The translations under genes were made by a program, and so were the position numbers. A DNA stretch of 53,896 nt from Aquificaceae bacterium (GTDB taxonomy: Bacteria > Aquificota > Aquificia > Aquificales > Aquificaceae). The stretch is from positions 1 through 53,896 of the forward strand of contig JALSHV010000025.1 of NCBI GenBank assembly GCA_026981975.1, in the 5' to 3' direction. Below, piece after piece: positions 1-53,896 of the stretch. Within the stretch, counting starts at the first letter, position 1. Every line of letters starts with the position of its first letter. A model generated the notes under the pieces. The model saw only the letters and a program-made list of their open reading frames with translations, did no database searches and was not told the origin of the DNA.

Positions 1-1
1 C

Positions 2-1162
2 TCCGACATACTGGGTAGATTCTTTACCGAAACAGTTAAAAGATCAGGTAGATGTCCTTACTGCAAAGCAATCATAGGTAACGATGAGTCTTGCTGTTCC
101 AATTGCCATATGCCTCTTGACTTTACCCGCACCGATCTGATAAAAGCTCTGCGTAGAATAAAGGTAGGAGATATAATATCCGGAAGACTCCCAGAAGAGA
201 TAAAGGAAAAAATTCACGAAGAGAAGACCGAATTCATAGGAACATGTCCCAAAATGAAGGAAGTTTTTTCCCTTATAAGGAAATACGCACCTACGGAATA
301 CCCCGTCTTGATTCTGGGTGAAACAGGAACGGGTAAAGAACTCACCGCAAGGGCGATACACGAAAGAAGTGCAAGAGCCAATGGACCTTTTATAGCCATA
401 AATTGCGGAGCTATACCTAAGGATTTGCTTGAGGCGGAACTCTTCGGTTATGAAAAGGGAGCCTTTACGGGAGCGGACAGACGTAAGAAGGGGAAGATAG
501 AACTTGCCGATGGTGGTTCTCTGTTTTTGGACGAAGTGGCTGAACTAACTCCGGAATTGCAAGTAAAGCTTTTGAGATTTCTTGAGGACTATAGCTTTGA
601 CAGAATAGGAGGATCACAACAGCTAAAAGCTAATGTGAGAGTCTTAGCTGCAACTAACAGAAACTTAGAAGAGTTAGTTGAAAGGGGTTTGTTCAGAGAA
701 GATCTCTATTACAGATTAAAAGTTTTAACCATTTATCTACCGCCTTTAAGGGAAAGGGAAGACGACTGTGTAATAATGGCTAAGTATTTTCTGAAGAAGT
801 TTTCTAAGGAACAAGGTAAGGAAATACTGGACTTTACCGATGAAGCGATTGAACTTATAAAGAACTACCAATGGCCCGGCAATGTTAGGGAGTTAATAAA
901 CGTTATAAGGAAAGCTGTAGTTTTAACAGATAAAAAATACATAGATGTAGAAGATCTTGACATAGACACAGATTTGCTTTCAAGAGATTTAAGTGGCAAA
1001 AGAATTTTCGGTTTAAAAGAACATATGGAAAGACTTGAAAAGGAACTTGTAGAAAAAGCTTATAAAATAACGGGAGGGAATATAAGTAAAATGTCCATGA
1101 TGTTGGGAGTTAGCAGACCTACGGTTTACAAGCTTATGGAGAAACACGGACTTCTGAAGTAA
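2..1162 (+). CDS. Sigma-54-dependent transcriptional activator with zinc-ribbon-like N-terminus (5' partial)
   Basis: Cut by the left edge: the frame is open from base 2, so the first ATG at 110 is internal. The visible 386 residues begin with a cysteine cluster C-x2-C-x9-CC-x2-C (codons at 53-106) that looks like a zinc ribbon. An NtrC-type AAA+ domain follows, with Walker A GETGTGKE, the GAFTGA loop that contacts sigma-54, Walker B GGSLFLDEV and the C-terminal WPGNVREL segment. The protein ends in a Fis-type helix-turn-helix (GNISKMSMMLGVSRPTVYK). The family remodels sigma-54 RNA polymerase at enhancer-bound promoters using ATP. No receiver domain is seen in the visible part. Targets are unknown. 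The same-strand pilMNOPQ run lies downstream, beyond glyS and the PEP synthase gene, but that link is only suggestive. Confidence 0.93.
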   Translation, partial: SDILGRFFTETVKRSGRCPYCKAIIGNDESCCSNCHMPLDFTRTDLIKALRRIKVGDIISGRLPEEIKEKIHEEKTEFIGTCPKMKEVFSLIRKYAPTEYPVLILGETGTGKELTARAIHERSARANGPFIAINCGAIPKDLLEAELFGYEKGAFTGADRRKKGKIELADGGSLFLDEVAELTPELQVKLLRFLEDYSFDRIGGSQQLKANVRVLAATNRNLEELVERGLFREDLYYRLKVLTIYLPPLREREDDCVIMAKYFLKKFSKEQGKEILDFTDEAIELIKNYQWPGNVRELINVIRKAVVLTDKKYIDVEDLDIDTDLLSRDLSGKRIFGLKEHMERLEKELVEKAYKITGGNISKMSMMLGVSRPTVYKLMEKHGLLK

Positions 1163-1168
1163 TATATT
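1163..1168 (+). promoter_or_regulatory. Putative -10 element for a near-leaderless glyS transcript
   Basis: TATATT lies 9 nt before the glyS ATG and starts one base after the stop of the upstream gene. No ribosome binding site can be seen before glyS. A start about 7 nt downstream of the element would give a 5' leader of roughly 3 nt. No clear -35 element is visible, so this rests on spacing and on the same pattern at other genes in the window. Confidence 0.4.
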
Positions 1169-1177
1169 CTGTAAATC

Positions 1178-3172
1178 ATGAGTGATCTCCTGATAGAAAT
1201 AGGTGTGGAGGAGCTTCCCTCCAATGTTATAAGATCCGCCTTGGCTTATATAAAAAATAGGTTAGAGAGTATCTTAGAAAGAAAAGATATAGAAACCTTT
1301 GGCACACCCCGAAGATTAGCCTTTATAGTGAGGAATTTTCGGGATTTTAAAAAAGTTGAAGAAGAAATCGTTTTCGGCCCCCCTTGGGAAAAGTCCTTTG
1401 ATGTGCAAGGGAATCCTACCCCTGCCTTAAAGGGATTTCTGGCAAAGTATTCCGCCAAAGGAGATATGATCTTTAAAGCTTCTAAGGGAAGAGGTGAGTA
1501 TGTGGCTCTTAAGTTGATCAAAGAAGAAGCAAGTGCTTTAGAAAAGCTGGAAGAGAGTTTTGAGGATATCTTAATCTCCGTCCCTTTCCCTAAAAGAATG
1601 CGTTGGCTGTCTGACAAAAGGATAACCTTTTCAAGACCTATCCGATGGATAGTAGGACTTTACGGGGACAGAGTTTTGAATCTGCACTTCGGTAATTTAA
1701 AAGCGGGTAGGAGAACAAAAGGACATAGACTTCTTTCGGAAGGGTGGATAGAGCTGAAAACAGCTGAAGATTACTTGAAGAGATTAGAGGAAAACTTTGT
1801 AATTCCTGAAGTGGAGAAAAGGAAACAGATTATACTGAAAGCTCTTGAAGAAGAAGCCAAGAAAAGACAAGCACAGCTGGAGTATCCGCAAGATCTTCTT
1901 GAAGAAGTTACTAACTTGGTTGAATACCCCTTCATAGTAGCGGGAAGTTTTGAGAAAAAGTTTTTAGAACTCCCTTCAAAGGTAGTTGTTACTGTATGCG
2001 CTCATCATCAGAGATTCTTCTGTCTTTCAAAGGAAGGAAAACTAATTAACGAATTTCTCGGTGTGAGTAATAATAAACCCGAGGGTAACGTTGTAAGGGA
2101 AGGATACGAAAGAGTTATAAAAGCGAGACTTGAAGATGCTCTTTTCTTTTACAGGGAAGATCAGAAAAAAAAATTGGAAGACCTTGTTCCACAGTTGGCA
2201 GAGATTCTTATACACCCCAAAGTAGGAACAGTTTTAGATAAAGTAAATAGATTGAGAAAGATAACAGCTAAACTGTGTGAGAGATTTTCCCACAGTAAGG
2301 AAGAAAGAGAAAAAGCAGACAGGGCTGCTTTTCTCTCAAAAGCGGATCTGCTCACGGAAATGGTAAAAGAATTTGACGAGCTTCAGGGGTATATGGGCTA
2401 CGTTTACGCTCTCCTGCAAGGAGAAGACAAAGATGTAGCCTTGGCTATATACGAGCAGTATAAACCAGCAGATGCAAGGGATAAACTACCTTCAACTTTT
2501 ATCGGAGCTGTTCTTTCTCTGGCGGATAAAATAGACACTCTTATTTCTTTTTTCAAAGCAAGAGAGATACCCACCGGAAGCTCAGATCCATACAGCTTAA
2601 GAAGGTGTGCCTTAGGGATACTAAGAATTATAAACGATAGAAAATGGGACGTGGATCTCAGGGATTTTCGTGACATATACGGAAGTGGAAAGTGGGAAGA
2701 GGAACTGGAAGGTTTTCTAAGGCAAAGGCTTGAAAGCTACTTAGAAAACATACGCTATGATTACGTTAAAGCGGTTTTAGCTGTAAAAAATGCGCTCAGA
2801 CCTTATGAAATTATAAAAAACGTTTATCTTATAAACAGTGTTCAAAACTCTTCCATTTTAGAAGGAATATACGAAACTTATAGAAGAGTGGTAAGAATAA
2901 TACCCAAAGATTGGAAATCAATGGAGGTTAAAACCCATTTATTTCAAGAAAATGCTGAGATTTCACTGTGGAAAATAGTGGAGAAAATGGAAAAACAGAG
3001 AGATATAGACCTTCAGGATTTGTTCTCCCTAAAAAATCCTATTGACAAGTTCTTTGACAGTGTCCTGATCATGGACAACGATAGAAAAATCAGAGAAAAT
3101 AGACTTGCACTTCTTATGAGAGTGAAGTTTTTGTTTAACAGAATAGCAGATTTCAGCAAGCTTGTTTTTTAG
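1178..3172 (+). CDS. glyS: Glycyl-tRNA synthetase beta subunit
   Basis: A 664-residue protein beginning MSDLLIEIGVEELPS, the typical N-terminus of the bacterial GlyRS beta chain, with family blocks such as the FSRPIRWIV segment and a C-terminal region rich in basic and aromatic residues used for tRNA binding. It works with the alpha subunit (glyQ, not in this window) as an alpha2beta2 enzyme that charges tRNA-Gly with glycine. The length is near the usual 670-700 residues. The ATG at 1178 is the first start after the upstream stop. It lacks a Shine-Dalgarno sequence, and a TATATT element sits just upstream, so it may be read from a near-leaderless mRNA. Confidence 0.96.
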   Translation: MSDLLIEIGVEELPSNVIRSALAYIKNRLESILERKDIETFGTPRRLAFIVRNFRDFKKVEEEIVFGPPWEKSFDVQGNPTPALKGFLAKYSAKGDMIFKASKGRGEYVALKLIKEEASALEKLEESFEDILISVPFPKRMRWLSDKRITFSRPIRWIVGLYGDRVLNLHFGNLKAGRRTKGHRLLSEGWIELKTAEDYLKRLEENFVIPEVEKRKQIILKALEEEAKKRQAQLEYPQDLLEEVTNLVEYPFIVAGSFEKKFLELPSKVVVTVCAHHQRFFCLSKEGKLINEFLGVSNNKPEGNVVREGYERVIKARLEDALFFYREDQKKKLEDLVPQLAEILIHPKVGTVLDKVNRLRKITAKLCERFSHSKEEREKADRAAFLSKADLLTEMVKEFDELQGYMGYVYALLQGEDKDVALAIYEQYKPADARDKLPSTFIGAVLSLADKIDTLISFFKAREIPTGSSDPYSLRRCALGILRIINDRKWDVDLRDFRDIYGSGKWEEELEGFLRQRLESYLENIRYDYVKAVLAVKNALRPYEIIKNVYLINSVQNSSILEGIYETYRRVVRIIPKDWKSMEVKTHLFQENAEISLWKIVEKMEKQRDIDLQDLFSLKNPIDKFFDSVLIMDNDRKIRENRLALLMRVKFLFNRIADFSKLVF

Positions 3173-3182
3173 GAGGTGAGTA

Positions 3183-5744
3183 ATGAAGGGAAAAGCCCTT
3201 GTCCTCTGGCTTGATGAACTGACCATTGAAGATATACCGATAGCCGGAGGAAAAAACGCTTCCTTGGGAGAGATGATAAAGAATCTAAGTCCCTTGGGGA
3301 TAAACATACCCAACGGTTTCGTAGTAACATCAACAGCGTATTACAGTTTTCTTGAATACAACAATCTTCGGGAGAAAATAAGGGAAATACTTCAAGACTT
3401 GAATGTTAACGATGTTAAAGATCTTTCCAGAAGAGGCTATCAGATAAGGGAACTTATAAAAGGAGGAAAATTTCCCCCTCAGTTAGAAGATTTGGTAAAA
3501 GAATACTACGGTAAGCTTTCGGACAAGTATAAAACCCATGCTGTAGACGTTGCAGTTAGATCTTCGGCAACCGCAGAAGATCTTCCTGATGCTTCCTTTG
3601 CTGGACAGCAAGAAACTTTTCTTAACGTGGTGGGAGCGGAGAATGTCTTAACCGCTATAAGAAACTGCTTTGCTTCTCTTTTCACAGACAGAGCTATATC
3701 TTACAGGGAATCCTTTGGCTTTGATCACTTCAACGTAGGTATTGCGGTTGGTGTTCAGAAAATGGTCAGATCGGATCTCGGAGCTTCCGGAGTTATGTTT
3801 ACCTTAGATACAGAAACAGGTTTCAAAGATGTAGTGGTTATAAATGCCATATACGGTTTAGGGGAGTTAATAGTTCAAGGAATGGTAACTCCCGATGAGT
3901 ATATGGTTTTTAAACCTACTTTCCGTCAAGGTTATTCCGCAATTATAGAAAAAAAGCTCGGTAAAAAGGACAGGAAAATGGTTTACGGAGCGGGGGAAGA
4001 CAGAACAAAGGTAGTCAACGTATCTGTGCCTGATCAAAAAAGGTTTGCTCTTACAGATAAAGAAATTTTAAAACTGGCAGAATGGGGAATGCTTATAGAG
4101 AAACACTACTCTGATAAGAAAGGAAAATGGACTCCTATGGATATAGAATGGGCAAAGGACGGTATTTTAAACGAACTCTTTATAGTCCAAGCACGACCGG
4201 AAACGGTTCATTCACGTAAGGAGGAGAATATTATAAAGGTTTACAGAATTTTAGAATCTGAAAAAGAAAGGGAGGGAAAAAGACTAGTCAGTGGTATAGC
4301 GGTGGGCGATAAGATAGCTGTAGGTAAAGTAAGAATTCTCTTTGATCTTAAAGATGCTGAACAGTTTAAAGAAGGTGAAGTTTTGGTAACCGACATAACA
4401 GATCCAGACTGGGAACCCATAATGAAAAAAGCCTCCGCCATAGTCACCAACAGAGGTGGTAGAACCGCTCACGCTGCCATAGTGGCAAGAGAACTCGGAA
4501 TACCAGCGGTAGTTGGAACGGGAAACGCTACAGAAATACTCAACACGGGCGTAGATGTGACGGTTTCCTGTGCTGAAGGAGAAACTGGTTATGTGTATGA
4601 AGGGAACCTCAAGTATGAGATAGAAGAGATAAATGTAAATCAATTGCCAAGATCCAAAACCAGAATAATGATGAATATAGGAAATCCGGAGACTGCTTTT
4701 AAACATGCCTCCATACCTAATGACGGAGTTGGATTAGCAAGAGAAGAGTTCATCATAGCCAATTACATAAAAATTCACCCTCTTGCCCTTATACACTTTG
4801 AAGAAATAAAGGAGCTTTACATCAAACTCTCAAATATGGGACTTATTGATGAAAGAGGATATGTTCCCTTCAGAACCATATACGCTTATGCAGGCAAGGA
4901 ACTAAAATCAAAACTCGCAAAAGGTAAAGAAAAAAGAAGTATTAACCTAAAAAGGCTTATAGAGGATATAGAGAGACATACCTTCGGCTATGATAACAAG
5001 AGAACCTACTACATAAAGAAACTATCTTACGGTATAGCTAAAATAGCAGCCGCTTTTTATCCGAACCCTGTTATTGTTAGATTTTCTGATTTCAAGTCTA
5101 ACGAATACGCCAATCTTATAGGAGGGCATCTTTTTGAACCTGATGAAGAGAATCCGATGATAGGTTGGAGAGGAGCTTCAAGGTATTACTCCCCTGTGTT
5201 CAGGGAAGCTTTTGAAATGGAGTGTATGGCTATACTCAGAGTCAGGAACAAAATGGGGCTTACAAACACCAAAGTAATGATACCTTTCTGCAGAACTCCG
5301 GAGGAAGGAGAAAAAGTAATAAGTGTCATGGAAGAAGTAGGACTCCGAAGGGGAGAAAACAATCTTGAGGTTTACGTAATGGCTGAACTACCAAGCAATA
5401 TTATCTTAGCAGATGCTTTTGCAGACATCTTTGATGGATTTTCCATAGGCTCTAACGATTTAACTCAACTTACCCTCGGTATAGATCGGGATTCTGGTCT
5501 TGTTGCTCACCTTTACGATGAAAGAAACGAAGCGGTAAAGAGACTGATAGCTCAACTGATTAACATTGCTAAGGGAAAAGGGAAAAAGGTAAGTATATGC
5601 GGTCAAGCTCCCTCAGATTTTCCCGATTTTGCCCGCTTTCTTGTAGAACTCGGTATAGACAGTATTTCACTGAACCCCGATTCTGTTCTAAAAACTTTAC
5701 TGGAAGTTACCGAAATGGAAAATAAAATGGGAGTGACTAAATGA
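3183..5744 (+). CDS. ppsA: Phosphoenolpyruvate synthase (pyruvate, water dikinase)
   Basis: An 853-residue protein with the three expected parts. The N-terminal ATP-grasp domain starts with LVLWLDEL and contains AGGKNASLGEM and RSSATAEDLPDASFAGQQ. The central swivelling domain carries the phospho-accepting histidine in NRGGRTAHAAIVAREL (His430). The C-terminal TIM barrel has GSNDLTQLTLGIDRDSG and a catalytic cysteine in SICGQAPS. The start has a strong AGGAGGTGA site. These signatures favour PEP synthase over pyruvate phosphate dikinase. It converts pyruvate plus ATP to PEP, AMP and phosphate, the anabolic step needed after carbon is fixed to pyruvate by a reductive TCA cycle. The stop overlaps the pilM start by 4 bp (ATGA), so the two are probably translationally coupled. 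Confidence 0.94.
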   Translation: MKGKALVLWLDELTIEDIPIAGGKNASLGEMIKNLSPLGINIPNGFVVTSTAYYSFLEYNNLREKIREILQDLNVNDVKDLSRRGYQIRELIKGGKFPPQLEDLVKEYYGKLSDKYKTHAVDVAVRSSATAEDLPDASFAGQQETFLNVVGAENVLTAIRNCFASLFTDRAISYRESFGFDHFNVGIAVGVQKMVRSDLGASGVMFTLDTETGFKDVVVINAIYGLGELIVQGMVTPDEYMVFKPTFRQGYSAIIEKKLGKKDRKMVYGAGEDRTKVVNVSVPDQKRFALTDKEILKLAEWGMLIEKHYSDKKGKWTPMDIEWAKDGILNELFIVQARPETVHSRKEENIIKVYRILESEKEREGKRLVSGIAVGDKIAVGKVRILFDLKDAEQFKEGEVLVTDITDPDWEPIMKKASAIVTNRGGRTAHAAIVARELGIPAVVGTGNATEILNTGVDVTVSCAEGETGYVYEGNLKYEIEEINVNQLPRSKTRIMMNIGNPETAFKHASIPNDGVGLAREEFIIANYIKIHPLALIHFEEIKELYIKLSNMGLIDERGYVPFRTIYAYAGKELKSKLAKGKEKRSINLKRLIEDIERHTFGYDNKRTYYIKKLSYGIAKIAAAFYPNPVIVRFSDFKSNEYANLIGGHLFEPDEENPMIGWRGASRYYSPVFREAFEMECMAILRVRNKMGLTNTKVMIPFCRTPEEGEKVISVMEEVGLRRGENNLEVYVMAELPSNIILADAFADIFDGFSIGSNDLTQLTLGIDRDSGLVAHLYDERNEAVKRLIAQLINIAKGKGKKVSICGQAPSDFPDFARFLVELGIDSISLNPDSVLKTLLEVTEMENKMGVTK

Positions 5745-6622
5745 AATTTGCTCTCCAGCTTCCAGACTTGGGGAGGTTGTTTAGAAAAACAAAAACAAGT
5801 CCAGCGGTATATTTAACAGATAAACTGGTGAGATTTCTTGAACTTGACACAGAAGGAAAACCCACCTTTGAACCCGTTGAAGTGTTCTGGGAACACGAAG
5901 GAGAAGAGGGAAGAAAAAAAATCCTTACTTCTATTGTGGAAACTAATAAACTAAAAGGAAAAGAGGTTTCTACCTGCATTACTGTTGATGACGGTATTTT
6001 GAAATTTCAAAAGTTCCCTATAGCTATGTCCAAAAAAGATCTTATGGAAGCTATAGACTGGTATATAAGATCAGAAACACAGCAGATAAAGGAGGAAACT
6101 ATTTACGATTATTACTTTCTGGAAAAAGATATAGACGATAAATACATAAAGGTTGTAATTACAATAGCCAGAAAAAGCTCGGTAGAGAGACTCAGCCAAA
6201 TCCTTAAAAGTGTCGGACTCCAGCCAAAGATAATAGACTACGAAATAGTGGTTATTATAAACTACGGACTCCACAGTAAATTGCCACCTCCCTTTGCCAT
6301 ACTGTATGTTGATCACTATGAAGGTATTTTGACGTATTACGGTAAGAATACTATCTCCTACAATAAGATAGATTTCAATTACAAGTATTACAAAGAAGCA
6401 AACGATCCAACACTACTGGATACATTTCTTATAGAAGTAAGGAACTTATTGGTTATCAATGAGATATCAAATGTGTATCTAGCGGGACCGATCATATCGG
6501 ACGAGATGACTCTTGAAAATATAATGATGAATTTACCGGTTCTGGGCATTTTAGATTTAGAGGAAGTTCCTCCTGCTTTCTTTCTGCCTTACACATTGGC
6601 TCTGAGGGGAATGGAGGAGTGA
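5741..6622 (+). CDS. pilM: Type IV pilus assembly protein PilM-like
   Basis: A 293-residue cytoplasmic protein, somewhat shorter than the usual ~350-residue PilM. It has the early SPAVYLTDKLVRFLELD strand pattern of the actin-like fold and a middle section resembling the PilM region that docks onto the PilN cytoplasmic tail (KFQKFPIAMSKKDLMEAI). Sequence similarity is weak and the call leans on order: it begins a run PilM-PilN-PilO-(PilP position)-PilQ. PilM links the inner-membrane PilN/PilO pair to the cytoplasmic motor. The ATG overlaps the upstream PEP synthase stop by 4 bp, and the gap to pilN is 3 bp. Confidence 0.8.
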   Translation: MKFALQLPDLGRLFRKTKTSPAVYLTDKLVRFLELDTEGKPTFEPVEVFWEHEGEEGRKKILTSIVETNKLKGKEVSTCITVDDGILKFQKFPIAMSKKDLMEAIDWYIRSETQQIKEETIYDYYFLEKDIDDKYIKVVITIARKSSVERLSQILKSVGLQPKIIDYEIVVIINYGLHSKLPPPFAILYVDHYEGILTYYGKNTISYNKIDFNYKYYKEANDPTLLDTFLIEVRNLLVINEISNVYLAGPIISDEMTLENIMMNLPVLGILDLEEVPPAFFLPYTLALRGMEE

Positions 6623-6625
6623 AAA

Positions 6626-7261
6626 ATGATAAAGATAAACTTTCTTAAGAAAGAAAGGAAGAAATTTACACTTCCCGATTTTTCCAAACTCAAGGAGGTA
6701 AAGTTTAAAGACTTTATAAAAGAGCGCGCCCTTATTATAGCACCTTTAATTGTATCTTTATTAATAGTAGGAGAGCTATTATACGTTTACAAAATAAGAA
6801 AAGAAATTGGAGAACTCAGGAAAGAAGTAAACCGGCTCACCATGGAAAGAAATACTCTGAAGAAAAAAGCTGATGCAATAACCGCTCAGAAGAAGGCACT
6901 ACAGCAAGAAATAAATAAGGTAAAACACAGGATCCGCAGACTTGAGATGAGTAAAGATATTCTTTTGGTTTTAAAGGGATATTACCAGCCTTTTAACGGT
7001 TCCCTTAACTTTCTTTATACAAAGGCTCCTTCCACTGTTTGGTATGATAAACTCTCACAGAATATAGACTTCCAAAAAATAGACGTTGAGCTGTCTTTTG
7101 GATCTTACGATATAGATTCAATAAAGCACTTCTTTAGTTCTATAAAGGAGAAATTCCCCCGTCTTCTGCCGGGTGAAATAGAAAAGAAGGAAAACAGAAA
7201 CGGGATAATATACTACGTTTCCACTGTTAAAATAGGGAAAGACATAATAGGGAGGGACTAA
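6626..7261 (+). CDS. pilN: Type IV pilus inner-membrane alignment protein PilN-like
   Basis: A 211-residue protein with a short basic cytoplasmic tail starting MIKINFLKKE (the IN-hydrophobic-L motif PilN uses to bind PilM). A single membrane span follows at about residues 37-55 (ALIIAPLIVSLLIVGELLY), then a long charged coiled coil to about residue 110, then a periplasmic globular domain. This is the standard PilN layout. It should pair with PilO in the inner membrane to connect the motor to the secretin. The last A of its stop codon is the first base of the pilO ATG. Confidence 0.85.
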   Translation: MIKINFLKKERKKFTLPDFSKLKEVKFKDFIKERALIIAPLIVSLLIVGELLYVYKIRKEIGELRKEVNRLTMERNTLKKKADAITAQKKALQQEINKVKHRIRRLEMSKDILLVLKGYYQPFNGSLNFLYTKAPSTVWYDKLSQNIDFQKIDVELSFGSYDIDSIKHFFSSIKEKFPRLLPGEIEKKENRNGIIYYVSTVKIGKDIIGRD

Positions 7262-7974
7262 TGCAGTTAGATAAAGTAAAGGCTCAATGGGAAGCAACAC
7301 CACTGTGGCAAAGACTTGTATTGGTTATTCTGTTTCCGCTTGTAGTAGCAGGAGCTATATGGTTTTACGTTATAAAACCCAGTGTTGAAACAAAAGAAAG
7401 GCTTATAAAAGAAAAGAAACAGTTATCACAGGAAATAGCAAAATACAGGCGCATGATAAAACCACAGGTTCTTGAAAGTATGAAAAAACAACTAGAAGCG
7501 TTAAAAGCTGAAGAGGAGAAGAAAAAAAAGGAACTGGAAAGAGTGGTAGGAAAAATACCAACAGTAGAAGAATTGGAAAAGGTTTTCGGAGAGATAAACT
7601 TTTTAGCTTCCCTTCAGAATTTGGTAATAACAAAAATATCCCTTTCTCAACCTAGAACTTTAAATCTTACACTGGTGGAAAAAGAAGGGAAGAAAATAGT
7701 CCAACCTGTTATTACCCAACAACCTCAACAAATAAGAAGAAGAGGGAAACCCCCTCCTAAGAAAACAAAAAAACCTCCTCAAAAAGGTGTTCCTGTAACT
7801 ACGGTGAGAGTAAATATGAACTTGGAAGGTAGCAGTATAGGAGTTTACCGTTTTCTGAAGAGTATCCAAGAAAGAGGATTGGTTTCCTATCCGGTTTCCG
7901 TAAGCGTAAAGCCCTTAAGGGAAGGAGGAGTCGTAAGTGCTGAGGTTGTTATAGACGTAATACTACAAAAGTGA
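7261..7974 (+). CDS. pilO: Type IV pilus inner-membrane protein PilO-like
   Basis: A 237-residue protein with a short N-terminal tail, one membrane span at about residues 19-37, a charged coiled coil at about 42-100 and a C-terminal ferredoxin-like domain ending in VSAEVVIDVIL. This matches PilO, the partner of PilN. The odd part is a proline-, lysine- and arginine-rich linker at residues ~148-178 (containing RRRGKPPPKKTKKPPQKG) in the middle of the periplasmic domain. It is not a standard part of PilO. It directly follows pilN with a one-base overlap. Confidence 0.83.
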   Translation: MQLDKVKAQWEATPLWQRLVLVILFPLVVAGAIWFYVIKPSVETKERLIKEKKQLSQEIAKYRRMIKPQVLESMKKQLEALKAEEEKKKKELERVVGKIPTVEELEKVFGEINFLASLQNLVITKISLSQPRTLNLTLVEKEGKKIVQPVITQQPQQIRRRGKPPPKKTKKPPQKGVPVTTVRVNMNLEGSSIGVYRFLKSIQERGLVSYPVSVSVKPLREGGVVSAEVVIDVILQK

Positions 7975-7984
7975 GGTGATTGAT

Positions 7985-8209
7985 ATGAGAAGAACGATAA
8001 AGCTGATATTAACTCTTTTACTCTTAGAATTTGCTTTTTCAAAAGATCCCTTCACTAACAGGGAAGAAGCGGTGGGATACATAGTAATAGATAATGAGGG
8101 AAAAACCGAAAGGTATATAGTAATAGAAAGCGGGAAAGGTAAGGTAAAGATTCTAAAAACGGATTATAAGCCCGATAAAGTGTTAAAAAAGGGAGGGCAA
8201 AAAAGATGA
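7985..8209 (+). CDS. Small secreted protein in the PilP position
   Basis: A 74-residue protein with an N-terminal signal-like segment (IKLILTLLLLEFAFS), a middle section with AVGYIVIDN and YIVIESG and a lysine-rich tail. The ATG at 7985 is chosen because GAGGTGAT (7972-7979) sits at proper spacing; an in-frame GTG at 7976 lies inside that site. In type IV pilus operons this slot is held by PilP, a ~170-residue lipoprotein that bridges PilN/PilO to PilQ. This product is less than half that size and has no lipobox cysteine, so it is either a minimal PilP or an unrelated accessory protein. It overlaps pilQ by 4 bp (ATGA). Confidence 0.65.
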   Translation: MRRTIKLILTLLLLEFAFSKDPFTNREEAVGYIVIDNEGKTERYIVIESGKGKVKILKTDYKPDKVLKKGGQKR

Positions 8210-9921
8210 AGAGATTTCTTTTTGGACTCAGCGGACTTTTACTTGTTGCCAATCTCTTGTTTTCTCAGTCTATAAAGGAAATGAGATTTGAAGACGTAAA
8301 GTTGGATACTGTTATAAAGGCTTTGGCAAAAGTGGTTAAGAAAAATCTAATAATAGATCCAGATGTTAAAGACATACTGGAAAAAAATGCCAGTATCTAC
8401 ATTCAAAGACCCGTGAGTGTTAACAAAGCCTTTAACCTGATTCTAAGAGAATACGGACTGATAGCTATACCTGTTAACAGGGAAATTTACAAAATAACAA
8501 AAGCGGGTGAGTTTGAACTAGACATAAAAGAGCTTACTGAAAAGGACATAGAAAAATTTATAGAATTCCTTAAAAGGAGAGTAAGTCCTTCTGCAGAGAT
8601 TGTCATAGATAAAACTCTTAAAACAGTTTACATAAGAGATGAAGATAAAAGAGTAAAGAAGTTAGAAAAGAAGCTAAGGGAATACGTAGAAAGAATAGTG
8701 GCTGAGAGAAGATTAGGAGTAGAAGAGAGACCAGAAGCTGTTATAACACGGGTTTTTTATCTTAAAACTATCAGCATAGATGAAGCCAAGCAGTTAATAA
8801 TGCCTCATATTTCTAAGGAAACTCTTATAACGGAAGCACCTACTTTCAACGCTCTGGTTATCACGGACGAAGCGGAGAGAATTAAGAAATACGAAGATAT
8901 ATTAAAGAATTTTTTAGTAACCGCTCCTGCAGCACGCAAACCTGTTACGGAAATATTCTATTTGAGATACATAAGTCCTGAGGAATTCATAAAAATGATA
9001 GAACCTATAAGATCCGAAGCCGGTTTAGTGCTTACTGGAGGTGCGGTGCGTCTTGAAAGAGAAAGACAGGAAAGGGAAAGAGAAAGAGTTACTCCTGTTC
9101 TTAAAGAATTCAACGCGGTAATGGTGACAGATTATCCTGAAGTAATAGAACGCATAAAGGAACAGTTTAGTGAATACATAAGTGATGTTCCACCACAGGT
9201 AAAGATTGAAGCCAGAATACTTGAAGTTAGAAAAGAAGTTGTCAGAGAACTGGGTATAAATTGGAGTGCCTTGCTGTCCAATGTAAAAGTTCAACAATCG
9301 TGGCAGGGAGGAGTGGGTTCCAATTTAGGGGTAGGTTTAGCGGGTTCAAATATTCCCGGTTTGAGTGCTACCGCTGGCGGAATACTTACTTTCACCTATT
9401 CAAAAGGCGCTTTGAACGCTCTTAATTTGAGACTTTCAGCTTTTGAGAGAATAGGTAAGATAAAGAACTTAGCTAAACCCACTGTTATAACTGTTAACGG
9501 ACAAGAGGCGGTTATAAAGCAAGGTCAAGAAATACCATACCAAACGGCAGTTATAGCAGGCGGTGCGGCTACGCCGAATATTCAGTTCAAAGAAGCGGTT
9601 CTTGAGCTTAAAGTTTTACCTATAATCTCTCCGGACGGACGCATACTGTTGGACATAAAACTTACACAAGATACACCGGGTGTTCAAACACCGCGGGGTC
9701 CTGCTATAAATACAAAGGAAGTTACAACAAAAGTAATAGTCAACGATGGAGATACAGTAGTTATAGGAGGAATTATAGATACGCAGAACAACATTACAAC
9801 CGAAGGGGTTGCCGGTCTGGTAAGAGTTCCGATTCTGAAATGGCTTTTTGGTCAGGAATCCCTTAACTTAAGAGATGTGGAACTGCTGATCTTTATCACT
9901 CCTTCAATACTGATGGAATAA
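8206..9921 (+). CDS. pilQ: Type IV pilus outer-membrane secretin PilQ
   Basis: A 571-residue protein with a signal peptide (to about residue 21, ending LLFSQS), a secretin/TonB short N-terminal domain (FEDVKLDTVIKAL), N1-type repeats (YLKTISIDEAKQLI; YLRYISPEEFIKMI), and the C-terminal secretin barrel with the family end signature VPILKWLFGQ...LLIFITPSI. It forms the gated outer-membrane ring through which the pilus emerges. It lacks N-terminal AMIN peptidoglycan-binding domains, so it is on the short side for PilQ. Its stop codon directly abuts the stop codon of the convergent pilX-like gene. Confidence 0.94.
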   Translation: MKRFLFGLSGLLLVANLLFSQSIKEMRFEDVKLDTVIKALAKVVKKNLIIDPDVKDILEKNASIYIQRPVSVNKAFNLILREYGLIAIPVNREIYKITKAGEFELDIKELTEKDIEKFIEFLKRRVSPSAEIVIDKTLKTVYIRDEDKRVKKLEKKLREYVERIVAERRLGVEERPEAVITRVFYLKTISIDEAKQLIMPHISKETLITEAPTFNALVITDEAERIKKYEDILKNFLVTAPAARKPVTEIFYLRYISPEEFIKMIEPIRSEAGLVLTGGAVRLERERQERERERVTPVLKEFNAVMVTDYPEVIERIKEQFSEYISDVPPQVKIEARILEVRKEVVRELGINWSALLSNVKVQQSWQGGVGSNLGVGLAGSNIPGLSATAGGILTFTYSKGALNALNLRLSAFERIGKIKNLAKPTVITVNGQEAVIKQGQEIPYQTAVIAGGAATPNIQFKEAVLELKVLPIISPDGRILLDIKLTQDTPGVQTPRGPAINTKEVTTKVIVNDGDTVVIGGIIDTQNNITTEGVAGLVRVPILKWLFGQESLNLRDVELLIFITPSILME

Positions 9922-10332
9922 CTATTCAATTCTATAAACGAATTCCACAACTGCTCTTTCTCTGGCGGTTGTTCCTGAAGCTTCTACCCTTATAGCGTAT
10001 ATATATGTCCCAAAACTGGAAATTTCACCCAAGAAAGTAGCTGTAATCCTGTATCCCGGAATATTGGAAACAAAATCCTCAAGATCTATTGAATCACCGG
10101 AAGAACATATCCTTCCTCCGTTACAGGTCAGAGATCCTTCAAGGATTTTTTGAATTATATACTCCGTGGATCCCTTAGCTGCTTCAAGAGCACCAGTATA
10201 CCTTTTGCTGATTCCGGAGATTTCTGTTCCTGAAATAAGGAGAAACATAAGAGCAGCTATTACAATCAGTGCTATGAGTCCCAAAATAAGTGTTGTGATA
10301 AGAGCTATTCCTCTTTCTCTGTTCCTGTTCAT
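9922..10332 (-). CDS. PilX/GspK-like minor pilin
   Basis: A 136-residue protein starting MNRNRERG|IALITTLILGL, a class III prepilin leader followed by a long hydrophobic helix. It lacks the glutamate at mature position 5, as is usual for the PilX/GspK tip pilins. A cysteine pair in LTCNGGRICSSG could form a disulfide. The ATG at 10332 is preferred over one further upstream because GGAGG lies 8 nt before it. It is the last gene of the pilY1-fimT-pilV-pilW-pilX-like run. It should be processed by the prepilin peptidase and take part in priming pilus assembly. Confidence 0.8.
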   Translation of the reverse strand: MNRNRERGIALITTLILGLIALIVIAALMFLLISGTEISGISKRYTGALEAAKGSTEYIIQKILEGSLTCNGGRICSSGDSIDLEDFVSNIPGYRITATFLGEISSFGTYIYAIRVEASGTTARERAVVEFVYRIE

Positions 10333-10343
10333 ATCAAGCCTCC

Positions 10344-11387
10344 CTACAGATTGAGGGGTTTTACAAAAAGCTTTATTACCTTCCATCTGTAGTTTTCAAA
10401 GTCTACAGGTAAGCCTAAATCCAATGTGCCCGCTCCTGTATCTACTCTTACGCAATTACCACTTGCTACATTCATACCACTGGCAGATGTAACGCAAGCG
10501 ACTGTGTTTAGAAAACGGAATTTAGGATCAAATCTACCTTCTTGCAAAAGAATGTATACGTTTACCTTCTTTAAACCGCTTCTAATTTCATCTGCGGTTA
10601 CGATCCCATCGTCGTTTAAGTCTAAGTCATTAGAAGTAGTTGCGGAATTGAATTCTCCGTCGTAAACATCTATACTTCCATCACCGTTCCTGTCTATATC
10701 AAAAGTTACCACCCAATCCGCTACGCAGTTCAGTAGGGGAAAACCTGTTCCCTCTCCTACTCTTCTTAAGAGATTTCTTGTATTCGGATGACATGTATCA
10801 AGATTTTGAGAAGAGCTTAGACGGTAGGATATAACATTGCAGTATTGATCTCCCGGGTTTGTTCCACAACCACTTGATACAGCGGGATCGTAGGGAACAG
10901 CTACGTAAAATCCTGCTCCCGGACACACTCCAAAATTCCCGTTAGCGACAAACATTCTGTTACCCGCACCTAAGTAAACTACCGCGGTATTCGCACTTAT
11001 AGAGTCACCGGCGATCTGAAGGAATCCTCCTGAACAGTCCACCAAAGCCCAACCCACCGTTGACTGATTGGTGTTGTTCATAACGGATCTGAGGCTCAGT
11101 TCCAGTTTTTCCGGATAGAGAGGATCATTCGGAATATCAGGCGGACTTTTAAAGTTTACTTCTACAACAGATACGTCTTGATCCTCACCTATACCGTAAC
11201 CTGCGTGCTCTATATCCAGTCTTATAAGTTCTATACCGACTTCTGTTTCAATCTGGGTTTCCAAAAGCTTGGTTTGCTTTCCTGTTCCTTTGATTATATT
11301 GGTATAAGCCACATAAGCTACAGTAAGTGTTATACCCACTATCAGGGTTGTTACAAGAAGCTCTACAAGAGTAAACCCCTTTTTCAT
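10344..11387 (-). CDS. PilW-like minor pilin with two calcium-binding-like loops
   Basis: A 347-residue prepilin with leader MKKG|FTLVELLV (phenylalanine +1, glutamate +5) and a hydrophobic N-terminal helix, followed by a large C-terminal domain with several cysteines. Residues 232-240 (DRNGDGSID) and 256-267 (DLNDDGIVTADE) are EF-hand or dockerin-type loops; the second has a complete D-x-N-x-D-G-x-V-T-x-x-E pattern. PilW sits in the minor-pilin tip complex with PilV, PilX and PilY1. The loops suggest that calcium stabilises or regulates this tip. The gene ends 11 bp before the pilX-like start and begins 3 bp after the pilV-like stop. Confidence 0.82.
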   Translation of the reverse strand: MKKGFTLVELLVTTLIVGITLTVAYVAYTNIIKGTGKQTKLLETQIETEVGIELIRLDIEHAGYGIGEDQDVSVVEVNFKSPPDIPNDPLYPEKLELSLRSVMNNTNQSTVGWALVDCSGGFLQIAGDSISANTAVVYLGAGNRMFVANGNFGVCPGAGFYVAVPYDPAVSSGCGTNPGDQYCNVISYRLSSSQNLDTCHPNTRNLLRRVGEGTGFPLLNCVADWVVTFDIDRNGDGSIDVYDGEFNSATTSNDLDLNDDGIVTADEIRSGLKKVNVYILLQEGRFDPKFRFLNTVACVTSASGMNVASGNCVRVDTGAGTLDLGLPVDFENYRWKVIKLFVKPLNL

Positions 11388-11390
11388 GAT

Positions 11391-11831
11391 TTACCTTCCT
11401 ATAAAGGTTTTAAAGGAGTAGGTGAAGTCCTTTCCCCTGTAATTCCAGCAAACCATAACGTCTATTTCCTTGAGATTAAGTCTATCAACTACTGTCCAAC
11501 CTACACGATAGGTCGTGTTTACATTTCTTAACTGCCTTCTTACAAGGTTAACACCTGTTGTGTCTAAGCATGGAGTTCTAACGTTGACTTCGGTAGGATT
11601 ATTACAAGGTATATTAACTTCCGGAATACTGTCAAAAGGAATAGATCTTAAATTCTCTATACATTCCTGAGCAACACTTCCCGCTTCATCTCTTAAGAGA
11701 TTGAGCAAATTGTGTTGATAAACTGTAAGTAATCCTGCAAGCAACCCTAAGAGAACTAATGCCAGAAGGGTAAGGGCTACAAGGGCTTCTATTAAAGAAA
11801 ATCCTTTATCGTGCGCTACACGTTGCTCCAT
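11391..11831 (-). CDS. PilV-like minor pilin
   Basis: A 146-residue prepilin: leader MEQRVAHDKG|FSLIEALVAL with glutamate at +5, a hydrophobic helix (LLALVLLGLLAGLL), then a globular region with four cysteines. The ATG at 11831 is chosen because a G-rich site (GGGGGT) lies just upstream and it gives a normal short leader. This start lies inside the end of the fimT-like gene, an overlap of 26 bp that suggests coupled translation. Length and position between FimT and PilW fit PilV. It is expected in the minor-pilin priming complex. Confidence 0.8.
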   Translation of the reverse strand: MEQRVAHDKGFSLIEALVALTLLALVLLGLLAGLLTVYQHNLLNLLRDEAGSVAQECIENLRSIPFDSIPEVNIPCNNPTEVNVRTPCLDTTGVNLVRRQLRNVNTTYRVGWTVVDRLNLKEIDVMVCWNYRGKDFTYSFKTFIGR

Positions 11832-12234
11832 CGTAAACCCCCATTCTTGCACGAGTTACTGAGGTTACTACACAGCTGTAAGCTGGACTTATTCTCCTTC
11901 CTCCATTGTAAGATATTGAACTGTTACTGAAAGTTCCCCTGTCAGAAATCCGGATTTCCCCTTGGAAGGGATTGCTTAAGTTTATACAGTCTATATCTGC
12001 ACCTCCATCGTTTATACAAACCCTTCTGCCGTTGGCTATAACACGAAGTTCTCTTTTTTGAGTAAAGGCAACTGCTCTTGCTTTTTGGACAAAAGCGTAA
12101 ATAGTTTTTGTATCCGCTTCTATGGAAGCCTTTACTCTCCAATTGTTAAAGGTGGGAATTGCTATTCCCAAAAGCAAGGAAATTATTCCTATGACTACAA
12201 GAACCTCTATAAGTGTTAATCCCTTTTCTTTCAT
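11806..12234 (-). CDS. FimT/GspH-like minor pilin
   Basis: A 142-residue prepilin with leader MKEKG|LTLIEVLVVIGIISLLLGIA, the classic type IV pilin N-terminus with glutamate +5. The downstream region FNNWRVKASIEADTKTIYAF matches the FimT/GspH helix that packs below the head. Two cysteine pairs are present near the C-terminus. FimT-type pilins are minor components, in some species linked to DNA uptake. The start overlaps the pilY1 stop by 4 bp, and the 3' end overlaps the pilV-like gene. Confidence 0.83.
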   Translation of the reverse strand: MKEKGLTLIEVLVVIGIISLLLGIAIPTFNNWRVKASIEADTKTIYAFVQKARAVAFTQKRELRVIANGRRVCINDGGADIDCINLSNPFQGEIRISDRGTFSNSSISYNGGRRISPAYSCVVTSVTRARMGVYDGATCSAR

Positions 12235-15200
12235 CTTTCTATCCAGAGAATAATCTTGCCTTTTACTCTTCCTCCACCCGGCACGGTGGGCGGTGATTCT
12301 GGAGTTGTTCCTTCAAACCAGTTAGTAGCGGCGCCTCCTTCTTCGGTAAAATCATCTCTTGTTATAACCTCTATATTTCCCCTTGACAACTGAAGAAGAG
12401 CGGTGAGCTCTGGTGGTGGAGCGGCTATGAAGTTGGGACAGCTTGTATCCTGAAGTCCTTGACCTGTTGCACAGTTTAATCCCCACAGGCGTGATCTTCC
12501 GCCGAACCCGCATATATTACCTGTGGGTTGTGTAGTAGCGAAGAGAATAACATCGTAAATTGTAACGGCTGGATCTGATATAAGTCTTTCTTTGTAATAA
12601 TCTGCATCTCGGGGAAGTAATTCTCTATACCAGCTGAAGATTTCATTTCCTCCTGAAAGCTCTGTGCATGCATTATTGGAGCTGTGGACGGTGTTTATAT
12701 TGCAGTTTCCGGAGAAAAGACAACCGTCTATACGAACTCCGTATAACTTTTCTGTATCGTTTACATTCTGTCCTTGTGAATCATCTTTGTAAAACCATCT
12801 GCCTGTTCCGAAAAACAAATAGTTCATTCCGAAACATTTCATATACTCAACTTTTGAAGTTATAGGTTCTATACTACTGTTGAATACCTTTATCACGTCC
12901 CATGTTGGGTTTGTAGGATCCGCACCTGTTATTTTTAATCCCAACACATTACCGTGCCAGGTCCCTCCTGTGAGAGCGTTTACACCGAAGAAAACAAAAT
13001 CTGTATTCCCGTCTTCATTGTAATCTATACCTTCTGTGAAAAGTCTTCCACCAAAAGCGTTATTAAAAGAAGACAGATCGCTGTCTTCTAAAATGGTATA
13101 CCTTGAAGGCAAGGTAACGTTAAGAGAGCTGTCGGTTATAACGTATCTTTTTGCTATGTTCCAATCGGTATCCATTTCAAGTATGAATATCTTTAAAGGT
13201 TGAGAGGCATCACCGCACGGAGATGTGGGTCCAGATAGGAACATAATGAAGTCTTTACCTCCTACCTTTATATGAGCTGGTCCCGAATAGCTCAGTCCAA
13301 GATCCGGATCCGAAAATTCCCAAAGGAACTTTGGATTAAGAGGATCCGATATATCAAGGGCAAAGTAGGAAGACAATCCAACGCAGTTTGCTGGATCCGT
13401 GAGATCACAAGTATCCGCAGGAGGATTGACACAACAAGATGAGGAAGGGTGGGTAGCACAGTTTGAACCAAGGCAACCGCACCCTCCGCCGAGACGCATA
13501 CCACCTATTAGTATGGCTGTTTCCGGAATTCCATCTCCGTTTTTATCTTTACGAACTATATACGGTTGCAGGTCAACCAAGTAAAGGTGATTGTAATCAG
13601 GAGATGCTAAGTATTTCAAGTAAGGCAGAGCATTCTTAGGAATAAAAGCCCACTCCTCGTCACCTATTGAATTGCGGGTGCAATTTCCTGTCTTCTCATC
13701 GCAAATCTTTACTATATCTGATGTGGAAAGTCCATCGGATCTCAACGCTCCAATTCTAAACGCATGAAGCATTCCGTCATTTGCTCCTACAAACACCATT
13801 CCGAATTTACCGTAATCCACAATTGCGGGTGTGGAGTAAACTATATCTCCGAGTTTCCAAACATTTCCCGCATCATCTACTCTTCTATCCCTGCAGTTTT
13901 CTATGTGTTGTCCCCTTACAAATTGGATTAAATTCTCATAAGGATCTCCGGCAGAGGTTAGACATGGGGGAAAATTAGCGGTGTTGCCAAGATACTGATC
14001 AAAGTAAGTCTTATTTGCTGTGGTAAACTCTAACATCAAATCGTTACCTGCTGTGTCCTGTCCAATTGCGAAGATTTTTCTGTTAGCAGGATCTTTATTT
14101 TTCAAGATTTCACCAGCTTCCCAAACGGGAGTCACTTCATCTAAGGAGCTGTAAGTTATATCTGGACTTGTTGCTGTTGTGGGATCGTCTGCTTTTACTA
14201 TAAGGTTACCCGAAGTATCAACTTGGAAGTCAAGGATAAAGTCCTCTTCTGTATTCAATACTTTGTCTTTATTTGTATCTTCTCTGATGTTCTGCTCTGT
14301 TGTGGAGTAGTAGAACCAATAATTGTAAAGGTATCCTGTCCAATCTACCTTACGGTTATCTGCAAAGGGTTTTTGAGGGTAGAAAACAGCCTGAAGAACA
14401 GAATTACCCTTAACCCCCCTTCTGGAGAGTATTGAAACCGAGCTTGCGGAAGATGTTTTCTTAAGAATATCCCTAATAAAAGCTAAAAGGCTTTCTTTTA
14501 TCTGAATTGCATTACTGGCATTGAGAAATGTATCGGGAATTCCGTCACCGTCTTTATCCCAATCGGAAGAAGAAGGAGGTAACGGTGTGCAAGCACTTCC
14601 TCTATCGTTGCTGTTTGCCACTCCATCTGTGTATATTGTGCAGTCGTCCACCCAACAACCTGAGCCTGTAGGATAACCACTAGTTCCACCGGGCCATGTG
14701 CCTACAGCGGTATCAAAGGAGCCATACATTGCAACGTGCTGAAGAGACAACGCTCCTGTTCCTCCTAAGAAAAGCCCCAGAGCGTAAACTCCGGATATAT
14801 TTACGTTGTAAGTATTTCCTAAAACCGTCATAGTTCTTAGGGTATCTGTATGCATTCTGTAGGAAGGAACTACAGGATCTGCGGATTCAAACTCAAAACC
14901 TGTATTTATATCACAAGTCACACTTATACTATTAGCTGGACCGCCTATATTCCATTGCCCATCGGAAGCTAATATGACGAAATTCTTTGCACAGGGAACA
15001 GGCTGACATGTGGTTGGATTTGAAGGATCTTCGCATACGTATTGAGGATCTCTCCATGTTCCCGGATTTATTACAAATCCGTTGTTGTAATTGTGAAGAT
15101 CTTGCTGGGCAAAGTAGTCGTAAGCTTCCCATAAAGCTATGGCGGTAGGAGTTCCTCCACCGGGAGAGACTTTATTTATAGCTCGCTTTACATGTGTATA

Positions 15201-16016
15201 GGGAACATCGTGCAAAGAGGAATTGTTGTCGGTTGTATCTTCATTGGAAGGGTAAGGATAGTCCCCTACATAGACTTTTTCCTGTCTGGGAGAGCTGCCA
15301 GAGTAGAACATCGCTCCTATGCGGGGACGCGCAACTTCCTCTGCCAATTCTTGCAGTATTCCTTTCACTCTGCTTTTGGGAACAAGTATATGAGTTACCA
15401 TCCAGTTAGAGGAAGATCTATCCCATATAGGATCAAAAGATCCCAAATATCCCCAAGCTTCCAAGATACAAGTGTTTCCTGTGCACACTATATCGGGATC
15501 GCAGTCTGTGTGAAAGAACTCATCAGAGTAATCACACTGTTCGGGTCTTCCACCCGTGGTAGCCCATCTTAGCAAATCCATTCTGGACATTAGGTGAAAG
15601 TTCAAGCACCAACCCCAAAAGGCATCGTTGTTAGGATTTGAATCGTTGAGATTGTTGTGTATGTCTCTGAGTCTGGCGGGACACGAGGTAGGAGTTGCGG
15701 TAGTTTCTTCCCAGTAGTTTTGAGAGTTGTTGTAGGTGTAAACTTTATCCGGGATAAAGTATCCTTCTTCGTTTCCCGCAGGAGTCCAACCGCAACCTGT
15801 AGGATCATCGCACCAACCTCTCCTTTGGGCATTAGGGTTGTATGCACTCCAGTTCATACTTCCGCTTACGTCTATGACAAAAAGAATATTAGGCGAAGCT
15901 GTTGTAGTAAGAAAAGGAGGTATATTACAGGCAGTTTGAGCTTTCAAAGGATAGCTAAAAAGGAGAATAAAAGAAATCAGAAATAATTTATAAACCTTCT
16001 TCAACGATTTCGGCAT
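12231..16016 (-). CDS. pilY1: PilY1/PilC-family pilus tip adhesin with von Willebrand A domain
   Basis: A 1261-residue secreted protein. The start at 16016 follows an ideal AGGAGGTTAACG site; an ATG 15 bp upstream lies within that site. It has a signal peptide and an N-terminal VWA domain with the MIDAS motif DVSGS (residues 49-53). The C-terminal half is the PilY1/PilC beta-propeller (LGDIVYSTPAIV, VFVGANDGMLHAFRIG). Calcium-type loops occur near residues 485-495 (DKDGDGIPD), 580-591 (DTNKDKVLNTEE) and 824-832 (DKNGDGIPE). A cysteine-dense patch follows at about 846-878 (CGCLGSNC, SSSCC). PilY1 sits at the pilus tip and controls extension, adhesion and surface sensing. It leads the minor pilin run. 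Confidence 0.95.
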   Translation of the reverse strand: MPKSLKKVYKLFLISFILLFSYPLKAQTACNIPPFLTTTASPNILFVIDVSGSMNWSAYNPNAQRRGWCDDPTGCGWTPAGNEEGYFIPDKVYTYNNSQNYWEETTATPTSCPARLRDIHNNLNDSNPNNDAFWGWCLNFHLMSRMDLLRWATTGGRPEQCDYSDEFFHTDCDPDIVCTGNTCILEAWGYLGSFDPIWDRSSSNWMVTHILVPKSRVKGILQELAEEVARPRIGAMFYSGSSPRQEKVYVGDYPYPSNEDTTDNNSSLHDVPYTHVKRAINKVSPGGGTPTAIALWEAYDYFAQQDLHNYNNGFVINPGTWRDPQYVCEDPSNPTTCQPVPCAKNFVILASDGQWNIGGPANSISVTCDINTGFEFESADPVVPSYRMHTDTLRTMTVLGNTYNVNISGVYALGLFLGGTGALSLQHVAMYGSFDTAVGTWPGGTSGYPTGSGCWVDDCTIYTDGVANSNDRGSACTPLPPSSSDWDKDGDGIPDTFLNASNAIQIKESLLAFIRDILKKTSSASSVSILSRRGVKGNSVLQAVFYPQKPFADNRKVDWTGYLYNYWFYYSTTEQNIREDTNKDKVLNTEEDFILDFQVDTSGNLIVKADDPTTATSPDITYSSLDEVTPVWEAGEILKNKDPANRKIFAIGQDTAGNDLMLEFTTANKTYFDQYLGNTANFPPCLTSAGDPYENLIQFVRGQHIENCRDRRVDDAGNVWKLGDIVYSTPAIVDYGKFGMVFVGANDGMLHAFRIGALRSDGLSTSDIVKICDEKTGNCTRNSIGDEEWAFIPKNALPYLKYLASPDYNHLYLVDLQPYIVRKDKNGDGIPETAILIGGMRLGGGCGCLGSNCATHPSSSCCVNPPADTCDLTDPANCVGLSSYFALDISDPLNPKFLWEFSDPDLGLSYSGPAHIKVGGKDFIMFLSGPTSPCGDASQPLKIFILEMDTDWNIAKRYVITDSSLNVTLPSRYTILEDSDLSSFNNAFGGRLFTEGIDYNEDGNTDFVFFGVNALTGGTWHGNVLGLKITGADPTNPTWDVIKVFNSSIEPITSKVEYMKCFGMNYLFFGTGRWFYKDDSQGQNVNDTEKLYGVRIDGCLFSGNCNINTVHSSNNACTELSGGNEIFSWYRELLPRDADYYKERLISDPAVTIYDVILFATTQPTGNICGFGGRSRLWGLNCATGQGLQDTSCPNFIAAPPPELTALLQLSRGNIEVITRDDFTEEGGAATNWFEGTTPESPPTVPGGGRVKGKIILWIER

Positions 16017-16311
16017 CGTTAACCTCCTCATGCTTAGAGGAAAAAACTTCCAAAAGGTAAACTATTTCGTATTCACAAGGATTACCCGTAGATACAAATC
16101 GCACAGGATTTCCCTCCCTCAACATGGGCATGCTATCTTTTAAATAGAAGGTATGGACTCCGGAACACTCTTCTCCTGTAAGGAGAATTGAAACTCTATC
16201 TGATCTTACTTCTTTAACTATTCCTTTTCCTTCATAGATTTCCGCTTTGACTGGCAGTGAAGTCAACAATACTGCCAAAATGCCTGCCACCCACTCTTTT
16301 GCAAACTTCAT
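15988..16311 (-). CDS. Small secreted protein of unknown function, upstream of pilY1
   Basis: A 107-residue protein with a clear signal peptide (WVAGILAVLLTSLPVKA, cleavage near residue 23) and a beta-rich body with two cysteines (in EECSG and NPCEY) that could form a disulfide. The tail is acidic (HEEVNDAEIVEEG). The start is backed by AAGGAGGATC just upstream. I do not recognise a family; the alternating IVKEVRSDRVSILL pattern could be a small beta-barrel such as an OB-fold, but this is a guess. It overlaps pilY1 by 29 bp and is read in the same direction, so a periplasmic role alongside PilY1 or the pilus tip is likely. Confidence 0.75.
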   Translation of the reverse strand: MKFAKEWVAGILAVLLTSLPVKAEIYEGKGIVKEVRSDRVSILLTGEECSGVHTFYLKDSMPMLREGNPVRFVSTGNPCEYEIVYLLEVFSSKHEEVNDAEIVEEGL

Positions 16312-16363
16312 TTTTGATCCTCCTTAGATAAGGAATGTGAAAAGGTTATGAAAGAATCGTGAA

Positions 16364-17317
16364 TTAGAAGGTGACCAGAACAGTGAAATTTTTTCTTATG
16401 CGGATCTTCAAATCTACTCCCAGCTTGTCCGCTATGAATTTCACTATACGAAGCCCCACTCCTGTGCCGGATATATCCCTACCTATGTCGTTTTTCACAA
16501 TGAGAAGCTTTTTACTTCTTGCACAACACAGTTTAATAAACACACGTTTATCGGAATGTTTGAAAGCGTTTTCTAATAAAAGACTGATCAAAAGTTCTGT
16601 GTAAAAAGGATTGGAGTTTAGACTAAAGTCCGTATTAGGGGTTCTCAGAAATACTTCTCGCTGAAAAATACTCTTATAAGAAAGAGCGGTATCTGATATT
16701 AATTTAAGTAAATCTATTTTTTCTTTTTTTATATGCTGTCCATGTCTTAACATTTCAAGTATTTTGAACGTTTTTTGATAATTTCTTTCAAGATCTGAAA
16801 GACTTCTTTTCATTCTTAAAACCGGTGAAGATTCTTCTAACATTTCTAAATTTATCTTCTGGGAAGCTAAAAAATTCCCTATTTTGTGAGTTAGTGACTG
16901 AAGCATTACATTTAACAAGTCTCCTGTTTCTTTCTCCGTTTTAAGATTTCTTATAAGAGTCAGATAGAAGAGAAGAAGTATAATAACAGTTAATCCTCCT
17001 TCCCATAAGAAAAGGGATAGTCCATAACTTAATAAAAGGTTTCTAATATACTCTTCTTTTACAAAGACGTAGTGTTTTCCCGTGTAGAGGATAAGACGAT
17101 ATTTCTCAAGAGGTAAAGGGCTTTCTTCAATCTTAATAAATTCAGGAATTCTTTCTGTGCGATTGTAAAGAATCAGTTTTGAATAGAGTTTTGCTTTTTC
17201 CTGAAGTTGTTGATCAAGAACTTCCCTTATATAAGCAATACTTACAAAGTTCAGAAAAGTGAAACCGCTTACTATTACAGTAAGCAAAAGGGAAAGAATT
17301 CTGTATTCAAACTTCAT
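16364..17317 (-). CDS. Membrane sensor histidine kinase
   Basis: A 317-residue protein with two membrane spans (about residues 8-28 and 100-122) flanking a ~70-residue periplasmic sensor. A dimerisation helix follows with the phospho-accepting histidine in LTHKIGN (His144), then an N-box LLLENAFKHS (Asn250) and a G2 box GTGVGLRIVKF (284-294). The usual G1 (D-x-G-x-G) box is not recognisable, and the ATP lid is shortened to about KNDIGRDIS. No HAMP domain is evident. It overlaps its response regulator by 4 bp and lies 52 bp upstream of the secreted protein-pilY1-minor pilin genes, so control of pilus tip expression is a reasonable guess. Confidence 0.88.
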   Translation of the reverse strand: MKFEYRILSLLLTVIVSGFTFLNFVSIAYIREVLDQQLQEKAKLYSKLILYNRTERIPEFIKIEESPLPLEKYRLILYTGKHYVFVKEEYIRNLLLSYGLSLFLWEGGLTVIILLLFYLTLIRNLKTEKETGDLLNVMLQSLTHKIGNFLASQKINLEMLEESSPVLRMKRSLSDLERNYQKTFKILEMLRHGQHIKKEKIDLLKLISDTALSYKSIFQREVFLRTPNTDFSLNSNPFYTELLISLLLENAFKHSDKRVFIKLCCARSKKLLIVKNDIGRDISGTGVGLRIVKFIADKLGVDLKIRIRKNFTVLVTF

Positions 17318-17985
17318 TCTATTTTATATCCGAAACCCTTATAGGTCTTTATCGCATCAGGAGGCAGAACCTTCCTAAGTTCCTTTATGTAGGCTCTTAC
17401 CACATCAGATCCTACGGGTTTATTTCCCCATATACAGTTTAAAATAGTCTCCGTAGAAACTACTCTACCTTTGTTTTTTATTAACAACAACAACAGCTCC
17501 CACGCTGTTTTTGAAATTTTGAGTTCCTTCCCAGCCTTACGAATAGTTCTACCTTCTATATCTATTTCTGTATCCCCGAGTGCTACAACACTTTTGGGTT
17601 GAGTTCTGCGTATAAGAGCTTTAAGTCTGAGAAGTAATTCCTTAGGTTCAAAGGGTTTTGTAAGATAGTCATCTGCTCCCAAGTTGAAGCAAAATTCTTT
17701 GTCTTTTAAAGTCCCTTTAGCTGTAAGAATAAGAACAGGTGTTTTTATTCCTTTTTTTCTCATCTCTGAAAGTATTTCCTCTCCCTCTGTGTATTTGAGA
17801 ATAAGATCCAATACTACAACATCGTAACCTTCCGCTATATCCACGTTACATATCTCCCTATCGTCCTGAATCCAATTTACAGAGCAATTTTGGGATTCTA
17901 AATACTCTTTCAGGCTTTCTCCCAGCAAGGGATCATCTTCTATCAAAAGAACTCTCATCGTCTCTTTATCGTCTGCTGTATCCAT
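17314..17985 (-). CDS. OmpR/PhoB-family response regulator
   Basis: A 223-residue two-domain regulator. The receiver domain has the acidic pair in LLIEDDP, the phospho-accepting aspartate in VVVLDLIL (Asp60) and the switch LTAKG. The C-terminal winged helix has the OmpR-type ending (SDVVRAYIKELRKVL, TYKGFGYKIE). Two starts are possible: ATG 17985, which would suit a near-leaderless mRNA from a TATTTT element 10 nt upstream, or ATG 17958 (MRVLLIEDD), which fits the usual domain boundary but has only a weak GAGA site. It is paired with the histidine kinase by a 4-bp overlap and diverges from pheA across 24 bp. Confidence 0.92.
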   Translation of the reverse strand: MDTADDKETMRVLLIEDDPLLGESLKEYLESQNCSVNWIQDDREICNVDIAEGYDVVVLDLILKYTEGEEILSEMRKKGIKTPVLILTAKGTLKDKEFCFNLGADDYLTKPFEPKELLLRLKALIRRTQPKSVVALGDTEIDIEGRTIRKAGKELKISKTAWELLLLLIKNKGRVVSTETILNCIWGNKPVGSDVVRAYIKELRKVLPPDAIKTYKGFGYKIE

Positions 17986-17994
17986 TCTTTTAGT

Positions 17995-18001
17995 TAAAAT
18001 A
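17995..18001. promoter_or_regulatory. Overlapping divergent -10 elements for the response regulator gene and pheA
   Basis: Only 24 bp separate the two divergent start codons. TAAAAT (17995-18000) lies 9 nt before the pheA GTG on the + strand. TATTTT (18001-17996) lies 10 nt before ATG 17985 on the - strand. Neither gene has a good ribosome binding site. Both would yield leaders of about 3-4 nt. The -35 elements are not recognisable. Confidence 0.35.
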
Positions 18002-18009
18002 TTACTTAA

Positions 18010-19098
18010 GTGAAGGAGATAGAAAAGCTCAGGAAACGTATAGACAGTATAGATAGGGAAATTCTCAAACTGTTAAATGAACGTGCAAAAATTGCACGCC
18101 GGATAGGAAATATAAAAAAAGAAAACAACTTAGAAATCCACGTTCCTGAAAGGGAGCGTGCTATTTTTGAAAAAATACTAAATCTCAACAAAAAGGAGTT
18201 CGGTGAGGAATTTCCTTCAGAAGCTCTTGTTCATATATACAGAGAAATAATCTCCGCCTGTCTTTCCCTTGAAAAACCTTTAAGAATAGCTTATTTAGGT
18301 CCTAAGGCTACCTTTACCCATCAAGCGGCGTTGGAGTATTTTGGCTTTTCAGCTCAGTATTTACCTTGTTCTACCATAAGAGATGTGTTTGCAGAAGTGG
18401 AAACAGGACAGGCAGATTACGGAGTAGTTCCTGTGGAAAACACTATAGAAGGTGTTGTCAATTATACCCTTGATATGTTTCTGGAGAGTGATCTTAAAAT
18501 TTCGGGGGAAATTGTTATACCGATAAGTTTGCATTTGCTTTCTACTTGTGATCGTATTTCCTGTGTTGAGAAGGTTTTTTCTCACAGGGTAGCGCTCGGA
18601 CAATGTAAAAAGTGGCTTGAGAAAAATCTTCCCCACGCACGTCTTGTAGAGACAGAAAGCACAGCTAAGGCGTGTGAGATAGCTCTTGAAGAAGAAAAAA
18701 CAGCCGCTGTCGCCAGCGAAGCGGCAAGCTACACCTATCACCTAAATGTGCTTGCAAGGAACATTCAGGAAAGTGGGGATAACTTTACCCGCTTTTTAAT
18801 AATTTCAAAAAGAAAAATGAAACCCACCGGTAAAGATAAAACAAGTCTTATATTTGCAGTAAAAGATGAACCCGGTGCTCTCTACAAAGCTCTGGAGGCT
18901 TTTTATAAGGAAAGAGTAAATTTGACTAAGATAGAGTCAAGACCCTCAAGGCGTCGTGCGTGGGATTACGTCTTTTTTGTGGATTTAGAAGGACATCAGG
19001 AGGAGGAAAGGGTAAAAAGAACCCTTGAAGAGCTTAAGTCCAGAACCCAGATGGTAAAAATTCTTGGATCTTATCCTAAGGCACTTCTAAGGGAATAG
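18010..19098 (+). CDS. pheA: Bifunctional chorismate mutase / prephenate dehydratase (P-protein)
   Basis: A 362-residue enzyme starting with GTG. Residues 1-85 form an AroQ-type chorismate mutase helix bundle (LRKRIDSIDREILKLLNERA). Residues ~92-270 are prephenate dehydratase (IAYLGPKATFTHQAAL, the VPVENTIEG motif, and GDNFTRFLII). Residues ~275-352 are an ACT domain with the phenylalanine-binding ESRPSR motif. It converts chorismate through prephenate to phenylpyruvate in phenylalanine synthesis and is probably feedback inhibited by phenylalanine through the ACT domain. No Shine-Dalgarno is visible; the -10-like TAAAAT just upstream suggests a short-leader mRNA. The 3' end overlaps the convergent TolC-like gene by 12 bp. 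Confidence 0.95.
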   Translation: MKEIEKLRKRIDSIDREILKLLNERAKIARRIGNIKKENNLEIHVPERERAIFEKILNLNKKEFGEEFPSEALVHIYREIISACLSLEKPLRIAYLGPKATFTHQAALEYFGFSAQYLPCSTIRDVFAEVETGQADYGVVPVENTIEGVVNYTLDMFLESDLKISGEIVIPISLHLLSTCDRISCVEKVFSHRVALGQCKKWLEKNLPHARLVETESTAKACEIALEEEKTAAVASEAASYTYHLNVLARNIQESGDNFTRFLIISKRKMKPTGKDKTSLIFAVKDEPGALYKALEAFYKERVNLTKIESRPSRRRAWDYVFFVDLEGHQEEERVKRTLEELKSRTQMVKILGSYPKALLRE

Positions 19099-20337
19099 TC
19101 CAAGTCCCAGTAACTTTTTCAAATCTGCAACTATAACGTTGTAGTTGAATACAGATTCAAGATACAGTATTTTTGAATTCTCATAGTTTTTTCTGGCATC
19201 AAGTAACTCTACTTGATTACCCACCCCGCTGATATATCTTTCCGTGGCGAATCTAAGGGATTCTTCCGCAGCTATCAAGCTCTCCTTACGGGCTTTTATC
19301 TCTTCCTTTACACTCTTTAAACGCAGAAGAAGGGATTTTAACTCGTTAGATAGCTTCACTTTTACAAAATCCAATTCTCTTTCAGCTTTTTTCTTCTCAA
19401 TTTTTTCCTGCATTACTTTTGCAATACGCGCCCCTCCTTCGTAAACAGGTATATCTACCTTAAGCCCCAAATTGTAACCATGTCTAAAGTCTTCTTTAAG
19501 TCTTCCCTGTTTAAAGTCCATTATGTTTTCCCAGTTGTAGTTGAGAAAAAAGGAAACTTGTGGAAAAAACTCCGATTTCTGAACTTCCGCAGAAAGTTGT
19601 TTAACTCTTATGGTTTTTCGGAGTATCTGAAGAGTAAGATTGTTTTTTTCAAGAACCCTTAAAGGATTCTCCAGTTGTATATACGCTAATCCAAACTCTC
19701 CCTCTGGGTGTATGTTTTTCTTCAAGCCGAGAAAACTCTTTAAGCTGTTAAGGGAAACTTTCAGTTCTGCTTCCGCTTTTATGAGATCCGCTTCCGCTTG
19801 TCTTAACTGAGCTTTGGCTCTCAGGAATTCGTATTTAGGTATTATCCCTTTTTTGTATTTTTCTTCCACAAAGTTGAAGTATTTTTTCCAATAAGAGAGT
19901 GATTCTCTTTTTTCCTTGAAAATTTCCCTTCTTAGAAGAACAGCCCAGAAGAGCTTTTCCACTTCTGCAAGTAGGGAAACTTTTACTTCTTCAAGGAAAA
20001 GCTTCTGAAGTTCTTTGTTTGCTTGTGCTAATTTAAGAGCTGTCCATACAGCTCTGTTGAAAATAGGTTGGTTGAGCGATAGGGAAGCTGAGTATTTATC
20101 TGGTGGCACAAAAGCAGATATATAATTTTTATCCCACCTTATATAGGTGGCGGAAAAGTTCAAAGTGGGGAGGATTTTTGCCCTTATCTCCTTTACTTTC
20201 TCTTCTAATTTTTTTAAATCTAAATTACCTTTAATTGCCTCAATATGGTTCTTCAAAGCTAGAAGCTTTGCTTCTTTAAGGGAAAGAGAAAAAGCTACTG
20301 AAGCTGTAAGAAGTGTAAAGATTAAAAGGAATTTCAT
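19087..20337 (-). CDS. TolC-family outer-membrane efflux channel
   Basis: A 416-residue protein with a signal peptide (FLLIFTLLTASVAFS) and the repeated long-helix and strand pattern of TolC proteins: LKEAKLLALKNHIEA at the start, coiled stretches such as LRQAEADLIKAEAEL, and the closing RYISGVGNQVELLDARKNYENSK that is typical of the family. It should form the trimeric outer-membrane duct of the efflux system. It is translated after the adaptor gene with a 4-bp overlap. The pump is divergent. Confidence 0.92.
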   Translation of the reverse strand: MKFLLIFTLLTASVAFSLSLKEAKLLALKNHIEAIKGNLDLKKLEEKVKEIRAKILPTLNFSATYIRWDKNYISAFVPPDKYSASLSLNQPIFNRAVWTALKLAQANKELQKLFLEEVKVSLLAEVEKLFWAVLLRREIFKEKRESLSYWKKYFNFVEEKYKKGIIPKYEFLRAKAQLRQAEADLIKAEAELKVSLNSLKSFLGLKKNIHPEGEFGLAYIQLENPLRVLEKNNLTLQILRKTIRVKQLSAEVQKSEFFPQVSFFLNYNWENIMDFKQGRLKEDFRHGYNLGLKVDIPVYEGGARIAKVMQEKIEKKKAERELDFVKVKLSNELKSLLLRLKSVKEEIKARKESLIAAEESLRFATERYISGVGNQVELLDARKNYENSKILYLESVFNYNVIVADLKKLLGLGLFP

Positions 20338-21386
20338 TGCTCAACAGCTTTAGCTCCTTCATACAAAAAAAGAAACCCCTCTACAATCACTTTGTCTCCT
20401 TCCTTAAGAGGTGCTTTTACGTATAGTCTACCCTCTTCATGATACAGAACTTCTACAGGGACTTTTACAACTCTTGAGTTTTTAACAACCCATACAAAAC
20501 TCTGACGTTGGCTTAATAAAACAGCTTCTTCCGGTAGAGAAATGGCTTTTATCTCTCTAACAGGAAAGGAAACCTCTCCGTAAACACCCGCTTTTAAAAA
20601 AGGACTTTTCTTACTTATCAAAGCTTTAACTGTAAAAAGTCTATTTTTATCCGCATAAGGAGAAATATAACTTATTCTACTTGTCAGTTCTTGATTACCG
20701 ATTTTTATTTTCACTGGTGTTCCGAGTTTCAAAGAAAGAGCTATCTCCTGAGGCACTTTGAAGACAAATCTCAGAGGAGATGTTTTAAGAACTTTTAAGA
20801 TTTCTCTTTGGGGGGTAACGTAGTCTCCTACGTTTACCATTCTTTCAGCTATAATACCTTCAACAGGACTTTTAATTTTTGTTTTTTCAAGATCTAATTT
20901 TCTGTTTTCCAACTTAACTTTGAGACTCTCTATCCGAGCTTTCAGAACTTCAGCGTGTGTTTGGATCTCTTCAAATTCTTCTTTACTTATCAGCTCTTTC
21001 TTGTAAAACTCCTTACGCCGTTCTAAAATAGCTTTTTGATTTTCATATTCCCTTTGAGCTTGTTTAAGTTCCCATAGTATCTCCTCGTAGGCTTTTCTGT
21101 AAGAAGAATCTTCTATTTCTGCAAGAAGATCTCCTTTTTTTACTGTGTCTCCTTCTTTAACTAATATGCGAATAATTCTACCACTTACTTCAGGTCTTAT
21201 ACTTAATTCATAAACAGCTTCAAGGAAACCCCCTGTTCTGTAGTTCAAAGTGACTGTTTGATAACTAACCCGCTGGGTTTTTACTTTAAAAACTTTCTCT
21301 TGAACCTGTTTTTGAGCTGATTTTTCTTTACAGGAAATTAATATCAGAAAAAGAGCAAGGAGTATAGCTACTGACTGACTGGTCAT
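20334..21386 (-). CDS. RND efflux periplasmic adaptor lipoprotein (membrane fusion protein)
   Basis: A 350-residue protein starting MTSQSVAILLALF, with a lipobox LISC (Cys19). A biotinyl-lipoyl half (SGRIIRILVKEGDTVKKGDLLAEIED) is followed by an alpha-hairpin at about 85-150, the second lipoyl half (IKSPVEGIIAERMVNVGDYV) and beta-barrel domains (VPQEIALSLKLGTPVKI). This is the classic MFP layout linking the RND pump to the TolC channel. The frame runs open further upstream, but that part is antisense to the pump gene. The ATG at 21386 is the correct start because the signal sequence begins there. Confidence 0.92.
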   Translation of the reverse strand: MTSQSVAILLALFLILISCKEKSAQKQVQEKVFKVKTQRVSYQTVTLNYRTGGFLEAVYELSIRPEVSGRIIRILVKEGDTVKKGDLLAEIEDSSYRKAYEEILWELKQAQREYENQKAILERRKEFYKKELISKEEFEEIQTHAEVLKARIESLKVKLENRKLDLEKTKIKSPVEGIIAERMVNVGDYVTPQREILKVLKTSPLRFVFKVPQEIALSLKLGTPVKIKIGNQELTSRISYISPYADKNRLFTVKALISKKSPFLKAGVYGEVSFPVREIKAISLPEEAVLLSQRQSFVWVVKNSRVVKVPVEVLYHEEGRLYVKAPLKEGDKVIVEGFLFLYEGAKAVEQ

Positions 21387-21387
21387 A

Positions 21388-21405
21388 GAGCATATTATAA
21401 TGCTC
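21388..21405. promoter_or_regulatory. Symmetric bidirectional promoter/operator of the RND efflux genes
   Basis: The 21 bp between divergent start codons contain GAGCAT-attata-ATGCTC, a 6-bp inverted repeat. Nearly centred on it is the perfect palindrome ATTATAAT (21394-21401), which gives TATAAT on both strands. On + it ends 6 nt before the pump ATG at 21408, placing the expected start on the A of ATG. On - it ends 7 nt before the adaptor ATG at 21386. Both mRNAs should be leaderless or have a 1-nt leader. The outer repeat could bind a repressor that blocks both directions. Confidence 0.6.
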
Positions 21406-21407
21406 CT

Positions 21408-24400
21408 ATGTATAGATTTTTTATAAAGCGTCCTGTAACAACCCTGATGCTTACTGTGGCTTTTGTAATGTTGGGTTACTACGCTTATAGAAACATAGCT
21501 GTTGACAGATTTCCCGATGTGGATTTTCCTATGGTAACCATCACAACCACTTACGAAGGTGCTGATTCCGAAACAGTAGATGCTGTAATAACAAGAGTTA
21601 TAGAAGAAGATTTGGCTCGTATAAGCGGGATAGACGCTATAGTTTCCAAAAGTTACGCAGGACTTTCCAGTATTACGGTAATATTTAACCTTGATAAAGA
21701 TATTGATACAGCGGCTCAAGAAGTAAGAGATGTAGCTCAAAGGGTTTTTAAAAGATTACCTGTAGGAACTGATCCGCCCTCTGTTAGAAAGATAAACACT
21801 TCCTTAGCTCCCATAATGGCAGTGTTAGTTCACGGAGATGCTGATTACGATACTGTTTCCTTTTTTGCCGACAAGGTTGTTAAAAGGGAATTTGAAAGAC
21901 TAAAAGGTGTTGGGGAAATACATCTCGGAGGGTTCAGAGATAAAGTTATGTGGATAAGATTAGATCCGGATAAGATGCACGCTCGCGGTGTGACTGTTGT
22001 GGAAGTTTTGGAAGCTTTGAGAAAGAACCATATAAGAAAACCCGCAGGAACAGTTTACAGTAAAAATAGAGAGTATATACTTCGTATAAGAGGTAATCTG
22101 ACCTCCTCACAGGAAATAAATGATCTTATACTGCGAGATAATTTAAGACTAAGGGATATAGGTTACGCAGAGTTTTCCTACGATGAACAGAGAAATGCTG
22201 TTCGGTTTAACCTAAGGTCTGCGGTTGCTCTTATAGTCTATAAGGAAAGTAAAGCCAATACAGTAGAAACAGCGAATAGAATTTGGGAAAAGATAGAAGC
22301 ACTTAGAAAAATAGCTCCTGCGGGTATAAACATAGACGTAAACTATGACGCTTCTGTTTTCATTCGTAAAAGTGTTAACGATGCGGTATTTGAAATAATA
22401 GCGGGTAGTTTGCTCACCGCTTTTGTAGTCTTCCTTTTTCTGGGCAACTTAAAACTCACCTTCATACCTGTATCTGCAATTCCCGTATCAATCTTAGGAA
22501 CAGTTTTTGTGCTCTATATAACGGGAAATTCATTGAACACTATGAGCTTACTGGCTCTTGCTGTTGCGGTAGGTATAGTGATAGACGATGCAATTGTTGT
22601 TCTTGAAAGTATATACAGAAGAAATGAAGAAGGGTTTAAAACCACAGAGGCAGCGGAAAAGGGAACAAAAGTTGTCATATTTGCTCTCCTTGCTTCTACT
22701 GCTTCCCTTATAGTTATCTTTATCCCTGTTCTCTTTCTGAAAGGTCCTGTGGGAAAGTTCTTCGGAGTCTTTACCTTGACGCTGATAACAGCTATAGCTA
22801 TATCCTTTTTAGTTTCTGTATCCCTTACTCCTATGCTTTCCGCACGATTGGTAAGTGTAGGAGAAAAAAACTTGTTTATGAAAGCATACGAAGTTTTTGA
22901 GAGGTATTTTGATAAGCTCCTGCGCTGGAGTCTTGACAGGAAAATAGTGATCTTGTTAGTTTCCTTAGGAACACTCATAGGTGGATTTTACTTAGCTTCC
23001 CTTACAAAGAAGGAGTTTTTTCCTCTTGTAGATGAAGGTAGATTTGTTATACGTTTTGAAACACCCTTAGGTTCTTCCTTTGAATTTACCAACAGGAAAG
23101 CTAAGGAGCTGGAAAAAATCCTAATGGCTAATCCTTATGTTTTGAGATACGGCATGGCTGTGGGGGAGGGACTTATAAGTCCTACTGTAAACGGTGGTAT
23201 GTTTTTTGTAACCCTTATAGATAAAAAGAACAGACCTCACCAGCGGGTGGTTATGAACATGATAAGAGAAGAAGTAAAAAACCTTAAAGATTTAAGGGTA
23301 TCTGTTGATGTTCCTTCCGTTGTGGGTGCTCACAGTGCAAGACAAACTGATATTCAATACGTTATAAGAGGAGATTCTCTTGAAGAGCTTTCCCGCATAG
23401 CTTTTGGACTCAGAAATTTTTTGGAAAGGAGCGGTGGGTATTCAGATATAGATACAGATGTAAGGATAAATCAGCCTCAGGTAGAAATAACAGTAAACAG
23501 AAGAAAACTCGGTGATCTGGGTATAAGTGTTGAAGACGTAGCTCTTACTGTAAACGCTCTTTTCGGTAAACTGCGGGTTGGAGTCTATGAGTTAGGATCC
23601 GAGAGCTACAACATATACGTAAAAGCTAAGGAGGATTTTTTGAAAACCTATGAAAACTTGAAAAGAATTTACGTGAGATCAAAGACAACAGGAGATCTTG
23701 TTCCCCTTTCTTACCTTGTGGACTATAAACTCTCCTCTGGGTATCCAGTTATAAATCGTTACAATCGCCAGTATTCTTTAACTCTTTCTGCAAATCTTAA
23801 AGATAAAAGCATGGGTGAAGCTGTGGAAGAAATAGAATCCTTCTTGGAAGGAACTCTTCCGCCGGGATATACCTATGAAGCAGCAGGTCAAACAAAGGAA
23901 TTCCGCAGAGCTTTTGAAGGATTGACAACGGCGCTCTTAATAGCTGTAGCAGGAGTCTATATGGTTCTTGCATCGCTTTTTGAAAGCTTTGTGCATCCTT
24001 TTACCGTATTGCTTACACTTCCTTTGATGATTTCCGGTGTTTTTGGTCTTCTTTATCTGACAAATACAAGCTTGAGTGTCCCTTCTTACTTCGGTGTTAT
24101 TCTCTTGGTGGGAATAGTAGCAAGGGATTCTGTTCTTTTCATAGAACGTATAGTTCAACTCCGTAAGGAAGGGGAGAATGTCAGGGAGGCAATAATGAAA
24201 GCTCGTAGGGAAAGGCTAAGACCTATACTGATGACTACTGTAACGATAATCTTCGCCCTTTTACCTGCCGCTTTAGGTTTAACAGAAGGCTCAGAGCTCA
24301 GAAAACCTCTTGCTTTAGCGGTGATAGGAGGACTGTTAACAGCTCTGCCACTTAGTCTCTTTGTTATTCCGGCTCTTTACGAGTTCTTTGAAAAATTCAG

Positions 24401-24425
24401 GGTTTTGAAAAAAGCCAATCCTTAA
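21408..24425 (+). CDS. RND-family efflux pump, inner-membrane transporter (AcrB/HAE1-like)
   Basis: A 1005-residue protein starting MYRFFIKRPVTTLMLTVAFVMLGYYA. It has the duplicated RND plan: twelve membrane spans and two large periplasmic loops (after TM1 and TM7). The TM4 signature AVAVGIVIDDAIVVLESIYRR has the two aspartates of the proton relay, and the final repeat has LVGIVARDSVLFIERIV. This fits hydrophobic or amphiphilic compound exporters rather than heavy-metal pumps, but the substrate cannot be read from sequence. It pairs with the divergent adaptor and TolC genes. There is no ribosome binding site; a TATAAT box ends 6 nt before the ATG. Confidence 0.94.
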   Translation: MYRFFIKRPVTTLMLTVAFVMLGYYAYRNIAVDRFPDVDFPMVTITTTYEGADSETVDAVITRVIEEDLARISGIDAIVSKSYAGLSSITVIFNLDKDIDTAAQEVRDVAQRVFKRLPVGTDPPSVRKINTSLAPIMAVLVHGDADYDTVSFFADKVVKREFERLKGVGEIHLGGFRDKVMWIRLDPDKMHARGVTVVEVLEALRKNHIRKPAGTVYSKNREYILRIRGNLTSSQEINDLILRDNLRLRDIGYAEFSYDEQRNAVRFNLRSAVALIVYKESKANTVETANRIWEKIEALRKIAPAGINIDVNYDASVFIRKSVNDAVFEIIAGSLLTAFVVFLFLGNLKLTFIPVSAIPVSILGTVFVLYITGNSLNTMSLLALAVAVGIVIDDAIVVLESIYRRNEEGFKTTEAAEKGTKVVIFALLASTASLIVIFIPVLFLKGPVGKFFGVFTLTLITAIAISFLVSVSLTPMLSARLVSVGEKNLFMKAYEVFERYFDKLLRWSLDRKIVILLVSLGTLIGGFYLASLTKKEFFPLVDEGRFVIRFETPLGSSFEFTNRKAKELEKILMANPYVLRYGMAVGEGLISPTVNGGMFFVTLIDKKNRPHQRVVMNMIREEVKNLKDLRVSVDVPSVVGAHSARQTDIQYVIRGDSLEELSRIAFGLRNFLERSGGYSDIDTDVRINQPQVEITVNRRKLGDLGISVEDVALTVNALFGKLRVGVYELGSESYNIYVKAKEDFLKTYENLKRIYVRSKTTGDLVPLSYLVDYKLSSGYPVINRYNRQYSLTLSANLKDKSMGEAVEEIESFLEGTLPPGYTYEAAGQTKEFRRAFEGLTTALLIAVAGVYMVLASLFESFVHPFTVLLTLPLMISGVFGLLYLTNTSLSVPSYFGVILLVGIVARDSVLFIERIVQLRKEGENVREAIMKARRERLRPILMTTVTIIFALLPAALGLTEGSELRKPLALAVIGGLLTALPLSLFVIPALYEFFEKFRVLKKANP

Positions 24426-24440
24426 AGCATTTAAAAAGTT

Positions 24441-24474
24441 TATATTATATATACCTTTCAAATCTTGAGAGGGG
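24441..24474 (+). promoter_or_regulatory. Putative gltB promoter -10 region and ribosome binding site
   Basis: The 55-bp gap before gltB holds an AT-rich run with overlapping -10 candidates (TATATT, TATTAT and TATATA within 24441-24453) and then GAGAGGGG (24467-24474) at ribosome binding distance from the ATG. No clear -35 is seen. Unlike many head-of-transcript genes here, gltB has a normal leader. Confidence 0.4.
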
Positions 24475-24480
24475 TAAAGA

Positions 24481-27400
24481 ATGAGGTTAGAAGAATTTGA
24501 TTCCTGTGGTGTCGGTTTTGTTTGCAATATAAAAGGGAAAGCCAGTAATCAAATTGTAAGGTGGGGAATAGATGCGGTGAAAAATCTTACCCACAGAGGT
24601 GCGATAGGTGGAGATGGTAAAACAGGAGATGGAGCAGGTATTCTTATACAGATTCCTAGAAGGTTCTTTCAAAGAATATTAGATAGTTTAAATTACAGGG
24701 TTTCTCATATAGACAATTTAGCGGTAGGAGTTTTCTTCTTCTATGAAGATCTTGAAAGAGAAGTTGAGGAAGAGTTCTCCCAACAGGGTATCAAAGTAAT
24801 AGGTTGGAGAGATGTTCCTGTTGATCCCGAAGCGGTGGGAGCTTCGGCTTTAAAAGTAATGCCTGTAATAAAGCATCTTTTTCTGGACATGGAAAGTATT
24901 CCTGTTGCTGAGAGAGAGATAAGACTTTTCTTTGTCAGAAGAACTATAGAGAAGAAGCTTGGAGATGACAAAGTTTACATTCCTTCCCTTTCTGCTGAGA
25001 ACATAGTCTTCAAGGGAATGCTGGTTGCTCCTCAACTTGACAAATTCTATCCGGATCTGAGGGAAGAAGATATAGAATCCGCTTACTGTATGTTTCATCA
25101 AAGATACTCCACCAATACGCTACCTAACTGGAGACTCGCACAACCAATGCGCAGATCCGCTCACAATGGAGAGATAAACACCATTCAGGGAAACAGAAAT
25201 TGGATGCTTTCCCTTCAGAATGAGCTTGAGCATGAAATCTTTAAGGGGAAAGAAGATCTGCTAAAACCTCTTGTGTCTTGTGAAGAAAGTGATTCAGCTT
25301 CTTTTGATCGTATCTTTGAACTTCTGTGCTTAGTGGGTTTTTCTCCCGAACATGCTGTAAACATGCTAATTCCTCCCGCGTGGGAACATATCCCGGAATT
25401 ACCGCAAGAGGTAAGGGACTTTTTTGAATATCAATCCTTGCTTATGAAACCTTGGGACGGCCCGGCAGCGATAACCTTTGTTTACGGTAACAAAATAGGT
25501 GCTCACCTGGACAGAAATGGACTCAGACCCGCACGCTATATTCTTACAGGAGAAGATACACTCATATTGGGATCGGAAGTAGGTGTGGTAAATCTGGAAG
25601 GTATAAAAGTGGAGGAAAAAGGACGCTTGGGACCCGGAGATACCCTTGTGGTAGATATGAAAAGCGGAGAGGTTAAGAAAACGGAAGAAATTCTTAAAGA
25701 GATAGCAAGTAGGAAACCCTACGGCGAGTGGCTTAAAGAAAACATGGTGCGTCTTTCTCAGTTAACCGCTAAAGAGAAGCTAAAACCCCCTGCGGAAGAT
25801 CCTGAAAAGATCCGTAAACAAATAGCCTTTGGTTGGACTCAGGAGGAGATAAAGAACGTTATCTGGCACATGGCACAAACCGGTAAAGAACCCACATTTT
25901 CTATGGGAGATGACACCCCACTGCCTCCTCTTTCGGAAAAGCCGAAGCTCTTATTTAGATATTTCAAGCAAAGATTCGCTCAGGTGACTAATCCACCTAT
26001 AGATCCCATCAGGGAACGCATAGTTATGTCTTTAAAGATGAATCTGGGATACAAAAGAAACTTCCTAAAAGAAACACCAAAGCACGCAAAGCGTCTTCAA
26101 ATAGAGTCTCCTATACTATTGGATTATCAAATTAAAGCAATAGAAGAACAGGACAAATTCAAAGTTGTGCGTATTCCCATCTGTTATCCAAAGGACAGGA
26201 GCTACAACGTAGTAGAACTTCAAGATATGGCAGGGGAAAGGAGAATTTCCGAGCTTATAACAGACGCTCTTTATGAAGAAAAACCGATGAACGATTTACT
26301 AATGGGAGTAGAAACACTGCAAAGAAGAGTAGAAGAAGCGGTAAGAGAAGGGGCGGAGATAATAATACTATCAGATAGATACATTAACAAATACAGAGTC
26401 GCAATTCCCAGTCTTTTAGCTTTATCTGCTTGTGTTAAACATCTCGGTGCGAAAGGGTTATCTACTAAGGTTTCTTTCATAGTGGAAACTGGAGAGGCGA
26501 GAGACACTCATCAGATTGCGTGTTTAATAGGATACGGTGCAAGTGCCGTTTATCCCTATTTAGCTTATGAAGTTATAAGGGATTTGTGCAACAACGGAAA
26601 GTTGAAAATGCACTATGAAGAAGCGGTTTTTAATTACAAGAAAGCTCTTGAAGAAGGATTGCTCAAGATAATGTCAAAAATGGGAATATCTACCCTTAAC
26701 TCCTATCACGGTGCTCAGATATTTGATACAGTATGTTTAAATAGAGATTTTGTGGAAAAATTCTTCACAGGCACACCGGTTACACTTGAAGCAGACGGAA
26801 TAGAAGAGATAGAACTGTCCACCCTTACAAGACACAGAGCTGCTTATGAAGAAGAACAACCTCAGCTTGATTACGGTGGAGACATGAAGTTCAGAAAAGG
26901 GGGAGAGTTCCACGCTTGGTCTCCCCACGTAGTCAGAGCACTTCACAGATTTCTTGATACAAAAGATTATTCAGACTATAAAGAATTTTCAAAACTTGCA
27001 AACTCTCAACACCCTACCTTTATAAGGCATCTCCTTTCTTACAAAAAAAGTGATAAACCCATACCCATTGACGAAGTAGAATCCGAAGAAAGTATTTTAA
27101 AGAGATTCGTAACAGGTGGTATGTCTCTGGGAGCTTTGTCCCCGGAAGCTCATGAGGTAATAGCGGAGGCTTGTAACAGATTGGGAATGAAATCCAATTC
27201 CGGAGAAGGAGGAGAAGATCCTAAAAGATACTGGACAATTAAGAACTCCGCAATAAAACAGGTTGCAAGTGGAAGATTCGGTGTAACACCTACTTACCTT
27301 GCCAGCGCAAAGGATATAGAAATAAAAATAGCTCAAGGAGCAAAACCCGGTGAAGGAGGGCAACTTCCCGGTCATAAAGTTAACGAATACATTGCAAAAC

Positions 27401-28986
27401 TCAGACATTCACAGCCAGGAGTAACTCTCATATCTCCACCACCTCATCATGATATATACTCCATAGAAGACTTAGCCCAGCTGATTCACGACTTAAAACA
27501 AGCTAATCCACAAGCTAAGGTGTGTGTCAAGTTAGTTGCAGAATACGGTGTAGGAACTATTGCAGCAGGAGTGGCAAAAGCTTATGCCGACGTAGTGCAA
27601 ATAAGTGGAGCGGAAGGGGGAACAGGAGCTTCCCCTTACTCCTCTATAAAGAACGCGGGTAATTACTGGGAGATAGGGCTAATAGAAACTCAAAGACTTC
27701 TAATGGAGAATAATCTAAGGGATAAAGTAAGACTCAGAGTAGACGGAGCAATGAGAACCGGAAAAGACGTGATAATAGGCGCTCTGTTGGGAGCGGAGGA
27801 ATTCGGTTTCGGAACAGCTGCCATGATAGCGGAAGGTTGTGTTATGGCAAGAATGTGTCATCTTAACACGTGTCCAACGGGAGTAGCAACGCAAGATCCA
27901 AAATACAGAGCGAAATTCAAAGGGAAAGTAGAAAATGTTATGGCTTACTTCAGAGCGGTTGCCAGAGAAGTCCGGGAAATTTTAGCCGAAATGGGTTTTA
28001 GAAGTCTTGATGAAATTATAGGAAGAACAGATCTTATAGAAACCGTTGTGTATGAAGAATACCCCGGCTCTAAAAGAATAAAAGTATCTGATCTAATAGA
28101 TAGTTATCCAAGTGGAAAACCAAGGAAATGTGAAGTAGAGAGAAATGACAATCCAGCACCCAACTACAACGATGTTATTCTCAAGGAAGTGTTACCCTAC
28201 ATAGAAAGAGGAGAACCCTTTGAAGGAGAATACGAGATAAGAAACATACACAGAACCATACCCACTAAGTTGAGTTATTACATATCACTAAAATACAAAG
28301 ATGAAGGACTTCCTGAAGATACTATTAAGCTTACTTTCCGGGGAACTGCAGGGCAAAGCTTTGGAGCTTTTAACCACAGAGGAGTGACTCTGAAGCTAAT
28401 CGGTGATGCTAATGACTATGTAGGTAAGGGCATGTGGGGAGGTAAGATAATCCTTATTCCAAAGGGGATTGAAGAAAGTCACAAAAATGTAATAATGGGA
28501 AACACTTGTCTGTATGGAGCAATAGGAGGCAAACTCTTCGCTGCAGGAAGAGCGGGAGAGAGATTTGCCATAAGAAACAGCGGAGCTGTAGCAGTTGTTG
28601 AAGGAACAGGGCATCACTGTTGTGAATACATGACAGGAGGCATAGTAGTATCTCTCGGAGATGTAGGTTATAACGTAGGAGCGGGTATGACGGGAGGATA
28701 CGCTTATATTCTTGACGAAAGCAACACCCTTGAATACAAACTGAACTACGCTTACGTATACGCCAGAAGACTGGCTGTTTCTGAAGAAATAGAAGAACTG
28801 AGAAATCTTATAGAAATGCACTACAACCACACGGAAAGCCCCAGAGCTAAGGAAATTCTGGATAACTTTGACAGATTTCTAAAACTTTTTTGGAAAGTTA
28901 TTCCCTTAGAACAGTGTAAAAGAGATCCCCTTGGAGCGTCGGATCTTTGTGACGTTGAAATCCTCAAAGTGGAGGCGAAAAGATGA
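24481..28986 (+). CDS. gltB: Glutamate synthase, large (alpha) subunit type
   Basis: A 1501-residue enzyme with the full GltB order. The N-terminal class II amidotransferase has its nucleophile Cys9 in FDSCGVGF. A central domain precedes the FMN synthase barrel (EGGEDPKRYW, AEGGTGASPYSS), which carries the 3Fe-4S cysteines in CVMARMCHLNTCPTG. A C-terminal GxGxG beta-helix completes it (MTGGIVVSLGDVGYNVGAGM, cited in part). It transfers glutamine amide nitrogen to 2-oxoglutarate. Only eight residues precede Cys9 and would need removal. No gltD lies next to it, so a ferredoxin-dependent enzyme is plausible; such an enzyme has been characterised in Hydrogenobacter thermophilus. The electron donor cannot be read from sequence. 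Confidence 0.96.
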   Translation: MRLEEFDSCGVGFVCNIKGKASNQIVRWGIDAVKNLTHRGAIGGDGKTGDGAGILIQIPRRFFQRILDSLNYRVSHIDNLAVGVFFFYEDLEREVEEEFSQQGIKVIGWRDVPVDPEAVGASALKVMPVIKHLFLDMESIPVAEREIRLFFVRRTIEKKLGDDKVYIPSLSAENIVFKGMLVAPQLDKFYPDLREEDIESAYCMFHQRYSTNTLPNWRLAQPMRRSAHNGEINTIQGNRNWMLSLQNELEHEIFKGKEDLLKPLVSCEESDSASFDRIFELLCLVGFSPEHAVNMLIPPAWEHIPELPQEVRDFFEYQSLLMKPWDGPAAITFVYGNKIGAHLDRNGLRPARYILTGEDTLILGSEVGVVNLEGIKVEEKGRLGPGDTLVVDMKSGEVKKTEEILKEIASRKPYGEWLKENMVRLSQLTAKEKLKPPAEDPEKIRKQIAFGWTQEEIKNVIWHMAQTGKEPTFSMGDDTPLPPLSEKPKLLFRYFKQRFAQVTNPPIDPIRERIVMSLKMNLGYKRNFLKETPKHAKRLQIESPILLDYQIKAIEEQDKFKVVRIPICYPKDRSYNVVELQDMAGERRISELITDALYEEKPMNDLLMGVETLQRRVEEAVREGAEIIILSDRYINKYRVAIPSLLALSACVKHLGAKGLSTKVSFIVETGEARDTHQIACLIGYGASAVYPYLAYEVIRDLCNNGKLKMHYEEAVFNYKKALEEGLLKIMSKMGISTLNSYHGAQIFDTVCLNRDFVEKFFTGTPVTLEADGIEEIELSTLTRHRAAYEEEQPQLDYGGDMKFRKGGEFHAWSPHVVRALHRFLDTKDYSDYKEFSKLANSQHPTFIRHLLSYKKSDKPIPIDEVESEESILKRFVTGGMSLGALSPEAHEVIAEACNRLGMKSNSGEGGEDPKRYWTIKNSAIKQVASGRFGVTPTYLASAKDIEIKIAQGAKPGEGGQLPGHKVNEYIAKLRHSQPGVTLISPPPHHDIYSIEDLAQLIHDLKQANPQAKVCVKLVAEYGVGTIAAGVAKAYADVVQISGAEGGTGASPYSSIKNAGNYWEIGLIETQRLLMENNLRDKVRLRVDGAMRTGKDVIIGALLGAEEFGFGTAAMIAEGCVMARMCHLNTCPTGVATQDPKYRAKFKGKVENVMAYFRAVAREVREILAEMGFRSLDEIIGRTDLIETVVYEEYPGSKRIKVSDLIDSYPSGKPRKCEVERNDNPAPNYNDVILKEVLPYIERGEPFEGEYEIRNIHRTIPTKLSYYISLKYKDEGLPEDTIKLTFRGTAGQSFGAFNHRGVTLKLIGDANDYVGKGMWGGKIILIPKGIEESHKNVIMGNTCLYGAIGGKLFAAGRAGERFAIRNSGAVAVVEGTGHHCCEYMTGGIVVSLGDVGYNVGAGMTGGYAYILDESNTLEYKLNYAYVYARRLAVSEEIEELRNLIEMHYNHTESPRAKEILDNFDRFLKLFWKVIPLEQCKRDPLGASDLCDVEILKVEAKR

Positions 28987-29075
28987 AAAAACTCCGCTGT
29001 AAGTTAGAAAGTTTCCTTTTTAGATTATTCTGTGGAAGTAGTGTTTGTTATTTTTCAAATTTTAAGGATTCTTAG
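28983..29075 (+). CDS. Possible 30-residue protein coupled to gltB
   Basis: A short frame starts with the ATGA overlap at the gltB stop and has a good GGAGGCG site (28971-28977) at correct spacing. The product starts MKKLRCKLESFLFRLFC and ends NFKDS, with three cysteines and a basic N-terminus. It fills the 75-bp gap to the convergent gene and overlaps its end. It does not resemble GltD. It could be a real coupled micropeptide or chance; there is no homology evidence. Confidence 0.25.
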   Translation: MKKLRCKLESFLFRLFCGSSVCYFSNFKDS

Positions 29076-29934
29076 ACCTTTTTTCTAACAAATTCTTAAG
29101 GCTTTTAGAAATTTCTTTTACAAGGGGATTGAACTTATCCTTTAGGTTTAGAAGATACTCGTAAAGTTCTTCCGGCGGAATTTCCCAGTTTGTCATAAGT
29201 TTGTTTTTAAGCTTGATCATTTTCATTACGTCATCGGTGTAACTTTTCGGAATTACACCGAAGGATATCATCAGCACAAGGCAATCATCTGTGAATTTTT
29301 TTATACCGAACTTAGGAGCCAAGTGTCTACATATATCAAACAGTGAGTCGTAAGCCACTTGATAAAAGTATTTAGCCCTTTCATAATACATAGGTTTAGA
29401 AGAGAACTCTTCTTTTCCTTGGGAAAGGACAAAATCTATTCTTCTCACAGACTCTTTAACGTGTTTTGACTTTTCGTTAAGAAGATCAAAGTCAATTAAA
29501 AGGTAGTTGCCTGTTTCTCTTTTTATAAATTCAACCACCTCCCTAGCAAATTCTTTGAAAAGCCATATTTTATTTTTCAAAAACGTGTAAAGATCTAAGG
29601 GATTTGCTTGTTTTTTTAAATCGCGAAACTCAAAGTAAAAATTTATAAGATCTTCAAGTTGTTCGTAGAACTCCATACCAATGTATTCTCCTAATTTAAC
29701 AAGACAGTCCCGGGATTTAGTTTTTAGTCCAAGAACAGCAGATACATGCCTACATACCCTCATACAACTTTCCACCGCTAAGTTGAAATCTATCCTTACT
29801 CTGTCTTGAACCAACTTGTTCTCCGAAAACGTTTTCTCTGAAATGCTAAGATTTTTTTTAAGATCCTTATATGCTTTTTCCAAATTTTGAAATGCTTCCA
29901 GTATAAGGCTTATTTTAAAAGCTCTTTTCTCCAT
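29062..29934 (-). CDS. Tandem HepT-like (DUF86-like) protein lacking the ribonuclease motif
   Basis: A 290-residue helical protein (MEKRAFK start) that appears to hold two copies of a HepT-like fold, roughly residues 7-142 and 152-290. The copies align: VESCMRVCRHVSAVLGLK with YDSLFDICRHLAPKFGIK, then SRDCLVKLGEYIG with TDDCLVLMISFGV. HepT toxins carry an R-x4-6-H ribonuclease motif in this fold (FRN..VH). Here copy 1 reads FRDLKKQA and copy 2 LKNKLMTNW, so neither has the histidine. A fused, inactive pseudo-dimer is the best reading. No MntA-type nucleotidyltransferase antitoxin is adjacent. ATG 29988 is an alternative start; both lack strong ribosome binding sites. Family assignment is by eye and the function is unknown. 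Confidence 0.7.
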   Translation of the reverse strand: MEKRAFKISLILEAFQNLEKAYKDLKKNLSISEKTFSENKLVQDRVRIDFNLAVESCMRVCRHVSAVLGLKTKSRDCLVKLGEYIGMEFYEQLEDLINFYFEFRDLKKQANPLDLYTFLKNKIWLFKEFAREVVEFIKRETGNYLLIDFDLLNEKSKHVKESVRRIDFVLSQGKEEFSSKPMYYERAKYFYQVAYDSLFDICRHLAPKFGIKKFTDDCLVLMISFGVIPKSYTDDVMKMIKLKNKLMTNWEIPPEELYEYLLNLKDKFNPLVKEISKSLKNLLEKRSKNP

Positions 29935-29968
29935 GAGAATTCTTAAAAGTAAAAACTTAGAGCGAACA

Positions 29969-30018
29969 ATAACAATGACATCTAACATGGTGTTGTCATT
30001 GGAAGCTCTTATTGTTAT
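29969..30018. repeat. Nested inverted repeats between the HepT-like gene and clpC
   Basis: Two inverted repeats share the region: CAATGACA (29973-29980) with TGTCATTG (29994-30001), and ATAACAAT (29969-29976) with ATTGTTAT (30011-30018). The right arms overlap the proposed clpC -35 and -10. This is a likely operator. It does not match the CIRCE consensus (TTAGCACTC-N9-GAGTGCTAA). Confidence 0.55.
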
Positions 30019-30021
30019 CTT
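29993..30021 (+). promoter_or_regulatory. Probable clpC promoter
   Basis: TTGTCA (29993-29998), a 17-bp spacer and TATCTT (30016-30021) resemble a housekeeping sigma-70 promoter. The expected start near 30028 leaves a short leader with the GAGGT ribosome binding site before ATG 30045. The elements lie inside the inverted repeats. Confidence 0.5.
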
Positions 30022-30044
30022 ATAAACTCAAGTGAGGTTAAGAG

Positions 30045-32480
30045 ATGTTTGAAAAGTTTACAGAAAGAGCCAGACAGGTTATACTTCAAGCAAGGGAAGA
30101 AGCGCTTGATCTGGGACACAGCTATTTGGGAAGTGAGCATATTTTACTGGCGCTCATAAGGGAAGAAGACATACCCACGTTAGTCCTCTCCCGATTTGGA
30201 CTTACAGCTGAAAAGATAAGAAAAGCCATTATGGGGCAGATTAACAGAGGTTCTCACACAGGGGAAATTCTCTTTGCTCCCGATGCCAAGAGGGTAATTG
30301 AGTTTGCGGTGGAAGAAGCACGCATTCTTCACCATCAGTTTGTAGGTCCGGAGCATCTCCTTATAGGAATAGTCAGAGAAAAAACCGGACTTGGGGGAAG
30401 AATTCTGAGAGGTTTTGGCTTAGATGAATATTCTGTAAGAAGAGAAGTATTACAAATACTTGGAGAGTTACCTCCTCAGGAAAGTGTTAAATACGCCCCA
30501 ACTCCTAACTTGGATAGATTTTCAAGGGATCTTACTCAGATGGCAAGGGAGGGTAAACTGGATCCTGTAATAGGCAGAGAAAGAGAAATAGAAAGAGTTA
30601 TCCAAGTTCTTGTAAGACGCAGGAAAAATAACCCTGTTCTTTTGGGTGATCCGGGTGTGGGTAAAACCGCCATAGTAGAAGGTTTAGCTCAGAGGATAGC
30701 TGATAAAGAGGTTCCAGAACCTCTTTTTAACAAAAGAGTAGTCGCCTTAGATCTTGCTGCTCTTGTCGCTGGCACCAAATACAGGGGACAGTTTGAAGAA
30801 AGACTTAAGAATATCCTCAAGGAGCTTGAAAAAGCTCCTAACGTAATACTGTTTATTGATGAGATACACACACTTGTAGGTGCTGGATCGGCGGAAGGAT
30901 CCATAGACGCTTCTAATATGCTCAAGCCCGCCTTAGCAAGAGGAGAAATCCAAGTTATAGGAGCTACAACTCTTGACGAATACAGGAAATACATAGAAAA
31001 AGACGGCGCTCTTGAGAGAAGATTTCAGCCTGTTCTGGTAGATCCTCCTTCGGAAGAGGACACAATACGCATACTTTACGGTCTCAGGAGAAAGTTTGAA
31101 GAGTTTCACGGGGTTGAATATACTCCCGAATCCATAGAAAAGGCTGTTTCTCTTTCTGTCAAATACATAACCGACAGGAATCTTCCTGATAAAGCAATAG
31201 ACGTTGTTGACGAAGCAGGTGCGCTGGTTAAACTCAAAGCTATGGATCTACCGCCAGAACTTAAGGAGCTTGAAGAAAAGATCAAAGAACTGGAAAGGGA
31301 AAAGGAAAAAGCGGCTAATGAGCAAGATTACGAAAAAGCAGCCCGTATAAGAGATGAAGAGCTCAGATTAAGAGCTAAGTTTGAAAATCTCAAAACGCGC
31401 TGGAAACAGGAAATGGAGAAAAACAAACCTAAGGTTACAGCGGAGGATATGGCTGAGGTTGTTTCCCGATGGACGGGAATACCTGTAAAAAGAGTCCACG
31501 AAAGTGACATAGAAAAACTGTTGCACATAGAAGAAGAACTCAAGAAAAGAGTAATAGGACAGGATACCGCTATAGAAGCGGTTGCAAAGGCTATAAGAAG
31601 ATCAAGGGTAGGTCTTAAAGGCAGACACAGACCTATTGGAGTGTTTCTGTTCTTAGGACCTACTGGTGTTGGTAAAACCGAAACCGCAAAAGCGTTAGCG
31701 GAGTATCTTTTTGGAACGGAAGAGGCTCTTATCCGTTTTGACATGTCCGAGTATATGGAAAAGCATACAGTTTCAAGACTCATAGGCGCACCTCCGGGAT
31801 ACGTGGGATATGAAGAAGGAGGACAACTCACGGAAAAAGTGAGGAGAAGACCTTATTCTGTTCTACTTTTTGATGAAGTGGAAAAGGCACACCCAGATGT
31901 CTTTAACGTTTTCCTTCAGATCTTTGATGACGGAAGACTCACAGACGGACTTGGAAGAACCATAGATTTTTCCAATACCATTATAATTATGACCTCTAAT
32001 TTAGGTGCGCGAATGATAGTCCAAGGAGGATCTATGGGTTTTGAAAAGAAATTCGGAATGATAGATTTTGATCAGATGAAGAAAAACGTTTTGGATCAGG
32101 TAAAAAGAACATTTAATCCGGAATTTCTTAACAGATTGGACGAAGTTATAGTTTACAGACCCCTTGACAGGAAAGATGTGGAAAAGATCTTGGCTCTTCA
32201 GGTAAAAGAAGTGAACGAAAAACTTGAGGAATGGAATATAAAAGTCAAGCTTCACAAAAGCTTTGTAGATTGGATCATAGGTAAAGAGTATAAACCTGAA
32301 TTCGGTGCCAGAAGTCTCAAAAGGGCGCTTCAAAAACACGTTGAGGATCTATTGGCAGAAGAACTCATAAGAGGTTCTCTAAGAGAAGTAGATACGGTTG
32401 AGATAAAAGTTAGGAACAACAAACCCTATCTCAGACCTGTAAAGAAAAGGGAAAAACTTGAAGCAATCCTTAAAGACTGA
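30045..32480 (+). CDS. clpC: ClpC-type AAA+ unfoldase, ATPase subunit of Clp protease
   Basis: An 811-residue Hsp100 protein. The N-domain has two repeats ([31 protein letters not shown]). AAA-1 has Walker [10 protein letters not shown] and Walker [14 protein letters not shown]-like coiled segment follows ([16 protein letters not shown]), which separates ClpC from ClpA and ClpB. AAA-2 has [24 protein letters not shown] and sensor residues near [11 protein letters not shown], and the C-terminal D2 domain ends with [17 protein letters not shown]. It should unfold substrates for ClpP, which is not in this window. Its promoter region is shared with the divergent HepT-like gene. Confidence 0.95.
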
Positions 32481-32491
32481 GCCATTGATGA

Positions 32492-32497
32492 TATAAT
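32492..32497 (+). promoter_or_regulatory. Putative -10 element for near-leaderless bamA mRNA
   Basis: A perfect TATAAT lies 9 nt before the bamA GTG in the 26-bp gap after clpC. No ribosome binding site is present. A weak TTAAAG sits 16 bp upstream. The predicted leader is about 3 nt. Confidence 0.45.
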
Positions 32498-32506
32498 ACC
32501 TTCTCC

Positions 32507-34846
32507 GTGATAAGATTTTCCCAAGTAATACTCCCGTTTTTTCTACTGTTGTTTTTTTCTTTATCCTTTGGGGAAAAGATAAACAGTATAAAAGTAGAGG
32601 GAAATAAATACGTTTCTGATGAACTTATAAAGGAATTACTTATTACAAAAGAAGGTTCGGATTTTTCTTTGGAACGTATAAGAGAAGATATAAGAAGGCT
32701 TTTCAAAACAGGATTCTTCAGAAAAATAGAAGTTCATAAATTAGAAGAGGAAAAAGGAATAAGTATTCTCTTCATAGTAGAGGATTTGCCCGTCATATAT
32801 AAAATAGAATTTGAAGGAAATGACGAGTTAAGTGATACGGATTTAGCAGATAAGTTAGGTATAGAAACGGAAGTGGGAAAGATAGACGTAGATGAGCTAA
32901 TAACGGGATATACTTCAAGTCCAGCGCTTGAGGAGAGATTGGAAATTCAGAGAAAATTAAAACTCGGAAGAGTTCTTTCTCAAAAAGAAATAGACGCTTT
33001 AGTAAGGAGAATAAAGGAAATATACAGAGAGGAAGGTTATCCAGAAGTTGAAGTAAGTTACAAAATAGTTCCAAAGAAGGGAGCTTCAAAATTAGTTTTC
33101 CTAATAAAAGAAGGGGAAGAAAGATACGTAGTAGATATAGTGTTTAAAGGCAATAAGACCTTTACAAAGGGGAAACTCAAAGAGCTTATGGAAACAGAAG
33201 ATAGAAACATATTTGTTCTAAGACTTAAACCTCCTTTTAGTGAGGAAATACTTAAAGACGATATTGAAAAAATCAAAGACTTTTACAAGAGGGAAGGTTT
33301 CCTTGAAGTTAAGGTAAATTACGAAGTAAAAAGAAGGAATGGCAGACATGATATTTTCATATACGTAGAAGAAGGAGAACGCTATAAGTTAAAGGCTCTG
33401 AAAATAAAAGGTAATACTCTATACGCCTACTCCGAACTGGTGGGTGACATTCTGGAAAAAAACAAGAAAAAAGGAGGATATTACAGACTTGATGTTATAG
33501 AACGTCTTGAAAGAAATATAAGAGACTTGTATGCGGAGATAGGATTTATAAATCTTCTGATAGAAAGGGAAGTTAAAGTAGATGCGGAAAGGAAAGAAAT
33601 TACTGTTGTTCTAAAGCTCAGAGAAGGAGAACCTGTCTATGTTAGAAAGGTGAAAATAGAAGGAAACTACGAAACGCGTGATTACGTTATAAGAAGGGAG
33701 CTTAGAGTTCAAGAACACGGACTTGTAATAAAAAAAGGGTTGCGGAGATCAAAAAGCAGAATAATGAATTTAGGATACTACGAAGATGTTCAAATACAAC
33801 CATTTCCAGTAGACGGAGAGAGATGGGATCTTCTTGTGAAAATAAGGGAACGCTTTACAGGTCAGTTCTCTGTAGGACTGTCTTACAACGAAATAACTAA
33901 GCTTTCCGCCTTCATATCTCTTCGTAAGGGAAATTTCTTGGGAACGGGAGACATAGTAGGACTTTCTGTAAGCTACGGATCTCAGTATAAGGACAACTCC
34001 GTCTCCTATACAGATAAATGGTTTCTCGGAATGCCTGTAGATCTTACTTGGTCCGTTTTTGATAGAAGAATAGAATACACCACTTACACAGTAGAGAGAA
34101 CAGGACTTAGCACTACCTTCTCAAGAGAATTTTGGGAATACTGGCGCTGGTCCGTAGGAGCCAGCTTTCAGAGAATAAAGTATTCGGATATATCCCCTAC
34201 CGCTTCCGCCTTTATCAGAAACCAAGAGGGAGTAAGAGAATCACGTAAGTTTATCTTCTCTATATCAAGGGATTCGCGGGATTACTTTTTGTTTCCCACA
34301 GAAGGCTCTTATTTTAAGCTGAGCTATGCGGTTGCTGTTCCCGTTTTGGGCGGGACTGAAAGATTTCATAAGGTAAGCTGGACGGGATCTAAATTTCTCA
34401 AAGATACTTACTTTGATACGGGACTGGTTTTTTCTTCAAAGTTAACTGTAGGTTTTGTAGAACCTTACGGTAATGAACAGGTTCCCTTGGACGAGAGATT
34501 TTTTGTAGGAGGCGACTTCACCATAAGGGGATACAGATACGGTATGGCGGGCGTGGTGGACAGAAACGGAGATCCCATAGGATCTACAAAAGAGCTGATT
34601 ATGAACTTTGAGCTGAGTTACAAACTTCATAAAATACTCTATTTAGCAGCCTTTTACGATACTGGGCTTGGTGCGAACAGATGGCAGGAGTTTTATCCCA
34701 ACAATTGGAGAGGTGGTTACGGTATAGGGATAAGATTCATTACACCCTTAGCTCCAATACGCCTTGACTGGGCTTGGAAAACCAAGAAGGTTAGAGGAGA
34801 TAGAGCAAACTCTCGTTTTCACTTTGTAATAGGCGGGTTTTTCTGA
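32507..34846 (+). CDS. bamA: Outer membrane protein assembly factor BamA
   Basis: A 779-residue protein starting with GTG, with a signal peptide (VILPFFLLLFFSLSFG) and POTRA repeats recognisable by their opening strands (INSIKVEGNKYVSDELI, IVFKGNKTFTKGKLKELM, KALKIKGNTLYAYSEL, VRKVKIEGNYETRDYVI). A 16-strand barrel follows (SVGLSYNEITKL onward) with the lid-loop motif FTIRGYRYG and a terminal strand ending in phenylalanine. It folds beta-barrel proteins into the outer membrane and confirms a diderm envelope. Other Bam subunits are not in this window. No Shine-Dalgarno is seen; a TATAAT element is close upstream. Confidence 0.95.
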   Translation: MIRFSQVILPFFLLLFFSLSFGEKINSIKVEGNKYVSDELIKELLITKEGSDFSLERIREDIRRLFKTGFFRKIEVHKLEEEKGISILFIVEDLPVIYKIEFEGNDELSDTDLADKLGIETEVGKIDVDELITGYTSSPALEERLEIQRKLKLGRVLSQKEIDALVRRIKEIYREEGYPEVEVSYKIVPKKGASKLVFLIKEGEERYVVDIVFKGNKTFTKGKLKELMETEDRNIFVLRLKPPFSEEILKDDIEKIKDFYKREGFLEVKVNYEVKRRNGRHDIFIYVEEGERYKLKALKIKGNTLYAYSELVGDILEKNKKKGGYYRLDVIERLERNIRDLYAEIGFINLLIEREVKVDAERKEITVVLKLREGEPVYVRKVKIEGNYETRDYVIRRELRVQEHGLVIKKGLRRSKSRIMNLGYYEDVQIQPFPVDGERWDLLVKIRERFTGQFSVGLSYNEITKLSAFISLRKGNFLGTGDIVGLSVSYGSQYKDNSVSYTDKWFLGMPVDLTWSVFDRRIEYTTYTVERTGLSTTFSREFWEYWRWSVGASFQRIKYSDISPTASAFIRNQEGVRESRKFIFSISRDSRDYFLFPTEGSYFKLSYAVAVPVLGGTERFHKVSWTGSKFLKDTYFDTGLVFSSKLTVGFVEPYGNEQVPLDERFFVGGDFTIRGYRYGMAGVVDRNGDPIGSTKELIMNFELSYKLHKILYLAAFYDTGLGANRWQEFYPNNWRGGYGIGIRFITPLAPIRLDWAWKTKKVRGDRANSRFHFVIGGFF

Positions 34847-34848
34847 AA

Positions 34849-35652
34849 ATGGTATCAGTTGTTTTAACTATAGCGGGTTCGGATAACAGCGGTGGAGCTG
34901 GTATTCAGGCAGATTTAAAAACCTTTACAGCTTTAGGAGCTTACGGTGTGAGCGCGGTTACAGCTTTAACAGTCCAAAGTGCGCGGGGAGTTCTGGAAAT
35001 CTATAGTGTCCCTTCAGATGCGGTTTTTAAACAGATAGAAGTTGTGGTTTCGGACTTCAGTATTAAAGCTGTTAAGATAGGTATGCTTTGGAAAGCTGAA
35101 ATTGTGGATATAGTATCACGTGCTGTTGAAGAGTTTAAACTTCCTAATGTGGTTCTTGATCCAGTTTTTAGCTCCACAAGCGGAACTCCTTTGTTGGAAA
35201 AAAAGGGTATATATCTTCTTAAAGAAAAATTACTACCTATGACTCGTGTTGTTACTCCGAATTTAAAGGAAGCGGAGATACTCTGCAATAGAAGAATCAC
35301 AAGCCGAAAGGATATGCTCAGATGTGCGGAGGAAATCCTAAACTACGGAGTTAATGCAGTTATAATTAAAGGTGGACACCTGAAAGGGAGGAAAACCGCG
35401 GATCTTCTTTTTGAAAGAAATAAAGGTTTCCAGTGGTTTGTTTCTGAAAAGATAAAAAGGAAAGTTCACGGAACAGGTTGTGCTTATTCTTCCGCTCTTG
35501 CTGTTTTTTTGAGTAAAGAATTCTCTTTAGCAGACGCTGCTTTCAAAGCTAAGCGATATGTGGAGGGAATTATTGAAAACAGTATATCCGCGGGAAAAGG
35601 TGAATTCCCCTATCACAGTTGGAATCTGAGAAGATGCACGGAAGACTTTTAA
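34849..35652 (+). CDS. thiD: Hydroxymethylpyrimidine / phosphomethylpyrimidine kinase
   Basis: A 267-residue ribokinase-fold enzyme. The N-terminus VVLTIAGSDNSGGAGIQADLK (cited in part) is the ThiD substrate-binding signature. KIGMLWKAEIV, VLDPVFSSTSGTPLL and the anion-hole motif KRKVHGTGCAYSSALA follow as expected. It phosphorylates HMP and then HMP-phosphate to give the pyrimidine precursor of thiamin diphosphate. It starts 2 bp after bamA, and the next gene begins inside its 3' end. No riboswitch space exists upstream, so thiamin control is not evident here. Confidence 0.95.
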   Translation: MVSVVLTIAGSDNSGGAGIQADLKTFTALGAYGVSAVTALTVQSARGVLEIYSVPSDAVFKQIEVVVSDFSIKAVKIGMLWKAEIVDIVSRAVEEFKLPNVVLDPVFSSTSGTPLLEKKGIYLLKEKLLPMTRVVTPNLKEAEILCNRRITSRKDMLRCAEEILNYGVNAVIIKGGHLKGRKTADLLFERNKGFQWFVSEKIKRKVHGTGCAYSSALAVFLSKEFSLADAAFKAKRYVEGIIENSISAGKGEFPYHSWNLRRCTEDF

Positions 35653-36161
35653 TCTACATCGGATTGATATTGATCTTGATTATCGTTAAAGTTTTCCCTT
35701 TCCTTAACATTTTGGCTTATCTGTATATGATGCTTCCTCTTCTTATCTCCTCTGAAGAGGAAATAGGGTTTAAAAATTACAAAAGAGGAGTTCTTTACGG
35801 CTCTGTTCTCCTTCCTTTCATTGTTGTATTTTTCCCGAAAAACTTATGTTCCCTGTGGACTTTAAATCAAATAGGGGTTGCTGTAGCTGAGGAGATCTTC
35901 TTCAGAGGATACCTGATGTCCGCCTTAGGAAACTTAAAAACTTCTCTCCTTTTCTCTTTTGCTCACCTTATAAATTTTCCTACCGTTAATTCAGTGCTCA
36001 CTTTTTTCCCTTCCTTGGTATTCGGCTTTGCTTATATCAAAAGTGGATCTATTGTAGCACCTATAGTGTTACACTTCAGTGCTAATATGATATATTTCTC
36101 CCTTGCAGAAGAGTTCCCTGAACTTTACCATTTCCTTCAGAGAAAGCTGACCGGGAGCTAA
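35634..36161 (+). CDS. CPBP-family intramembrane metalloprotease (CaaX protease-like)
   Basis: A 175-residue, strongly hydrophobic protein with about five membrane spans. It carries the three CPBP/Abi motifs: EEIFFRGYL (Glu86, Glu87, Arg91), FSFAHL (His111) and HFSANM (His147), whose residues form the metal site in the Rce1 relatives. The start at 35634 (MHGRLL) lies 19 bp inside thiD. A TTG 15 bp earlier is a less likely start. The substrate is unknown. The last 93 bp overlap the convergent aroD gene on the other strand, covering the C-terminal tail after the HFSANM motif. Confidence 0.85.
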   Translation: MHGRLLIYIGLILILIIVKVFPFLNILAYLYMMLPLLISSEEEIGFKNYKRGVLYGSVLLPFIVVFFPKNLCSLWTLNQIGVAVAEEIFFRGYLMSALGNLKTSLLFSFAHLINFPTVNSVLTFFPSLVFGFAYIKSGSIVAPIVLHFSANMIYFSLAEEFPELYHFLQRKLTGS

Positions 36162-36749
36162 AGCTTCCTTAAGGGAAGCGTAACTTATAACGGATCCGAA
36201 TAAAAATCCCGCTATGCGGGAGATTCTTCCTATCTCCCCCATCGCTATTAGTATTTTGGGATATTTTTCTTGATAGGCAGTCCATAGTAAGCGAGCCACA
36301 TCATCGGAAGATCGTGGCATAACAGCTATTTTTGGAATAGCTCCGTATCTGTGACCTTCTCTGAGGATCTCTCTTAAAACCCAAGTAGGAGGTGTGAATT
36401 CAAAGTTATGGTAGGAAAGTATAAGCTTTCCCTTTTTTAGACGCTCTTTCACCTTTACTATCAGATTTCTTTCTCTTAACTCTAAATCTACAAAATTACA
36501 CAGCGGTGAAACTTTTCTGAAAATTTCCTCTCTTGTGGGAACTTCCCTGCCTCCTTCCTGAGGTATCCTTATAGTCAGGATTGTCCCAAGCTTCTCTTCT
36601 TTTACAGAGAGAACTAAATCTTCTACATAATCGGGATCTGTTTGAGTGAAGAGATCTACTCTTAGTTCTATTAAATCAGCTCCTTCTTCTTTTGCAATTT
36701 TCAAATTTTCTCTAAACTCCTTGTCCGAGAGAGGAACAGCTATCAGCAT
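36069..36749 (-). CDS. aroD: 3-dehydroquinate dehydratase, type I
   Basis: A 226-residue TIM-barrel enzyme of the shikimate pathway. EEGADLIELRVDLF provides the substrate-binding glutamate and arginine; ILSYHNFE has the catalytic histidine; PKIAVMPRSSDD contains the Schiff-base lysine; and the end has GSVISYASLKEALAPGQLS. It dehydrates 3-dehydroquinate to 3-dehydroshikimate and thus feeds chorismate to pheA. It lies 13 bp after nadD on the same strand but lacks a ribosome binding site; TATAAT ends exactly 6 nt before its ATG, so it may also be expressed as a leaderless mRNA. Its 3' 93 bp overlap the CPBP gene. Confidence 0.95.
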   Translation of the reverse strand: MLIAVPLSDKEFRENLKIAKEEGADLIELRVDLFTQTDPDYVEDLVLSVKEEKLGTILTIRIPQEGGREVPTREEIFRKVSPLCNFVDLELRERNLIVKVKERLKKGKLILSYHNFEFTPPTWVLREILREGHRYGAIPKIAVMPRSSDDVARLLWTAYQEKYPKILIAMGEIGRISRIAGFLFGSVISYASLKEALAPGQLSLKEMVKFRELFCKGEIYHISTEV

Positions 36750-36755
36750 GTTGAT

Positions 36756-36761
36756 ATTATA
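36756..36761 (-). promoter_or_regulatory. Putative -10 element for leaderless aroD mRNA
   Basis: TATAAT on the - strand is followed by 6 nt and then the aroD ATG, placing the expected start on the A of the ATG. It partly overlaps the nadD stop region. No Shine-Dalgarno is present. This is the same geometry as at the RND pump and GGDEF genes. Confidence 0.45.
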
Positions 36762-36762
36762 T

Positions 36763-37356
36763 CTAACGATACAATCCCTTTTCCTTTATGTAGAGTTCCA
36801 CTTTTTCCGGCACCATACAGTATATACTCTTGCCTTCTTTTACTCTTTTTCTGATTTCAGTAGCTGAAATATCAATTCTTCTTATAGGTAAAAACAGAAC
36901 TTCCTCTCCTTCTTTTACATAAGGGAAATGTTCCCTTAGATAATTACGGACTTCTTTTATCTTGCCTTCTCTGTCAACTATTGCAAGACGGCTAAGTTCA
37001 AGCACTTTTAAAGGATCTTTCCACAAGTGTAACTTAAGAACACTATCCGCTCCTATTAAAAAGAAAGGCTTTTTCTTAATTTTCGGAAGAATGTATTTCA
37101 GAGTATCAACTGTATAGGAAATTCCTCCCCTTTTTACTTCGCAGTCTTCTATTTCAAAGTAGGGTTCCCTTTCCACTGCAAGTTTAAGCATGTTTAGTCT
37201 GTCTTGTGGAGTTGCACTGTGAGTTTCTTTAAGAGGTGCTTTGTAGGCGGGAACAAAGATCACCTTGTTTACACCAAGGGTTTCTTTTACTTCTCTGGCT
37301 ATGATTACATGTCCTATATGGACAGGATCAAAGCTTCCTCCGAATAAAACCAGCAT
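36763..37356 (-). CDS. nadD: Nicotinate-nucleotide adenylyltransferase
   Basis: A 197-residue enzyme with the nucleotidyltransferase signature GGSFDPVHIGH, the KETHSATPQDRLNML loop, the GADSVLKLHLWKD segment and the C-terminal ISATEIRKRV motif, all typical of NadD. It makes deamido-NAD from nicotinate mononucleotide and ATP. It is divergent from the GGDEF gene across 22 bp. There is no ribosome binding site; TATAAT ends 8 nt before its ATG. Confidence 0.95.
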   Translation of the reverse strand: MLVLFGGSFDPVHIGHVIIAREVKETLGVNKVIFVPAYKAPLKETHSATPQDRLNMLKLAVEREPYFEIEDCEVKRGGISYTVDTLKYILPKIKKKPFFLIGADSVLKLHLWKDPLKVLELSRLAIVDREGKIKEVRNYLREHFPYVKEGEEVLFLPIRRIDISATEIRKRVKEGKSIYCMVPEKVELYIKEKGLYR

Positions 37357-37364
37357 GCTTGATT

Positions 37365-37372
37365 ATTATATT
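37365..37372. promoter_or_regulatory. Overlapping divergent -10 elements for nadD and the GGDEF gene
   Basis: In the 22-bp gap, TATAAT on - (37370-37365) ends 8 nt before the nadD ATG, and TATATT on + (37367-37372) ends 6 nt before the GGDEF ATG. Four bases are shared. Neither gene has a Shine-Dalgarno sequence. The + strand spacing predicts transcription from the A of ATG. Confidence 0.45.
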
Positions 37373-37378
37373 TGAAAG

Positions 37379-38812
37379 ATGTCTTTAAAAAATAAGCTTA
37401 TTCTTAGCACCTTTCTGATTTCAGGATTTCTGTTTCTAACTACGGTATTAATTTTCGTTGTTCTGTCTTTATACCACATAAACGAACATATATCAAAGAT
37501 ACATACGGAAGTAATAAGAACTTTTACTTACATTCAAAAAATTCTCGGAAAGAATTCAAATGAAGTATTTTTTGACTTGGGAAATTGTGGAATTTCTAAA
37601 AAGGGAAACTATATTCTTCTACGTGAAGAAGGGCTTTACATAGGAAGGGTTGCTAATTGCAGATTTTACGGAACCCACTTTACGAACGGTATAGAGTTTA
37701 CCGCTGAAGTTAACGATCTTTCATGGTTTATAGCTTACGATAGAGCAGCTCTTGAGCGGTTTGCTGAAAACAAACCGGGCTTTTTTGATAACTTTATAAG
37801 GGATCGGCTTGTTCTTAAGGATCTTATTCTTGAAGGGAAGTATTTACCGAATGTGATAAAGGATATAAAAAACATAACCGGCTACAAAATAGTAGATACA
37901 TACAAAAGGCTTGTTATGGATTTTCCCGTTTTGATAGAAGGTTCGGTTCCAATAGGTAGGGTTGTATTTATAAAGGATCTAACTCCTATTCTCAAAGAGC
38001 TTTTGTTTACTCCTCTTATATTCTTTGTTTATACAGTTATTCTTGTTGTAACTCTTTCTGTGGTTTTATTGCTCCTTTTCAACAAAATAATAAAGGATAT
38101 CCTTTATCTTAGGAAAGTAACTACAAAGTTTAAAGAAAGTGATTTTTCAGAAATCCCGCTTATGACGGAGAAACTCAGAAGAGAAAAAACAAGGGACGAA
38201 CTCTTCTATCTGAAAAGATCGGTTCTTACTATGGCTCAAGAACTGGAGGCTCTTATAACCCAACTCCAAAGTGAAAAGGACAGACTTGAAGAGCTTGCTT
38301 ACAGCGATCCTTTAACGGGTTTAAGCAATCGGCGCTTTTTCTTGGAAGAAACAAAAAGAGCTATAGAATACGCCCGCAGATACGGTGAACCTGCTTCTGT
38401 GCTTATGCTTGACATAGACAATTTTAAACTCATAAACGACGAATACGGTCACGATGTAGGGGATATAGCTCTTAAGAAATTGGCGGAAGTTATTAAAAGA
38501 AACATAAGAGGATCGGATATAGCCGCCCGTTTCGGTGGAGAGGAATTTGTGGTTTTTCTACCGCGCACCGATGAAAGAGGAGCAGAACTGGTAGCGGAGA
38601 GAATAAGAAGAGATTTTAAAAAAGATCCGATAAAAGTTGATAATCGCGAAGTTCTTACAACTGTAAGCATAGGTGTGGCGGAACTCGATAGGGAAGACGA
38701 TATTGAAGATCTTATAAAAAAAGCTGATACAGCTCTTTACAGAGCCAAGAAAACAGGTAAGGACAAGGTTATAAGGTTTTCAAGTATAGAGGAAAATCCT
38801 CGGCAGGGTTAG
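37379..38812 (+). CDS. Membrane-bound diguanylate cyclase (GGDEF domain)
   Basis: A 477-residue protein with an N-terminal span (about residues 8-30), a periplasmic sensor of ~190 residues, a second span (about 213-235), a HAMP-like linker and coiled coil (to about 305), and a GGDEF domain. The active site reads GGEEF (386-390), and the product-inhibition site RGSD (377-380) sits at the correct distance. DPLTGLSNRR marks the domain start. It should make cyclic di-GMP from two GTP in response to a periplasmic signal and be feedback inhibited. Cyclic di-GMP often controls type IV pili, but no direct link is shown here. The 3' end overlaps the convergent oxidoreductase by 44 bp. Confidence 0.94.
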   Translation: MSLKNKLILSTFLISGFLFLTTVLIFVVLSLYHINEHISKIHTEVIRTFTYIQKILGKNSNEVFFDLGNCGISKKGNYILLREEGLYIGRVANCRFYGTHFTNGIEFTAEVNDLSWFIAYDRAALERFAENKPGFFDNFIRDRLVLKDLILEGKYLPNVIKDIKNITGYKIVDTYKRLVMDFPVLIEGSVPIGRVVFIKDLTPILKELLFTPLIFFVYTVILVVTLSVVLLLLFNKIIKDILYLRKVTTKFKESDFSEIPLMTEKLRREKTRDELFYLKRSVLTMAQELEALITQLQSEKDRLEELAYSDPLTGLSNRRFFLEETKRAIEYARRYGEPASVLMLDIDNFKLINDEYGHDVGDIALKKLAEVIKRNIRGSDIAARFGGEEFVVFLPRTDERGAELVAERIRRDFKKDPIKVDNREVLTTVSIGVAELDREDDIEDLIKKADTALYRAKKTGKDKVIRFSSIEENPRQG

Positions 38813-40160
38813 CCAAAGCTCTTAGAAGAAGATCTTCTATCATTCTCTTTTTAATAGGAGTAACTGTTTTTCTCTGCTTGAGGAAGCTGTGAAACAGAAC
38901 ACCTGAAGCTTCTAAACCCATACCTGAAGTAAGAAGGACTTTTTCACACCATCGGCGGGTTTTTTCTGAAAGTAGAGTATTTTTAACACTTACAGAATTA
39001 TACGAAGGAATGCCTACAAATTGATAACCTATGATCTTTCCTTCTTTAAAGAAAATCTTTACAATACGGTTGTCCTTTTCTATTAGCAAAGCTTCTTCTT
39101 CATTTCCAAAAACACCTCCACTACCGGCGGTAACACTTCTTGTCTTAACAGCGTTGTAGTCCACAAGTCCAGGATTTTTGACTTTAACACCCGCCATATT
39201 AAAACCCGCTATGTATCCCGCTTGCTGTGCTGCGGGAAAAAGAGCAATCCATCGGTGATTTCCCCATACATCTATACCTGATGCTATATCTCCAGCAGCA
39301 AAAACATCGGGATCACTTGTCTGTTGATACTCGTTGACGATTATACCCCCCAATTGCCTGCCTGTTTCGGGATCTTCGTGAATCCTTATATCTGTTCCCT
39401 CAACCAGCTGAGTTCTGGGTCTTACTCCTGCGGACAGAATAACAAGATCAGCTTTTAAAAATAGCCTTTTATCCGAACCTCGCGGTTTTATTTCAACTGC
39501 TTCAACCTTTTTCTCTCCTTGAAAGGAAACAACTTGATGTTCAAGGTAGAGCTTAACTCCTGTTTCCTTTTCAAAAACTTTTCCGTATATACTGCCCATT
39601 TGGGAGTCAAGCATTCTGGGAAGAACTCTGTCAAATATTTCCACTACAGAAACATTCACACCTAAGTGATGTAAAGTTTCAGCGTCTTCTATACCTATTG
39701 GTCCTGCACCTACAACTACAGCGTTTCTTACTTTTCCTGATCTTATGAGATCTCTTATTCTCTCCGCTTCCCTTAGCGTTTTAGCGGGAGTTATTCCCTC
39801 AAGTTCAACTCCGTCAACGGGCGGTATAAAAGCGTAAGCACCTGCCGCCAATAGACATTTATCGTAGGAGATTTCTTCACCTTTTTCCGTGATTACTGTT
39901 TTTTTAGCGTTATTTACTCTATAAACCGGTGTATTTTTTCGGAAATCTACATTGTATTTTTCATAAAAAGATTCTCCTCCCTTATAAAAAAGAGCAGAGT
40001 TGTGAATATCACCTCTTATTACGTTTTCAAGGCAGTTGGGAGCGTAAGTGGGACAGTCTTCGGCACTCAATACTATTAGCTCACTTTCTTTATCAATACT
40101 TCTGAAAGCTTCTACCGCACAAGACGCAGCTGGTCCGTTGCCTACGACAACGACTCTCAT
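38769..40160 (-). CDS. FAD-dependent NAD(P)-disulfide oxidoreductase family protein (NADH oxidase / CoA-disulfide reductase-like)
   Basis: A 463-residue flavoprotein. The start at 40160 (MRVVVVGNGPA) is backed by GGAGGTAAT. It has the N-terminal FAD dinucleotide fold (VVVGNGPAASCAVEAF), the NAD(P) fold (AVVVGAGPIGIEDAETL), the second FAD motif VFAAGDIAS, and a C-terminal dimerisation domain. Cys43 in PNCLENV lies where NADH oxidase, peroxidase and CoA-disulfide reductase carry their redox cysteine, and Cys36 is close by. The exact substrate cannot be assigned. Its start is one base after the pepA stop and its ribosome binding site lies inside pepA, so the two are coupled. Confidence 0.85.
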   Translation of the reverse strand: MRVVVVGNGPAASCAVEAFRSIDKESELIVLSAEDCPTYAPNCLENVIRGDIHNSALFYKGGESFYEKYNVDFRKNTPVYRVNNAKKTVITEKGEEISYDKCLLAAGAYAFIPPVDGVELEGITPAKTLREAERIRDLIRSGKVRNAVVVGAGPIGIEDAETLHHLGVNVSVVEIFDRVLPRMLDSQMGSIYGKVFEKETGVKLYLEHQVVSFQGEKKVEAVEIKPRGSDKRLFLKADLVILSAGVRPRTQLVEGTDIRIHEDPETGRQLGGIIVNEYQQTSDPDVFAAGDIASGIDVWGNHRWIALFPAAQQAGYIAGFNMAGVKVKNPGLVDYNAVKTRSVTAGSGGVFGNEEEALLIEKDNRIVKIFFKEGKIIGYQFVGIPSYNSVSVKNTLLSEKTRRWCEKVLLTSGMGLEASGVLFHSFLKQRKTVTPIKKRMIEDLLLRALANPAEDFPLYLKTL

Positions 40161-40161
40161 A

Positions 40162-41607
40162 TTACCTCCGAAGTATATACTCAACACAAGTTCTTACTCC
40201 AAATCCGGTAGCTCCTTGGATGTAATAGCCGTAATCTTCCTTAGACCACGCAGGACCCGCTATATCAAGGTGTATCCATTCTATCCCCTTATCTACAAAT
40301 TCTTCTAAGAACATGGCAGCGGTAATAGCTCCTCCGTATCTGCCTCCTGTATTTACTACATCTGCCGGACCTTTTTTTATCTTCCTTCTAAGTCTTTCAT
40401 CGTCTAAGGGAAGCTCCCACAGTCTTTCTCCTGTATCCTTAGCTATCTTTTTGAAAACTTCTCCGAAGTTCTTTGAATTGGTAAAGAGTCCTGCGGTGTA
40501 TTCTCCCAAAGCTACCATACAAGCTCCGGTCAGTGTGGCAAGATCTACTATTCGGCGGGGCTTGAGTTCCGACGCGTAAGATAAAACATCAGCAAGTGTA
40601 ACCCTGCCTTCCGCATCTGTATTGTCAATTTCTATGTATTTACCGTTTTTTGCTTTTATTATGTCATCTGGCCTGTAAGCACTTCCCGAAGGCATGTTTT
40701 CAGCAGCTCCTATAAGTCCGTGAACTTCTACGGAAGGCTTAAGCAAAGCTACAGCTCTCATTATACCCAAAACAGCGCAAGCACCTGCTTTATCCATTTT
40801 CATTGTTCTCATATAGTCTCCCGGTTTTATGTTTAAGCCACCGCTGTCAAAAGTTAATCCCTTTCCCACCACCGCTATTTTTTCCCGTATTTCTCCCTCT
40901 GGCTTATAAATAAGGTGGATAAATCTGGGAGGAGTAGAAGATCCCTTTCCCACACTCCAAAGAGCGTTCATTCCCATTTCTTGAATTTCCTTTTCATTGT
41001 AGATCTTACATTCAAGATCCAAGCTATCAGCCAGTTTCTTAGCCTCTTGGGCAAGAGTAAGGGGGTTTATCACATTTCCCGGCTGATTTACAAGATCTCT
41101 TGTATAGTTTTGAGTTTCCGCCAAGATCTTTCCTTTTTCTAAGGATTTTTGATCCGCGTTATACACTAATATCTCCTTTATCTCAAAGTCCTCTTTCTTA
41201 GATTTGTAACGATCAAAACTGTAACTTCCCAAAACAGCTCCTTCCGCTAAGGCTTGTGATATAAGCGATGATATTCTGGGGGATAAAAGGATAGTTTCTT
41301 CCACTTTGTCTTTTTTGAGTTTTTTAACTGCCAGTGCGGATACTCTCCTGAAAGTATCGGTGCTCAGTTTCTTTCTTTCTCCCAGTCCGAATACGTAAAC
41401 CAGTTTTATCTTCTGATCCGGGAAAAAAAACTTTTCGCTTTCTCCTTCTTTACCTTTAAAGCCGCTGAGATCAAAGGCTTTTCTTATAAAAGAGGAGTAT
41501 CTTCTACCCAGCTTAGATAATATTCTAAAATCTTCTTTGTAAACAAAAAGAACAACAGATTTGGGAGATATATCCCTGAGTTTACCACTGAAAGCTTTTA
41601 TATCCAT
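40162..41607 (-). CDS. pepA: Leucyl (cytosol) aminopeptidase, M17 family
   Basis: A 481-residue enzyme. The start ATG at 41607 follows AAGGAGGCAACAGG; a TTG 18 bp upstream overlaps that site and is less likely. The N-terminal domain is followed by the catalytic domain, which has the metal ligands in GKGLTFDSGGLNIK and MRTMKMDKAGA, and the M17 signature NTDAEGRVTLADVL. It removes N-terminal residues from peptides as a hexameric two-metal peptidase, and in some bacteria PepA also binds DNA. It is the first gene of a pair with the FAD oxidoreductase and diverges from the KaiC-like gene. Confidence 0.95.
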   Translation of the reverse strand: MDIKAFSGKLRDISPKSVVLFVYKEDFRILSKLGRRYSSFIRKAFDLSGFKGKEGESEKFFFPDQKIKLVYVFGLGERKKLSTDTFRRVSALAVKKLKKDKVEETILLSPRISSLISQALAEGAVLGSYSFDRYKSKKEDFEIKEILVYNADQKSLEKGKILAETQNYTRDLVNQPGNVINPLTLAQEAKKLADSLDLECKIYNEKEIQEMGMNALWSVGKGSSTPPRFIHLIYKPEGEIREKIAVVGKGLTFDSGGLNIKPGDYMRTMKMDKAGACAVLGIMRAVALLKPSVEVHGLIGAAENMPSGSAYRPDDIIKAKNGKYIEIDNTDAEGRVTLADVLSYASELKPRRIVDLATLTGACMVALGEYTAGLFTNSKNFGEVFKKIAKDTGERLWELPLDDERLRRKIKKGPADVVNTGGRYGGAITAAMFLEEFVDKGIEWIHLDIAGPAWSKEDYGYYIQGATGFGVRTCVEYILRR

Positions 41608-41668
41608 TCCTGTTGCCTCCTTCAAATAATAGATGATATAGTTTACCCTGAAGAAGGAGGTAAAAGTA
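41608..41668. promoter_or_regulatory. Divergent promoter region of pepA and the KaiC-like gene
   Basis: A 61-bp gap with an AAGGAGG-type ribosome binding site for each gene. A -10 candidate for + is TATAGT (41637-41642); for - TATATC (41640-41635) or TATTAT (41631-41626). The candidates overlap in the middle. No clear -35 elements are seen. Unlike the leaderless pairs, both genes have a normal leader. Confidence 0.35.
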
Positions 41669-42550
41669 ATGGAAAAAGATCACCGACATCACGAAGATTA
41701 TGAAAAACCAAAAGTTGTGGAAGAAGGTATATGGATAGCGGGAGAAGCTGTAAGGAAAGCTCCTAAGCTCAGGGGTGTGCCTACGGGAGTTGAAGGTTTG
41801 GACGAATTGTTCTTTTACTCAAGAATTGAAGAAGGAAAAGTTGTAAAAAAGCCCTTAGGAGGTATTCCGGAATACGCGGTAGTTAATCTTACGGGAGTTT
41901 CTGACACGGGAAAATCTCTTATGGCGGAACAGTATACCCTTAAACAAGCTCAAAGGGGTGAAGGTGTGGCTTTCATTACCGTTGAAAACCCTGCTCCCTT
42001 CGTTACCATGAGTCTTAGGGAAAGAGCTACAGCAATGGGAATAGAGTTCTCTTCGGTAGAGGATAAAATAGTGCTCATAGACGCTGCAAGCCATTCTTCA
42101 CTCAGAGACAACATTCCCAATCTCTTAGCAACCTTGGCTTACGCTATAAGGAATTACAAAATAAAGCATACAGTTATAGACTCCGTCACCGGTCTATATG
42201 AAGCTCGGGAAATGATGGCGCGTAGTATAGTAAGACAACTGTTTAACTTTATGAAAAAGTGGTATCAAACCGCGTTGTTTGTATCTCAAAAAAGAAGCGG
42301 ACATGAAGAACTCTCAGCGGAAGCGGCGGGTGGTTATGCGGTCAGTCACATAGTTGACTGCACTATGGTCCTTGCTAAAGAGCTTATAATGACAAGGAGT
42401 CAATCAAATCTATACGGTAAACCCTTAGGAGATGTCGTTAGACTGTTCAGAATAGACGGCTGTCGTCTTTGCGGACATGATACCAAAACCCATTTCTTAG
42501 AGATAACGGATACGGGATTGGTGAAAATAGGAGAAGTTCTCGTAAAATAA
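41669..42550 (+). CDS. Single-domain KaiC-like RecA-fold ATPase
   Basis: A 293-residue protein with the KaiC/RadA-type entry motif GVPTGVEGLDELF, Walker A GVSDTGKS (76-83), a Walker B strand HTVIDSVTGL, and a late CxxC-x-H-x4-H cluster (Cys265, Cys268, His270, His275) that could bind zinc. The N-terminus is rich in histidine and acidic residues (MEKDHRHHEDYEK). In the usual catalytic position it has VENP rather than the paired glutamates of KaiC. It is not a clock KaiC; single-domain relatives are broadly spread and mostly uncharacterised. The start has AAGGAGGTAA. A small XRE regulator follows after 40 bp. Confidence 0.82.
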   Translation: MEKDHRHHEDYEKPKVVEEGIWIAGEAVRKAPKLRGVPTGVEGLDELFFYSRIEEGKVVKKPLGGIPEYAVVNLTGVSDTGKSLMAEQYTLKQAQRGEGVAFITVENPAPFVTMSLRERATAMGIEFSSVEDKIVLIDAASHSSLRDNIPNLLATLAYAIRNYKIKHTVIDSVTGLYEAREMMARSIVRQLFNFMKKWYQTALFVSQKRSGHEELSAEAAGGYAVSHIVDCTMVLAKELIMTRSQSNLYGKPLGDVVRLFRIDGCRLCGHDTKTHFLEITDTGLVKIGEVLVK

Positions 42551-42590
42551 TATAAAAAGAACACGAAATATACAAAGAGGAGGTGCGACT

Positions 42591-42806
42591 ATGGTGGGAG
42601 AGAGGATAAGAAAAATAAGGGAAGAAAAAGGGTTGTCCGTTCCCGAATTTGCCAAAAGAGTAGGTATCCCTGAGCTTAGAATCAGAGAAATAGAAGAAGG
42701 GAAAATAGATCCCTGTGAAGCCACGCTGGTGTATATTTCAAAACTTTTCGGAGTAGATTTTCACTGGCTCAAAGAAGGGAAAGAAGAGGTCATCAGAGTG
42801 AGTTGA
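42591..42806 (+). CDS. Small XRE-family helix-turn-helix regulator
   Basis: A 71-residue protein that is almost entirely one Cro/CI-type helix-turn-helix domain (IRKIREEKGLSVPEFAKRVG, then LRIREIEEGK and LFGVDFHWL). The start follows GAGGAGGTGC. It is likely co-transcribed with the KaiC-like gene and could regulate it. Its 3' end overlaps the convergent ferredoxin gene by 14 bp. Targets are unknown. Confidence 0.88.
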   Translation: MVGERIRKIREEKGLSVPEFAKRVGIPELRIREIEEGKIDPCEATLVYISKLFGVDFHWLKEGKEEVIRVS

Positions 42807-43323
42807 GAATTTCACCAAAAACTTCTTTTAGCAATTTTGAGTCTATACGGCGACTTAAATGACGGGCTGAGGGTATTTTTTCTGTTTCCACAAAGTAAAG
42901 ACAGTTGGTAACACATTTCATAACACAGGAAGGTAGTAATCCTCTGTCTACCCTTTTGTAGCAGTAATCGCACTTTTCCACCTTCATCGTTTCGGGATTA
43001 AAAGATACAGCTCCGTAAGGACAAGCTATTATGCAGGCTTTACAACCTATACACAGAAGACTTTCTAAGTAAACTATACCGTCCTTTTTTCTTTTTCTCA
43101 TAGCGGAAGTAGGGCATGCCATTACACAGGGAGCAGGGTCACAGTGAAAGCAGTTCATAGGAAGAAAGAAACTATCGGGTTGATCTGAGATTCCTTCTAT
43201 ACGAAATACTTTCATCGGACGTATGCTTGCTCTGAAAAGCTCTTTTTCCTGCAAACAAGCTACTTCACAAGAAAGACAACCTATACATCTGTCAAGATCA
43301 ATAAGCATTACGGGACGTTTCAT
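42793..43323 (-). CDS. Four-cluster 4Fe-4S ferredoxin, electron-transfer subunit of molybdoenzyme or hydrogenase type
   Basis: A 176-residue protein with 17 cysteines in four groups: CIGCLSCEVAC, CFHCDPAPCVMAC, CIGCKACIIACPYG and CDYC...CVMKCVTNC. This is the DmsB/NrfC/HydN-like pattern that carries four 4Fe-4S clusters between a catalytic and a membrane subunit. No catalytic partner (molybdopterin enzyme, hydrogenase) is near. It has no signal peptide and should be cytoplasmic. It overlaps the yggT stop by 4 bp (ATGA) at the tail of the ribosomal-protein run, so it is presumably co-transcribed with that run. Its partner cannot be named. Confidence 0.88.
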   Translation of the reverse strand: MKRPVMLIDLDRCIGCLSCEVACLQEKELFRASIRPMKVFRIEGISDQPDSFFLPMNCFHCDPAPCVMACPTSAMRKRKKDGIVYLESLLCIGCKACIIACPYGAVSFNPETMKVEKCDYCYKRVDRGLLPSCVMKCVTNCLYFVETEKIPSARHLSRRIDSKLLKEVFGEILNSL

Positions 43324-43559
43324 CTTGCAAGAAGGCGGTCTATGACTATAAGAATGAATATAAGAATTGCAGGGGACAGATCTAAACCGCCTACAGGCGG
43401 TAGTATCCTTCTTAAAGGAGCAAGCATAGGTTCTATTAATTTGTCAAGATACCAGTAAAACCTGCTTTCCCTTAATTGGGGAAACCAAGAAGCAAGGGCG
43501 TGAATGAAAACAAGCACTATAAGTAACTGAATGAGAAAATGAAGTATCTTGGGAAGCAT
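43320..43559 (-). CDS. YggT family membrane protein
   Basis: A 79-residue protein with two membrane spans (about 5-25 and 58-77) joined by a loop with the family pattern LIEPMLAPLRRILPPVGGLDLSP. YggT proteins are widespread in bacteria and plastids and have been linked to membrane-protein organisation or ion homeostasis, but the molecular role is unsettled. It begins at the last base of the rplQ stop and overlaps the ferredoxin gene by 4 bp. Confidence 0.88.
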   Translation of the reverse strand: MLPKILHFLIQLLIVLVFIHALASWFPQLRESRFYWYLDKLIEPMLAPLRRILPPVGGLDLSPAILIFILIVIDRLLAR

Positions 43560-43915
43560 TATTCAACCCATTCAAGGATAGCCATTTGCGCTCCGTCTCC
43601 TTTCCTTCTGTCAGGAAGTTTAATCACTCTGGTATAACCGCCGTTCCTTCCTTCAAAGCGGGGTGCTATATCTTCAAAAAGTTTGCGAATTACCTTCCTA
43701 TCGGGTAAAAGCTCAAGGGCTTTTCTGCGGGCGGTTAAATCTCCCTTTTTCCCGAGAGTGACAAGTTTTTCTACAAATCCCCTTACAGCTTTTGCTCTCT
43801 CCAAGGTGGTTTCTACTCTCTCTTCAAGTATAAGAGATCTGGCAAGGCTTCTGTAAAGAGCAAGTCTCTGCTCCTTTGTTCTGTCAAATTTTTTCTTTTT
43901 TACCTTGTGCCTCAT
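43559..43915 (-). CDS. rplQ: 50S ribosomal protein L17
   Basis: A 118-residue protein starting [20 protein letters not shown], with [21 protein letters not shown] and a C-terminal [22 protein letters not shown], the complete bacterial L17 pattern. It binds 23S rRNA near the tunnel exit. It follows rpoA by 6 bp, the usual end of the alpha operon. Confidence 0.97.
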
Positions 43916-43921
43916 GATATA

Positions 43922-44872
43922 TTACCTCTTGTTTTCTATATTTAATCCTAACTGGAGTCCGAGTTGTTTTAGAGCTTCCTTTATCTCCGCAAGAGCTTTT
44001 CTTCCTATGTTTTTCGTGCTTTTAAGTTCTTCTTCGGTCATCTGAACCAAATCTCCTATGGTGGTTATTCCCATTCTCTTTAAGGAATTTAAAGCTCTTT
44101 GGGATATGTCCAGTTCTTCTATAGAAAGGGTTAGCTTTTCGGAAAGCTCATCAACAGGCATTGGTTCTTCAAGGGTGGGAATTTCATAAGATATATGTTC
44201 CAGAAGGGAAAGATGTTTTTGGAGAATGCGAATTGCTTCCCTTACAACTTCTTCTGGAGATTTTGTTCCATCGGTGACAACTTCTATTGAAAGGCGTTCG
44301 TAATCGGTTTTTTCTCCTACCCTTATCTGTTCTACTCTGAAACTTACAAGTTTTACAGGGGAAAAATCCGCGTCTAATAGAATCCAGCCTGTTTCTCCTA
44401 TGGCTTCCATTTCTTCAGCAAGCACGTATCCCTTACCTCTTTCTATTTTTATCTCCGCGTTGAATTCAACGTTTGGATTTGTAATTGTCGCTATCGTATG
44501 TTCTGGATTAGCTATTTCAACATTAGGAGGGAGGGATATGTCTTTTGCTTTTATCTCTCCTTCTCCTTTCTTTTTCAAATACAAGACTTCTACATCGGAA
44601 TCTTTTAGATTGAAACGTATTCCTTTTATGTTTGCTATTATCTCTACAACGTCTTCCACAACGCCTTCAATAGCGGAAAACTCGTGGTAAACTCCGAATA
44701 TCTTAACCGCTGTAACCGCTGTTCCTGATATGGAAGAGAGTAAAACTCTTCTGAGAGCATTTCCTATAGTGGTGCCGAATCCTCTCTCCAGAGGTTCTAC
44801 TACGAAAACCCCTCTTGTGTTGTCTTTTTCTTCCCAGTAAATCTTATTGGGATAAACAAATTCGTTCAGCAT
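43922..44872 (-). CDS. rpoA: DNA-directed RNA polymerase alpha subunit
   Basis: A 316-residue protein with the N-terminal dimerisation domain (RGFGTTIGNALRRVLLSSI) and the C-terminal DNA- and activator-binding domain (SQRALNSLKRMGITTIGDL, STKNIGRKALAEIKEAL). The start has GGAGGTTG upstream. It nucleates RNA polymerase assembly. The gene lies in the standard position between rpsD and rplQ. Confidence 0.98.
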   Translation of the reverse strand: MLNEFVYPNKIYWEEKDNTRGVFVVEPLERGFGTTIGNALRRVLLSSISGTAVTAVKIFGVYHEFSAIEGVVEDVVEIIANIKGIRFNLKDSDVEVLYLKKKGEGEIKAKDISLPPNVEIANPEHTIATITNPNVEFNAEIKIERGKGYVLAEEMEAIGETGWILLDADFSPVKLVSFRVEQIRVGEKTDYERLSIEVVTDGTKSPEEVVREAIRILQKHLSLLEHISYEIPTLEEPMPVDELSEKLTLSIEELDISQRALNSLKRMGITTIGDLVQMTEEELKSTKNIGRKALAEIKEALKQLGLQLGLNIENKR

Positions 44873-44887
44873 ATAACAACCTCCGCT

Positions 44888-45523
44888 TTAAACCTTTGAA
44901 TAGAACTCAATAATATACTGCAGATTAACAGGTATTTCCAGATAATCTTGTATATTTTGCGGTAGTTTAAGAACCTTTCCTCTGAAGTTTACCTTGTCTA
45001 TTTCAAGCCATTCGGGAACGCTTCTGGGATCTAAATTCTCAAGGTTTTCCTTCAGAAAGGGTATATCCCTTGAAGAGGGTTTTATTTCCACAATATCTCC
45101 TACTTCTACTTCGTATCCCGGCACATCTACTTTTCTGCCGTTGACAAGAACATGTCCGTGAACTACCAATTGACGCGCTTGTCTTCTGGTAACAGCAAAC
45201 CCCAATCTGTAAACTACATTGTCCAGTCTTCTTTCCAAGAGTTGAAGTAGAATTTCTGCGGTATTTCCTTTCGCCTTGGTGGCGGTGTCAAAGTATCTTT
45301 TAAACTGTTTTTCTCTTAACCCTCCGTAAAGGTATTTGAGTTTTTGTTTTTCCATCAAACGTAGTCCGTATTCACTGAGTTTTCTCCTTCTACCTTTTAA
45401 TCTGCCATGCTGTCCGGGTGGGAAATTCCTTCTTTGAAGAATCCGCGGAGCGGATCTTTTACCTGAAACAACTACTCCGAATCTTCTGTCAAGCTTTACC
45501 CAAGGACCTATGTATCTTCCCAT
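44888..45523 (-). CDS. rpsD: 30S ribosomal protein S4
   Basis: A 211-residue protein from [16 protein letters not shown], with the S4 RNA-binding domain (RRLDNVVYRLGFAVTRRQARQ, HGHVLVNGRKVDVPGYEV). The ATG at 45523 shares one base with the rpsK stop (TGATG) and has AAGGAGGAG upstream; a longer open frame upstream is inside rpsK. S4 is an early 16S rRNA assembly protein and in some bacteria represses its own operon. Confidence 0.97.
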   Translation of the reverse strand: MGRYIGPWVKLDRRFGVVVSGKRSAPRILQRRNFPPGQHGRLKGRRRKLSEYGLRLMEKQKLKYLYGGLREKQFKRYFDTATKAKGNTAEILLQLLERRLDNVVYRLGFAVTRRQARQLVVHGHVLVNGRKVDVPGYEVEVGDIVEIKPSSRDIPFLKENLENLDPRSVPEWLEIDKVNFRGKVLKLPQNIQDYLEIPVNLQYIIEFYSKV

Positions 45524-45900
45524 CAGACTCTCCTCCTTGCCGGTGGTCTGCATCCGTTATGGGGTATGGGAGTTACGTCTCTTATGGCTGTCACCTTTAG
45601 TCCGGCGGAAAACACAGCTCTTAAAGCTGATTCTCTCCCCGCACCGGGCCCTTTTACTCTGATTTCTACTTCTTGAAGTCCGAATTCATTTATAGCTTTC
45701 CTTAAAGCTTTCTGAGCTGCCAACTGAGCTGCGTAAGGTGTGCTTTTTCGCGTTCCTTTAAATCCTACGGTTCCACCGCTTTCCCATACAAGTGTATTTC
45801 CCTGTGGATCTGTTATGTTCACTATGGTGTTGTTGAAAGTTGTATAGATGTGAACTATACCTTTGGTTACTGTTTTCTTCTGTTTCTTTTTCCTTGCCAT
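45523..45900 (-). CDS. rpsK: 30S ribosomal protein S11
   Basis: A 125-residue protein with an N-terminal basic tail ([14 protein letters not shown]), the [20 protein letters not shown] block and the conserved end [18 protein letters not shown]. It forms part of the small-subunit platform. AAGGAGG precedes the start. The stop overlaps the rpsD start by one base. Confidence 0.98.
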
Positions 45901-45911
45901 GGAATACCTCC

Positions 45912-46289
45912 TTATTTACCTTTTTTCTTTGTTCCTCCTACGGTTTTTCTCTTTCCTTTGCGGGTTCTTGCATTTGTTCTTGTTTGTTGTCCTCTGACAG
46001 GGAGACCTCTTGAGTGTCTTTGTCCTCTGTAACAACCCATATCCATCAAACGTTTGATGTTGAGCTGAACTTCTCTTCTTAAGTCTCCTTCAACTTTGTA
46101 GTTCTCGTCAATAAACTTTCTTAAGGTGTTTAATTCTTCGGAAGTTAACTGCCCTACCTTTTTCCTACAATCTATCCCTGTTCCTTCACATATCTCCTTG
46201 GCTCTTTCTTTGCCTATTCCGTAGATGTAGGTTAAGGCTATTTCAAGCCGTTTGTTATCCGGCAGATCAATACCCGCAATTCTCGCCAT
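45912..46289 (-). CDS. rpsM: 30S ribosomal protein S13
   Basis: A 125-residue protein from [21 protein letters not shown] with the helix-two-turn-helix core and the C-terminal [31 protein letters not shown] precedes the start; the longer open frame upstream is not used. It sits in the head of the small subunit and touches the large subunit and P-site tRNA. Confidence 0.98.
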
Positions 46290-46302
46290 GAAATTACCTC
46301 CT

Positions 46303-46416
46303 CTATCCTTGTTTCTGTCTGTGCTTTGGATTTTCACATATAATATAAATTCTCCCTTTACGGCGTATTATTTTACATTTTGCACATCTTCTTCTAACAG
46401 AAGCTCTTACTTTCAT
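46303..46416 (-). CDS. rpmJ: 50S ribosomal protein L36
   Basis: A 37-residue gene, read directly from the sequence: [20 protein letters not shown] at the start and [10 protein letters not shown] at the end, with a zinc-binding C-x2-C-x12-C-x4-H arrangement. GGAGGTTACTCC lies before the ATG. It is in its usual place between infA and rpsM. Confidence 0.96.
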
Positions 46417-46427
46417 GGAGTAACCTC

Positions 46428-46667
46428 CTAAAGTCTGTAAATAATTCTTCCCCGTGTTAAATCGTAAGGGGACAACTCTACCTTAACCTTATCTCCCGGC
46501 AGTATTCTTATAAAGTTTATTCGCATTTTACCCGATATATGAGCTAAAACTTCGTGACCGCTGTCTAACTTTACCTTAAACATTCCATTCGGAAGAGCTT
46601 CTGTAACTTCCCCTTCTATTACTATTCCCTTTTCCTTTTCGTGTTCTTGCTTCTTTCTCTTTCCCAT
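46428..46667 (-). CDS. infA: Translation initiation factor IF-1
   Basis: A 79-residue OB-fold protein with [39 protein letters not shown] and [16 protein letters not shown], all diagnostic of IF-1. An extra basic and acidic N-terminal stretch ([14 protein letters not shown]) makes it a little longer than the common 72 residues. GGAGTT before the ATG overlaps the map stop. Confidence 0.97.
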
Positions 46668-46669
46668 TT

Positions 46670-49378
<2,709 letters not shown>

Positions 49379-49379
49379 C

Positions 49380-49829
49380 TTACTCTGGAATAACCTCCCA
49401 ACTGCCTCCTGCCTCTTCTATTTTCTTTATTGCACTCTTGGAGAAAGCATGAGCCTTTACATTAAGCTTCTTCTCAAGTTTCCCGTCTCCTAAGATCTTG
49501 ACAAGATCTCCTTTTGAACACAGTCCTTTTTGTATTAACTCCTGCGGTGTGATTTCCGCTCCGTCTTCAAATAAACGGTTAAGAACTTTTACATTTACGG
49601 GAGTGTATTCCTTTCTTGTGGGATTGGTAAATCCTCTTTTGGGAACTCTCAGATGAAAGGGAGTTTGTCCTCCTTCAAAAAAGGGAGGAAGGGTTCTGTC
49701 TCCTGATCTCGTTTTTTGACCTTTGTGACCTTTACCTGCGGTTTTCCCCTGACCTGCGGATATTCCCCTACCTACTCTCTTTTTGTTTTTGACAGCTCCG
49801 TGGTGAGGTTGGAGTTCATTGAGTTTCAT
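49380..49829 (-). CDS. rplO: 50S ribosomal protein L15
   Basis: A 149-residue protein from [20 protein letters not shown] with the glycine- and lysine-rich [18 protein letters not shown]-type region (as [18 protein letters not shown]) and the [17 protein letters not shown] block. GGAGGAG precedes the start, which overlaps the rpmD end by 14 bp. Confidence 0.97.
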
Positions 49830-50019
49830 TTTTTATCTCCTCCACTTTTAAGAGATAGTAAGCTTTTTTAATGTTGCCTCTGACCATGGGATTATCTTCT
49901 AAAACCCTTGATTGACCGAGCTTTCTCAATCCCAAACTCCTAACAGCCTGAACATGACTACTTCTTTTACCCGCAAGACCTTTTATGAGCGTAACCTTTA
50001 AAAAACGTTTTTCAGCCAT
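49816..50019 (-). CDS. rpmD: 50S ribosomal protein L30
   Basis: A 67-residue protein from [18 protein letters not shown] with the L30 pattern [20 protein letters not shown]. The ATG at 50019 is preferred over the GTG six bases upstream because GGAGGGG is correctly spaced. It overlaps rpsE by 8 bp and rplO by 14 bp. Confidence 0.95.
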
Positions 50020-50632
50020 GGACACCCCTCCAAGGGTAGTAGAGTTTTACTCTCAACTGGGGATTAACGTATACGTTGTATCTTTTGTAAATCTCATCTA
50101 CAGAAAGACCTCTTTCTTCCGCTACCTGCTCGGGCGTTTTTAACTGTAAGAAAGCATCAAAGACAGCTCTAACCACGTTATCGGGATTGGTGCTTCCTAT
50201 TATCTTTGTAAGAACATCGGTATATCCCGCCAGTTCAAAAAGGGGTTTTGCTGCTCCGCCGGCTACAACACCTGTTCCTCTCCTTGCGGGAATTACTATT
50301 ATCTTTGTAGATCCGAAATGTCCCACAACATCGTGAGGAACAGTTCCTTCCACAATGGGAACTTTAATGATCTTTTTCTTTGCCTGCTCAATAGCTTTTG
50401 CTATGGCAAGGGGAACTTCTTTTGCTTTTCCGTGTCCGAATCCTACAAAACCTCTTCTGTCTCCGACAACAACAAGGGCGCTGAAGGAAAATCTCCTACC
50501 GCCTTTTGTAACTCTGGCTGTCCTATTAGCGTATAGTAATCTCTCTTCCAGTTGGAGTTCCTCTATCATCTCCGCTACACCGTAGCGTTTTCTTCTTTCC
50601 TCTATAAGTGCATCTAAGTCCTTACCACCCAT
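50012..50632 (-). CDS. rpsE: 30S ribosomal protein S5
   Basis: A 206-residue protein with the double-stranded RNA-binding N-domain ([20 protein letters not shown]), [20 protein letters not shown], and the C-domain with [19 protein letters not shown]. It is a little longer than E. coli S5 because of extra residues at both ends. AAGGAGG precedes the start. It helps translational accuracy at the small-subunit entry site. Confidence 0.97.
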
Positions 50633-50649
50633 TGAGTGCCTCCTTTTCT

Positions 50650-51021
50650 TTAAAATTCAAGTCCCAGTTCTCTGCATTTGTCCGCAAAAGCTTTAATTTT
50701 ACCGTGATACATGAAGCCTCCCCTGTCAAATACTACTTTTTTGATTCCTCTTTCAAGAGCTTTTTTGGTTATTATTTCCGCTACCAGCTGTGCGGCTTCT
50801 ATGGATTTTCCTCCTCTTTTACCCGCGAGTTTTTCGTATTCGGGATCAAGGGTTGAAGCGCAGACAAGAGTTCTGCCTGCTTCATCGTCTATTATTTGAG
50901 CGTAAAAATGGTTAAGACTTCTGTAAACACACAGACGCGGTCTTTCCGGTGTGCCGAAAACCTTTTTTCTGATTCTTTTATGTCTTCTTATTCTTTTTTC
51001 CTGCCTGCTGAGTTTAGCCAT
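50650..51021 (-). CDS. rplR: 50S ribosomal protein L18
   Basis: A 123-residue protein with the basic N-terminus ([20 protein letters not shown]), [20 protein letters not shown] and the ending [21 protein letters not shown]. It binds 5S rRNA together with L5. It lies between rpsE and rplF as in the standard spc order. Confidence 0.97.
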
Positions 51022-51031
51022 GGTTTACCTC

Positions 51032-51571
51032 CTACTTCTTGCCTGCCGCCTTTCCGGGTTTGAGTTTAAGGATTTCCCCCTTGTATCTTATACCCTTTCC
51101 TTTATATGGATCCGGTTTCTTTATGGCTCTTATTTCTGCGGCGACTTGTCCTACTTTCTGTTTGTCTATTCCGTGTATGTGTATTTCATTGCCTTTAACT
51201 TCTACCTTTACGTCGGGCGGGACTTTATACTTTACAGGATTGGAGTATCCCACTGTAAGCTCAAGGGTATCTCCTTTAAGAGAAACTCTGTAACCCAACC
51301 CTTGAACCTCAAGAACCTTTGTAAATCCTTCTGTCACACCTTTTATCATGTTCCTTATAATCGCCGCCGTTGTGCCGTGGAGTGCTTTGTGAAAAGCTCT
51401 GTCGGAAGGCCTTTCAACTCTTACCTCTCTATCTTTAACTTTTACTTTAATATCCGGGTGAAAGTTAAAAGTGAGTTTACCCTTAGATCCTTCTACTGTT
51501 ACCGTATTTCCTTCTACGTTTACCTTTACACTTTCGGGAACGGGTATGGGAGTTTTTCCCACTCTTGACAT
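51032..51571 (-). CDS. rplF: 50S ribosomal protein L6
   Basis: A 179-residue protein from [17 protein letters not shown] with two related halves and the C-terminal motif [20 protein letters not shown]. The start at 51571 is used instead of an upstream in-frame start that lies in the ribosome binding site region. It sits near the factor-binding site of the large subunit. Confidence 0.97.
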
Positions 51572-51582
51572 TGATATACCTC

Positions 51583-51993
51583 CTACCATACTATAGCTAT
51601 GATCTCTCCACCTTTTTTCATGGCACGGGCTTCGTGATCTGTAACTATACCGCTGTCCGTTGATACAATGGCTATACCTAAGCCTCTTTTTACGTATGGA
51701 ATTCTCTTTACAGGTGCGTAAACTCTTTTACCGGGTGTGGAGATTTTTACTATATTTGTAATAGCGTTTCTCTCTCTTTTCGGATCTAAGTATTTCAGGT
51801 GTATTCTCAATGTGTATTGAGTTCCCTTTCTATGAGCTTCATCTTGAAGTCTTTCCCAGTTCTTTATAAAGCCTTCTCTTTTAAGGAGTTCCAATATTTT
51901 CTCCTTCATCTTGGAAGAGGGAACGTCCACGTATTCTTTTTTTCTCATAATGGCATTTTTAATAGCTGAAAACATATCCGCCACGGGATCCAT
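51583..51993 (-). CDS. rpsH: 30S ribosomal protein S8
   Basis: A 136-residue protein from [20 protein letters not shown] with the C-terminal signature [21 protein letters not shown] and ending GGEIIAIVW. It binds the central domain of 16S rRNA and in E. coli represses the spc operon. Confidence 0.98.
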
Positions 51994-52006
51994 TGCTTAC
52001 CTCCAG

Positions 52007-52195
52007 TTACCAGCTTGACTTTCTTACACCGGGAAGCTCACCTTTAAGAGCGCGTTCTCTAAAGCAAAGTCTGCACATATTGAAGTGTCTTAAAAATCCC
52101 CTGGGTCTTCCGCAAAGGGGACATCTGTTTTTTTTCCTTACTCTCCACTTAGGGTAATACTTGAGATCTTTTGCTATTTTGGCTTTCCTCGGCAT
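52007..52195 (-). CDS. rpsN: 30S ribosomal protein S14, zinc-binding (type Z)
   Basis: A 62-residue short S14 with two CxxC pairs ([20 protein letters not shown]) for zinc and the end [13 protein letters not shown]. This is the zinc form, not the long zinc-free form. It lies between rplE and rpsH. Confidence 0.97.
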
Positions 52196-52205
52196 TTTAA
52201 CCTCC

Positions 52206-52769
52206 TTATGAAACTCTTATGGGAAATCCTAAGAGTGTCAACAGCCACAGGGCTTCTTCGTCTGTTTCAGCGGTGGTGTGTATGCTTATGTCCATTCCCC
52301 TTATTCTGTCAACTTTATCGTAATCTATTTCGGGATAAACTATTTGCTCCGCTATACCGAAAGAGTAGTTTCCCCTTCCGTCAAAGGAACGGGCGCTTAA
52401 TCCTTTAAAGTCCTTTACTCTGGGTAGAGCTACGGAAATGGTTTTGTCTAAGAAATCCCACATTCTCTCTTTTCTCAGGGTTACCTTAGCTCCTATGGGC
52501 ATTCCTCTTCTGAGTTTAAAACCCGCCTCTGACTTCTTGGCTCGTCTTATAACAGGTTGCTGTCCTGTGATTAGACGGAGATCTTCCATTGCTCTTTCTA
52601 AATTCCTTATGTCCTGAACAGCAGAACCCACTCCCATGTTTACAACTACTTTTACAATCTTGGGGACTTCCATGGGATTTTTGTATTCAAATCTGTGCAT
52701 TAATTGAGGAATTACCTCTTCTTTGTATTTTCTGTAAAGCCTCGGCACGTATTTGGTTGCTGTTGTCAT
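52206..52769 (-). CDS. rplE: 50S ribosomal protein L5
   Basis: A 187-residue protein with [20 protein letters not shown], the [20 protein letters not shown] block and the closing [20 protein letters not shown]. It binds 5S rRNA and contacts P-site tRNA. It follows rplX by 4 bp. Confidence 0.98.
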
Positions 52770-52773
52770 TTTT

Positions 52774-53133
52774 TTAACCTCTCAACTGCTTTTCTCTTAC
52801 CAGATCTATGTTCTCTCCGCACTTTTTACAATACCTGTATTTTCTCAGAACTTTTTTTTCTTTGGAGATTCTGAAACCCACTCTGGTGGGTTTATTGCAG
52901 TTAGGACACACGAGCATGACGTTACTTACAGGTAAAGGAGCTTCCATTTCAACTATACCGCCTTCCCTGACGTTGGGAATTTCCTTCAGATGTTTTTTTA
53001 CTATGTTTACACCTTCTACTACAATCCTGTTTTTTTCGGGAATTACCTTTATCACTTTTCCCTTTTTACCCTTATTGGCTTCTTTACCGCGCATAACTAT
53101 TACCGTATCACCTTTTTTTATCTTTACCGCCAT
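52774..53133 (-). CDS. rplX: 50S ribosomal protein L24
   Basis: A 119-residue protein with the KOW motif ([20 protein letters not shown]) and [13 protein letters not shown]. The C-terminal half has CPNC and CKKC pairs that could hold a zinc ion. It is slightly longer than E. coli L24 and is an early assembly protein. Its ATG overlaps the rplN stop by one base. Confidence 0.97.
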
Positions 53134-53498
53134 CAGACAACCTCCGGAGCTAAGGAAGCTATTTTTGTAAATCCTCTGTTTCTCACTTCTCTCGCTATGG
53201 GACCCAATACACGTGTTCCCAAGGGTTCTCCGTATTGATTCAGAAGAACACAGGCGTTGTCATCAAACTTTATATAGCTACCGTCCGATCTTCTGACTTC
53301 CTTAGCGGTTCTTACTACTACCGCTCTGTATATTTTTCCCTTTTTGGCGTTCCCGTCCGGCAGGGCGTCTTTTACTGTAACGGTTATTACATCACCCAAA
53401 GAAGCGTATTTTCTGGGTGCATAGGGTATGCCTATAACTTGCACTCTCCTTGCTCCCGAGTTATCCGCTACATTCATATAGCTTTGCCTTTGTATCAT
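53133..53498 (-). CDS. rplN: 50S ribosomal protein L14
   Basis: A 121-residue protein from [20 protein letters not shown] with the L14 signature [19 protein letters not shown] and [22 protein letters not shown]. It is the first gene of this ribosomal run; the genes that usually precede it (rpsQ, rpmC, rplP and the S10 group) are not here, and a divergent lipoprotein gene takes their place. GGAGTG precedes the start. Confidence 0.98.
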
Positions 53499-53545
53499 CT
53501 TTCTTCACTCCGGATCTTTAAGTCCTTCAAAAGTGACAAAACAGT

Positions 53546-53574
53546 ATTTTAACAAGTGAAAAAGTTAAAAGCAA
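53546..53574 (-). promoter_or_regulatory. Probable promoter of the ribosomal-protein run starting at rplN
   Basis: Reading the - strand, TTGCTT (53574-53569), a 17-bp spacer and TAAAAT (53551-53546) form a sigma-70 type promoter. Transcription would start near 53539, leaving a leader of about 41 nt with a GGAGTG ribosome binding site before rplN. It is the only clear promoter-sized gap upstream of the run. Confidence 0.5.
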
Positions 53575-53585
53575 GCTCACTAATG

Positions 53586-53591
53586 TATATT
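53586..53591 (+). promoter_or_regulatory. Putative -10 element of the terminal lipoprotein gene
   Basis: TATATT lies 20 nt before the lipoprotein ATG and precedes an AGGGGGG ribosome binding site. No good -35 is visible. It is 12 bp outside the divergent rplN promoter. Confidence 0.3.
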
Positions 53592-53611
53592 AATAAAAGG
53601 GGGGATTTGAG

Positions 53612-53896
53612 ATGAGGTGGACATTTTTTATCCTTCTGTTTGCCTTTGTCTTTATCCTCTCCTGCGCACCACCGCCAAAGCGTCCCGAATACACACCGCC
53701 GCCTGCTAAAATACCGCACCTTTTCAAACTAAAGTGGAAAAAGTATGTAGGCAAATATAACTTTACATTCACAAACCAACCCCTCATATTCGGAGAGTAT
53801 GTCCTACACGCAAGTAATGGAGATCAAAACGGCAAAAAAGATCCCAAAGACAAGCTCTATGTCTTTGACAGGGAAGGGAACTTGCTCTGGAGCTTA
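53612..53896 (+). CDS. Lipoprotein with possible beta-propeller (PQQ-like) repeat (3' partial)
   Basis: Cut by the right edge; 95 residues are visible. A lipoprotein signal ends in ILSC (Cys18), followed by a proline-rich linker (APPPKRPEYTPPPAK). The frame then has the LYVFDREGNLLWSL motif, which resembles one blade of a PQQ or BamB-type propeller. The start has AGGGGGG upstream. The family is uncertain because most of the protein lies outside. It diverges from rplN. Confidence 0.75.
   Translation, partial: MRWTFFILLFAFVFILSCAPPPKRPEYTPPPAKIPHLFKLKWKKYVGKYNFTFTNQPLIFGEYVLHASNGDQNGKKDPKDKLYVFDREGNLLWSL

Follow-up and report, generated by a model that had tools for sequence, protein, structure and literature searches.

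A candidate symmetric -10 promoter for divergent, putatively leaderless efflux genes in an Aquificaceae genus, with a putative TetR-type operator

In a heat-loving bacterium of the Aquificaceae type, the genes for an RND-type efflux permease (the pump) and its periplasmic adaptor diverge across a gap of only 21 bp (21387-21407, AGAGCATATTATAATGCTCCT; positions are those of the window, the whole stretch of 53,896 nucleotides that was analysed). The gap holds a self-complementary octamer, ATTATAAT, at 21394-21401, which places TATAAT on both strands. Since the octamer is invariant in all 14 of the same-genus loci in which pump and adaptor are still divergent neighbours, and since its short spacings to the two start codons are constrained, a symmetric, bidirectional and doubly leaderless promoter is well supported on comparative grounds. 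We regard two-way use of the octamer, taken by itself, as highly probable, and the full model, in which a TetR-family repressor also acts on a putative operator, TGACTGACTGGTCATA, as probable.

The divergent locus and its probable shared -10 element

The genome of this bacterium comprises 1.61 Mb in 29 contigs, and some of the counts given below come from a 454-kb sample of it (~28%). The three components of an HAE1-type RND tripartite efflux system, namely an ACR_tran permease, an MFP adaptor and an OEP channel, are found together at the locus, the features of which are as follows:

19087..20337, minus strand: TolC-family outer-membrane channel, behind the adaptor (OEP, E=6.7e-56)
20334..21386, minus strand: RND periplasmic adaptor lipoprotein, 350 aa, MTSQSVAILLALFLILISC start (TIGR01730 RND_mfp, E=2.9e-75; lipobox read by eye)
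21371..21376, plus strand: weak -35-like CTGACT for the pump, with a 19-bp spacer (18 or 19 in relatives), predicted from alignment
21372..21387, no strand: putative TetR/FadR-type operator TGACTGACTGGTCATA, with invariant arms TGAC...GTCATA (conservation; motif recurrence)
21394..21399, minus strand: -10 hexamer TATAAT for adaptor-tolC, 7 nt before the ATG at 21386, predicted 1-nt leader
21396..21401, plus strand: -10 hexamer TATAAT for the pump, 6 nt before the ATG at 21408, predicted 0-nt leader
21408..24425, plus strand: RND-type efflux permease (pump), 1005 aa, MYRFFIKRPV start (ORF; ACR_tran, E=1e-252)

Both gene starts are kept among same-genus orthologs: the MYxFFI start of the pump aligns, and the adaptor retains its start codon and Thr-2. 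The channel gene overlaps the adaptor stop, and we infer that adaptor and tolC lie on one transcript.

The palindrome and its spacings are read directly from the sequence. The original prediction, that a self-complementary octamer supplies TATAAT to both strands at 6 and 7 nt from the two ATGs, is borne out by the coordinates; the two hexamers overlap by 4 bp, on opposite strands, as in a symmetric -10 promoter. An outer GAGCAT/ATGCTC repeat had been proposed alongside, and is not a conserved element, as its columns vary among relatives. In the 454-kb sample, the arrangement CAT-N5..9-ATTATAAT-N5..9-ATG has a single occurrence, at the gap itself. From the -10-to-ATG distances, the predicted transcription start sites are 21 bp apart.

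The -35-like CTGACT of the pump shares its TGAC with the putative operator, and no recognisable -35 is present upstream of the reverse TATAAT in the adaptor direction. Given this, and the weak, long-spacer -35 of the pump, the activity of the two directions may be very unequal. A standard sigma-70 scan at the gap returned CTGACT-16-TATTAT as its sole candidate, and the region scores fewer promoter-like sites than shuffles; the evidence for a promoter therefore rests on conservation.

Leaderless genes have been predicted to make up 20.7-32.4% of the genes in two Aquificae (PMC3160421). Across the 454-kb sample, TATAAT has a peak 6-10 nt upstream of the first ATG of long open reading frames (21 cases vs a background of ~0.5 per position); the Shine-Dalgarno peak, at 5-9 nt, is larger. 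Both sides of the gap have the sequence character of leaderless (TA-led) genes, with a -10 at 6 or 7 nt and no Shine-Dalgarno site. An Aquificales paper (PMC4227106) contains no leader or start-site data for the pump locus.

Conservation within the genus and contrasts beyond it

Sixteen of the 17 same-genus genomes have a pump ortholog, G015 yielding weak hits only. An alignment (A1) was made of the 14 same-genus loci in which pump and adaptor are adjacent, including that of G013, whose contig ends just inside the adaptor start. Between the coding parts, two blocks only are invariant in this alignment: TGAC-N6-GTCATA and ATTATAAT. On the pump tree, all 8 octamer columns show zero changes over 14 species; in the comparison set, none of the 112 fourfold-degenerate pump sites (0/112) is invariant, with a mean of 5.3 changes over 14 species. 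The -10 lies 5-7 nt from the pump ATG and 6-7 nt from the adaptor ATG in these relatives, gaps too short for a Shine-Dalgarno site, and these spacings are held among species despite indels of 1-2 nt on both sides of the octamer. Alignment of the same gap in relatives, which had been named as a check on the original prediction, is therefore strongly positive as to octamer and spacings, and the comparison lends support to the proposal that the two genes share a symmetric -10, that transcription diverges from it and that the mRNAs on either side are leaderless or nearly so. Octamer and operator both appear to be kept by selection in these relatives.

The same comparison bears on whether the octamer serves one gene or two. 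It is unlikely that ATTATAAT drives the leaderless pump only, with a leadered adaptor-tolC mRNA starting from a promoter inside the pump gene and using AGGAGC as its ribosome site. Such an arrangement would fit with the conservation of the pump-strand TATAAT, the part that is shared across genera, with the adaptor direction having no -35, and with the presence of the purine-rich AGGAGC on the adaptor strand (21407-21402). AGGAGC was, however, rejected as a Shine-Dalgarno site, because it ends 15 nt before the adaptor ATG, which is too far, and is not conserved. Moreover, the two octamer bases that only the adaptor strand requires, 21394 A and 21395 T, show zero changes in 14 species, and the adaptor ATG is held at 6-7 nt from the reverse TATAAT through the indels. 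These observations argue for a two-way -10.

Other genera depart from this arrangement. In g6 a separate TATAAT-like -10 stands just ahead of the adaptor ATG. Of four g11 genomes, three have the adaptor at a distance of 415-540 nt, and the stretch taken from the fourth (G039) yielded none; in g9 the upstream neighbour of the pump is not the adaptor. At the loci of these three genera (14/14) the pump keeps TATAAT and the octamer begins with G (GTTATAAT or GATATAAT), which destroys the adaptor-strand hexamer, a contrast among genera that rests on few independent lineages. The operator abutting the -10 in g6, g9 and g11 may alone explain the G before TTATAAT. In g3 (three genomes; L021, L093, L023) ATTATAAT is retained although the adaptor strand carries a further -10, TTATAATCATTTCATG, and one g5 locus likewise retains ATTATAAT with a separate adaptor -10, so that the correlation with symmetry is not strict. 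Genus g3 is a possible intermediate between two separate promoters and one shared promoter, and comparison with g6 suggests that two once separate -10 elements may have collapsed to form the shared octamer. No close ortholog of the pump was found in genus g10.

Two same-genus genomes, G008 and G014, have neither octamer nor operator upstream of pump or adaptor, and in G014 the pump follows another gene. They were rejected as contradicting conservation, because in both of them pump and adaptor are on different contigs; they serve as controls instead, to which assembly error may contribute.

A putative operator over the adaptor start codon

The original prediction also held that the minimal 21-bp element itself co-regulates the pump. 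This part is not supported: the regulatory site would be a putative operator at 21372-21387, beyond the coordinates of the proposed element, which overlaps the adaptor start codon. TGACTGACTGGTCATA contains that codon (CAT, 21384-21386) together with codons 2-5, and sits in the spacer between the -35 and the -10 of the pump, so that a putative palindromic operator overlaps the promoter as at a TetR-regulated RND locus. Of 58 pump upstream regions, 42 carry the motif with up to 2 mismatches; among shuffles the figure is 1.5%. Exact matches to ACYGAYNNRTCRGT occur at three sites only in the bacterium's own genome, these being the starts of two TetR genes, tetB and tetE, and of an EmrB-type MFS gene. 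The pump's own site is not among them; it is an imperfect palindrome, the embedded ATG having changed its second half, and its exact register is ambiguous. The tetB and tetE sites had been seen before the consensus was fixed, and every ambiguity in the consensus was needed for the pump sites alone.

Within the genus the block TGAC...GTCATA coincides with codons 1-5 of the adaptor, and it might be conserved only as coding sequence for the adaptor N-terminus (MTxxS). We consider this very unlikely. The third position of Ser-5 (TCA) is invariant, as against 0/112 of the fourfold pump sites; the motif recurs on TetR start codons; and a matching palindrome, ACYGAYNNRTCRGT, adjoins the pump -10 outside coding sequence in g2, g6, g9, g11 and f3, the copies in g6, g9, g11 and f3 telling against a purely coding role. 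That the octamer itself is a protein-binding site, forming the second half of the operator rather than a two-way -10, is more improbable still. It does lie directly beside a TetR-type operator, and palindromes are typical of operators. However, in many genera the pump ATG has a perfect consensus -10 at exactly the distance of a promoter, even where it is non-palindromic, and the spacing between octamer and operator shifts by 1-2 bp between same-genus species, unlike that of a rigid composite site.

Family f3 (L085, L061, L086, L065, L087-L089) has the same operator and pump, but in leadered form. There the operator encloses a TTGACT -35, TATAAT stands ~32 nt ahead of the pump ATG, the leader of ~30 nt has a GGAG ribosome site, and a TetR gene lies downstream of the pump. 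As the f3 pump is leadered and has GGAG, the predicted leaderless expression of the present locus would be a feature of its lineage.

Five TetR proteins are encoded in the bacterium's own genome. The tetB start codon lies in GACTGAC-ATG-TCAGTT, which is conserved in orthologs read from their start; the perfect palindrome ACTGACATGTCAGT is centred on this codon (L050, G000:C10:201281-201294; L110-L121), with one-base variants in two species among the same-genus orthologs, and from its sequence tetB looks like a gene autoregulated through a start-codon operator. At tetE (L053, G000:C14:58995-59008; L123-L135), TAACTG-ATG-RGTCAGTCA over the start codon is conserved in 12 orthologs, and with a TATATT/TATTAT-like -10 ~7-8 nt before its ATG the gene is apparently leaderless. 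An EmrB-type MFS exporter (L095 reverse strand near 1500; G000:C4:61814-61831) starts, with MSQS, inside the 18-bp tetE site TAACTGATGAGTCAGTCA, which suggests a second, TetE-controlled pump. The ortholog matches for tetE in G007 (L131) and for tetB in G001 (L113) span two in-frame stops and one stop, respectively; each is possibly a pseudogene, or a match running past the gene end.

TetB and TetE have as their best NCBIfam match the FadR model NF053878 (E=1.2e-26 and 1.2e-16), and with 93.7 and 61.1 bits against an equivalog cut-off of 200 they are not FadR. No TetR gene is adjacent to the pump locus among the open reading frames of the window, TetB and TetE being encoded elsewhere. In g6, g11 and f3, TetR genes are present inside the pump cluster, and mostly score best to TetB. 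This, together with the motif at the tetB and tetE starts, points to TetB or TetE as the probable repressor.

Proposed mechanism and relation to known systems

In the model that we favour, the gap would be a bidirectional promoter for the housekeeping sigma factor, in which ATTATAAT offers a consensus -10 to RNA polymerase either way. With initiation ~7 bp downstream, the A of the pump ATG would itself be +1, while in the other direction +1 would precede the adaptor ATG by 1 nt, and both divergent mRNAs (pump; adaptor-tolC) would be translated leaderless, because no Shine-Dalgarno site fits. A homodimeric TetR repressor of the FadR-like subgroup (TetB or TetE) would bind TGACTGACTGGTCATA. Since this site takes in the -35/spacer region of the pump as well as the adaptor transcript's first 16 nt, a single dimer bound there would block transcription in both directions, and one binding event would silence pump, adaptor and channel until the repressor is released by an inducer, probably an acyl compound or a substrate of the pump. 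Judged from sequence comparison, co-regulation most likely proceeds via such a TetB/TetE-type repressor, and not via the -10 alone. A wider reading seems possible, though short of probable: that start-codon operators are used in the genus, with TetR-type repressors binding palindromes that contain the AUG of leaderless genes, together with a perfectly palindromic consensus -10 maintained by selection, so that a single promoter and a single operator would fix the pump:adaptor-TolC ratio.

In bidirectional symmetric -10 promoters, opposed -10 elements overlap and starts are 7-25 bp apart, across prokaryotes (Warman et al. 2021 via PMC10268837; Warman et al. 2026, PMC12825309); at symmetric -10 elements, divergent starts are mostly 18 bp apart, and also 10 or 23 (PMC12825309). 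The present site likewise has two opposed, overlapping -10 elements. The known cases mostly share an imperfect -10 with starts 18 bp apart, whereas here the palindrome is a perfect one of 8 bp and the predicted spacing is 21 bp; unlike in those cases, both products are coding and, by prediction, leaderless, and the species of a genus have the symmetry in common. The best-studied example, the Escherichia coli promoter PacrA/acrR, is also a bidirectional promoter at an RND pump locus, serving acrAB and a TetR repressor gene and repressed in both directions (PMC12825309). One of its arms is the repressor gene, with pump and adaptor sharing an operon, whereas here the arms are pump and adaptor-tolC and, in the Aquificaceae genus, no repressor gene is adjacent.

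A leaderless operon under a TetR-type operator is known from Rhodobacter sphaeroides, where the mRNA start of acuR-acuI-dddL was mapped to the AUG by RACE and the operator lies over the promoter (PMC3017554). That operon is one-directional and belongs to a different regulon; its operator shares sequence with the promoter, whereas in the Aquificaceae the start codon lies within the sites. In the TA-led genes of Aquificae (PMC3160421), TATAAT is ~12 bp before the start codon, as here, but the genes surveyed are single and do not share the element two ways. With FadR-type TetR regulators (NF053878; PDB 3whb, 1vi0) the locus has a palindromic operator in common, the likely target here being efflux. 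Each ingredient is thus known, be it the symmetric -10 promoter, the leaderless Aquificae gene or the RND pump under TetR control; what would be new is their combination with a consensus-palindromic -10.

It was maps of transcription starts that recently brought bacterial bidirectional promoters to notice, and these promoters raise the question of how far their symmetry reflects function and how far it simply follows from the -10 consensus. Since the bases for the second direction are invariant in this genus, and are changed where the second gene bypasses the site, selection for bidirectionality becomes directly testable. The locus also indicates that a regulated divergent promoter can be as small as ~36 bp including its operator, with both mRNAs predicted to start at the AUG.
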